The position numbers and the translations under genes were made by a program. A stretch of 34,585 nt of DNA, taken from the NCBI GenBank assembly GCA_017883615.1, contig JADGNF010000068.1:1-34585 (forward strand), given 5' to 3'. This DNA comes from Candidatus Bathyarchaeota archaeon. Lineage in GTDB: Archaea; Thermoproteota; Bathyarchaeia; Bathyarchaeales; Bathycorpusculaceae. Under the pieces are notes generated by a model. That model saw nothing but the letters and a program-made list of their open reading frames with translations, was not told where the DNA came from and did no database searches. Shown in pieces: positions 1 through 34,585 of the stretch. How positions within the stretch are numbered: the first letter of the stretch is position 1; each line of letters begins with the position of its first letter.

Positions 1-1
1 G

Positions 2-130
2 AGAATTCTTTCGGAAACGATAATAAAGGAGGATGCGACCGAATAGTCACCAATACCACACTAGACCTCAATCGCTCAAAAAGCGTACGGGGTCAAGGAA
101 ATCAACATCAATGTGGCCGAGGTGAGGTAG
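2..130 (+). pseudogene. Protein-like broken frame at window edge
   Basis: One reading frame (codons at 2, 5, 8 ...) reads as a plausible protein tail: RILSETIIKEDATE, then TAG at 44-46, SPIPH, TAG at 62-64, then TSIAQKAYGVKEININVAEV followed by R and a TAG at 128-130. The alternating hydrophobic/charged pattern of the last segment looks coding. I do not recognise the family. Two in-frame TAG codons suggest decay or sequence error; other genes here end normally at TAG, so TAG readthrough is unlikely. The last 16 bases overlap tRNA-His, which is odd for a working gene. It could also be chance. Confidence 0.2.
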
Positions 131-188
131 CTTGGTAGCCTAGAGGCCTGTGGAGCCTTACGCCTGGGTTCAAATCCCAGCCCCGGCC
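115..188 (+). tRNA. tRNA-His (anticodon GTG)
   Basis: A full cloverleaf can be drawn. G-1 is encoded at 115 opposite C73 at 188, the histidine identity pair. Acceptor strands are 116-122 and 181-187 with one A-C mismatch (A120/C183). The D stem is 125-128/138-141, the anticodon stem 143-147/155-159 with loop CTGTGGA and anticodon GTG at 150-152, the T stem 164-168/176-180 with loop TTCAAAT. No intron, and CCA is not encoded (188 is followed by CT). It decodes CAC/CAT histidine codons. Confidence 0.93.
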
Positions 189-199
189 CTCCTAACAAA

Positions 200-479
200 C
201 CCTTCAAAAAAGGGAAGCGAATAAATTGTTCCCATTGCTTTATTGTGATTGTCTAACCAGTAGAGCAAGCACGTAAGACGGAACTAACAGAGGAGCAAGT
301 CTACAAACCTTGCACCCCCGTGAACCTTAGCTCTTACCAAAACGTGCAACATGGCGAAGACAAGCGGGCTAAAATTCCCATGCCAGAGAGAGCTTGGTCT
401 AGAGAGGCGCACCGCCCCACAGTGAAACCATAGTGTTAGGTTACATGGGAGACAATCTAGCCCGTGAAACAGGCGTAAG
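200..479 (+). ncRNA. Candidate structured RNA, weakly RNase P-like
   Basis: There is no credible open frame between tRNA-His and the gene at 489, but there is nested long-range complementarity: CCTTGC (about 308-313) with GTAAGG (475-480), CGGGCTA (365-371) with TAGCCCG (458-464), and CCCATG (377-382) with CATGGG (444-449). Short blocks in order resemble RNase P conserved regions: GTGCAACA (CR-II-like, near 344), CAGTGAAACC (CR-III-like, near 420), AGACAAT (CR-IV-like, near 450), GAAACAGGCGTAA (CR-V-like, near 466). A canonical CR-I/P4 pairing could not be built, so the RNase P reading is only a hypothesis. Alternative: non-functional intergenic DNA. Confidence 0.3.
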
Positions 480-488
480 GTGAAAATA

Positions 489-755
489 TTGTCAAAAGCA
501 GATAAGACATCTATCTTTTTTGAACCGAGAAACGCCGAAGAGCTTTCCGTTTTTTTCCAAGTCCATAAAGAAGAATATCATGAGATTTGGGTAGTTATCA
601 CCAAAAAGGAGTATGCAAATCCTCAACCCGTATCTTTCGATGAAGCCGTAAACGAAGCTGTTATGATGGGATTAGTTGACAGCAAAACCAAAACATTGAA
701 CGAACAAAAATATTCGATACGGTTCACAAAAAGGAAAAACAAAAAGCTCAAGTAG
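489..755 (+). CDS. YdeI/OmpD-associated-like protein, short form
   Basis: An 88-aa protein matching from memory the N-terminal part of the YdeI family: a KADK-x-x-I-FF opening, a central region ending ITKKE, the FDEAVNEAVMMGLVDSK block (equivalent to the 'EALCYGWIDS' core) and the LNEQKYSIRFTKRK block that normally leads to a SxWSxxN helix. The protein stops right after this block, so the usual C-terminal half is absent and I see no frameshifted remainder downstream. TTG at 489 is chosen over GTG at 480 because AAGGTGA at 477-483 then sits five bases upstream; the GTG lies inside that site. Function in archaea is unknown. Confidence 0.6.
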   Translation: MSKADKTSIFFEPRNAEELSVFFQVHKEEYHEIWVVITKKEYANPQPVSFDEAVNEAVMMGLVDSKTKTLNEQKYSIRFTKRKNKKLK

Positions 756-766
756 CAACTGCTGGG

Positions 767-778
767 TATTTATTTTTT
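767..778 (+). terminator. T-rich termination tract after ydeI-like gene
   Basis: A T-rich stretch ending in six T residues (773-778) starts about 12 bases after the stop codon at 755. Archaeal RNA polymerase commonly terminates at such U-tracts without a hairpin. No strong stem was seen. Confidence 0.4.
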
Positions 779-861
779 CGGATCATACGGAAACTCGTCG
801 CAAGAGAGGTAACTCTTTTCTTGAGCAAGAGAATAAATGGGAAAAAAATAGAAGTTGCGTT

Positions 862-1197
862 TTAGGGCGTTGCTAGCCATTTGGTGAATTGCTTCTCGTT
901 TAAGCCTCCGCCAAGTTCGCAGTCTAGTCTACGCGAAACTTTCCCCTTCTCAAAGAGGATAGCTGACGGAACGGCTTCGAGGGCATAGGTTTCCCATAGG
1001 GGGTTTTCGTCTTCGTCGATTTTGACGCGCATAAAAACGGCGGAGTTGTCTTTTTCTGCATGTTTGTTGAAAACTGAAAGGAAGTTTCTACAGAAAGGGC
1101 ACCATGAAGCGTAAAATAAGGCGACGACTTTTGGGTTTGCTTTGAGTTGTTTGTTGAGTTGGTTTTCGTCTGAGACTTCAATCAATAAGATTCCCAT
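862..1197 (-). CDS. Thioredoxin-like protein (WCPFC)
   Basis: A 111-aa single-domain thioredoxin fold. The active site is WCPFC (Cys33, Cys36) following a hydrophobic beta strand (KVVALFYAS), and the conserved cis-proline is Pro77 in VPSAILF. It should act as a cytoplasmic disulfide reductase or oxidoreductase; the Pro-Phe dipeptide between the cysteines differs from the classical Gly-Pro. No signal peptide. ATG at 1197 gives a normal thioredoxin start (MGILLIEV); ATG at 1203 would add two residues. It lies about 50 bases downstream of the ferredoxin gene on the same strand, so the two may be co-transcribed. Confidence 0.85.
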   Translation of the reverse strand: MGILLIEVSDENQLNKQLKANPKVVALFYASWCPFCRNFLSVFNKHAEKDNSAVFMRVKIDEDENPLWETYALEAVPSAILFEKGKVSRRLDCELGGGLNEKQFTKWLATP

Positions 1198-1254
1198 CCA
1201 CATAAAACAGCATATATTCTTAAGATTTGTGTTATTTGGCGCAAAGAAATGTTG

Positions 1255-1479
1255 TTAGGTTTTTGTGACGGTAATGACACTTACTGGGCAAGCGTTCGCC
1301 GCGTTTTCCGCTTCAGACATTTTTGCATCGTTGAAAGTTCCAACTGATTTACCGTTGCTTGTTCCGCCGATGACTTTAGATTTGCCTTCTGGGTCACTTT
1401 CAAAATGATTTGGATCCAGCCCATAGCATGTAGAGCATGCTATGCAGCCTTCTCGGTTAATTTCAATTTTGTATTTCAC
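1255..1479 (-). CDS. 4Fe-4S ferredoxin (single cluster)
   Basis: A 74-aa ferredoxin of the monocluster type. Cys12, Cys15 and Cys18 (CIACSTC) with Cys64 (NACPVSVITV) supply the ligands for one [4Fe-4S] cluster; the middle is filled by a loop instead of the second cluster motif of 2[4Fe-4S] ferredoxins. The start is GTG at 1479, supported by GGAGG at 1487-1491 seven bases upstream. It sits between the radical SAM enzyme and the thioredoxin on the same strand, 85 bases after the former, so it may be an electron donor for that enzyme; this partnership is an inference from position. Confidence 0.88.
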   Translation of the reverse strand: MKYKIEINREGCIACSTCYGLDPNHFESDPEGKSKVIGGTSNGKSVGTFNDAKMSEAENAANACPVSVITVTKT

Positions 1480-1564
1480 TCAAAATCCTCCAATCATAAA
1501 AAGTTACGTAAAACTTCTGATAGACAGAGGACGCCGCGGGCTATTATGCATTTCGAAGTCATGA

Positions 1565-3046
1565 CTAAAGGAAACCCTTGAGCTTCTTTGCCGCAGCATT
1601 AACGATTCTAAGCTCTATTGGCAACCCAAAGTACCTGTGCCGCCAGCGGTAACGTGCCATTCGGTTCACAACGCCGTAGCTAACCTTGAATCCGAACCCG
1701 CGCTCTTTGATTCGAGCTTCAGGGAAGAAAGCGAACCTAGTCACAGCCGAAATCGCGTCGAGCTTAGCAACTTGTTTTTTGGTGTGCCAGGGGGGCTTGA
1801 AGTGGAAAACATCAACATTTCCCCATTCTTCTAGAGTTTGGGGCGGTTTAAACTCGCTGGGTAATTGCTCAAGAACTGGGCTGGGGAATGGTGTGTATAC
1901 GAATATGCCGTAATGCTGCGTTCTTGGGTTAGCCTCAACCATGTGGTCCATCAAATCGAAAGTTGCCTTCAAATCCTCGTCGGTTTCTGTCGGCAAACCG
2001 CTCATCCAAGAAACGTAGGGCTCAATTGTAGGCGCCCACTCTTTGAGGTTAGCGACGGATTGCACCATCTGCTGTGCGGTTATGTCTTTACAAATCAATT
2101 TTTGAAGTCGGTCTGACCCCGTTTCCCCGCCAAAATCCAGTTCCACGCACCCTGCCTTTGCCAAGAGGCTGATGAAATCCCTACCGTAAGTCGAGAGGTA
2201 GTCAAAGCGGCAGTTTGCTCGCCAAGCCACCTTAATGCCCCGTTTCAAGATGCCGTTGCAGATGTTTTCGACCCGTTCTTTGTCAACGAAAACGTTGTCG
2301 TCAATGGGGTCGATGATTTTGGTGTCAGGGAACCTTTTGATTATATATTCGATTTCGTCTAGAACTCGGCTGGCACTTTTGCCTCTCCAAGCGCGTTTGT
2401 TGAAGATAGTGTTGTAGCAAAAGCCGCATCGGTGGGGGCAACCTCGGCTGGTTTGAATGTGGATGCGCCCTGACTTCACCGCGGGGTATCTGTCTATTGG
2501 CAGTAAGTCGTAGGGTAAATCCACTGGAATCAAATCCAAATCAATGATTGAGGCGTCGGGGTTGCTGATTATTCTGCCGTTTGCCTTGAAGGTCAAGCCT
2601 GCCACTTTGTCCAACCGCTCACCTAAGCTAAGCGCGTCCGCCAACTCAGCGACGACCGTTTCTCCTTCGCCGCGGACCACCACATCAACCAGGTCGTTCG
2701 CTACCGTTTGTTCAGGTAGTAAAGTCGGGTGTACCCCGCCCCAAACAATTGGTGATGTGGGCGACTCGGCGCGGACTTTTCTTGCGAATTCAAGGGCATA
2801 TCGGATTTGGAGGCCGCTCATGCAACTAATACCCACAAAGACAGGATTTCCAACTCTGAATTCGCGGTAGTTTTCCATGCGCATATCTAGAATCCGCACT
2901 TTGTAACCTGCTCTTTGAAGTGGACTAGCAAGATACAGCAATGCAAGTGGGACTTGGGGGTCGGGCGCCTTGTATTTGCCCGGGAAAACTAGCAGAACTT
3001 CTTGGGTCTTGGAAGCAAAATTAGGTTTGCTCTCGTTAATGGTCAA
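1565..3046 (-). CDS. B12-binding domain radical SAM protein
   Basis: A 493-aa protein with the domain order of the BchE-like class of radical SAM enzymes. Residues about 15-145 look like a cobalamin-binding Rossmann domain (LALLYLASPLQRAGYKV, then VGISCMSG and GGVHPTLLPE; the classical DxHxxG is not obvious). The radical SAM core starts near residue 195 with Cys203, Cys207 and Cys210 (CPHRCGFC) and continues through GGETGSD. The C-terminal 130 residues are of unknown role. The substrate cannot be deduced; relatives act in methylation or cyclisation of lipids and cofactors. TTG start at 3046, with AAGGAG about 11 bases upstream. Confidence 0.85.
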   Translation of the reverse strand: MTINESKPNFASKTQEVLLVFPGKYKAPDPQVPLALLYLASPLQRAGYKVRILDMRMENYREFRVGNPVFVGISCMSGLQIRYALEFARKVRAESPTSPIVWGGVHPTLLPEQTVANDLVDVVVRGEGETVVAELADALSLGERLDKVAGLTFKANGRIISNPDASIIDLDLIPVDLPYDLLPIDRYPAVKSGRIHIQTSRGCPHRCGFCYNTIFNKRAWRGKSASRVLDEIEYIIKRFPDTKIIDPIDDNVFVDKERVENICNGILKRGIKVAWRANCRFDYLSTYGRDFISLLAKAGCVELDFGGETGSDRLQKLICKDITAQQMVQSVANLKEWAPTIEPYVSWMSGLPTETDEDLKATFDLMDHMVEANPRTQHYGIFVYTPFPSPVLEQLPSEFKPPQTLEEWGNVDVFHFKPPWHTKKQVAKLDAISAVTRFAFFPEARIKERGFGFKVSYGVVNRMARYRWRHRYFGLPIELRIVNAAAKKLKGFL

Positions 3047-3216
3047 CTAGCTAAAAGCTCCTTAGTTAATTACTGTTTACTTATGCTTTTATTGGTTTTC
3101 GTTTTTTGGGCAAATCGTATGCGTTATTGCTTGGGTGATGTTGGAATCCCGCATTTGTTCGGGTAAACACTTAATTGATGTTCAAATTATTCTCTTATTC
3201 TAACTGGAGACTTCAG

Positions 3217-3576
3217 GTGACAACACAGCAAACCGGAACCGAACACCCCCGCATAACCCGAGAAAAGAAAACCATCGATTGCATGGTTCACATTTACTGC
3301 AAAGCCCATCACAAAACCCATGGCGAACTCTGCTCCGAGTGCACCGAGTTCGAAACTTACGCATTCATACGGCTAGATAAGTGTCCGTTTCAGGAAAAGA
3401 AGAGCACCTGCGGCAAGTGCCTAATCCACTGCTACCGCCCCGACATGAAGGAGAAAGTGAAGAAGGTCATGAGATTTTCGGGTCCACGTATGCTGCTGCA
3501 TCACCCGGGTTTGGCGCTTCATCACGTTTGGGATGGGCGAAGAAAGCCCCCAACGCTTGCAAAGAAAGCCGGCTAA
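3217..3576 (+). CDS. YgbA-family ('nitrous oxide-stimulated promoter') protein
   Basis: A 119-aa Cys-rich protein of the family that includes E. coli YgbA. Visible family marks: REKKTIDCMVHIYCKAHH, LCSEC (Cys39, Cys42), RLDKCPF (Cys56), TCGKCLIHCY (Cys65, Cys68, Cys72) and the ending MRFSGPRMLLHHPGLALHH. The Cys pairs suggest a metal site. In E. coli the gene is under the NO-sensing repressor NsrR; nothing here shows how the archaeal copy is controlled. GTG at 3217 is preferred because GGAG lies at 3206-3209; an upstream TTG/ATG pair (3175-3180) lacks a site. Its 3' end faces the ABC permease gene 11 bases away. Confidence 0.72.
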   Translation: MTTQQTGTEHPRITREKKTIDCMVHIYCKAHHKTHGELCSECTEFETYAFIRLDKCPFQEKKSTCGKCLIHCYRPDMKEKVKKVMRFSGPRMLLHHPGLALHHVWDGRRKPPTLAKKAG

Positions 3577-3587
3577 AGAGTCGCCGA

Positions 3588-5267
3588 TTAGACTTGAGCT
3601 TTTGTTAGCAATTCTTTTGCGTTGCTGAGAGCAACTTGGTAGAATATCACAGTTAAAACGGCTGCAATGACTCCGCTAATTATGACTGCTTGGTAAAGAG
3701 CCAGAAACGTGAATTGGATTCCAGTGACATCTGTGATAACGTTTGGAATGAGCGGTGCAAGCACAGCCAAGCCGGCTGCGCCACATGTGAGCAAGTTGAT
3801 TATGCTCCATTCGGCACGTATCATTCTAGGTCTTGGAACTTCATTAAAGTCGGCGCCTTTGATGCCGTTAGCCAAAGACAAGGCACCAACCGCAAAAACC
3901 ACGAAAACTGACTCAGCAATCAGTGTAAACATAGTTCCTAGCGCGGGGTGATAGATGAAGAATCCGACTATACTGGTTATGGGCAGGATAATTATCGCAA
4001 AGAATAGCATGAAAGCATATTTGCTTTTCACGTAGTTTTTAGCGGAAATAGGGGAGAAGTAGATTCGCCAGATGCTTTGCCCTTCTTCGCCAGTCATGAA
4101 GTTCCCCAGCATCATAGCCATAACGGCTGCGGGGAAAAGGGATGTGAAAGCGAATCCGAATTGAGTTGGAAAAGCCGACGAGGATGACGACGTTGACGTG
4201 TTGAAGGAGGAGAAGATGGGAATTATGATAACGACTATGGGTAGGATGAATGCTGATATTAGTTCGCGTCTTCGGGTGAACGCTTTGAGGTCTTTACGTA
4301 AAAGGGCGCTTTCCACAGGGGCGAACCCGAGTTTGCCCAGGACTCCAGTTTTGGGCGCGTAAACTCCGCTGCTAACGGTTATAGCTGGTGGCTCGTATAA
4401 GCCAAAGCGAGTGTTGAGCGAGACGCAAAGGTAGAATAATCCCAAAATGAAAAGCAACGATAAAATCAAGAAAACAGCCCCGTAAATGAACATGCCGCTT
4501 GCGAAGTAAGACAGCGTTACGCCAACCCACACGAAAGGAACAAACCACGCGGCGCTTTGAACCGAAGCCACTGCCTGCAAAGCGTTTGAGATGCCAGTCC
4601 CGTAGATAACGTAGGAGTAAACGATGTAAAACAATACGAAAAACACTAGGGTGCTTGCGAAGCGAACCCAGATGGCGGCTTTGCCTGAAGACTTGTAAAC
4701 TGCCCCTGTGAAGCGGACCTGTAGAATTCTGAAAACCTCAGTTGTAGCGCCAGCCGTGAATGCCGCGGCGCACATTGCCACTGAGGCTCCAATGGCTAAA
4801 GGTAACTGTCCAGTGAAGGCGGCGATTGCGATAATGGCAGGTGCAATGGCGGCGATAGCAATTAGCGGAATTCCCAGCACATCGGAAAATATGGACGCTG
4901 TCGTATGCTCTTGCCAGGTCACGGGCAACCAGTAGGGCGCCTGATTTTTGAAGCTGGTTCCGCTGCGTTGGAACTGCTGCATCATCGTGAAAACCAACGT
5001 GACAACCAGGATTAGCGTGGGCAGGGAAACTTGGAAGTTAGCAAAGACGGTGATGAATTGGCTTTGGATATCAGCCGGAAATGCGGAATTGTAGAAATAG
5101 CCAATGAGAACGCCGACCGCTAAGCCGATGGCAACTGCTACGCCGTATTCGAGATATGTAAAGAAGCGGTTTCTGCCAGTGTTGTATTTTATTAGCCGTT
5201 TTCCACGCAGCATCCTGCCTGCTTTCATCTCTACGCCGATGAGGTCGCGGATTGTTTTCCAGTTCAT
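3588..5267 (-). CDS. ABC-2-type exporter permease
   Basis: A 559-aa polytopic membrane protein with about 12 hydrophobic segments, beginning with a cytoplasmic N-terminus (KTIRDLIGVEMK ... GKRLIKY) and a first helix near residues 33-57. Long paired hydrophobic stretches and a central basic cytoplasmic loop (LLRKDLKAFTRRRE) fit permeases of ABC-2 exporters. Its start overlaps the ATPase stop by four bases (ATGA), so the two are translationally coupled and almost surely form one exporter. The substrate is unknown; a drug, lipid or peptide exporter are all possible. Confidence 0.85.
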   Translation of the reverse strand: MNWKTIRDLIGVEMKAGRMLRGKRLIKYNTGRNRFFTYLEYGVAVAIGLAVGVLIGYFYNSAFPADIQSQFITVFANFQVSLPTLILVVTLVFTMMQQFQRSGTSFKNQAPYWLPVTWQEHTTASIFSDVLGIPLIAIAAIAPAIIAIAAFTGQLPLAIGASVAMCAAAFTAGATTEVFRILQVRFTGAVYKSSGKAAIWVRFASTLVFFVLFYIVYSYVIYGTGISNALQAVASVQSAAWFVPFVWVGVTLSYFASGMFIYGAVFLILSLLFILGLFYLCVSLNTRFGLYEPPAITVSSGVYAPKTGVLGKLGFAPVESALLRKDLKAFTRRRELISAFILPIVVIIIPIFSSFNTSTSSSSSAFPTQFGFAFTSLFPAAVMAMMLGNFMTGEEGQSIWRIYFSPISAKNYVKSKYAFMLFFAIIILPITSIVGFFIYHPALGTMFTLIAESVFVVFAVGALSLANGIKGADFNEVPRPRMIRAEWSIINLLTCGAAGLAVLAPLIPNVITDVTGIQFTFLALYQAVIISGVIAAVLTVIFYQVALSNAKELLTKAQV

Positions 5268-6043
5268 TTGACGAGTTCCTCAACGACGGCTTTTATGTCG
5301 CCTGTGCCCGTGAGTTTTAGGAAGATGTCTTCTAAGCCGCTGCTAGGCATACTTGCCATCCGCCGCAGTTCCTCCATGTTGCCAAGAGCCAGCAGCTTAC
5401 CCTGGTACATGATGCCTATGCGGTCGCAAACCGCCTGCGCAATCTCCAAAATATGGGTAGACATGATAGTTGTTACACCCTGCTGCTTCAGCTCCTGGAG
5501 GAAATCCTTCACGATGCGGGCTGTGCGGGGATCCAGCGCGTTTAGCGGTTCATCCAATATTAGCAGTTTAGGTTTGTGTAGGAAAGCGGATATGAGAGCG
5601 ACTTTTTGCTTCATGCCTTCACTATAACTGCTTATCATGTCGCCCTCCCTGCCTTCGAGCTGTAATGCTTTGAGGTATTCGTTGATTCGGCTCCGTTTTT
5701 CCTCGGTATGCATGCCGTAAATGTCGCCTATGAAATCTAGGAACTCGATACCGGTTAGGAATTCATAGAGGTGCGGTGCCTCAGGAGCGTAACCAACGAG
5801 CTTCTTAATAGCCACAGGATCCTTTTTCGCGTCTATGCCCAATACGTGGACGCTGCCTTCTTCTGGCTGAACCAAGCCTAGAAGCATTTTGAGCGTGGTA
5901 GATTTTCCTGAGCCGTTAGGTCCCAGAAGACCAAAAATTTCCCCTTGACTAAGAGTTAGGTTGAGGTTGTTTACGGCTACGAGTTCATTGTAACGTTTTG
6001 TGACGTTTTTGAGTTCAACTGCATTAGCATAATTGGTGCTCAA
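5264..6043 (-). CDS. ABC transporter ATP-binding protein
   Basis: A 259-aa nucleotide-binding subunit. Walker A is GPNGSGKST (41-49), the Q-loop region is followed by YAPEAPHLYEFLT, the signature is the variant YSEGMKQK (140-147) in place of LSGGQ, Walker B is LLILDEP (160-166) with D-loop NALDP, and the H-loop His is at 197 (MSTH). The sequence style is that of ABC-2 export ATPases (CcmA/DrrA-like). It is the first gene of a two-gene operon with the permease. TTG start at 6043, AAGGGATT about six bases upstream. Confidence 0.92.
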   Translation of the reverse strand: MSTNYANAVELKNVTKRYNELVAVNNLNLTLSQGEIFGLLGPNGSGKSTTLKMLLGLVQPEEGSVHVLGIDAKKDPVAIKKLVGYAPEAPHLYEFLTGIEFLDFIGDIYGMHTEEKRSRINEYLKALQLEGREGDMISSYSEGMKQKVALISAFLHKPKLLILDEPLNALDPRTARIVKDFLQELKQQGVTTIMSTHILEIAQAVCDRIGIMYQGKLLALGNMEELRRMASMPSSGLEDIFLKLTGTGDIKAVVEELVK

Positions 6044-6075
6044 TTGGAATCCCTTCTGCTTAATGGCTAAGGTCG

Positions 6076-6115
6076 ATATTTAAGATTAACGTATGTAGAG
6101 TCTAACAAATAGACT
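6076..6115 (-). promoter_or_regulatory. ABC-operon promoter with adjacent palindrome
   Basis: Read on the minus strand, a TATA-like TTAAATAT lies at about 6076-6084, some 35 bases before the TTG start, which predicts a very short leader. Just upstream is a perfect inverted repeat AGTCTA-acaaa-TAGACT (6099-6115), placed where an archaeal activator or repressor could bind. The repeat has no T-run after it on the minus strand, so it is a poor terminator for the RNase H gene. Confidence 0.4.
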
Positions 6116-6154
6116 GAAGTTTTCTAAAACCAATTTGAGTTAACTGATCTGCGT

Positions 6155-6574
6155 TCAATTCTTATTGTGTTTTTCAACTGATTCATTCAATCTGTCGTTG
6201 ACTAATTCGTCTGCTTCTTTGATGAAACGATTGGTTCGAGGCACATTAACAAAACTGGCTTTCTTAAAGCATCTCTTCAACTCAATCGCCATATCGTATA
6301 GCCGACGTAGCTCAGGGTTTTTGACTTTGTATTCGCCTGTGAGTTGTTTGCAGACGAGTTCGCTGTCCAAGTGGCAGACAATTTCCTCTGCTTTGAGGGT
6401 TGTGGCTTTTTTTAGCGCTTCGATGAGGGCTTCGTATTCGGCTTGGTTGTTGGTGCGTTTTCCTAGGAAACGCGATTCCGCTTTCAGGATTGTGCCATCT
6501 TCGGAGAGGATCAGGTATGCTGCTGCTGAGGGTCCAGGGTTTCCCCTTGCGCCTCCATCAGAATAAATGTGCAG
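6155..6574 (-). CDS. rnhA: Ribonuclease HI, apparent CTG start
   Basis: A 139-aa RNase HI of archaeal type that removes RNA from RNA/DNA hybrids. The catalytic carboxylates are visible: Asp6 (YSDGGARGNPGP), Glu46 (NNQAEYEAL), Asp70 (HLDSELV) and Asp122 (KEADELV). The basic insertion of E. coli RNase HI is missing, as in Sulfolobus-type enzymes. In this frame there is no ATG, GTG or TTG between the upstream stop (TGA at 6601-6599) and Asp6; the first usable codon is CTG at 6574, which gives the family's normal N-terminus. Starting at the TTG at 6370 would delete the first two catalytic residues. It lies 39 bases after the small gene at 6614. Confidence 0.8.
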   Translation of the reverse strand: MHIYSDGGARGNPGPSAAAYLILSEDGTILKAESRFLGKRTNNQAEYEALIEALKKATTLKAEEIVCHLDSELVCKQLTGEYKVKNPELRRLYDMAIELKRCFKKASFVNVPRTNRFIKEADELVNDRLNESVEKHNKN

Positions 6575-6613
6575 TCGATTGTACGTTCTGTTTCCCTCTC
6601 AGCTTTAGTCAGT

Positions 6614-6835
6614 TTAGACTGTCCACGCTTGTTTCAGCCTCAAAATGAAACCGTCTTCATCTTCGACTAAGCATATCTTTACTTTTCGCCACGTTGCCGG
6701 GCAATTCGGGTACCTTGTGCTAACCAAGTTATGGATTACTCTGTCAAGTCGTTTTTTGTTTTCGGGCGTAACCGTTATTCCCGCCTTCGCAAAGATTCCG
6801 CCCAGATGCCTAAAATAACAAGTCAATGCAAACAC
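6614..6835 (-). CDS. Small protein of unknown function
   Basis: A 73-aa protein with a compact, conserved-looking body (FRHLGGIFAKAGITVTPEN, then RLDRVIHNLV and CPATWRKVK). I do not place it in a named family. A TATA-like CTTATAGG centred near 6863 (minus strand) is 28 bases before GTG at 6835, which fits leaderless initiation there; a TTG one codon earlier (6838) is possible. It directly precedes RNase HI and may share its transcript. The many charged residues and lack of membrane segments suggest a cytoplasmic protein. Confidence 0.55.
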   Translation of the reverse strand: MFALTCYFRHLGGIFAKAGITVTPENKKRLDRVIHNLVSTRYPNCPATWRKVKICLVEDEDGFILRLKQAWTV

Positions 6836-6908
6836 CAAAGAACGGTTTGGGGCTATGTCCTATAAGCTTTTTTGAATTGCGACCCGCAAAAAAATTTTAC
6901 GATGGTCC

Positions 6909-6948
6909 GTTCTTTCAGAGGAACACTTTGTTCTTCGAGTAGAGCTAA
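6909..6948 (+). promoter_or_regulatory. Shared 40-nt leader element, copy A
   Basis: This segment aligns without gaps to 27460-27499 at 30 of 40 positions. Common blocks in order: GTTCTTT, GGAAC, TTTGTTC, AGAGCTAA. The centre is a palindrome, here GAACA-CTT-TGTTC. Both copies stand just upstream of genes for exported proteins. It could be a regulator binding site or a small RNA stem-loop; an A/T-rich TATA candidate lies just before it at about 6888-6896. Confidence 0.5.
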
Positions 6949-6996
6949 ATGCACCCAACCATTTCATTTAATACTAAAGCCTCAGGACGTAAGCCA

Positions 6997-8268
6997 ATGA
7001 AAAAAACGCTGTTAACAGTTATGATTTTCGGGCTTCTGGTTTCAACGTTCGCGTTTTCTTTTTCTGTCAAAGCTGCGGAGAATATGGCTCCTCCGATTCA
7101 GTGGCAGCAAACCCTGATGAGTGGAGATGGTTACTCGGTTTTTCAGCTTGCCGACGGCAGCTTCATCTTGAATGCGGCAAACCAGACGGCGACTTTTCTG
7201 GTCAAAACCGACTCTTTAGGTAATCCAACATGGACGAAGACGATCCAAATTAGTCAAAAACCTACGGTTCTTCCATATCTTGTTCCAACCAGCGAAGGAG
7301 GCTACGCGGTGGCGGGCATTCTCAACAACCAGTACGCGCTGGAAAGAACCGATTCCGAAGGCAACCTCCAATGGACCAAACTGTACGCTTCTGAGGCGCC
7401 CGTTACCTATTTCCGCTCAATCATCCAGACCAGCGACGGCGGCTTCGCCATTGCAGGATTTGGGGAATCGGCTGAAGACACAGAGGGGCAGATTTGGTTT
7501 GCAAAAACTGACTCTTTGGGGAACCTGTTGTGGAATGAGACGTTTGCAGGTCCAATAGCTGACTGCCCCTCAACAATCATCCAGCTTCCTGATGGCGGGT
7601 TCATGCTGTCCGACGTCAGCTATTCTGTCACTCCTAACCAAGCTTACATGAGACTTATCAGAACTGACCCACACGGGAACGTGATGTGGAACCAAACTTA
7701 CGGCGACTTAGGGAAATACCGAATTCCTGAGGTCAACTGTGCCATCAAGACCGCCGATGACGGTTACCTTTTGGGCGGTTTTCTCTCGGGCAGGAATGCT
7801 TGGGTAGTCAAAACCGACGCGAACGGTAAAATGGAGTGGAACCAAACGTATGGCGGCTTAAACAGCGCCGTAACCTGCATTCACCAACTAAAAAACGGCG
7901 GCTACATAATGTCCGCAGTTGCGAACCTAACCCAAGTTTGGATACTCAAAACTGACGGGGTCGGCAATGAAATATGGAACGCAACATTTCCTGGAGCCAC
8001 TTTTCTCGTCGCACTGGAAGCAAACTTCAACTCCGTAATCCAGACAAAAAACGGCGGTTACGTAGTTTTGGGCACGAAAGATGGGCGCGCTTGGCTCGTC
8101 AATCTCGCAACGCCAGCAAATTCGCTTACAGAGACCGAGTTGATTGAGGTCGGCGCCGCGTTAATAATCGTTATTGTTGTAATCGGGGTGTCGATTGCTT
8201 TTCTTAAGCAAAGAAAGAAGAGCCGTGATGTTTTTAAAAAGTCACATACTTATTTACCGAATATTTGA
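6997..8268 (+). CDS. Secreted repeat protein with C-terminal anchor
   Basis: A 423-aa exported protein. Residues 1-27 form a signal peptide (MKKTLLTVMIFGLL, then hydrophobic to VKAAEN). The body is a chain of about seven repeats of roughly 50 residues with the recurring marks KTDSLGN-x-x-W-x-x-T and a glycine-rich GGY/GGF strand, typical of a beta-propeller-like fold. A membrane helix near residues 385-410 (ALIIVIVVIGVSIAFL) followed by KQRKK anchors it to the cell surface. ATG at 6997 is preferred because it puts the signal peptide at the N-terminus; ATG at 6949 would add 16 polar residues. Ligand unknown. The shared leader element lies just upstream. Confidence 0.8.
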   Translation: MKKTLLTVMIFGLLVSTFAFSFSVKAAENMAPPIQWQQTLMSGDGYSVFQLADGSFILNAANQTATFLVKTDSLGNPTWTKTIQISQKPTVLPYLVPTSEGGYAVAGILNNQYALERTDSEGNLQWTKLYASEAPVTYFRSIIQTSDGGFAIAGFGESAEDTEGQIWFAKTDSLGNLLWNETFAGPIADCPSTIIQLPDGGFMLSDVSYSVTPNQAYMRLIRTDPHGNVMWNQTYGDLGKYRIPEVNCAIKTADDGYLLGGFLSGRNAWVVKTDANGKMEWNQTYGGLNSAVTCIHQLKNGGYIMSAVANLTQVWILKTDGVGNEIWNATFPGATFLVALEANFNSVIQTKNGGYVVLGTKDGRAWLVNLATPANSLTETELIEVGAALIIVIVVIGVSIAFLKQRKKSRDVFKKSHTYLPNI

Positions 8269-8479
8269 AACAGAACTTTCTTAATGTATAATTTTGGAAA
8301 CCTGCAGCGAGTGTCAATTCTCCACAAATTAACCCGTGAGAAAAACACGAAAAGGGCGCTGAATCAAGAAATCAACCCAAAATAGGCTCTGCAAGAACGG
8401 AGAGTTGGCTACAAAGAGCAATTGCGGATTTCAAAAAGGAAAAGGAAAGCGGTTTGCTCAACCGGTTTTGGTTGGGTTG

Positions 8480-8833
8480 TTATGTGCCTTCAGCTGGTTT
8501 TGAGGCTTGCACACCAGCCAGGCTTTGACCGCATTTCGTGCAGAAGGTTGCGCTAGCAAGATTCTTTTCGCCGCAGTTGGGGCACATAATCGGCTCTTTG
8601 TAGATTGTCTTTTGAATGTTACTTCTAGCCGTTTGGAATGCTCCTTGAAGCTCCTTCGCTGCTACGTTGAACGCTTTCTCCATCTCCGCGCTCATCCGAT
8701 TAAAGGCATCACGAACCTCATCCGATGGGGTTGCTGCGCTGCCTTGAACTCCCTGAATGACTTTGTTGCCGCATTTAGTGCAGAAAAGCGCGTTTTCAGG
8801 AAGTTTCTCTCCACAATTATGACAATACACCAT
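8480..8833 (-). CDS. Double zinc-ribbon protein
   Basis: A 117-aa protein with two zinc ribbons separated by an alpha-helical middle. The first is Cys4/Cys7 and Cys18/Cys21 (CHNCG ... CTKCG), the second near residues 85-101 (CPNCG ... CTKCG). The middle (EVRDAFNRMSAEMEKAFNVA) looks like an amphipathic helix. No catalytic motif. ATG at 8833 is chosen over GTG at 8839. It lies downstream of dnaJ on the same strand but seems to have its own TATA box. A role with the chaperones is possible from position only. Confidence 0.7.
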   Translation of the reverse strand: MVYCHNCGEKLPENALFCTKCGNKVIQGVQGSAATPSDEVRDAFNRMSAEMEKAFNVAAKELQGAFQTARSNIQKTIYKEPIMCPNCGEKNLASATFCTKCGQSLAGVQASKPAEGT

Positions 8834-8862
8834 AAACACACCAACAAAAAGTGCGCGGAACC

Positions 8863-8872
8863 AAATTTAAAC
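8863..8872 (-). promoter_or_regulatory. TATA box for zinc-ribbon gene
   Basis: On the minus strand GTTTAAATTT lies about 30-40 bases before the ATG at 8833, preceded by a purine-rich GGGAAT that can serve as BRE. This predicts a leader of about ten bases and independent transcription from dnaJ. Confidence 0.45.
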
Positions 8873-8943
8873 ATTCCCAGAAAACACAAGTTTGCCAAAC
8901 AAAACAATGGCTAAAAGCCATAACATGGAACGTGGCTTAGAAA

Positions 8944-10086
8944 TCAGAACCTTATTCTTCGGTGGTTGGGCTGAACAGCTTCACCTGACACTTTAGCCAG
9001 CTGTTCTAAAAGCCCCTTCTGCTCTGAAGTAATTTTCTCGGGAACCGAGATTCCTACACGAATCAGCAGATCACCTCTGCCGTAACCGCGAAACCGAGGC
9101 ATTCCCTTCCCCTTTAATCTAAGGACTTCGCCAACTTGCGTGCCCGGATGAATCTTCAGACTTGTGGGCCCTTCTAAAGTTGGAACCGAAACCTCTGTGC
9201 CTAAAACCGCTTGAGGATACCCAACCATCAACACATAATGCAAGTCATCACCGTCTCGCACAAATAGGTCATGAGGCAAAACATGAACAAGCACGTAAAG
9301 GTCACCTGGCTCTCCCCCGCTGCCTGTCATGTCGCCTTCTCCTCTGAGCCGAAGCTGGTAACCCTCATCAATGCCCAATGGAATGTTAACGGTAATTTTC
9401 CTTCGCTTCTTTATCAACCCTGAACCGCGGCAATTCCGGCAGGGCGCATCAATAATTCTGCCCTTTCCTCGACATTCTGGACAAGGCGCAACCTGCACAA
9501 AAGTGCCAAACGCGCTCCTGCGCATAGTTTGAACTCTGCCCTGACCACCACAACGTGGGCAAACTCTCGGATTGCTTCCAGGAGCTGCCCCGGAACCGCC
9601 GCAAACATCACATTTCTCTGTTCGAGGAACCTCTATTTCCTTTTGTGTGCCCCTCGAAGCCTCATCTAAAGTTATACTCAACTCATAAAGAAGGTCTTGT
9701 CCCCGACTCGGACGTTCACCAAAATCGCTTCCGCCAAAGCCGCCACCACCTCCGCCAAAAAAGATGCGGAAAATATCGTTGAATCCTCCCCCGCCTCCTA
9801 TGTCCCTAAAGATGTCATTGAAATCGGCTCCTCGGAAAATGTCTTCTTCAGTGTAACGTTGATCAAATCCTGCTTTTCCCAACGTATTGTACTGCTGCCT
9901 TTTCTGGTCGTCTGAGAGAACTGCATAGGCTTCGGAGATTTCTTTGAATTTCTCTTCCGCTTCCGGAGACTTGTTCCTGTCAGGATGAAACTCCATGGCT
10001 AGTTTTCTGTAGGCATCTTTAATCTGGTCCTTTGTGGCGTCTCTGGATACGCCGAGAACTTCGTAGAAATCTGGTTTTTCAGCCAT
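8944..10086 (-). CDS. dnaJ: Chaperone DnaJ (type I Hsp40)
   Basis: A complete 380-aa type I J-protein. The J-domain has HPD at 34-36, followed by a Gly/Phe-rich segment (about 95-122). The zinc region has four CxxCxGxG-like motifs starting at Cys159, Cys176, Cys202 and Cys216 (the last two are CPECRGKG and CRNCRGSG). The C-terminal substrate-binding domains follow. It stimulates DnaK ATP hydrolysis and delivers unfolded clients. It follows dnaK after 63 bases on the same strand in the order grpE-dnaK-dnaJ. Archaeal copies of this system are thought to descend from bacteria. Confidence 0.97.
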
Positions 10087-10149
10087 ACAGATTGACCGCA
10101 GTAAACAAAAAGGAAAGGTGGTAGATTAAGACTGTTTCGCTTCGTTTTG

Positions 10150-12057
10150 CTACTTCACTTTGTAATCTTCGCTGTCAACCACTTTTTCTTCGCTTGGACC
10201 GGACGCTTCCCCTTGTGGTGGTTCTTGTGCTCCAGATTGACCCTGCCCTTGTTGCCCTGTCTGCGCCTGCTGCTCTGCTTGTGCTTGAGCTGCTGCCTGC
10301 TGGTAAATCACCGTGCCAACTTCCTGAAGAACCTTGCTGAGCTCATCAGTTTTCGCTTTGATTGCTGCGAACTCCACTTTTGCCAAAGCGTCTTTGAGTG
10401 CAGCAACTGCAGTGTCTATTTTGGCGTTCTGTTCAGCGGTGAGTTTGTCTGCTAAGTCTTTCTTGGTTCTTTCCGCGGTGTACACCATGCTGTCGGCGTT
10501 GTTGCGTAGTTCTGCTTCCTCACGTTTCTTCTTGTCTTGTTCAGCGAATTGTTCCGCGTCTTTCACCATGCGTTCTTTCTCTTCTTTGGAGAGTTTGGTG
10601 GATGCGGTGATGCGGATTTTTGCTTCTTTGCCTGTTCCGCGGTCTTTCGCTGTCACGTTAAGGATGCCGTTTGCGTCGATGTCAAAGGTAACTTCGATCT
10701 GGGGGACTCCTCGGGGTGATGGAGGAATGCCTTCCAAGTTGAACACGCCTAAAGATACGTTGTCTGCTGACATTTGCCGTTCACCTTGTAGAACGTGGAT
10801 TGTGACGGCGGTTTGGAAGTCTGCTGCGGTTGTGAAGACTTGGCTCTTCTTGGTGGGTATGGTGGTGTTTTTGTCGATGACCTTGGTGAATATGCCGCCC
10901 ATGGTTTCTACGCCAAGCGAGAGTGGCGTAACGTCTAGGAGTAGGATGTCTTTGACTTCGCCAGTTAAGACTGCGCCTTGAATGGCTGCGCCGATGGCCA
11001 CGCATTCCATGGGGTCCAATCCGCGTTCAGGGGCTTTGCCCAGAATTTGTTCGACGAATCTTTGGACGATGGGCATTCGGGTCATGCCGCCGATAAGGAT
11101 GATTTTGTCCACTCCCTGCGGGGTGAGCTTTGCGTCTTCGAGTGCTTTGAGGATGGTGCGCTCTGTTCTTTGCACAATAGGCTGGGCTAGTGATTCAAGT
11201 TTTGTTCGTGTCAAAGTTAGATGCAGGTGTTGAGGTCCCGTGTTGGTCGCGGTCAAGAATGGCAAGTCTATGTCTGTGCTCATGAGTGTGGTTAGTTCGA
11301 TTTTGGCTTTTTCGGCTGCCTCTTTTAGGCGTGCAGTCGCCATCTGGTCGTTGGTCACGTCAACGCCTGTTTGCCTCTTGAACTCATCAGTAACGTACGC
11401 AACGATTGCTTTGTCAACGTCAGTTCCGCCAAGCTGTGTATCTCCGCTCGTGCTCAGAACTTGGAAAACACCTTTCCCAAAGTCCATGACGGTTACGTCG
11501 TGGGTTCCGCCACCGAAGCTGAAGACAAGAATTTTCATTTCTTTCTCAAGCTTATCGATACCATATGCTAGGCATGCTGCGGTGGGTTCGTTGATGATGC
11601 GCATGACTTCAAAGCCTGCGATTTCGCCTGCGTCTTTGGTGGCTTGACGTTGGTTGTCGTCGAAATGCGCGGGTACTGTGATTACTGCTTTGTGGATTGT
11701 TGCTCCCAGATAGGTTTCGGTGTCTTTCTTGATTTTCTGTAAGATGAATGCGCTGATTTGCTGGGGGGTGTATTCTTTGCCATAAATGGTCAGTTTCTGG
11801 CTGGTTCCCATTTTGCGTTTAACTTCAAAAATGGTGCCTTCAGTGTTTGCTGTGGCTTGGCGTTTAGCCGATTCGCCAACTAACAGTTGTCCATCTTTAG
11901 TGAAGGCGACAACTGAGGGGAACATTTTTCCAGCCATGGTGGGTCCTTCGGCGCTTGGAATCACTGTGGATCTTCCGCCTTCAAAAATGGCTGCTGCTGA
12001 ATTGGTAGTTCCTAGGTCTATTCCTAAAATTTTTTCTCCCGTTTTAACTTGACTCAT
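10150..12057 (-). CDS. dnaK: Chaperone DnaK (Hsp70)
   Basis: A 635-aa Hsp70. Phosphate-1 loop GIDLGTTNS (12-20), ITVPAHFDD (126-134), [12 protein letters not shown] (155-166) and the substrate-binding domain ([29 protein letters not shown]) are present. The lid is followed by a Q/A/G-rich tail that ends [10 protein letters not shown]. The phosphate-2 loop is unusual: FSFGGGTHD, giving Ser180 where E. coli DnaK has Asp194, while Thr185 and Asp187 are kept. ATG start at 12057 with GGAG ten bases upstream. It is the middle gene of the operon, 21 bases after grpE. Confidence 0.97.
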
Positions 12058-12078
12058 TTTGTTTTATCTCCTATTTTG

Positions 12079-12612
12079 TTACTGCGAGGGTTTTTTAACC
12101 GCCACTTTTACAATGGTCGGTCTTATCACTTTTTCTTTCATCATGTAGCCTTTTCTAAGCTCTTCGATTACAACGCAGTTTTCAACATCGTCCCGTTCTT
12201 CCGCGGCGATGGCGTTGTGTTTAGAAGGGTCAAAAGGCTGGTTTACGCCTTCTATGGGTGTTACTCCTTCTTGCTCAAGAACCTTTCGCAAGCGTTTAAG
12301 GGTCATTTGAACCCCGTCAACGAGGGTTTGAGCTGAAGTTGTTGTTTGGGCATTTTTGACGGCTAATTCGAGTTCATCAACCACTTCTAACAGTTGGATT
12401 ATTATGCGTTCGTTGCTATATTGACTGACTTGCAGTATTTGTCGGTCACACCGTTTGCGCAAGTTCTCCAAATCTGCCTGCAGATACCTTAACTTAGCTA
12501 GATAGTCTTCGCTTCGTTTCTTCTCTTCATCCAGCCGAAGTTGAAGGTCCTGGGTTGGTTCCTGCACAGTCTCGTCTTTAACGTTTGGTTCTTGAGGGTT
12601 ATCTTGGTTCAT
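12079..12612 (-). CDS. grpE: Nucleotide exchange factor GrpE
   Basis: A 177-aa GrpE. Residues about 20-75 form the long coiled coil (RLDEEKKRSEDYLAKLRYLQ), followed by the four-helix region and the C-terminal beta domain that contacts DnaK (GVNQPFDPSKHNAI and GYMMKEKVIRPTIVKVA). It releases ADP from DnaK. It is the first gene of the chaperone operon, with an archaeal promoter upstream. Confidence 0.95.
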   Translation of the reverse strand: MNQDNPQEPNVKDETVQEPTQDLQLRLDEEKKRSEDYLAKLRYLQADLENLRKRCDRQILQVSQYSNERIIIQLLEVVDELELAVKNAQTTTSAQTLVDGVQMTLKRLRKVLEQEGVTPIEGVNQPFDPSKHNAIAAEERDDVENCVVIEELRKGYMMKEKVIRPTIVKVAVKKPSQ

Positions 12613-12656
12613 AACTCGAATCGCTCTCTTGCCTGAAGATTTTTAGCTGCTTAACC

Positions 12657-12672
12657 AAAATATAAGTTTCGC
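12657..12672 (-). promoter_or_regulatory. grpE-dnaK-dnaJ promoter (BRE/TATA)
   Basis: On the minus strand GCGAAACTTATATTTT reads as a BRE-like purine segment followed by a good TATA box, about 49 bases before the grpE ATG. This predicts a leader of some 22 bases. It is the strongest promoter-like site in the gap between grpE and the divergent membrane-protein gene. Confidence 0.6.
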
Positions 12673-12713
12673 TCCCAAAGAATGCTTGACGATGTCTGTT
12701 AGCTCTTCATTTT

Positions 12714-12725
12714 GGAGATTTCTCC
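12714..12725. repeat. Palindrome in chaperone-operon control region
   Basis: GGAGA-TT-TCTCC is a perfect 5-bp inverted repeat about 50 bases upstream of the grpE TATA box, in the gap between divergent genes. It could be an operator for either side. The rest of the 12613-12859 gap is T-rich on the plus strand with no gene. Confidence 0.3.
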
Positions 12726-12859
12726 TTTCGTTTCATTGACAATAGTTTGCATTACAATTTTTGTTTCTTGCTGTAGCGAAGATAGCTTGAAGATTTGGCT
12801 TTATTTTTCCCAAGGTTTTTTAGTTAAACCACGCACGTATTTGCAAGGACCGGGCAAGA

Positions 12860-13390
12860 GTGGTACACAAAGCTAAACGAATCTTCATAACCGCACTCTT
12901 CAGCTCAGTAATCTTTGTCGCAAACTTCTTCATACCGCCGCCAATAAGCAGCCTCTTAATCGCACTCCAAGCCGTCATACTCGCTTTAGCAGCACTTTTT
13001 GTGGGAAGACTAGGCGCAACCTACGTTGGCCTCACCGGCGGCATTTTGTCGGCTTTGTCGCGCCCCGCTTTCGGCCCATTCACTTTTGTGTTCACATTTC
13101 TCTACGGATTGTTAGTGGACGCTTTCTTCATCGTTTTCAAGGCGAATCCTGGTGAAAAAGAAGCAAACAGGAATAGGGTTATACTTGCTATGACTTTCAG
13201 CACTGCCATAATCGGGTTTGTAAGCTACTACGTAATTGCCGTCTATCCGGGAATAATTGAGTTGACGCCTTTAGATTTGACTCCGATGATGTCTGGGCTG
13301 GTTCTTTTTGTAGCGGCAGGCAGCGGAATTTCCGCTGGTTACGCCGCTGCATATTTGTGGAATAAATACCTCAGGAACATCATTATCTGA
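12860..13390 (+). CDS. ECF-transporter S-component-like membrane protein
   Basis: A 176-aa integral membrane protein with about five or six hydrophobic segments (FITALFSSVIFVANFFI, LIALQAVILALAALFVG, the FTFVFTFLYGLLVDAFF stretch, the segment after RNRVILAM, and the C-terminal helix). The glycine-rich GGILSALSRPAFGPF between helices and the total length fit substrate-binding S components of energy-coupling factor vitamin transporters. No A/T components are nearby, so it would use a shared module. The substrate cannot be named. GTG start at 12860 with AAGGA ten bases upstream. Confidence 0.55.
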   Translation: MVHKAKRIFITALFSSVIFVANFFIPPPISSLLIALQAVILALAALFVGRLGATYVGLTGGILSALSRPAFGPFTFVFTFLYGLLVDAFFIVFKANPGEKEANRNRVILAMTFSTAIIGFVSYYVIAVYPGIIELTPLDLTPMMSGLVLFVAAGSGISAGYAAAYLWNKYLRNIII

Positions 13391-13406
13391 ACATCCGAGG
13401 ATGTTC
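13389..13406 (+). terminator. Palindrome at the stop codon of the S-like gene
   Basis: GAACATCC-GA-GGATGTTC is a perfect 8-bp inverted repeat overlapping the TGA stop at 13388-13390. As RNA it gives a 7-bp stem closed by a CGAG tetraloop. Only a weak T-rich tail follows, so it may protect the 3' end or block convergent transcription rather than terminate. Confidence 0.35.
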
Positions 13407-13499
13407 TTAAGATGGTTCTCGGCGAGCAATGCCTTAGATGTTTCTGAAGACCGAACTTCCAACTTGCCGCATGATCTATTAAACGTAAAAGGAGAGGTG

Positions 13500-15197
13500 T
13501 TATTTTTTTGCGCTTTTGTTGCTATCCGTTGCGAGTGTTCTTTTTGCGAGGTCTTGAGTAAGCATGCCCATAAGTTGTCCGTCCTTGACTACTGCGATTC
13601 GTTTGGTCCCTTTTTGGCGGATCATCTTTAACGCATCGGTCATCGTTTGCCCCGCGCTAAGGGTCAGCAGCGGCGTGTAGTCTAAATCTTTAACAAGGGT
13701 TTTTTCCGGATCTTTCTTAGCTTCAACGACTTCTTTGAGCAGGTCGCGATCGTTTATTATTCCCACCGGTTCCCCGCGTTCAGTTATCAACACGGATGCT
13801 ACGTTGTTGTTAAGGACTAAGCGAACAAGTTGAGTTACATTCTCATTTGTTGAAACGGCGATTGAAGGTAATTTCATGCCGGCTGCCTGAGAGGCTATTT
13901 CATTTAAGTCCATGCCGCGTTTCCAGGTATCGTTGAGCATTTCGCTAACTCGTTCGCTTGACTTTTTGTCATTAGTGAAGAACGTGTCATTGAGGTAGAA
14001 GAAAGACTCGTCTGAAACATCACTTAGCGGAGCTGACTTGAACATGAACAGGTTTCTGTCGTCGACAAGCATCATCGTCATGTAATTGATTGGGACATGT
14101 TTTACTTCGTAGTTGGCTGAAAGTTTCTTTGCCGCTTCAAGATTGTCTAAATCTATTGGCGCCATAAGTCTAAATTTTATGCCTGGCTTATGATGTTTCT
14201 CAAACGGGTCTTTCTCTATAAGGCTGATTAAGCTCTGCGATGAAGTAATTAGGATTACGTCTTCTTTTGCGTTGTCCAGCATCTGTATTACTTTCTGCCA
14301 TGCATCTTCAGGATCCTTTATGATTATTGTTTCGCCGATTGGCACTCCGGTTTTCAGTTCTTCTATTCGCCGGTCAGTTTCAATGCCGATTTGCCACATC
14401 TGGTTGAAAAACGCTTTCAAGATGGAAATGAACATTTTGTCATTTATCCACAGACCTTCGTCTTCAATGTTGAGAATTGAGGCTTCGTCGCCGCTTGAAG
14501 CGTACAATATGGCTTCTTCATCGTCTTTTATTAGAAACCGTGGAAAGAATCTGGTATTTAGGTTCAAGTGGCGGATTTCCACTTTGGCGTGTTCAGACAC
14601 GATGCGTTTGTCTAGCCGCTCCATTATTCGGTAGTTCTCTTTGGATATGTCAGCGATTATTTTGAATTGGGTTTTCTTTTTCTTTGCTGTTTCCATGATG
14701 GAGTCGAAGACTCCGCCAATGTCTTCCTGGATAACGCCAAGACCTGTGGTTAGTACATAGACATCTTTTTGTGAGTCATCAATCATGGTTTGCATTTTCA
14801 AGTGGATCTTCTTTTTTCCACTTATGACGCTAAACTTTGCCATGGTATAGTCTGATTCGGGTGCGCTTACGGTTTTCCAGGACTCCATAAGCGTTTCTTT
14901 CTGGGCGCTTAGGTTTTCTACTTCTCCTCGTTTTGTGTCGATGAATGACTCCAACAGATTGATGAATGGAACTACAGTGAATCGGGTTGGTCGTTCAAGG
15001 GTGGCTTCTATGAAGCCTTTTTCCTGTAGTTTCTTAAAAGTGCGATAAGCTTGGACTCTTTCCATTTTTAGTCTTTTGGCGACAAAGCTAGTTGATTGTG
15101 CTCCGCTTTTGGCTAGGAACATGTAAACTTGAACTTCTCGTTTTGAGAACCCGAGGTTTTGTAGGAATTTTAGAATATCTTTTTCGCTCAACGTCAA
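13500..15197 (-). CDS. TrmB-type regulator fused to CBS pair
   Basis: A 565-aa protein. Residues about 5-75 are a TrmB-type winged helix (LGFSKREVQVYMFLAKSG, then RVQAYRTFKKLQEKGFIE). Residues about 105-260 and 290-420 form two PLD-like halves of the kind found in TrmB sensor regions (KKIHLKMQTMIDDSQKDVYV; AWQKVIQMLDNAKEDVILIT), without an obvious catalytic HKD. The last 130 residues are a CBS pair (ASVLITERGEPVGIINDRDL; KRIAVVKDGQLMGMLTQD), which usually binds adenine nucleotides. It is probably a transcription factor sensing a metabolite and energy state; targets unknown. TTG start at 15197; a second TTG at 15191 has better spacing to GTCAGGA. Confidence 0.75.
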   Translation of the reverse strand: MTLSEKDILKFLQNLGFSKREVQVYMFLAKSGAQSTSFVAKRLKMERVQAYRTFKKLQEKGFIEATLERPTRFTVVPFINLLESFIDTKRGEVENLSAQKETLMESWKTVSAPESDYTMAKFSVISGKKKIHLKMQTMIDDSQKDVYVLTTGLGVIQEDIGGVFDSIMETAKKKKTQFKIIADISKENYRIMERLDKRIVSEHAKVEIRHLNLNTRFFPRFLIKDDEEAILYASSGDEASILNIEDEGLWINDKMFISILKAFFNQMWQIGIETDRRIEELKTGVPIGETIIIKDPEDAWQKVIQMLDNAKEDVILITSSQSLISLIEKDPFEKHHKPGIKFRLMAPIDLDNLEAAKKLSANYEVKHVPINYMTMMLVDDRNLFMFKSAPLSDVSDESFFYLNDTFFTNDKKSSERVSEMLNDTWKRGMDLNEIASQAAGMKLPSIAVSTNENVTQLVRLVLNNNVASVLITERGEPVGIINDRDLLKEVVEAKKDPEKTLVKDLDYTPLLTLSAGQTMTDALKMIRQKGTKRIAVVKDGQLMGMLTQDLAKRTLATDSNKSAKK

Positions 15198-15213
15198 TCC
15201 TGACCCTGATACA

Positions 15214-15267
15214 AGTTGCTACAACTAAGTGTTACACTATGATACATGGATGCTTTAGATATATAAG
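15214..15267 (-). promoter_or_regulatory. TrmB-CBS gene promoter and operator candidate
   Basis: On the minus strand CTTATATATC (15258-15267) is a clear TATA box about 65 bases before the TTG start. Between the predicted transcription start and the gene lies a palindrome AGTTG-CTA-CAACT (15214-15226). A related TGATACA is repeated at about 15208 and 15240. Since TrmB proteins often regulate themselves, the palindrome is a natural autoregulation site, but this is inference. Confidence 0.45.
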
Positions 15268-15650
15268 CACTACCCAATGCACACTTGACGGAATGTCGAT
15301 TTTTATTAGAAAGCTGGGTTTTGTTGAACTGTCCGCACTTTTTGGGGGTATCCTTGTTTGGCATGTTTAAACTGTTTGGGTACGTGATCCATTAGTCTTC
15401 TGTTTTAGCCTTTGGCGGACAAATCGTTATCTATTTTTGGGCAGTAAAACGCCTGCGAGCTTTGCTCTTCTAATTTTTCTTGGTTCGAGATATTCGAGTT
15501 ACGTCGGTTAAAGGGTGGCAATTTGGTTAACCTTAAAAGAAAAAACCAACAAAAATTGCTCTGATAGTTTTAGGTGTTAAACATAGTTTCTGTTAGATAG
15601 ACTTAAATGTGGTTCCGTACAGCATTATGTTTGGGGTTGAGTGGGACACA
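15268..15650. other. Gene-poor gap with possible membrane-peptide remnants
   Basis: No convincing gene. A 25-codon frame (ATG 15293 to TAA 15370) encodes a short hydrophobic peptide, MSIFIRKLGFVELSALFGG and six more residues. Another frame near 15393-15467 reads SSVLAFGGQIVIYFWAVKRL and ends at TAA, like a C-terminal membrane anchor. Both lack ribosome sites and may be remnants of a lost membrane-protein gene or chance. The T-rich composition favours hydrophobic codons by itself. Confidence 0.3.
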
Positions 15651-15887
15651 ATGAATAGAGAAGACGCGGTTTCGCTGCTAAAGGAAATAATGAGTTACTG
15701 CCCGACATTCTCTGAAGCTCAAGCAGTGTCCATAATGGCAGAAAGAGGCGGTTGGTCTCTTAACGTTTTCTGGGTTCCCCATACCTCAGATGATGATTGT
15801 TTAGGAAAAATAGTTTCCAAGCACGATTTGGAAGTCGTTGCTTCAAACGGTCGTACAGTTTTCCGCTCACCAATGAAAACTCCCTAA
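15651..15887 (+). CDS. Small hypothetical protein
   Basis: A 78-aa protein (MNREDAVSLLKEIMSYCPTF ...) with a predicted helical N-terminus and a mixed C-terminal half (SLNVFWVPHTSDDDC, HDLEVVASNGRTVF). I do not recognise a family. ATG at 15651 is preferred: GGTTGAGTGGG lies a few bases upstream; in-frame starts at 15609 and 15627 would add residues without a better site. Its stop overlaps by a few bases the stop of the convergent zinc-ribbon gene. Confidence 0.5.
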   Translation: MNREDAVSLLKEIMSYCPTFSEAQAVSIMAERGGWSLNVFWVPHTSDDDCLGKIVSKHDLEVVASNGRTVFRSPMKTP

Positions 15888-16009
15888 CCAGCTGTGTGAA
15901 AGTGGCATTTGCAATCTGGGCATGTGTAGGCTTCAATGTGGAAAAAAGTGTTCTTTAATGATTTGTTAGGTTTAGAAATTTCTTTTCCACACTCAGGGCA
16001 TTTAGCCAT
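15884..16009 (-). CDS. 41-aa mini zinc-ribbon protein
   Basis: A very short gene with ATG at 16009 and TAG at 15886-15884. It begins MAKCPECGKEISKPNKS and ends CPDCKCHFHTAG, giving two CPxC knuckles (Cys4/Cys7 and a CPDC pair near residue 31) that can bind one zinc. The first 19 residues match the second mini ribbon at 33504 (MAKCP-C-E-KP-KS-K pattern), so the two are paralogues. Family members are small archaeal proteins of unknown role; nucleic-acid or ribosome binding is a guess. It is convergent with and slightly overlaps the gene ending at 15887. Confidence 0.65.
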   Translation of the reverse strand: MAKCPECGKEISKPNKSLKNTFFHIEAYTCPDCKCHFHTAG

Positions 16010-16162
16010 GTAAAGTAACCGCTCATTTACTTTAATGTACAGTACAACTCAAAAATCGCTATTAAAATTGTGTGATTACATAAAGATACAACAACCCATC
16101 AGCCCCGGATTTTTAATATGGAGAGAAAATAGACGCGTACTTGACAGAACCCACTTTAGCAT

Positions 16163-16242
16163 TATTTATAAGTATGTGTGAGAGATGAGTAAACAGAATC
16201 TCTAGTGGATTTGAGAGAAACTTTGACTCTTTGCTATCCACT
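16163..16242 (+). promoter_or_regulatory. Response-regulator promoter and inverted repeats
   Basis: TATTTATAAG (16163-16172) is a good TATA box, so transcription should begin near 16190 and leave a leader of over 110 bases, long for an archaeon. Two inverted repeats lie there: AGAGAT/ATCTCT (16181-16186 and 16198-16203) and AGTGGAT/ATCCACT (16204-16210 and 16236-16242), the latter with an inner AGAG/CTCT pair (16214-16217 and 16227-16230). The second could fold in the leader RNA or bind a dimeric regulator. The rest of 16010-16306 shows no gene. Confidence 0.45.
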
Positions 16243-16306
16243 GACTACTTGTTTAAGTCTTCAGGATGCATCGCAGTAAAGGTTCAAACGACAAGAAGGA
16301 AGGACT

Positions 16307-16693
16307 TTGGATAACGCGAAAAAACAGATAATCGTAATAGATGACGACAAATCGATTCTCAGAACATTCACGCGCATCCTACAAAAGTGTGGGTACGAAA
16401 TTGACGTTGCAGAAACAGGTAAAGAAGCCATAGAAAAGTCAAAGAAGAAACGTTATGACTTAGCGCTCATAGACATTCGCCTTCCAGATATGGACGGAAC
16501 CGATTTGCTTGTAAAGACGCAGCAAACAATGCATGGTGCCATAAAAATTATGATTACTGGCTTTCCCTCATTGGAAACCGGTGTCAAGGCACTAGACGAA
16601 GGAGCAGACGCCTACTTGGTGAAACCTGTAAAGCCAGAGGAACTCTTAGCTCTAATTGAAGAGAAATTCAAAGCTAAATCAGAAACCGAGTAA
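16307..16693 (+). CDS. CheY-like response regulator, stand-alone receiver
   Basis: A 128-aa single receiver domain. The acidic pocket is Asp12-Asp14 (VIDDDKS), the phosphoacceptor Asp56 (LALIDIRLPDMDG), the switch Thr84 (IMITGFPS) and Lys106 (YLVKPVKPEE). There is no output domain, so it must act by protein contact. No histidine kinase is encoded in the window, so its partner lies elsewhere. TTG start at 16307, directly after an AAGGAAGGA ribosome site. Confidence 0.92.
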   Translation: MDNAKKQIIVIDDDKSILRTFTRILQKCGYEIDVAETGKEAIEKSKKKRYDLALIDIRLPDMDGTDLLVKTQQTMHGAIKIMITGFPSLETGVKALDEGADAYLVKPVKPEELLALIEEKFKAKSETE

Positions 16694-16886
16694 TCTAATC
16701 AGCATTTCTTAGCCAGAAACTCTTCGCCTGCCAAACGGTGGGCAAGGGCTTTTTGTCTTTGTTTTATACAACCCGGGACCTTTTTGATTGAATAGCGGGG
16801 CATTACGCGATTACTTGATGGTTGTCGTGAAGCAATTGCTATATTTTATATCTCTTTGCGTTGTCGTTCTTAATTGGAGATTAAGA

Positions 16887-17261
16887 ATGCCTAAAGTCAT
16901 ACATTTTGAAATTCCTGCAGAAAATCCCGAAAGGGCAAGTGCGTTTTATAAGAAGGTTTTTGGATGGAAAATTGAAAAATACGCTAACACAAGCGTGGAC
17001 TATTGGCTGGTCACGGCAGGCGATGAGAAGGAAGCTGGAATTAACGGTGCCATTGCACTGAAAGACCAGATGCATCCCACAACAGTCAACACTTTAAGCG
17101 TCTCGTCGTATGATGAGGCTGTGAAGGAAATTCAGCAAGCCGGCGGAGAAAGCTTGACCCCTAAAATGACGGTTCCCGCTGTAGGCTACATGTGCTATTG
17201 CAAAGACACCGAGGGCAACATCTTTGGCATCATGCAAACAGATCTCAATGCGAAGTTGTAG
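16887..17261 (+). CDS. VOC/glyoxalase-fold protein
   Basis: A 124-aa protein of the vicinal oxygen chelate superfamily. Two beta-alpha-beta-beta-beta modules can be traced: [24 protein letters not shown] at the N-terminus and [20 protein letters not shown] with the closing [18 protein letters not shown]. The metal-binding residues are plausible (His5, a middle residue, and a C-terminal acidic residue), but the reaction cannot be named. ATG at 16887 has GGAGA six bases upstream, and this start gives the usual family N-terminus. Confidence 0.8.
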   Translation: [124 protein letters not shown]

Positions 17262-17321
17262 TGCATCCTATCCAACATACCCTTAAGTTCACCGTTTCTC
17301 TTCTGGTTTTAATGGTGCGAC

Positions 17322-18608
17322 TTGAAATTAAGAATTCTTTTGGGGTTCCCAATAGTCTTGATAGTTAGCATTCTTGTTTTTCCGGCTACGTTAGGTTCTG
17401 CCGTTTCGGGTCAAGTGCAAGGCGATTACATCGTACAAGCAGTTTTTCCACAATTAACTTTCAACCAACCCGTAGGAATTCTTAGCGCGGAAGATGCCAG
17501 CGGCAGACTTTTCGTAATCGAACAGCCAGGCACTATTCGCGTTTTCCAAAACTCTGCAAACTCTCCCTCCTCAACGGTTTTTCTGAATATTTCTGACCGC
17601 GTCCTCTTCAGTGGAGAACAAGGCTTACTCGGTTTGGCTTTCAACCCAGACTACGCGCAGAACGGCTTTTTCTACGTGGATTATGTTGCGGCTAACCCAA
17701 CCCGAACAATAATCGCTAGATACTCCGTTTCTAGTGGCACCCCGAACCAAGCTGACAAAACCAGCGAATTCATCCTCCTTGAAATTCCGCAACCTTTCGC
17801 CAACCATAAAGGCGGGCAACTCGCTTTTGGACCCGACGGCTACCTTTACATCGGTATGGGCGACGGCGGAAGCGCAGGTGACCCACTTGGCAACGGGCAA
17901 AACCGCTCTACGCTTTTGGGCAAGATTTTGCGAATCGATATAAACGCGGCTTCAGCGGGGCTCAATTACAGTATTCCAAGTGACAATCCTTTCGCGGGCA
18001 ACGTGGCGGGTTATCGACAAGAAATCTACACTTATGGTTTTCGGAATCCATGGCGTTTTAGCTTTGACTCTACTAAAGGGCAACTCTGGGTGGGAGATGT
18101 GGGGCAGGATCGGCTGGAAGAAATTGACGTTGCACAGAAGGGCTTGAATTATGGTTGGAACATTATGGAAGGCACGTTGCCTTATGCGGGAGGAAATGAG
18201 GTGGGCCTTCAACTTCCGGTCTACGAGTACAACCACACGATGGGAATCGCCATAATTGGCGGCTACGTATACCGCGGCGCATCTAATCCAGAATTGGATG
18301 GCGCTTACATTTACGGGGACTACGGTTCAGGCAAAATCTGGGCTCTAGCGCTAAACAGTTCAGGTGCAGTCTCCAACACCCAGCTGACCGCTTCGGGCTT
18401 GACAATCAGTTCATTTGGCGTAGACCAAGCAGGCGAACTTTACATTTGCGCTTTCGATGGAAAAATCTACCAACTCGCAGCTTCAACTATCCCAGAGCTT
18501 TTACCGTCGATTACCATCGCCGGATTTGTTGCGGCTACATTGTTTTCGGCTGTCGCGGTTAGGAAACGACGGTTGGTTTCTTCGCTTCCTGAGCAAGGTA
18601 ATCTTTGA
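17322..18608 (+). CDS. Secreted PQQ-type glucose/sorbosone dehydrogenase
   Basis: A 428-aa exported six-bladed propeller of the soluble glucose/sorbosone dehydrogenase family. A signal peptide covers about residues 1-27. Family marks: [76 protein letters not shown], and GYVYRG. The calcium/PQQ site residues appear retained, but whether archaea supply PQQ is unclear, so a true sugar oxidation is not proven. The C-terminus [16 protein letters not shown] plus a basic RKRR tail looks like a PEF-CTERM-like surface anchor. TTG start at 17322. The 3' end overlaps the convergent NUDIX gene by 50 bases. Confidence 0.85.
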
Positions 18609-18990
18609 ACATTTGTGTGTGCTCAAACGCTAAAACCTCAGGTAACTTATCCAAGTCGAACAGCCTAATTTCGGCAATTTCGCTCTCCTGCCGCCGAAGT
18701 TCTCCGGCGACGCGTTTGACGAGGAAGCATGTGGGGTAGTAATCGTATTCATAACCCCCTTGGGTGCCTTTCTCACGATAATCGCCCACTTTGCGAACGA
18801 CCTGCACATCGAGTCCCGTTTCTTCTTTCACTTCTCGAACGACGGTTTGCTCTTGGGTTTCTCCAGGTTCGGCTCTCCCGCCCGGCAGCGCCCAATAGCC
18901 AACGAAGGGCGGAGTGGTTCGTTTGATTAAGATAATTCTGTTCCCGGGAAAAGGGATTATGGCGGTTGCGGTTTTGCCATGGAACTTCAT
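18559..18990 (-). CDS. NUDIX hydrolase
   Basis: A 143-aa NUDIX protein. The box is complete: Gly38, Glu44, Arg52-Glu53, Glu56-Glu57, Gly59 ([18 protein letters not shown]...EETGL). The sequence resembles ADP-ribose pyrophosphatase or MutT-like hydrolases; the substrate cannot be fixed. ATG start at 18990. Its last 50 bases overlap the end of the dehydrogenase gene in opposite orientation, so the C-terminus is encoded over the other gene's membrane anchor. Confidence 0.88.
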
Positions 18991-19192
18991 GTTTTCACGC
19001 TATTGCTTTCTTGGGCTTGAACATATCTTTTTCTCTGCTCAGACTCGAAGTCGTTTCGATGGTGAAAGGCGCATTGACCTACCCCCTCCCTCCCTTTTCT
19101 GCATACATCAAATATTAGGCACAAAACATGAAATTCAAACTTGCAAATTCACTGGCGACGTTGGCGTTTGTTTGATTTTGACCAGCAAGTTT

Positions 19193-19228
19193 ATATGAAT
19201 AGTAATTCATATGAATAAGTGTTCATAT
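19193..19228 (+). promoter_or_regulatory. Two overlapping ArsR operators on the TATA box
   Basis: Two 20-bp palindromes of the same form, ATATGAA-N6-TTCATAT, lie at 19193-19212 and 19209-19228 and share four bases; their centres are 16 bases apart. TGAA-N6-TTCA is close to the SmtB/ArsR site pattern. The TATA box TTTATATG (19190-19197) overlaps the first site, so binding would block TBP. The first gene downstream is an ArsR repressor, which points to autoregulation. Confidence 0.72.
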
Positions 19229-19244
19229 ATTGGCGTGGATAAAC

Positions 19245-19565
19245 ATGAAAAAAACCCTTACAACCATTTGCTACCACTTCTTCACCAACCTCGCAAACCC
19301 AACCCGACTTGCCGCCCTCGAACAACTCATGGACAAACCCATGAGCGTAAACGAACTCGCCCAAACCCTCGGACAAGAACAAAGCATGATATCCCACAAC
19401 CTCAAACCCCTCCTCGACTGCAACCTCATCACGGTTGAAAACCAAGGGAAAAAACACATATACACAGTCAACAAGGAAACAATTGCGCCCATCTTCAAAG
19501 CCATAGAAAACCACGCCCAAAAATTCTGCCCCAAAGGGGGAAAATGCCTAACAGGAGAAAACTAA
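19245..19565 (+). CDS. ArsR-family repressor
   Basis: A 106-aa winged-helix regulator: helix YHFFTNLANPTRLAALEQLM, recognition part SVNELAQTLGQEQSMISHNL, wing ENQGKKHIYTVN. The C-terminal FCPKGGKCL (Cys95, Cys101) could bind a metal or an Fe-S cluster and differs from the alpha-3 CVC site of arsenic sensors, so the inducer may be redox or metal rather than arsenite. ATG at 19245 follows GTGGAT weakly; TTG at 19230 would extend it by five residues. The next gene starts one base after its stop. Self-repression is suggested by the operators above. Confidence 0.88.
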   Translation: MKKTLTTICYHFFTNLANPTRLAALEQLMDKPMSVNELAQTLGQEQSMISHNLKPLLDCNLITVENQGKKHIYTVNKETIAPIFKAIENHAQKFCPKGGKCLTGEN

Positions 19566-19566
19566 C

Positions 19567-20220
19567 ATGGTCCAAAGAAAAATCGTACACATAAATGAAG
19601 CGCTATGCAACGGATGCGGAACCTGCATCCCCAAATGCGCCGAAGGCGCACTGCAAATCGTTGACGGCAAGGCAAGAATGATCACGGAAACCTACTGCGA
19701 CGGTTTAGGCGCCTGCCTTGGACAATGCCCGCAGGGAGCCATCACGATAACAGAGAGGGAAGCCCCCGCGTTTGACGAGAAAGAAGTTCACCAGTACCTC
19801 CAAAGCAAAACTCACGCAGCACCCCAGACAAAACCCGAAGCCGAAACAGCACCACAAAAGCCACAGTGGCCAGTCAAACTCAACCTGGTCACAACAAAAA
19901 CGCCGTTCTTCGAGAACGCCGACCTACTCATCGCCGCCGACTGCGCACCAGTTGCCCTCAAAAACTTCCACAGCCTCCTGCTCCCTGGAAAAAAGGTGCT
20001 CATAGGCTGCCCCAAGTTCGATGATGCCCGAGCCTACGCGCAAAAACTCGGCGAAATCCTAACGCAAAACAACATCGCCAGCATCACAGTCGCCCACATG
20101 GAAGTACCCTGCTGCAGTGCCCTAAAATGGGTAGTAAACAAGGCGCTTGAAACTTCAGGAAAGAAAATCCCTGTTAAAGAATTTGAGATAAAAATTGGAG
20201 GCGAAATAGTTGAGCTCTAA
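19567..20220 (+). CDS. 4Fe-4S protein with C-terminal Cys-rich domain
   Basis: A 217-aa cytoplasmic iron-sulfur protein. Cys14, Cys17, Cys20 and Cys24 form one cluster motif; the second has Cys44, Cys50 and Cys54 with Leu47 in the usual Cys place. After a proline-rich linker (about 80-100), the C-terminal domain carries GCPKFDD (Cys near 143) and VPCCSAL (two Cys near 180), which may bind another cofactor. Such proteins occur in anaerobes, often beside an ArsR gene and hybrid cluster protein. It probably moves electrons in an anaerobic stress response; partner unknown. It is coupled to ArsR and to the next gene. Confidence 0.78.
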   Translation: MVQRKIVHINEALCNGCGTCIPKCAEGALQIVDGKARMITETYCDGLGACLGQCPQGAITITEREAPAFDEKEVHQYLQSKTHAAPQTKPEAETAPQKPQWPVKLNLVTTKTPFFENADLLIAADCAPVALKNFHSLLLPGKKVLIGCPKFDDARAYAQKLGEILTQNNIASITVAHMEVPCCSALKWVVNKALETSGKKIPVKEFEIKIGGEIVEL

Positions 20221-20467
20221 AGATAACAAACCCACAGAAAAAAACCCTCAAACCTGCCCCGGACTTCGAGACCTAATCCAACCCAAACCCGCATACGTGA
20301 AGTGCCATGTTTGTGGCGCCGATGTGGAGGTGTGGAGCGACGAAGACAAAACCACCTGCACCGAATGCGGCGCTGAGTGGAAACGTCCAGACAAATCCGC
20401 TGAATGCCTCGAATACTGTCAGTATGCGGACAAGTGCAGGGCGTTGATTGAATCTCGTAAGACCTGA
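20210..20467 (+). CDS. Small Cys-rich protein of the ArsR operon
   Basis: An 85-aa protein with a Cys-rich layout: TCPGL, then a zinc ribbon CHVCG ... CTECG and a tail CLEYCQYADKC. The eight cysteines suggest two metal sites. The TTG start lies inside the end of the Fe-S gene (11-base overlap) and has GGAGG seven bases upstream, so it is translated with that gene. Function unknown; expected to act with the Fe-S protein. Confidence 0.72.
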   Translation: MSSKDNKPTEKNPQTCPGLRDLIQPKPAYVKCHVCGADVEVWSDEDKTTCTECGAEWKRPDKSAECLEYCQYADKCRALIESRKT

Positions 20468-20517
20468 CCGTCTGCCAGGTCATACGCAGCGGGAGACGCC
20501 ACTTTTTCCTAACATCA
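20461..20517 (+). terminator. Hairpin and T-run ending the ArsR operon
   Basis: GACCTG at 20461-20466 pairs with CAGGTC at 20476-20481 across a nine-base loop; the first arm overlaps the stop codon TGA (20465-20467). A five-T run follows at 20513-20517. The distance between stem and T-run is larger than in a bacterial terminator, so this is a moderate call. Confidence 0.45.
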
Positions 20518-20560
20518 CCATTTCCTGTTCAAATTCCAAACTCAATGGGTATGATATTCC

Positions 20561-21004
20561 TTAAGAGAATGCTCCAGCGGCATTAGGTGCGTCTTGTGGC
20601 ACATTTTGGGTGATATCCCAATACTCTACAATTTTGTCTGCGCTGAAACGAAAGAGATGGACTTGCCTTAGCCCTCCCTCACTTGGTTTGGAACTGGAGA
20701 TTTGGGTATGAACTGCGACGAGGTCTCCATCAGCAAGCACTTGCCTGACAATCAGTTTGAAATCGGCTGATGATCCTTTGATGATTCCTTTTGCGGCTTG
20801 TTTTTGGACAGCAATCATTGCGTCAGTTAATTCCTCCATGCCGCCAAAGGTGTAAGGATTATGGGTCTTACATTTAGGGGCAAAGAAACGCAATCCGTCC
20901 TTTGGATTTCCCGAACCGACTAATCTGAGAAACTCAACTGCAATTTTCTTGTGCAATTTATTCAAATCGTTTTCAGGTGTGTTAAAAGGAGCTACGTTTT
21001 CCAA
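20561..21004 (-). CDS. SnoaL/NTF2-like fold protein
   Basis: A 147-aa protein with the cone-shaped NTF2/SnoaL layout: an N-terminal helix (LHKKIAVEFLRLVGSGNP), a segment with APKCKTHNPYTFGGMEEL, then strands VRQVLADGDLVAVHTQIS and the closing IVEYWDITQNVP. Such proteins are small enzymes or binding proteins; no activity can be named. TTG at 21004 is preferred to the ATG at 21082 because AGGTGA lies five bases upstream; the longer form would add a basic hydrophobic stretch. Confidence 0.72.
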   Translation of the reverse strand: MENVAPFNTPENDLNKLHKKIAVEFLRLVGSGNPKDGLRFFAPKCKTHNPYTFGGMEELTDAMIAVQKQAAKGIIKGSSADFKLIVRQVLADGDLVAVHTQISSSKPSEGGLRQVHLFRFSADKIVEYWDITQNVPQDAPNAAGAFS

Positions 21005-21189
21005 GTTTTCACCTAAAAATCTTAACTTTTTAAATGATATAAACGTATTTAGAAACCGTTTTCCAGAATAAAAAAGGAACATCCCATGTCGCTTAGTCTT
21101 TAAATTTAGCTCTGAATCAAGACTTACAAGCTTGATTATGGCACATAGAGAAGCAAACTAGGAAGAAAACAAAACCAAAGAAGAAGAAA

Positions 21190-21753
21190 TTATTGTGGTT
21201 TGCCGTTTTCTGGCGGCACGAAAACTGCGGCTGCAACAGCTGTGGTCCATAACCCGTTTTTGTCGCCTACGGCGGTCTGGGTCATGTTGGCTGTTTTGAT
21301 GATTAAGCCGCTGGTTTTGAAAAGCTGTTTGCGTTCGTCCCAGGCTGTTTCGGGGTCGAACTGGATGCCCATTGTTGTTGCGAGCATGGTGGCTGCCAGG
21401 TCTTCGCTATAGTCTCCGGCTGACTCGTCGGTTTGTCCAAAGCTGTGGTGTTCTGAGAGGTAGCCGTATTGGTTTTTACCTGATGGAATCGCGACACCGA
21501 TAGAGGATGCGACTAGGCGGTGGGCTTCGTTGGTTGCGTTTCGTGCGATTACGACAAAGGTGATTTCTCCGGGGTTGATCATTTTTAAGCCTTTTTCTCG
21601 GGGCAACAGTTCGCATGCTGGAGGAACAATGCTTGAGACTGCGACTAAGTTGCAGTGTTGGATGCCTGCGTCTCTGAGTGCTAGTTCAAAAGACTGGAGT
21701 TGTTCTTTGTGTTTACCTACGCCCTTTGTTAGGAAGAAGTATTTGGGTATCAT
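21190..21753 (-). CDS. pdaD: Pyruvoyl-dependent arginine decarboxylase
   Basis: A 187-aa proenzyme that makes agmatine from arginine, the first step of archaeal polyamine synthesis. The self-cleavage site is Ser40-Ser41 in [11 protein letters not shown]; cleavage turns the second serine into the pyruvoyl group. Other family marks are the [15 protein letters not shown] region, [18 protein letters not shown] and a [20 protein letters not shown] ending. It is about 20 residues longer than M. jannaschii PdaD, mostly at the C-terminal half. ATG start at 21753. A DHA2-type transporter gene lies upstream on the same strand, but agmatine transport is only a guess. Confidence 0.93.
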
Positions 21754-21868
21754 ATGTTAAGTCGAAAATAGACAGTAAGAGAATGGATTTAAAAACTTTG
21801 TTATGGGGATTCTCTAATGTCCTCTTCTTTTGCAGTGGTGGCTTCTCAGAAACCAAACAATGGTTGCA

Positions 21869-23362
21869 TTATTGTCCAGTTTCTACTTCTGCGGTCAGCA
21901 GAACCGTTTTTGCTTTGGAACCTCTGCCTCTTAGTACGGAAGGAATAATTGCCAAAGCGTTAAGGGCTGCGAGCCACAGGTAAGCCGACTGCAAGCCTTG
22001 CATGAACAGCACTTTGTCCGCGGCAAGCGAGGTTGCAGAGCCCGAAGCAATCTGGCTAACCACAGCGTACGGTACGGTGAAGCTGATTATTAGAATTGCC
22101 AAGTTTAGGCTAAATGCCATGCCCACATTTAGGAAGGTAGAGCGTACGGCAGATCCGATTCCTCTTCTATCTGGAGGGACTGCACTCATAACAGAACTCA
22201 TGTTTGGGCTACTGAACAAGCCCATAGCTACACCGAAAAGCACCATGTAAACTGCCACCGTGAAGTATGAACTCCCGGCATTTAGAGTCGAGAACAAATA
22301 CAGAGAAATGCTGGAAAGAATTATCCCTGATATGGTGAAGGGATGGTGGCTGAACTTGTCGCAGAGCCATCCCGAAAGAGGCCCCGCGATGAGGAAGGCA
22401 ATATCAAAGGGAATTATTCTAACGCCCGCCTCAAATGGGCTGTATCCCAAAACGAGTTGGAAGTAAAAGCTGAGAAGGAGAAGTACCGCACCCCAAGCTA
22501 TCCCGTTAAGAAGTAGGGCGAAGATGCCTCCGCTGAATTCACGTATCCGGAAGAGGCTGAAGTCAACCAGTGGTTTTGGGCAGCGGTTTTCGTGAGCGAG
22601 AAACACGATGAATGAGGCTATTGTTAAGACCGAAAAGGAAAGCGTGAGGATTTGGCTTCCGATTCCGTAAGCGGCGAAGGTCATGACGAGCAGCAGGCTT
22701 GTGATGAATGTGGTGAAGGTGACGAAGCCGATCCAGTCCATGCATCCGCGGGTTACGTGATTGTGGTTTGGTGGTTCCTTGATGGCTTTGTGCGCCCAGA
22801 TAGTACCGATGATGCCGATTGGAACGTTAACGTAAAAAAGTGCCCGCCAGTCGCCTATGAATGAAAGGATGATGCCGCTTAGAGTTAAGCCTGCCATGGC
22901 TCCTGCGCGAAAGCCGAGGTTGTTTACGCTCAGAGAGAAGCTGAGTTGGTTTTTTGGAGTGGCGTCAGTAATTATTGCTATGCTATTGGTTATGATGACT
23001 CCCGCACCGATTCCTTGGATGATTCGAAAAAACACCACCTGATAGGGGTCCATGGCTAAGCTGGTTAAAGCTGAGCCAACGGTGAATATTGCGAAACCGC
23101 TGACGTAGAAGCGTTTTCTTCCAAATAAGTCCGTGAGGCGTCCGATGAGCAGGAAAACGGATATGGCTCCTAGCATGTAGGCTTGGTTTATCCAGATGCC
23201 CTGCTCTGCGTCTGCCTTCAAGGCGGAAATTACCTGGGGCAAACCGATAATGACGATTCGGGCGTCGATTCCCGCCATCAAAACCCCGATGGTGGTTACG
23301 GTGAGCACGGTCCACTTGTATTGCAAATTGAACACTCTTGAACAGATTCTAGCCGTTCTCAC
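21869..23362 (-). CDS. MFS transporter, DHA2 (14-helix) type
   Basis: A 497-aa transporter of the EmrB/QacA class, using proton exchange to export drugs or metabolites. Motif A is LTDLFGRKRFYVSG, motif C-like glycine-rich stretches (GAGVIITNSIAII, GAMAGLTLSGIIL) are present, and Asp33 in helix 1 (AGIDARIVIIGLPQV) sits where DHA2 transporters have a conserved acidic residue. About 14 hydrophobic segments can be counted. GTG start at 23362; a second GTG at 23335 would start nearer the first helix and is also plausible. The substrate is unknown. Confidence 0.9.
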   Translation of the reverse strand: MRTARICSRVFNLQYKWTVLTVTTIGVLMAGIDARIVIIGLPQVISALKADAEQGIWINQAYMLGAISVFLLIGRLTDLFGRKRFYVSGFAIFTVGSALTSLAMDPYQVVFFRIIQGIGAGVIITNSIAIITDATPKNQLSFSLSVNNLGFRAGAMAGLTLSGIILSFIGDWRALFYVNVPIGIIGTIWAHKAIKEPPNHNHVTRGCMDWIGFVTFTTFITSLLLVMTFAAYGIGSQILTLSFSVLTIASFIVFLAHENRCPKPLVDFSLFRIREFSGGIFALLLNGIAWGAVLLLLSFYFQLVLGYSPFEAGVRIIPFDIAFLIAGPLSGWLCDKFSHHPFTISGIILSSISLYLFSTLNAGSSYFTVAVYMVLFGVAMGLFSSPNMSSVMSAVPPDRRGIGSAVRSTFLNVGMAFSLNLAILIISFTVPYAVVSQIASGSATSLAADKVLFMQGLQSAYLWLAALNALAIIPSVLRGRGSKAKTVLLTAEVETGQ

Positions 23363-23526
23363 ATAAGTGCGGTTTAAATCTTACTTGCAAACTAAGGAAG
23401 AAGCAAGGTGGAAAAAACGAAAACCCCTTTATTCCGAGCGGCGTCTGTGGAATTTGACTAACGATTTATTAGGCTTCAAACGCTAAAGTCAATACTGCCC
23501 AAGAATGACTCGGCTGAGGATTAAGA

Positions 23527-24711
23527 GTGAAAAGACACCAGAGCGTGTTCAAAGACGAATCTAAGCTGGACATAAACTTCGTACCTAACCGGCTGCCTCA
23601 CCGAGAAAAAGAACATCGCCTACTAATGGAATTTTTCAGTTTCCTCCTCAAATATCCCGATCGGATGGCACAACGCGTTCTTGTAACAGGCGAAATCGGC
23701 ACCGGCAAAACCGCACTTTGTCAACGCTTCGGGGCAGAAATGACTTTAGAAGCACATAAACGAAGCGTAAACCTCCATTACATACATGTTAACTGCCGGG
23801 AGTACCGTGGCAAACTCTTCCTAATATTGCAACACGCGTTAACTGTTTTGAAACCCACTTTTCCCCAACGCGGCTACGGTGCCGAAGAAGTCCTCAAAGC
23901 CCTCCTGCAAAATCTCGACGAGGAAAACGCATACGTGATTTTAGCTTTAGATGAGTTTGACAGCATCATCGAAGCGGAAGGGTCCGATGCTGTTTATAAT
24001 TTGACTCGGATGCAGGAGATGAGACAGAATAAGCCCCAGCGCATGTCAATCCTTGGTATCATGCGGGATTTGGAATCCACTAAACGGTTGGATGACAGCG
24101 CAAGAAGCACTCTCCAACGAAACATTATCCGTTTGGAACGGTATGGAAAACCGCAGCTTGTCGACATCCTCAACGAACGTGTCACGTTAGCTTTTGAACC
24201 CTACACCGTGCCCGAAGATGTGGTTTCACTTACGGCGGATTTGGCTCAAGACGAAAGCGGCAATGCGCGGTTCGGTATAGAACTGCTCTGGCGTGCGGGG
24301 AAATACGCTGATGCTGAGGACAAAGAAAAGGTGCAACCCGAAGATGTACGCAAATCGATCTCCAGTATAATCCCCAGTTTATCGAGAACCGAGCTGGATG
24401 ATTTGGGTCTTCACGAGAAATTGTTTCTGTTGGGTACTGCAGAGGTTTTTTTGGAGAGCGGAGAGGCTTATGTTACGTTGTCTGAGATTGAGAAGATCTA
24501 TGCGGTTGCTTGCGAAGAGTTTGATGAAAAACCCGTTAGTCACACGCAGCTGTGGAAATATGTTCAGACGCTTTCAGTGCGGGGTTTCCTCAAGACCGAA
24601 GTTTCGGGGGAAGGCAGCCGTGGACGGTCTACCTTGGTTTATTTGCCTTCTATCTCAGCCGAGGAATTAGCAAAGGCATTACGTGCGCTTCTTGCGCGAC
24701 AAGAAAGGTGA
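23527..24711 (+). CDS. Orc1/Cdc6-family AAA+ ATPase
   Basis: A 394-aa protein. Walker A is GEIGTGKT (55-62), Walker B LALDEFD with Asp142-Glu143, sensor-1 region LGIMRDL, and the Cdc6 lid with NARFGIELLWRAG as the sensor-2 Arg block. A C-terminal winged helix (about 300-385) would bind origin DNA. It is either the replication initiator or a diverged paralogue. GTG start at 23527. The next gene, a winged-helix regulator, begins five bases after its stop. Motif EFD instead of the common EID is a small deviation. Confidence 0.85.
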   Translation: MKRHQSVFKDESKLDINFVPNRLPHREKEHRLLMEFFSFLLKYPDRMAQRVLVTGEIGTGKTALCQRFGAEMTLEAHKRSVNLHYIHVNCREYRGKLFLILQHALTVLKPTFPQRGYGAEEVLKALLQNLDEENAYVILALDEFDSIIEAEGSDAVYNLTRMQEMRQNKPQRMSILGIMRDLESTKRLDDSARSTLQRNIIRLERYGKPQLVDILNERVTLAFEPYTVPEDVVSLTADLAQDESGNARFGIELLWRAGKYADAEDKEKVQPEDVRKSISSIIPSLSRTELDDLGLHEKLFLLGTAEVFLESGEAYVTLSEIEKIYAVACEEFDEKPVSHTQLWKYVQTLSVRGFLKTEVSGEGSRGRSTLVYLPSISAEELAKALRALLARQER

Positions 24712-24716
24712 CAGGT

Positions 24717-24989
24717 ATGGAGTTGGAGGAAGTCTTTTCATCGAAACCCCGTATGAAGATTCTTAAGCTGGTTTCGAAACTGGGTGAGTTAAATGTATCC
24801 GAGTTTGCCAGGCGTCTAGGCTTGAATTTCACGACGACAAGCAGACATCTGCAGGTTTTGGAAGGCGAGGGCATTTTGCAGCAAAGAACATATGGGCGAA
24901 TTCGCATGTACAGGTTCAACCAAGCCTCCCCTAAAGCGAAAGTCGTCCAGGAACTCATTGAAGTTTGGGAAGAAGCAAGCAAAAAGTAA
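24717..24989 (+). CDS. Winged-helix (ArsR-like) regulator
   Basis: A 90-aa DNA-binding protein: SSKPRMKILKLVSKLGELNV, SEFARRLGLNFTTTSRHLQV (recognition helix) and a wing GILQQRTYGRIRMYRFN. No Cys metal site, so not a metal sensor of the classical type. AGGTGA at 24706-24711 overlaps the stop of the cdc6-like gene and lies five bases before ATG 24717, indicating coupled translation. It stands between that gene and moaC, so it may control one of them; this is inference. Confidence 0.85.
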   Translation: MELEEVFSSKPRMKILKLVSKLGELNVSEFARRLGLNFTTTSRHLQVLEGEGILQQRTYGRIRMYRFNQASPKAKVVQELIEVWEEASKK

Positions 24990-25016
24990 TCAACTTACTT
25001 GAAGGAGAACAAAATC

Positions 25017-25454
25017 GTGACCATGGTTGATGTGTCCGCTAAACCCGAGGTATTCCGGGAAGCTACGGCTACGGGAACAATCAAACTTAAGCCTGAAACC
25101 ATAACCCTAATCAATGAAGGCAAAATTGCCAAAGGAGACCCGTTATATACGGCGAAGATTGCTGGTATTTTGGCGGCGAAGAAATGCAGCGAATTGGTTC
25201 CGCTTTGCCATCCGTTGCCGCTGACCAAAGTGGAGGTCAAAGCAAAGGTCAGTAACGATACCTCGGTTGAGGTTTCTGCACTAGTTAAGACGAAAGCCCA
25301 GACAGGCGTCGAGATGGAAGCGCTAACCGCGGTCTCTGTTGGCTTGTTAACGGTTTGGGATATGACCAAGCAGTACGAGAAAGACTCCAACGGCCAGTAC
25401 CCAAGCACAGCCATCGAAAACATTCATGTCGTCAAGAAAATCAAGCAGGTGTAA
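25017..25454 (+). CDS. moaC: Cyclic pyranopterin monophosphate synthase MoaC
   Basis: A 145-aa MoaC, which with MoaA converts GTP to cyclic pyranopterin monophosphate for molybdenum/tungsten cofactor. Family marks: MVDVSAKPEVFREATATG, AGILAAKKCSELVPLCHPLP, KTKAQTGVEMEALTAVSVG and LTVWDMTK. GTG at 25017 has AAGGAG about ten bases upstream; ATG at 25023 is an alternative, and TTG at 24999 would lie upstream of the ribosome site. It starts the moaC-moaB-moaA run. Confidence 0.95.
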   Translation: MTMVDVSAKPEVFREATATGTIKLKPETITLINEGKIAKGDPLYTAKIAGILAAKKCSELVPLCHPLPLTKVEVKAKVSNDTSVEVSALVKTKAQTGVEMEALTAVSVGLLTVWDMTKQYEKDSNGQYPSTAIENIHVVKKIKQV

Positions 25455-25457
25455 GCG

Positions 25458-25988
25458 TTGAGCGAAAGCACAAAAACCCACAAAGCCCATGCCCCCCGAA
25501 AAGTGAATTTTGCGATCTTCATCTGCAGCACGAGTCGATACCAAGCCATGCAAAAAGGCGAAGAAACCACTGACGTTTCAGGCGACACCATCGAATCCCT
25601 ATTAAAAGAAGCAGGGCACACGGTGCTTTTCAGACGCGTAGTTTCCGACGACAAAAATATGATAGAGCACGCTGTCAAAAGCGTTCTAGATAACGCTGGG
25701 GTGGAGGCAGCCGTTTTCTGCGGTGGCACAGGCATAACCCACACAGACGTAACAATCGAGGCAGTTTCGCCATTTTTTGAGAAAACTCTACCCGGATTTG
25801 GCGAGTTTTTCCGTCGGTTAAGCTTTGACAAAAACGGGTCTGGAGCCTTGACGACGCGCGCCGTGGCGGGTGTAGCTTCGGGTAAGGCGCTGTTTTGTAT
25901 TCCAGGTTCCCCTGATGCTGCCCACGTAGCCGTCGAACAGCTTATATCTCCAGAAGCGGGTCATATCGTTAAGCATGCTCGGGAATGA
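25458..25988 (+). CDS. moaB: Molybdopterin adenylyltransferase MoaB
   Basis: A 176-aa MoaB/MogA-type protein that adenylylates molybdopterin before metal insertion. The binding motif GGTGITHTDVTIEAVSP is intact, with the typical KGEETTDVSGDTIESLL start and the later FCIPGSPDAAHVAVEQL. TTG start at 25458, three bases after moaC, with AGGTG upstream. Its stop overlaps moaA by four bases. Confidence 0.95.
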   Translation: MSESTKTHKAHAPRKVNFAIFICSTSRYQAMQKGEETTDVSGDTIESLLKEAGHTVLFRRVVSDDKNMIEHAVKSVLDNAGVEAAVFCGGTGITHTDVTIEAVSPFFEKTLPGFGEFFRRLSFDKNGSGALTTRAVAGVASGKALFCIPGSPDAAHVAVEQLISPEAGHIVKHARE

Positions 25989-26923
25989 CGATGGCTCTTA
26001 AGGATAATTGCGGCAGACCCCTTCTGAACTTGAGAATTTCGATCACCCAGCGATGCAACATACACTGCGCTTACTGCCACCGCGAAGGAGAAGTCCAACG
26101 CGCCAACTCTTCCGCAGAAAAGATGACTCTAGAAGAAATTGTACGCATATCCAAAGTCGCGGTTAGCTTGGGGATTTACCGAATTAAGCTCACTGGCGGG
26201 GAACCCTTGATGCGGCAAGACATCTGCGAGATAGTTAGATGTATTGCGGCGATTCCTGGGCTGCGCGACATTTCAATGACGACAAATGGCATCTTGTTGG
26301 ACACGTTAGCTAAACCGCTTTTCAAAGCAGGTTTGAAACGTGTAAACATCAGCTTGCCCACGTTAAACCTGGAAACCTACAACAAGTTGACTGGTGGCAA
26401 GCTTGAAAACGCTTTGGCAGGCATCAAAGCGGCTATCGAAGCAGGCTTTTCACCAGTTAAGCTGAATATGGTGGTTCTCAGAGGCGTGAATGTGGCTGAT
26501 GTGCCAGAGATGATTGAATTCGCTCGGGAACTGGGCGTCATTTTGCAGCTGATCGAGTTAGATCCTGTGAATGTGAGTAGAGAATACTTTGTTAAGCATC
26601 ATAGGCTGCTGGATGAACAGGAAGCTATTCTTAGGGATACCGCCGTAAAAATAGAAACGCGGCGGCTTATGCAAAATCGTCTTATCTATCATTTGCCCGA
26701 CGTGACGGTTGAGGTGGTGCATCCGACGGAGAACAGCGACTTCTGCATGCACTGCACCCGGATGCGGGTAACAAGTGATGGGAAACTCAAGCCATGCCTT
26801 ATGCGCAACGACAACCTCGTCGATATCCTCACCCCATTAAGGAACGGCGCGACGGACGAGGAGTTAAAGGAGCTGTTCACGAAAGCGAACCTGCTTAGAG
26901 AACCCTTCAATAAGTCCAAATGA
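25985..26923 (+). CDS. moaA: GTP 3',8-cyclase MoaA
   Basis: A 312-aa radical SAM enzyme that carries out the first step of molybdopterin synthesis on GTP. The SAM cluster is Cys24, Cys28, Cys31 (CNIHCAYC), followed by LTGGEPLM; the C-terminal second cluster is in FCMHCTRMRVTSDGKLKPCL. The C-terminal GG tail found in bacterial MoaA is missing (the protein ends in KSK). ATG at 25985 overlaps the moaB stop (ATGA), so expression is coupled. Confidence 0.95.
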   Translation: MTMALKDNCGRPLLNLRISITQRCNIHCAYCHREGEVQRANSSAEKMTLEEIVRISKVAVSLGIYRIKLTGGEPLMRQDICEIVRCIAAIPGLRDISMTTNGILLDTLAKPLFKAGLKRVNISLPTLNLETYNKLTGGKLENALAGIKAAIEAGFSPVKLNMVVLRGVNVADVPEMIEFARELGVILQLIELDPVNVSREYFVKHHRLLDEQEAILRDTAVKIETRRLMQNRLIYHLPDVTVEVVHPTENSDFCMHCTRMRVTSDGKLKPCLMRNDNLVDILTPLRNGATDEELKELFTKANLLREPFNKSK

Positions 26924-26952
26924 TTTTTTCCAGTAGTGTTGAAAACATAAGT

Positions 26953-27216
26953 CTAAAGTTCAGAACTAGTTTTTGGATCGTCCTTACGTTCCACCAAGTT
27001 TTCTTTTATAACTTTGTGCAGTTCCGCTTCGAATTCGGGTCCAAACGCAATCCCCAAATCCTCCTCATACCACACGCAAAGAAAACGCAAAACTGCATAA
27101 GCTTCCGCGCTGCCTTTGGTTTTTCGGCAAAGTAACTCGTTTAGTTTACTGCCCAGTCGGGCGAGCCTGTCAAAGTCAAGTTCGATTTCGCCTGGTGTAA
27201 GAGGTTTCTCGGTCAT
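26953..27216 (-). CDS. Small hypothetical protein
   Basis: An 87-aa protein, probably all-helical and cytoplasmic (PGEIELDFDRLARLGSKLNE, then YAVLRFLCVWYEEDLGIAF and a charged tail). I do not recognise a family. ATG at 27216 is well supported by AAGGGAAG just upstream; a longer reading to 27330 has no site. It faces the moaA end convergently with only 29 bases between stops. Confidence 0.6.
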   Translation of the reverse strand: MTEKPLTPGEIELDFDRLARLGSKLNELLCRKTKGSAEAYAVLRFLCVWYEEDLGIAFGPEFEAELHKVIKENLVERKDDPKTSSEL

Positions 27217-27459
27217 TGTCTTCCCTTCAGTTTTGAATACAGGTATCCTGTTAATTTGACTATTGCCGACAATGAGCCGTTGAAAAGATAAAACATTGAA
27301 AAGGGCGAGATTAACAGCAAATACACACAAGCTTTCTTAACGGCTTGACAGTTTTTGTTGTGTCAGGAAAGTTTTGTAGAAAGTCATCTCAAGGCATGCA
27401 AGAGCACAGTTTCATGTTTGCCTATGGTAAGAAACGGTTCATCGCGACAATTAGGCGTT

Positions 27460-27499
27460 GTTCTTTTGGCGGAACGTTTTGTTCCTTAGGGAGAGCTAA
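27460..27499 (+). promoter_or_regulatory. Shared 40-nt leader element, copy B
   Basis: Ungapped match at 30 of 40 positions to 6909-6948. The central palindrome is perfect here: GGAAC-gtttt-GTTCC (27471-27485). The same end block AGAGCTAA closes the element at 27492-27499. It stands 24 bases before the surface-protein gene at 27524. Recurrence in front of two otherwise unrelated exported proteins suggests common control. Confidence 0.5.
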
Positions 27500-27523
27500 G
27501 AGTAACTTTGCATCATGCAATGA

Positions 27524-28217
27524 ATGGTGAGGAACGTGAAAAGAGCATTCATGGCAGCAATAATCACCCTTTCAATATTAGCATTAGGAGTGGCGGGTTA
27601 TGTAATTTTTCTTCAACAGAACAATCCGCCTACACCTTTCGCAACTCCTACCCCCACGACTATCAACACTCCCACGATAACTCCAACACCTGCACCTTCA
27701 CAGACATCTAACCCAACATCCAAACCAACCATAACACCCAGCCCAACGCCCACCATAAATCCGAATCCAGGGTGGATTCCACTCTCATCTCCTTTTCAAA
27801 TTCCTTCCCCCAAAACCATCACCAACACCAACTCCTGGCCCAATGGTTGGCCCTTATCCGGGAGGACAATCAAGCTTTGCGTCGGATAATCTTACTGTAA
27901 CAATGAAACAGATAGGTATTGATTTACAAGGTGGCAAGTTTAAAATCACAATCACATACTCATTAGCAAATTGGAACTCTAAAACCGCCATCCCAGCTGG
28001 AACATTTGCACTTGTCTCTTTAGACGGGAGAAATGTTTTTCCCCAAACTGAGACGTCAAGGATGATTTTTCCAGGAGAGGGAACGGGAATAACTTACATT
28101 TTTGAGGGGGTAAGAGGGAGCGGTTATGTGTACTTGGTGTATTACCCTCATGACTCTGGATTGCCAGAAACTCCCAAGTTAATTTGGGTCATCGCCCCTA
28201 TGCATATAATAATATGA
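27524..28217 (+). pseudogene. Frameshifted surface protein gene
   Basis: Two overlapping frames form one protein. The first (27524-27889) has a membrane anchor or signal (AFMAAIITLSILALGVAGYV) and a Thr/Pro-rich linker of about 50 residues, ending in SWPNGWP. The second (to 28217) continues YPGGQSSFASDNLTVTMKQI and a beta-rich domain (ITITYSLANWN ... GTFALVSLDGRNVFP ... FEGVRGSGYVYLVYY). Skipping one base at about 27854, in the run GGCCCTT, joins them into a protein of about 230 residues. It is either a true one-base insertion or a sequencing error in this GC run. Function unknown; an exposed domain on a glycosylated stalk is plausible. Confidence 0.6.
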
Positions 28218-28438
28218 GAGCCGTTATGTCAAATCCCCCTTTTCGCGTGCCATGCCGCAGTTTCTCAACTTAGATTGCCCTGATAGTTCTCCTGCTAACC
28301 GCAATGGCCGAACCAGTTGCCTTTGTGCTGTGGAAACCGAGAAAAACTAAGAGTTAGGTGGACCGAAAACGGTGATAAAAAAGAAAGTGAAAATCATTTT
28401 TCTGATTCCTATGCGTTATTGAATATTGGTTTACGGAT
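28218..28438 (+). other. Gap with a membrane-tail remnant
   Basis: No intact gene. The frame from 28274 to the TAG at 28355-28357 reads IALIVLLLTAMAEPVAFVLW followed by KPRKTKS, exactly the look of a C-terminal membrane anchor of archaeal surface proteins, but an in-frame TAG stands directly before it and no start exists. It may be the lost C-terminus of the frameshifted gene upstream or of another deleted gene. Confidence 0.4.
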
Positions 28439-28570
28439 GTTTGTTTGTTGCGGTTTTGGCTTTGGGCGGTGATTTGAGGGCGGGTCGGTGGGTTGCAAAG
28501 TGAGCGGTGTGGGCTGGGGTGTAGGGTTGCTAGGTTTGTGGGTGGTATGGGGTACGCTTTGTTGAGTGTG
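28439..28570. other. Strongly G+T-skewed tract
   Basis: In 28441-28560 I count 10 A and 11 C, so 99 of 120 bases are G or T on the plus strand. No frame reads as a protein. On the minus strand it is a C/A-rich, G-poor segment just downstream of galT, the type of unstructured RNA that may serve in 3'-end formation. No tandem unit is visible. Confidence 0.55.
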
Positions 28571-28619
28571 ATGACGTATCTTTCACTTTCACCGTTTTAG
28601 AAAACGCTGCCCTTCAATT

Positions 28620-29663
28620 TTATCTATATTTTGCGGCTTTTTTGAGTTCCGCTGCAGCTGTTTCGGGCGCAACGGTGTTGATGTAGACGCCGGTGCTCTT
28701 TTCGAATCCAGCCCAAATTGCCAAGTGTGGATAGATTTCCACATGCCAATGATAATAGTTCTCTGCTTCCTTGTCTATTGATAGGTGGATGCCGTAGTTG
28801 TAGGATGGATCATTCACAAGGTCTTTTAGAGCTTTTAGTGTGGTCTTTAGGGTTTGCACGAAGCCTTCTGTTTCCTCATTTGTGAGAGAGAGAATGTTAG
28901 AGGTGTGCCTCTTGGGCAAGATCCAAAACTCCATTGGGTTCACGCTGGCATAGGGAGCAAAAACCGCGAAGTGTGCGTTGTCTAGGATTGCTCGGGGGCT
29001 TTGGGATTCTTGTTTAATCAGGTCGCAGAAAATGCAGTTGCCATGCTGATTGTAATAGGTTTTGCTCGCCGCCAATTCTGCGGCTACTATTGTCGGAACA
29101 AAGGGTGTGGCAATTATTTGACTGTGCGCGTGCGACAGAGAAGCCCCTGCTTCTAAGCCGTAATTGCGGAAAATCTGGACATATTTAACATATGATTTCT
29201 GGGATAATTCGTTTAATCGGTCCTTGTAAGCGTTAACCACATACGTGAGTTGCGATAGGTCCGCGTCTGCGGGGTGGTCACTATGATTTGGGGATTCGAC
29301 GATGACCTCGTGGGCTCCGATTGCGTTGCCAAAACTCAGGTTGCTCATCACGTGATCAGCGTCAGCGGGATCTTTAGGCGGGGCGAACGCGGGATACAAA
29401 TTGGGGATAGTTCGCAGAACCCAATTTTTTCTTCGAAAATCACCCTCCTCTTCGGTTTTGCGAACGCTTCCCGCTTCAGAAGGTAAATAAACCAAAACTG
29501 CAGGTGGCGTCATATGCTCGTTACCTGCGCAAAGTGGGCACAGAGCTGGTTTGGCAGATTCCATTTTTGGCTTAGAAAAGTCTGTCGGTCTGCGGGCTCG
29601 TTCCGTGGCAATGACTACCCAACGGTCGAGAAGATAGTCCTTCCTGAGTTCATTGTAGGGCAT
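28620..29663 (-). CDS. galT: Galactose-1-phosphate uridylyltransferase-like
   Basis: A 347-aa HIT-superfamily nucleotidyltransferase of the GalT type, exchanging UDP-glucose and galactose-1-phosphate. The catalytic triad is His178-Ala-His180-Ser-Gln182 in SLSHAHSQIIATPF; zinc ligands are Cys42/Cys45 (CPLC) and probably His-type residues later; Cys210/Cys213 (CIFC) add another pair. The second half has the matching YYHWHVEIYPHL. Archaeal members may use other sugar phosphates, so the exact substrate is not certain. ATG start at 29663 with GGAGA eight bases upstream. Confidence 0.88.
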   Translation of the reverse strand: MPYNELRKDYLLDRWVVIATERARRPTDFSKPKMESAKPALCPLCAGNEHMTPPAVLVYLPSEAGSVRKTEEEGDFRRKNWVLRTIPNLYPAFAPPKDPADADHVMSNLSFGNAIGAHEVIVESPNHSDHPADADLSQLTYVVNAYKDRLNELSQKSYVKYVQIFRNYGLEAGASLSHAHSQIIATPFVPTIVAAELAASKTYYNQHGNCIFCDLIKQESQSPRAILDNAHFAVFAPYASVNPMEFWILPKRHTSNILSLTNEETEGFVQTLKTTLKALKDLVNDPSYNYGIHLSIDKEAENYYHWHVEIYPHLAIWAGFEKSTGVYINTVAPETAAAELKKAAKYR

Positions 29664-29756
29664 TTTCTGCGTTTCTCCAAATTAGAGAAGATGACGGGTA
29701 ATTTTAGCGTTTTCCATTGCGCAAATTATGAAATTAGGTTAGCGGCAGTCACAGGG

Positions 29757-30233
29757 TTAGTTTCTTATGCTGTTTCTATCTTTGAACCTTTGTCTATATG
29801 CTTCGTAGTCGGGTAGCATCCGGGTGTACTCTCTATTCATCAGCGGCGACGAAATCAGAAAATCTGCCGATGTCCGGTTGCAAGCGACGGGAATGTTCCA
29901 AACCGCAGCTACACGCAGAAGAGCCTTTATGTCTGGGTCATGGGGTAACGGCTCAAGTGGATCCCAAAAGAAGATGAGGAAATCGATGGCGCCTTCCGCT
30001 ATCCGCGAGCCGATTTGTTGATCTCCGCCCAAGGGTCCACTTTCGAAAATGGTTATTTCGCATCCTAATTCTTTTTCAAGAAGCTTGCCTGTTGTGCCAG
30101 TTGCAAACAATTCGTGGTTAAGTAATGTTCCTTTGTTGAATTTTACCCAGTCGAGAAGGTCAGTTTTCTTGTTGTCGTGAGCGATTAAGGCGATTTTCTT
30201 CCTCTGCCCAATGGTAACGCTTGGTTTTGGCAT
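29757..30233 (-). CDS. mgsA: Methylglyoxal synthase
   Basis: A 158-aa enzyme converting dihydroxyacetone phosphate to methylglyoxal and phosphate. Motifs: ALIAHDNKKTDLL, FATGTTG phosphate loop, GPLGGDQQIG with catalytic Asp71, and FFWDPLEPLPHDPDIKALLR with His98 and Asp101, then VWNIPVACNRTSADFLI. All active-site residues are kept. The enzyme is mainly bacterial; its presence suggests old transfer. ATG start at 30233. Confidence 0.95.
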   Translation of the reverse strand: MPKPSVTIGQRKKIALIAHDNKKTDLLDWVKFNKGTLLNHELFATGTTGKLLEKELGCEITIFESGPLGGDQQIGSRIAEGAIDFLIFFWDPLEPLPHDPDIKALLRVAAVWNIPVACNRTSADFLISSPLMNREYTRMLPDYEAYRQRFKDRNSIRN

Positions 30234-30330
30234 GATTGTTTTTCACTTGTTACTGCTTCACGGTGAACAAGCCTATAACGATTTCCGCCATAGACACCGC
30301 AAAAATCCAAGCTTTTCCGAAACTATGATT

Positions 30331-30374
30331 GCTTGATCGAGCTTGATTGATCCAGCCGATAGACTCTATATCGG
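30331..30374 (+). promoter_or_regulatory. Tandem repeat and palindrome at mpg promoter
   Basis: Two adjacent 10-bp units, GCTTGATCGA and GCTTGATTGA (30331-30350), differ at one base and lie one helical turn apart. They are followed by CCGATA-gactcta-TATCGG (30356-30374), a perfect inverted repeat that contains the TATA-like CTCTATATC. The layout fits a regulated promoter for the glycosylase gene starting at 30426, in the gap shared with mgsA. Confidence 0.4.
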
Positions 30375-30425
30375 AAAGATTGAGCTGGCAAACCTTAATT
30401 GCGGCAAAACAAGTAATCTCTGGAT

Positions 30426-31031
30426 ATGATCTTGAAACGCGAGTTTTACGAACGAAACCCGCTGGGCGTGGCTAAGGAACTGCTGGGAAAAACTTTGGTT
30501 CACGAAACCGCCCAGGGCACCACATCAGGAATGATTGTTGAGACCGAAGCATACATGGGACCAGAAGACAAAGCGTCCCACGCGTTTGGGAACCGGAGGA
30601 CTAAGCGGACCGAAACCCAGTTTGGTCCCAAAGGGCACGCTTACGTTTACCTCATCTACGGCATGTATTATTGCTTCAACGTCATTTCAGGGAAGATCCC
30701 TGCGAAACCTGAAGCAGTGTTCTTTCGTGCGCTTCAGCCTCTGGAAGGAATCGAACTCATGGCAAAGCGCAGACCCACCGCAAACTGCAAGTTGGAGCAT
30801 TTAGCGAATGGACCAAGCAAGCTTTGTATGGCGATGAACATAGCAAAGCTGCAAAACGGTGCCGACCTCACGAAACCACCATTTTACATTAGAGCCGATG
30901 GCGTAAAGGTCTCGGCCAACAACATTGTTCAAGCCCCAAGAATAGGCGTGGACTATGCTAACGAATGGAAACACAAACCATGGAGATTCTATATTAGTGA
31001 TAACCCATTTGTTTCTGTAAAAGCCAAGTAA
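30426..31031 (+). CDS. 3-methyladenine DNA glycosylase (AAG/Mpg family)
   Basis: A 201-aa monofunctional DNA glycosylase that removes alkylated purines. Marks: PLGVAKELLGKTLV, MIVETEAYMGPEDKASHAFG (Glu near 42 activates water), GHAYVYLIYGMYYCFNVI with the DNA-intercalating Tyr region, RALQPLEGIELM and NGPSKLCMAM. ATG start at 30426. The gene stands alone, divergent from mgsA. Confidence 0.93.
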   Translation: MILKREFYERNPLGVAKELLGKTLVHETAQGTTSGMIVETEAYMGPEDKASHAFGNRRTKRTETQFGPKGHAYVYLIYGMYYCFNVISGKIPAKPEAVFFRALQPLEGIELMAKRRPTANCKLEHLANGPSKLCMAMNIAKLQNGADLTKPPFYIRADGVKVSANNIVQAPRIGVDYANEWKHKPWRFYISDNPFVSVKAK

Positions 31032-31097
31032 TTTCTTTCGAGCGAGCGCACAGTTTAAAGCGTTGCAGTTCCAAAATTATTTGTGAGGTGAATGTAT

Positions 31098-31277
31098 ATG
31101 GGTTGGGGTAGCGCAGGAACTCCGCCGTGGGTAGACGAGAAAGCCATCGACGAAGAAAAGCATGAACATAAGGACTCAAAGCAGGAATCTATGCTAAAGG
31201 CACTGGAAAAAGAGAACGCGGAGCTTAAGAAAAGGATAAACGCTTTGGAAAAAGAATTGGAAAAACTGAAAAAGTAG
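31098..31277 (+). CDS. 59-aa coiled-coil microprotein
   Basis: A short protein: MGWGSAGTPPWVDEKAIDEE at the N-terminus and a heptad-patterned charged helix (MLKALEKENAELKKRINALE and on to LEKLKK) at the C-terminus. The first part looks like a short peptide motif, the second a parallel coiled coil. ATG at 31098 is chosen because GAGGTG at 31085-31090 has proper spacing; ATG at 31092 is too close. No family name known to me; an assembly or adaptor function is a guess. Confidence 0.65.
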   Translation: MGWGSAGTPPWVDEKAIDEEKHEHKDSKQESMLKALEKENAELKKRINALEKELEKLKK

Positions 31278-31278
31278 C

Positions 31279-31294
31279 TTATTTTTCTATTTTT
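31279..31294 (+). terminator. T-rich terminator after microprotein gene
   Basis: Two T-runs (five and four T) lie immediately after the TAG at 31275-31277, before the convergent acetyltransferase gene. This is a typical archaeal termination site. Confidence 0.5.
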
Positions 31295-31307
31295 GTAAAC
31301 GTTTTGA

Positions 31308-31787
31308 TTAAGCTAGTTTCTTGCTCATTACGAAGGCGTCTTCGCCGTCGCTATAGTAGCCTGAAATTGTCCGCATAACTTCTAGCCCCAGCTTCTTGTA
31401 GAGGTTCACGCCTGCCTCGTTGGTTACCCGTACTTCCAGGTAAATTTGTTTGGCTTTGTAGTTACACATTCCTTCCATGGCAGCGTTTATCAGCGCTCTG
31501 GCGACTCCTTTGCGTCTGGCTTGAGGCATGACTGCGATGGAGACGACATGTCCTTTTCTGATTAAGCCGCCTAAGCCAAAGTTGCTTAGGCCAACTTCGA
31601 TTCGGCTCATGATGTAGCCGATAAGTTCGTGGTCTTCCTCTGCTACGATGAACGCTTCAGGGAATCGTTCGTGCAAGTCCATGAAGAACATGTCAGTGTA
31701 GTTTTCGGGCAAGCAAACACGGTTAATATGCATCACGTCTTGGAGGTCATCGGGCTCGAACTTGCGCAGCTTGAAAGTTTCTTGCAT
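31308..31787 (-). CDS. RimI/Ard1-like N-terminal acetyltransferase
   Basis: A 159-aa GNAT enzyme that probably acetylates protein N-termini. The CoA-binding motif is QARRKGVAR (89-97), preceded by strand HVVSIAVMP and followed by YLEVRVTNEAGVNLYKKLGL. The N-terminal LRKFEPDDLQDVMHINRVCL and PENY are those of archaeal Ard1/NatA-type enzymes. ATG at 31787 has GAGG about seven bases upstream; TTG at 31808 would add seven residues. Confidence 0.88.
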   Translation of the reverse strand: MQETFKLRKFEPDDLQDVMHINRVCLPENYTDMFFMDLHERFPEAFIVAEEDHELIGYIMSRIEVGLSNFGLGGLIRKGHVVSIAVMPQARRKGVARALINAAMEGMCNYKAKQIYLEVRVTNEAGVNLYKKLGLEVMRTISGYYSDGEDAFVMSKKLA

Positions 31788-31830
31788 TCTTGGGTCCTCT
31801 TTAATCAATTTTCCAGAGTGAACTTAAAGT

Positions 31831-33144
31831 TTACGTTTTAGCCAGGGCAAACGAGCTTGGCTGTTCCTCTTCTGTGGCTCCTTTCACTTGTGGCAAGGTG
31901 TAGTTACCCAGGGTAATAGTCCATACGCGTGCGGCTTTTCCTGCTATGCTAAATGCATCGTTTAAGGCGTCGTTAACAGCTCGAGCGGTTTTGAGCTTGA
32001 ATATGTTTGTAGCGTAGTAATCGGGCAACGAAGAAACTAATATGATCTGGTGATTTTGCAGAGCTTTAAGCAGGAAATACGTTTTGTGTCCGCCCAATGC
32101 GAAGTTCCGTTTGATTTCCCGCTCCACAGATTTGAGGTCGGGGAACCGCACCATCCAATCATAAAATACCTGATTGCCGTGTCCCTCGGGGCATTCAGCA
32201 ACGAGGACTATGACGCCGCCTCGTTTCACAACCTCCAACGCGCTATCTATTGCCTTGTATGCCTGGTAGAGGCTGATATCAGCTGGGTTTCCGCCGCAAC
32301 TCGCTACAACGATGTCGGCTCGGCGGTCTACTGTTACGCGGAACATATCGTCCACAAGTTTGACGCCTTCCTGAAAAGCTGGCTCCAGTTCCCCTGCAAA
32401 TGCCCCCACCACTCCGTTTTTGCTGTTAGTGACAACATTAACTATGAAATCCACTTTTGCAAGTCTTGCCGCATCCTTCATGTCTTCGTGCACGGGATTG
32501 CCTTCCAATACTCCGCTGCGCGCATTGGCACTGAGCATCAAAGCATGATTAAACTTGATTGTCTCTTCACCGGCAACCGCGGGCAAAACGCTTTTTGGTC
32601 CACCCCCGTAACCCGCATAATAATGGATGCCAATATCGCCCAAAAGAACGCGGAAGTCGGCTTCCGCGAAGACACGGTTGAGGAAGATTTTGTTACCTAG
32701 CTTCGTCGATCCCACAGAAACTAGATCTTGGGCTTTGCAGTCGTGGCTTACGGCATTTACACGCTTGTACGCTTCTTCGCCTAAAATCAACTTCGCTTCT
32801 TGCGGTTCGACTGCTCGATGGCTACCACACCCAAAAATAACAGTGACGTTCTCGTCTTTTACCCCAGCCAAGTTCAGTTCAGCAAGAACCGGTAGCAGTA
32901 TAGCTTCAGTGGGTGTTCGTCTCGTTGCGTCGTTAACGACTATGGCGACTTTGCTTTCTGGCAGGGCAATTTCGCTTAAGCGGCGAGTTCCTTTGGGGAT
33001 TGGGTCTTTGAGAGCGCGTTCAACCTCCGCTTTTGCGTCTGGGCAGGCAGGTCGCTCTTTGGGTTCGATGGAGCCTATAAGGTTTCGGGCTGGAACCCGC
33101 GCACACACGTCCGTTTTACCGTAGGGAAGCCAAACGTCGACCAT
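31831..33144 (-). CDS. larA: LarA-like nickel-dependent lactate racemase
   Basis: A 437-aa LarA homologue. The key residues are present: His109 (GCGSHR), His174 and Lys184 (GIHYYAGYGGGPKSVLPAVA), and His200 (IKFNH); in L. plantarum LarA the lysine carries the nickel-pincer cofactor and the histidines bind Ni or act as acid/base. The substrate may be lactate or another 2-hydroxy acid. The cofactor-building genes larB, larC and larE are not nearby. ATG start at 33144. Confidence 0.88.
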   Translation of the reverse strand: MVDVWLPYGKTDVCARVPARNLIGSIEPKERPACPDAKAEVERALKDPIPKGTRRLSEIALPESKVAIVVNDATRRTPTEAILLPVLAELNLAGVKDENVTVIFGCGSHRAVEPQEAKLILGEEAYKRVNAVSHDCKAQDLVSVGSTKLGNKIFLNRVFAEADFRVLLGDIGIHYYAGYGGGPKSVLPAVAGEETIKFNHALMLSANARSGVLEGNPVHEDMKDAARLAKVDFIVNVVTNSKNGVVGAFAGELEPAFQEGVKLVDDMFRVTVDRRADIVVASCGGNPADISLYQAYKAIDSALEVVKRGGVIVLVAECPEGHGNQVFYDWMVRFPDLKSVEREIKRNFALGGHKTYFLLKALQNHQIILVSSLPDYYATNIFKLKTARAVNDALNDAFSIAGKAARVWTITLGNYTLPQVKGATEEEQPSSFALAKT

Positions 33145-33503
33145 GAACCATTACTCGCTCAATATTTGAATAAGAGACACGTTGCAGCAAACTATTAAGC
33201 CTTATCAAACAAACACCAAACGGTCACTCATAATAGCTAGGTTAAGCTGAAAGATCCGTTAGTCAAATGGAAACCCTTCTATCTCCAAGCGAGGTTCACT
33301 AAACAGAAAAATTTTGTTTTTTCTTTTGCGCGCATTCTGTTTACTCTATGCTTAGCCTTTTTCAAGACGTTTCAACACTCTTTTACATAAAAATGTCTAA
33401 TCCATGGAATTCAACATGCATTTTAGATGCGAACATAATGAAAAGTCTTTTATCCATCATCATGTGAAACCATGATACGTAGGAATTACGGAGGAAAAAA
33501 TAA
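33145..33503. other. Intergenic region with promoter and palindrome
   Basis: No gene found. Near the right end CTTTTATCC (about 33447-33455) may be the TATA box of the mini zinc-ribbon gene. ATCATG-TGAAAC-CATGAT (33459-33476) is a perfect 6-bp inverted repeat around the expected transcription start. The left part should hold the larA promoter; only weak TATA candidates are visible. A T-rich tract lies at about 33310-33330. Confidence 0.45.
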
Positions 33504-33674
33504 ATGGCAAAATGTCCAAAATGTGCAACCGAAGTTGCCAAGCCAAAGAAATCTTGGAAAATGGCTGGCAGACCAGACAAAGCAGGCAAACGCATGCAGC
33601 TCGAAATCGGTCTTCACGAATGCCCCAAATGCAAAGCAACATTCCGCGAAGTCCTAAGCAAAAAGAAAATCTAA
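33504..33674 (+). CDS. 56-aa mini zinc-ribbon protein
   Basis: ATG at 33504 with GGAGG at 33490-33494. The protein starts MAKCPKCATEVAKPKKSWKM, continues AGRPDKAGKRMQLEIGL, and ends HECPKCKATFREVLSKKKI. Cys4/Cys7 and a second CPKC pair near residue 41 form one zinc ribbon. Very basic, so binding to nucleic acid or ribosome is plausible. It is a longer paralogue of the 41-aa protein at 15884. The role of such archaeal mini ribbons is unknown. A T-rich tract follows the stop. Confidence 0.8.
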   Translation: MAKCPKCATEVAKPKKSWKMAGRPDKAGKRMQLEIGLHECPKCKATFREVLSKKKI

Positions 33675-33703
33675 GCTCAAACTAACATAACCCTTCTCCC
33701 CAA

Positions 33704-33716
33704 CTTTTTCCTTTTT
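33704..33716 (+). terminator. T-rich terminator after mini zinc-ribbon gene
   Basis: Two five-T runs separated by two C (33705-33709 and 33712-33716) lie 30 bases after the TAA at 33672-33674, consistent with archaeal U-tract termination. Confidence 0.5.
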
Positions 33717-33803
33717 GTAAACTTTTGAATCTCGACTGGCAAGTTTAAAAGCTTCAAATCACTAGACAACAGCAACAGCATCAAATTTACCGGAAGACAA
33801 GAC

Positions 33804-34502
33804 TTGACGTCGCAAAAAAAGAAACTCTGGAAGAACGATACATTTCAAACTTTGATTGTCGTAATCTTGATAATAACAGTAGTTTTCGGGATCTGGTACG
33901 GTTCACAAGTTGCCCTAAACACCAAAATCCCGCCTGCACTAGCTGTAGTAAGTGGCAGCATGTGCATACCATACGACGGCGCTTGTGACGGTTGGACGCA
34001 TCCCTTCGACAGAACTTTACATGTTGGCGACATTATAGTCATTCAAGGTGTGGATCCGAAAGACCTTAACACAAATTACCCAAACAGCGACATAATAGTT
34101 TTCCACAGCCCAAATAACCCAAGCGAACTAATCGTCCACAGAATAATAAAAACAACAGTTGTTAACGGCGTCACATATTTCCAGACAAAAGGGGATGGAA
34201 ATGGAAATCCTTGGCCTCAAACCCCGGAATCCTCCATAGACCCTTGGGATTACAATTCGCCTGCAGGCGTTCCCCAAAGTATGGTAGTTGGCAAAGTGGT
34301 TATGCGGGTTCCATGGGTTGGTTGGGTTGCCATTGAGATGCAGAAGATAGGCGCAAACAACTCGACTGTTATTCCAATAATTGTCGTGTTGATTGTGCTA
34401 CTGATCATAGTCGAGTTTATTCCACCGCTGCTCAAAGCAAGAAAGAAACAGACTTCACCTCCAACTGCGACCGCAATTGGCAACGAGCAACCCTCAACCT
34501 AA
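33804..34502 (+). CDS. Signal peptidase I, archaeal/ER (S26B) type
   Basis: A 232-aa membrane protease that cuts signal peptides of exported proteins. After a short basic N-terminus, helix 1 spans about residues 16-33. Catalytic Ser52 is in VVSGSMCIP and His112 in LIVHRII replaces the bacterial Lys; the acidic box is FQTKGDGNGNP (Asp131). A second membrane helix (about 194-215, IPIIVVLIVLLIIVEFIPP) and a short polar tail follow. Length is somewhat above the usual Sec11. TTG start at 33804. It could process the secreted proteins encoded in this window. Confidence 0.92.
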   Translation: MTSQKKKLWKNDTFQTLIVVILIITVVFGIWYGSQVALNTKIPPALAVVSGSMCIPYDGACDGWTHPFDRTLHVGDIIVIQGVDPKDLNTNYPNSDIIVFHSPNNPSELIVHRIIKTTVVNGVTYFQTKGDGNGNPWPQTPESSIDPWDYNSPAGVPQSMVVGKVVMRVPWVGWVAIEMQKIGANNSTVIPIIVVLIVLLIIVEFIPPLLKARKKQTSPPTATAIGNEQPST

Positions 34503-34585
34503 AACATTCTTACGTTTTAACTAAACTTAGTCCAAAATACCGAAAGTCGCTCGGTTCATTGGCCTAAATGTAGCAAATGTTATAA

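Follow-up and report, generated by a model that had tools for sequence, protein, structure and literature searches.

Bathyarchaeia occur widely, but most have never been cultured and their gene control is poorly known. In one Candidatus Bathyarchaeota genome, a contig of 34,585 nucleotides (JADGNF010000068.1; hereafter the window, by which we mean the whole stretch of DNA that was analysed) carries two overlapping palindromes upstream of an arsR gene, raising the question of which protein these palindromes serve, which genes they control and which signal they answer. Our reading, to which we assign a probability of about 0.6, is that the paired palindrome is a double operator for the ArsR protein encoded 16 bp 3′ of it, and that this protein represses its own synthesis and most likely responds to nitric oxide (NO) or a nitrosative-oxidative signal.

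The element consists of two exact copies of ATATGAA-N6-TTCATAT, neither of them assigned to a strand. Predicted operator site 1 (ATATGAATAGTAATTCATAT), which is kept in all 34 family orthologs described below, spans positions 19193–19212, and predicted operator site 2 (ATATGAATAAGTGTTCATAT), likewise conserved, spans positions 19209–19228. The two sites have the bases ATAT (19209–19212) in common and lie 16 bp apart from centre to centre, exactly as the original prediction had described for its two 20-bp sites with four shared bases, and the element ends 16 bp 5′ of the arsR ATG (19245). The inner half-sites of both operators form the central palindrome TTCATATGAA (19206–19215, no strand assigned), and the four half-sites together can alternatively be viewed as a single element of 36 bp, ATATGAA N6 TTCATATGAA N6 TTCATAT. 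Site 1 overlaps a TATA-box-like element of the arsR promoter, recognized by its sequence (TTTATATG, 19190–19197, plus strand), with an offset of −6 from the box to the left TGAA. Using the usual archaeal distance between TATA box and start site, we infer that arsR transcription starts near 19219–19222, inside site 2.

Across the window, the 20-bp site has two exact matches and five matches with at most three mismatches, versus 1.5 expected. Across the 1.73-Mb genome, these two sites are the only exact matches, four further places match with two mismatches versus two for the reversed pattern, and TTCATATGAA occurs three times, equal to the reversed control. Chance and AT-richness were considered as the origin of the element and rejected, as shuffles, the reversed-pattern control and conservation all argue against them.

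The conservation of the element was evaluated in relatives of the window protein. A family search of 90 genomes gave a protein match at E ≤ 1e-3 in 66, from which 34 proteins with at least 51% identity were taken; eight of the weaker matches, all excluded from the 34, were fetched, seven of which served as paralog controls and one of which (L046) yielded no row. The double element is present upstream of all 34 orthologs with 0–3 mismatches at 24 specified positions, while first-order Markov resampling of the ortholog upstream regions (200 each) gave a minimum of six mismatches. The seven paralogs (34–43% identity) all lack the double element, showing 9–12 mismatches, which is the chance level. 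Within TTCATATGAA, six of the ten columns are invariant in the 34 orthologs, two are kept in 33, one in 32 and one in 27. The comparison of orthologous upstream regions, which the original prediction had named as its test, thus speaks for the motif, and the 16-bp spacing is kept as well. In locus L010, an extra CATATGAA follows the usual element 5′ of arsR and resembles a nascent third overlapping site.

Two peptide patterns derived from the alignment were then run against a set of 84,980 species, each represented by a single genome, and returned 78 named loci, most of them labelled Candidatus Bathyarchaeota or one of its genera, with L139 labelled Jordarchaeum and L142 Thaumarchaeota. For each locus, 150 nt of upstream DNA was scored, and a double element was defined by at most four mismatches at 18 core positions and at most two per site. 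By this definition, a double element lies directly 5′ of arsR in 62 of the 78 loci; in five more (L084, L087, L089, L090 and L095), arsR sits just 3′ of hcp and the double element lies about 1.7 kb upstream, before hcp. Seven loci have one good site only, five of them keeping the right-hand site with zero core mismatches, and four show no site: bases are masked in L107, the match is weak in L113, the upstream DNA of L128 extends over 122 nt, and the gene of L143 is truncated. Three additional arsR genes, L204 (outside the class), L206 and L207, lack the double element, with 5, 6 and 3 core mismatches, respectively. A phylum sample of 398 genomes gave 31 protein matches at E ≤ 1e-28, only one of which (G425) falls outside the class, and the arsR promoter of this genome (L204) carries a single TGAA-N6-TTCA site. 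Since single-site and siteless arsR promoters exist, two dimers are not always needed. The L139 record, a contig with an Asgard label (Candidatus Jordarchaeum), carries an arsR-ferredoxin pair with a perfect double element, pointing to either gene transfer or a binning error.

The spacing of the two sites is nearly fixed. Among 79 promoters (the 78 loci and the window), 64 site pairs have at most one core mismatch, and 60 of the 64 are spaced at exactly 16 bp; first-order resampled promoter sequence gave no pair at this distance. Pairwise identity among 68 double promoters is 91% in the half-sites, 43% in the spacers and 32–50% in the flanks, and for the spacing and identity comparisons the DNA upstream of hcp replaced that upstream of arsR at five loci. 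A simple script, ambiguous in places (for example L139), assigned a TATA-like box in 67 double promoters: 32 boxes show the same overlap with the left site that the window has, and 35 lie further upstream, most often shifted by six more bases. The proposal that the first site covers the TATA box is therefore correct for the window, but it describes fewer than half of the double promoters with an assigned box. An extended TATA box, with the element as a mere side effect of it, was rejected as the cause of conservation, because the box position varies while the 16-bp spacing stays unchanged.

The arsR gene (19245–19565, plus strand) encodes a 106-residue winged-helix regulator that scores above the cut-offs of two ArsR/SmtB-family models, NF033788 (70 bits, cut-off 55) and PF01022 (41.2 bits, cut-off 22, E 1.5e-10). 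An AlphaFold2 monomer model (mean pLDDT 89.8) was used for helix limits and fold matches. In the fold search, SmtB is the best match (Z 14.7, rmsd 1.7 over 95 residues), with CzrA at Z 14.4, and by sequence the nearest solved relatives are NmtR (E 4.7e-13), SmtB and CzrA. The motif TGAA-N6-TTCA is what we take to be the core of the SmtB/CzrA operator. Inverted repeats of the 12-2-12 type, in one or two copies near the start site, are described as operators of the SmtB/CzrA/NmtR branch (PMC8790569), and the two predicted sites of the window, conserved and at fixed spacing, are of this canonical type, in agreement with the original prediction of an ArsR-family protein with sites at its own promoter. 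Thus, the window ArsR resembles this branch in fold, sequence and operator type. It differs from the branch in that most of the compared metal ligands are missing, in that its sites overlap by 4 bp at a fixed 16-bp spacing, and in that the scanned targets are not metal genes.

The protein contains four cysteines and one histidine that are conserved in its relatives. Specifically, C9, C59 and H90 are invariant in 78 of 78 relatives, whereas for C95 and C101 the count is 77 of 78 (with one alignment gap), counts that are to be read with the truncation of one of the 78 genes (L143) before the Cys/His positions; alignment A2 comprises proteins from 65 of the 78 named loci plus that of the window. 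The peptide patterns of the scan fix residues around E45–H51 and N18–R21 and leave all five of these positions free. In the model, C9 is positioned within helix 1 (residues 3–16), C59 just after the recognition helix (46–58), C95 just after the last helix (77–94), and C101 in the low-confidence tail. The earlier emphasis on a Cys95/Cys101 pair is correct in its numbering from the ATG at 19245, but it is too narrow, as C9, C59 and H90 are equally invariant. The four cysteines could serve as ligands of a metal or a cluster, or could react directly.

Downstream of arsR, the operon encodes a 217-residue protein (19567–20220, plus strand) with an N-terminal 4Fe-4S ferredoxin domain (Pfam Fer4 families), which is FrdX-like, and an 85-residue zinc-ribbon protein (20210–20467, plus strand; PF08792, 27.4 bits, cut-off 22.9), for which we know of no role. 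A comparison of the 4Fe-4S protein against 72,556 plasmid records gave two matches. The better match, from Roseburia (43% identity over 97%), is located within a cluster of hcp, a Crp/Fnr regulator gene and the gene for the 4Fe-4S protein; the second, from Acetoanaerobium (37%), is not accompanied by hcp within 4 kb. Because the better match adjoins hcp and a Crp/Fnr regulator gene, the operon reads as arsR-frdX-zinc ribbon, with the assignment to FrdX resting on homology to the 4Fe-4S protein of the Roseburia hcp cluster. ArsR here reads as filling the place that a Crp/Fnr regulator has in bacteria. Around arsR in the window, the gene content is not that of an ars operon: the next two genes downstream, together with a flanking gene to either side, encode the 4Fe-4S, zinc-ribbon, NUDIX and SnoaL-like proteins.

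Class-wide, 256 genomes were scanned with the pattern TGAA-N6-TTCATATGAA-N6-TTCA, allowing at most one mismatch. Double sites number 81, spread over 64 genomes, versus two for the reversed pattern. Each of the 81 sites precedes arsR, hcp, a 4Fe-4S-protein (frdX-type) operon, ygbA or a flavodiiron gene. In particular, 57 sites lie immediately 5′ of arsR (one arsR being cut by a contig end, in G232), and six precede hcp-arsR operons. The remaining 18, all of which were fetched, precede a frdX-type operon (12), ygbA (4), hcp (1) and a flavodiiron-type gene (1); many of the genomes behind the site counts are related, and these 18 are not independent events, because G139–G141 carry identical elements. 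One example of each target family was identified by Pfam (YgbA_NO, 133.5 bits; Prismane; ODP with flavodoxin; DrsE_2) and the rest by tblastn. The description of the window operon as a redox operon can be made more specific, because the same element precedes hcp, frdX-type, ygbA and flavodiiron genes elsewhere in the class.

A DsrE-family gene lies divergently at six of the 12 frdX-type sites, 97–151 bp away, and at these sites the element may serve either side. This arrangement is seen in genus g38 (L178–L180, L182, L208 and L210), where the element lies between frdX-type genes and the divergent DsrE-family gene. In L178 and L182, a small ORF (74–80 residues) comes first in the frdX operon, and the ORF of L182 has no Pfam match. 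By eye, ORFs resembling genes of iron-sulfur assembly (NifU/IscU, with IscS in L183) are present 1–3 kb from the double sites at positions 248–625 of L178 and 3869–5432 of L183.

The element and arsR occur together. arsR is present in 62 of the 64 element-bearing genomes and in 31 of the 192 genomes without the element; the two element-bearing genomes without a counted arsR are G232 (the cut arsR) and G043 (hcp behind the site). Within the arsR-bearing set of 93 genomes (98 minus five with a best E above 1e-30), 31 have no strict double site. Furthermore, hcp is found in 56 of the 93 genomes with arsR versus 18 of the 163 without, and ygbA in 51 of 93 versus 21 of 163, both uncorrected for kinship; 37 of the 93 arsR-bearing genomes gave no hcp match. 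Among the 78 named loci, relatives are counted for hcp in 21, for the ferredoxin in 41, for the zinc ribbon in 39 and for ygbA in 4. In some loci with neither hcp nor ferredoxin, the next gene encodes a hemerythrin-domain protein (L103 and L113), a DUF438-hemerythrin-PAS protein (L101, L125 and L138), a cupin (L083 and L137) or a prismane/CO-dehydrogenase-family protein (L132). The L132 protein, encoded 3′ of arsR, has 632 residues and is longer than Hcp in other loci. Adjacent ArsR paralog pairs occur in L193, L102, L106, L108, L110, L120 and L137, and in L193 the short stretch separating the two arsR genes contains a double element, which precedes the second arsR and hcp.

In the genome of the window itself, the double element occurs only at the arsR operon, and the genome's own hcp (G000:C47) and ygbA have none. 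This ygbA homolog (PF11756, E 9.6e-43) shares the contig with the double operator, at 3250–3555 and thus some 16 kb away, and its promoter has no element. A large regulon in this genome was considered and rejected, given the few near matches and the absence of sites at hcp and ygbA. ygbA is found in 72 genomes of the class, and 30 ygbA promoters were fetched, the four element-bearing ones not among them; none of the 30 has a double element within three mismatches, the best (L240) having four and the rest at least six. At least three of these 30 ygbA genes (L214, L229 and L231) sit inside arsR operons.

The most likely signal is NO or a related nitrosative or oxidative stress, because hcp, frdX, ygbA and flavodiiron genes lie behind the element across the class and hemerythrin-domain genes lie beside some arsR genes. 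Against this reading stand the missing elements at hcp and ygbA in the window's own genome, the 30 ygbA promoters that lack the double element, and the 31 of 93 arsR-bearing genomes with no strict double site. With the same double operator and autorepression, the signal could instead be persulfide, as a form of reactive sulfur, or thiol oxidation in general, as in BigR, SqrR and HlyU. All three of these proteins appear in the fold search (Z 11.1–13.3), a DsrE-family gene is divergent to frdX-type genes at six of the 81 double sites, and the four cysteines are invariant. However, the window ArsR scores only 28.1 bits with the BigR model (cut-off 155), no sulfur-oxidation family apart from DsrE is found among the 10 + 8 Pfam-scanned target and neighbour genes, and hcp, ygbA and flavodiiron genes indicate nitrogen oxides, so we consider a sulfur or thiol signal unlikely.

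Distinctly less probable, in our judgement, is an SmtB/CzrA-type or ArsR-type metal sensor, whose cysteines would coordinate As(III) or a metal ion and which would control iron-sulfur proteins. The closest solved relatives are metal sensors, the four cysteines and one histidine are invariant, and AfArsR is described as binding As(III) through three cysteines of one chain (PMC11212059). In the alignment with SmtB, on the other hand, the α3 cysteine position is occupied by serine, and of the three α5 ligand positions covered only the histidine (H90) is kept, so that two of three differ; the fourth α5 position falls outside the covered region. The identities of the SmtB α3 and α5 ligands used here are those we presume. 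At the positions compared, the protein has neither the α3 cysteine (ELC motif) nor the α5 Asp/His/His/Glu set of classical metal sensors, in accordance with the original prediction that its Cys pair is not the classical arsenic site. Moreover, no metal-efflux or arsenic family is found among the Pfam-scanned genes. Metal or arsenic sensing as the default was therefore rejected, as neither the compared SmtB ligand positions nor the scanned neighbours fit. In L184, two transporter-like ORFs outside the Pfam-scanned set lie 1–3 kb from the element and not behind it.

A single dimer on the central TTCATATGAA with auxiliary outer half-sites, or an element made of two 16-bp direct repeats, would account for the high conservation of the centre but is very improbable, as the inner half-sites of TTCATATGAA are only 6 bp apart from centre to centre, versus 10 bp (about one turn) in TGAA-N6-TTCA, and single-site promoters retain the whole TGAA-N6-TTCA, which they do partly by the definition of their class.

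The double-operator reading can be put as a mechanism. Each TGAA-N6-TTCA palindrome would take one winged-helix dimer, which would touch the major groove at two points separated by about one turn, a geometry that fits dimers of the SmtB type. Two dimers would then be 16 bp (about 1.5 turns) apart and, because they would approach the DNA from nearly opposite sides, both could bind despite the four-base overlap. That the spacing is fixed suggests a joint role for the two dimers and is consistent with the cooperative binding that had been proposed. With both sites of the window occupied, TBP/TFB would be kept off the TATA box by one dimer and RNA polymerase off the start site by the other, and the promoter position of the sites suggests repression of the arsR operon, in which ArsR would keep down its own gene together with those for the FrdX-type 4Fe-4S protein and the zinc-ribbon protein. 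A nitrosative or oxidative signal acting at the set C9/C59/C95/C101, together with H90, would free the DNA from the repressor, whereupon FrdX, an electron carrier, would be induced, as would Hcp, YgbA and flavodiiron proteins in relatives.

Regulators with related features are known. The methanogen redox regulator MsvR has a V4R sensor domain, an extra domain that is absent from the 106-residue ArsR, and its DNA motif is different. MsvR is described as having an ArsR-type dimer interface and at least two boxes at its own promoter and as being modulated through cysteines, with MthMsvR preventing TBP/TFB binding at its own promoter (PMC3729527). The window ArsR does not belong to this family, scoring 30.3 bits against a cut-off of 220 and matching profile positions 9–93 of 236. 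CmtR of Mycobacterium tuberculosis, a cadmium sensor and ArsR/SmtB repressor, reportedly binds multiple operators cooperatively and represses its own gene (Chauhan et al. 2009); the window ArsR scores 33.5 bits with the CmtR model (cut-off 150). Because MsvR and CmtR precede it, the use of several autoregulatory sites by an ArsR-like protein is not new in kind. In corynebacteria, ArnR is described as a winged-helix protein with a 4Fe-4S cluster that controls hmp and narK and whose DNA binding is abolished by NO (PMC12343034). ArnR is unlike the window ArsR in having a separate C-terminal sensor domain with three cysteines, and the likeness, that of one winged-helix regulator to another, does not imply homology.

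The closest parallel in gene content is bacterial. The core of the HcpR regulon is described as hcp and the ferredoxin gene frdX, and the HcpR gene often adjoins hcp (PMC1274295, PMC545781). By analogy, the element-linked system looks like an archaeal counterpart of this regulon: targets of the hcp and frdX type are common to both, across the class although not for hcp of the window's own genome. HcpR belongs to the CRP/FNR family and is unlike the ArsR-family protein in family and in DNA motif, and activation of hcp-frdX is predicted for HcpR (PMC545781), whereas repression is suggested here. In Escherichia coli, ygbA is listed among the genes repressed by NO-sensitive NsrR (PMC1274295).

A more far-reaching proposal, which in our estimate falls somewhat short of an even chance, is that the tetra-cysteine (plus histidine) ArsR, possibly acting as an Fe-S-cluster or S-nitrosation sensor, is the NO/nitrosative regulator of many Bathyarchaeia, that it controls an Hcp/FrdX/YgbA regulon through the doubled 36-bp operator, and that it represents an independent archaeal solution to the role of HcpR and NsrR. 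In the open-licence literature, we found no earlier description of an archaeal or ArsR-family nitrosative regulator like this one, nor of an ArsR in connection with Bathyarchaeota, and we know of no ArsR-type family in a nitrosative-stress role. With one to three copies per genome, the DNA mark finds its own targets and so defines a regulon that can be tested. If the signal is nitric oxide, the system would be an archaeal nitrosative-stress regulator drawn from the ArsR family.
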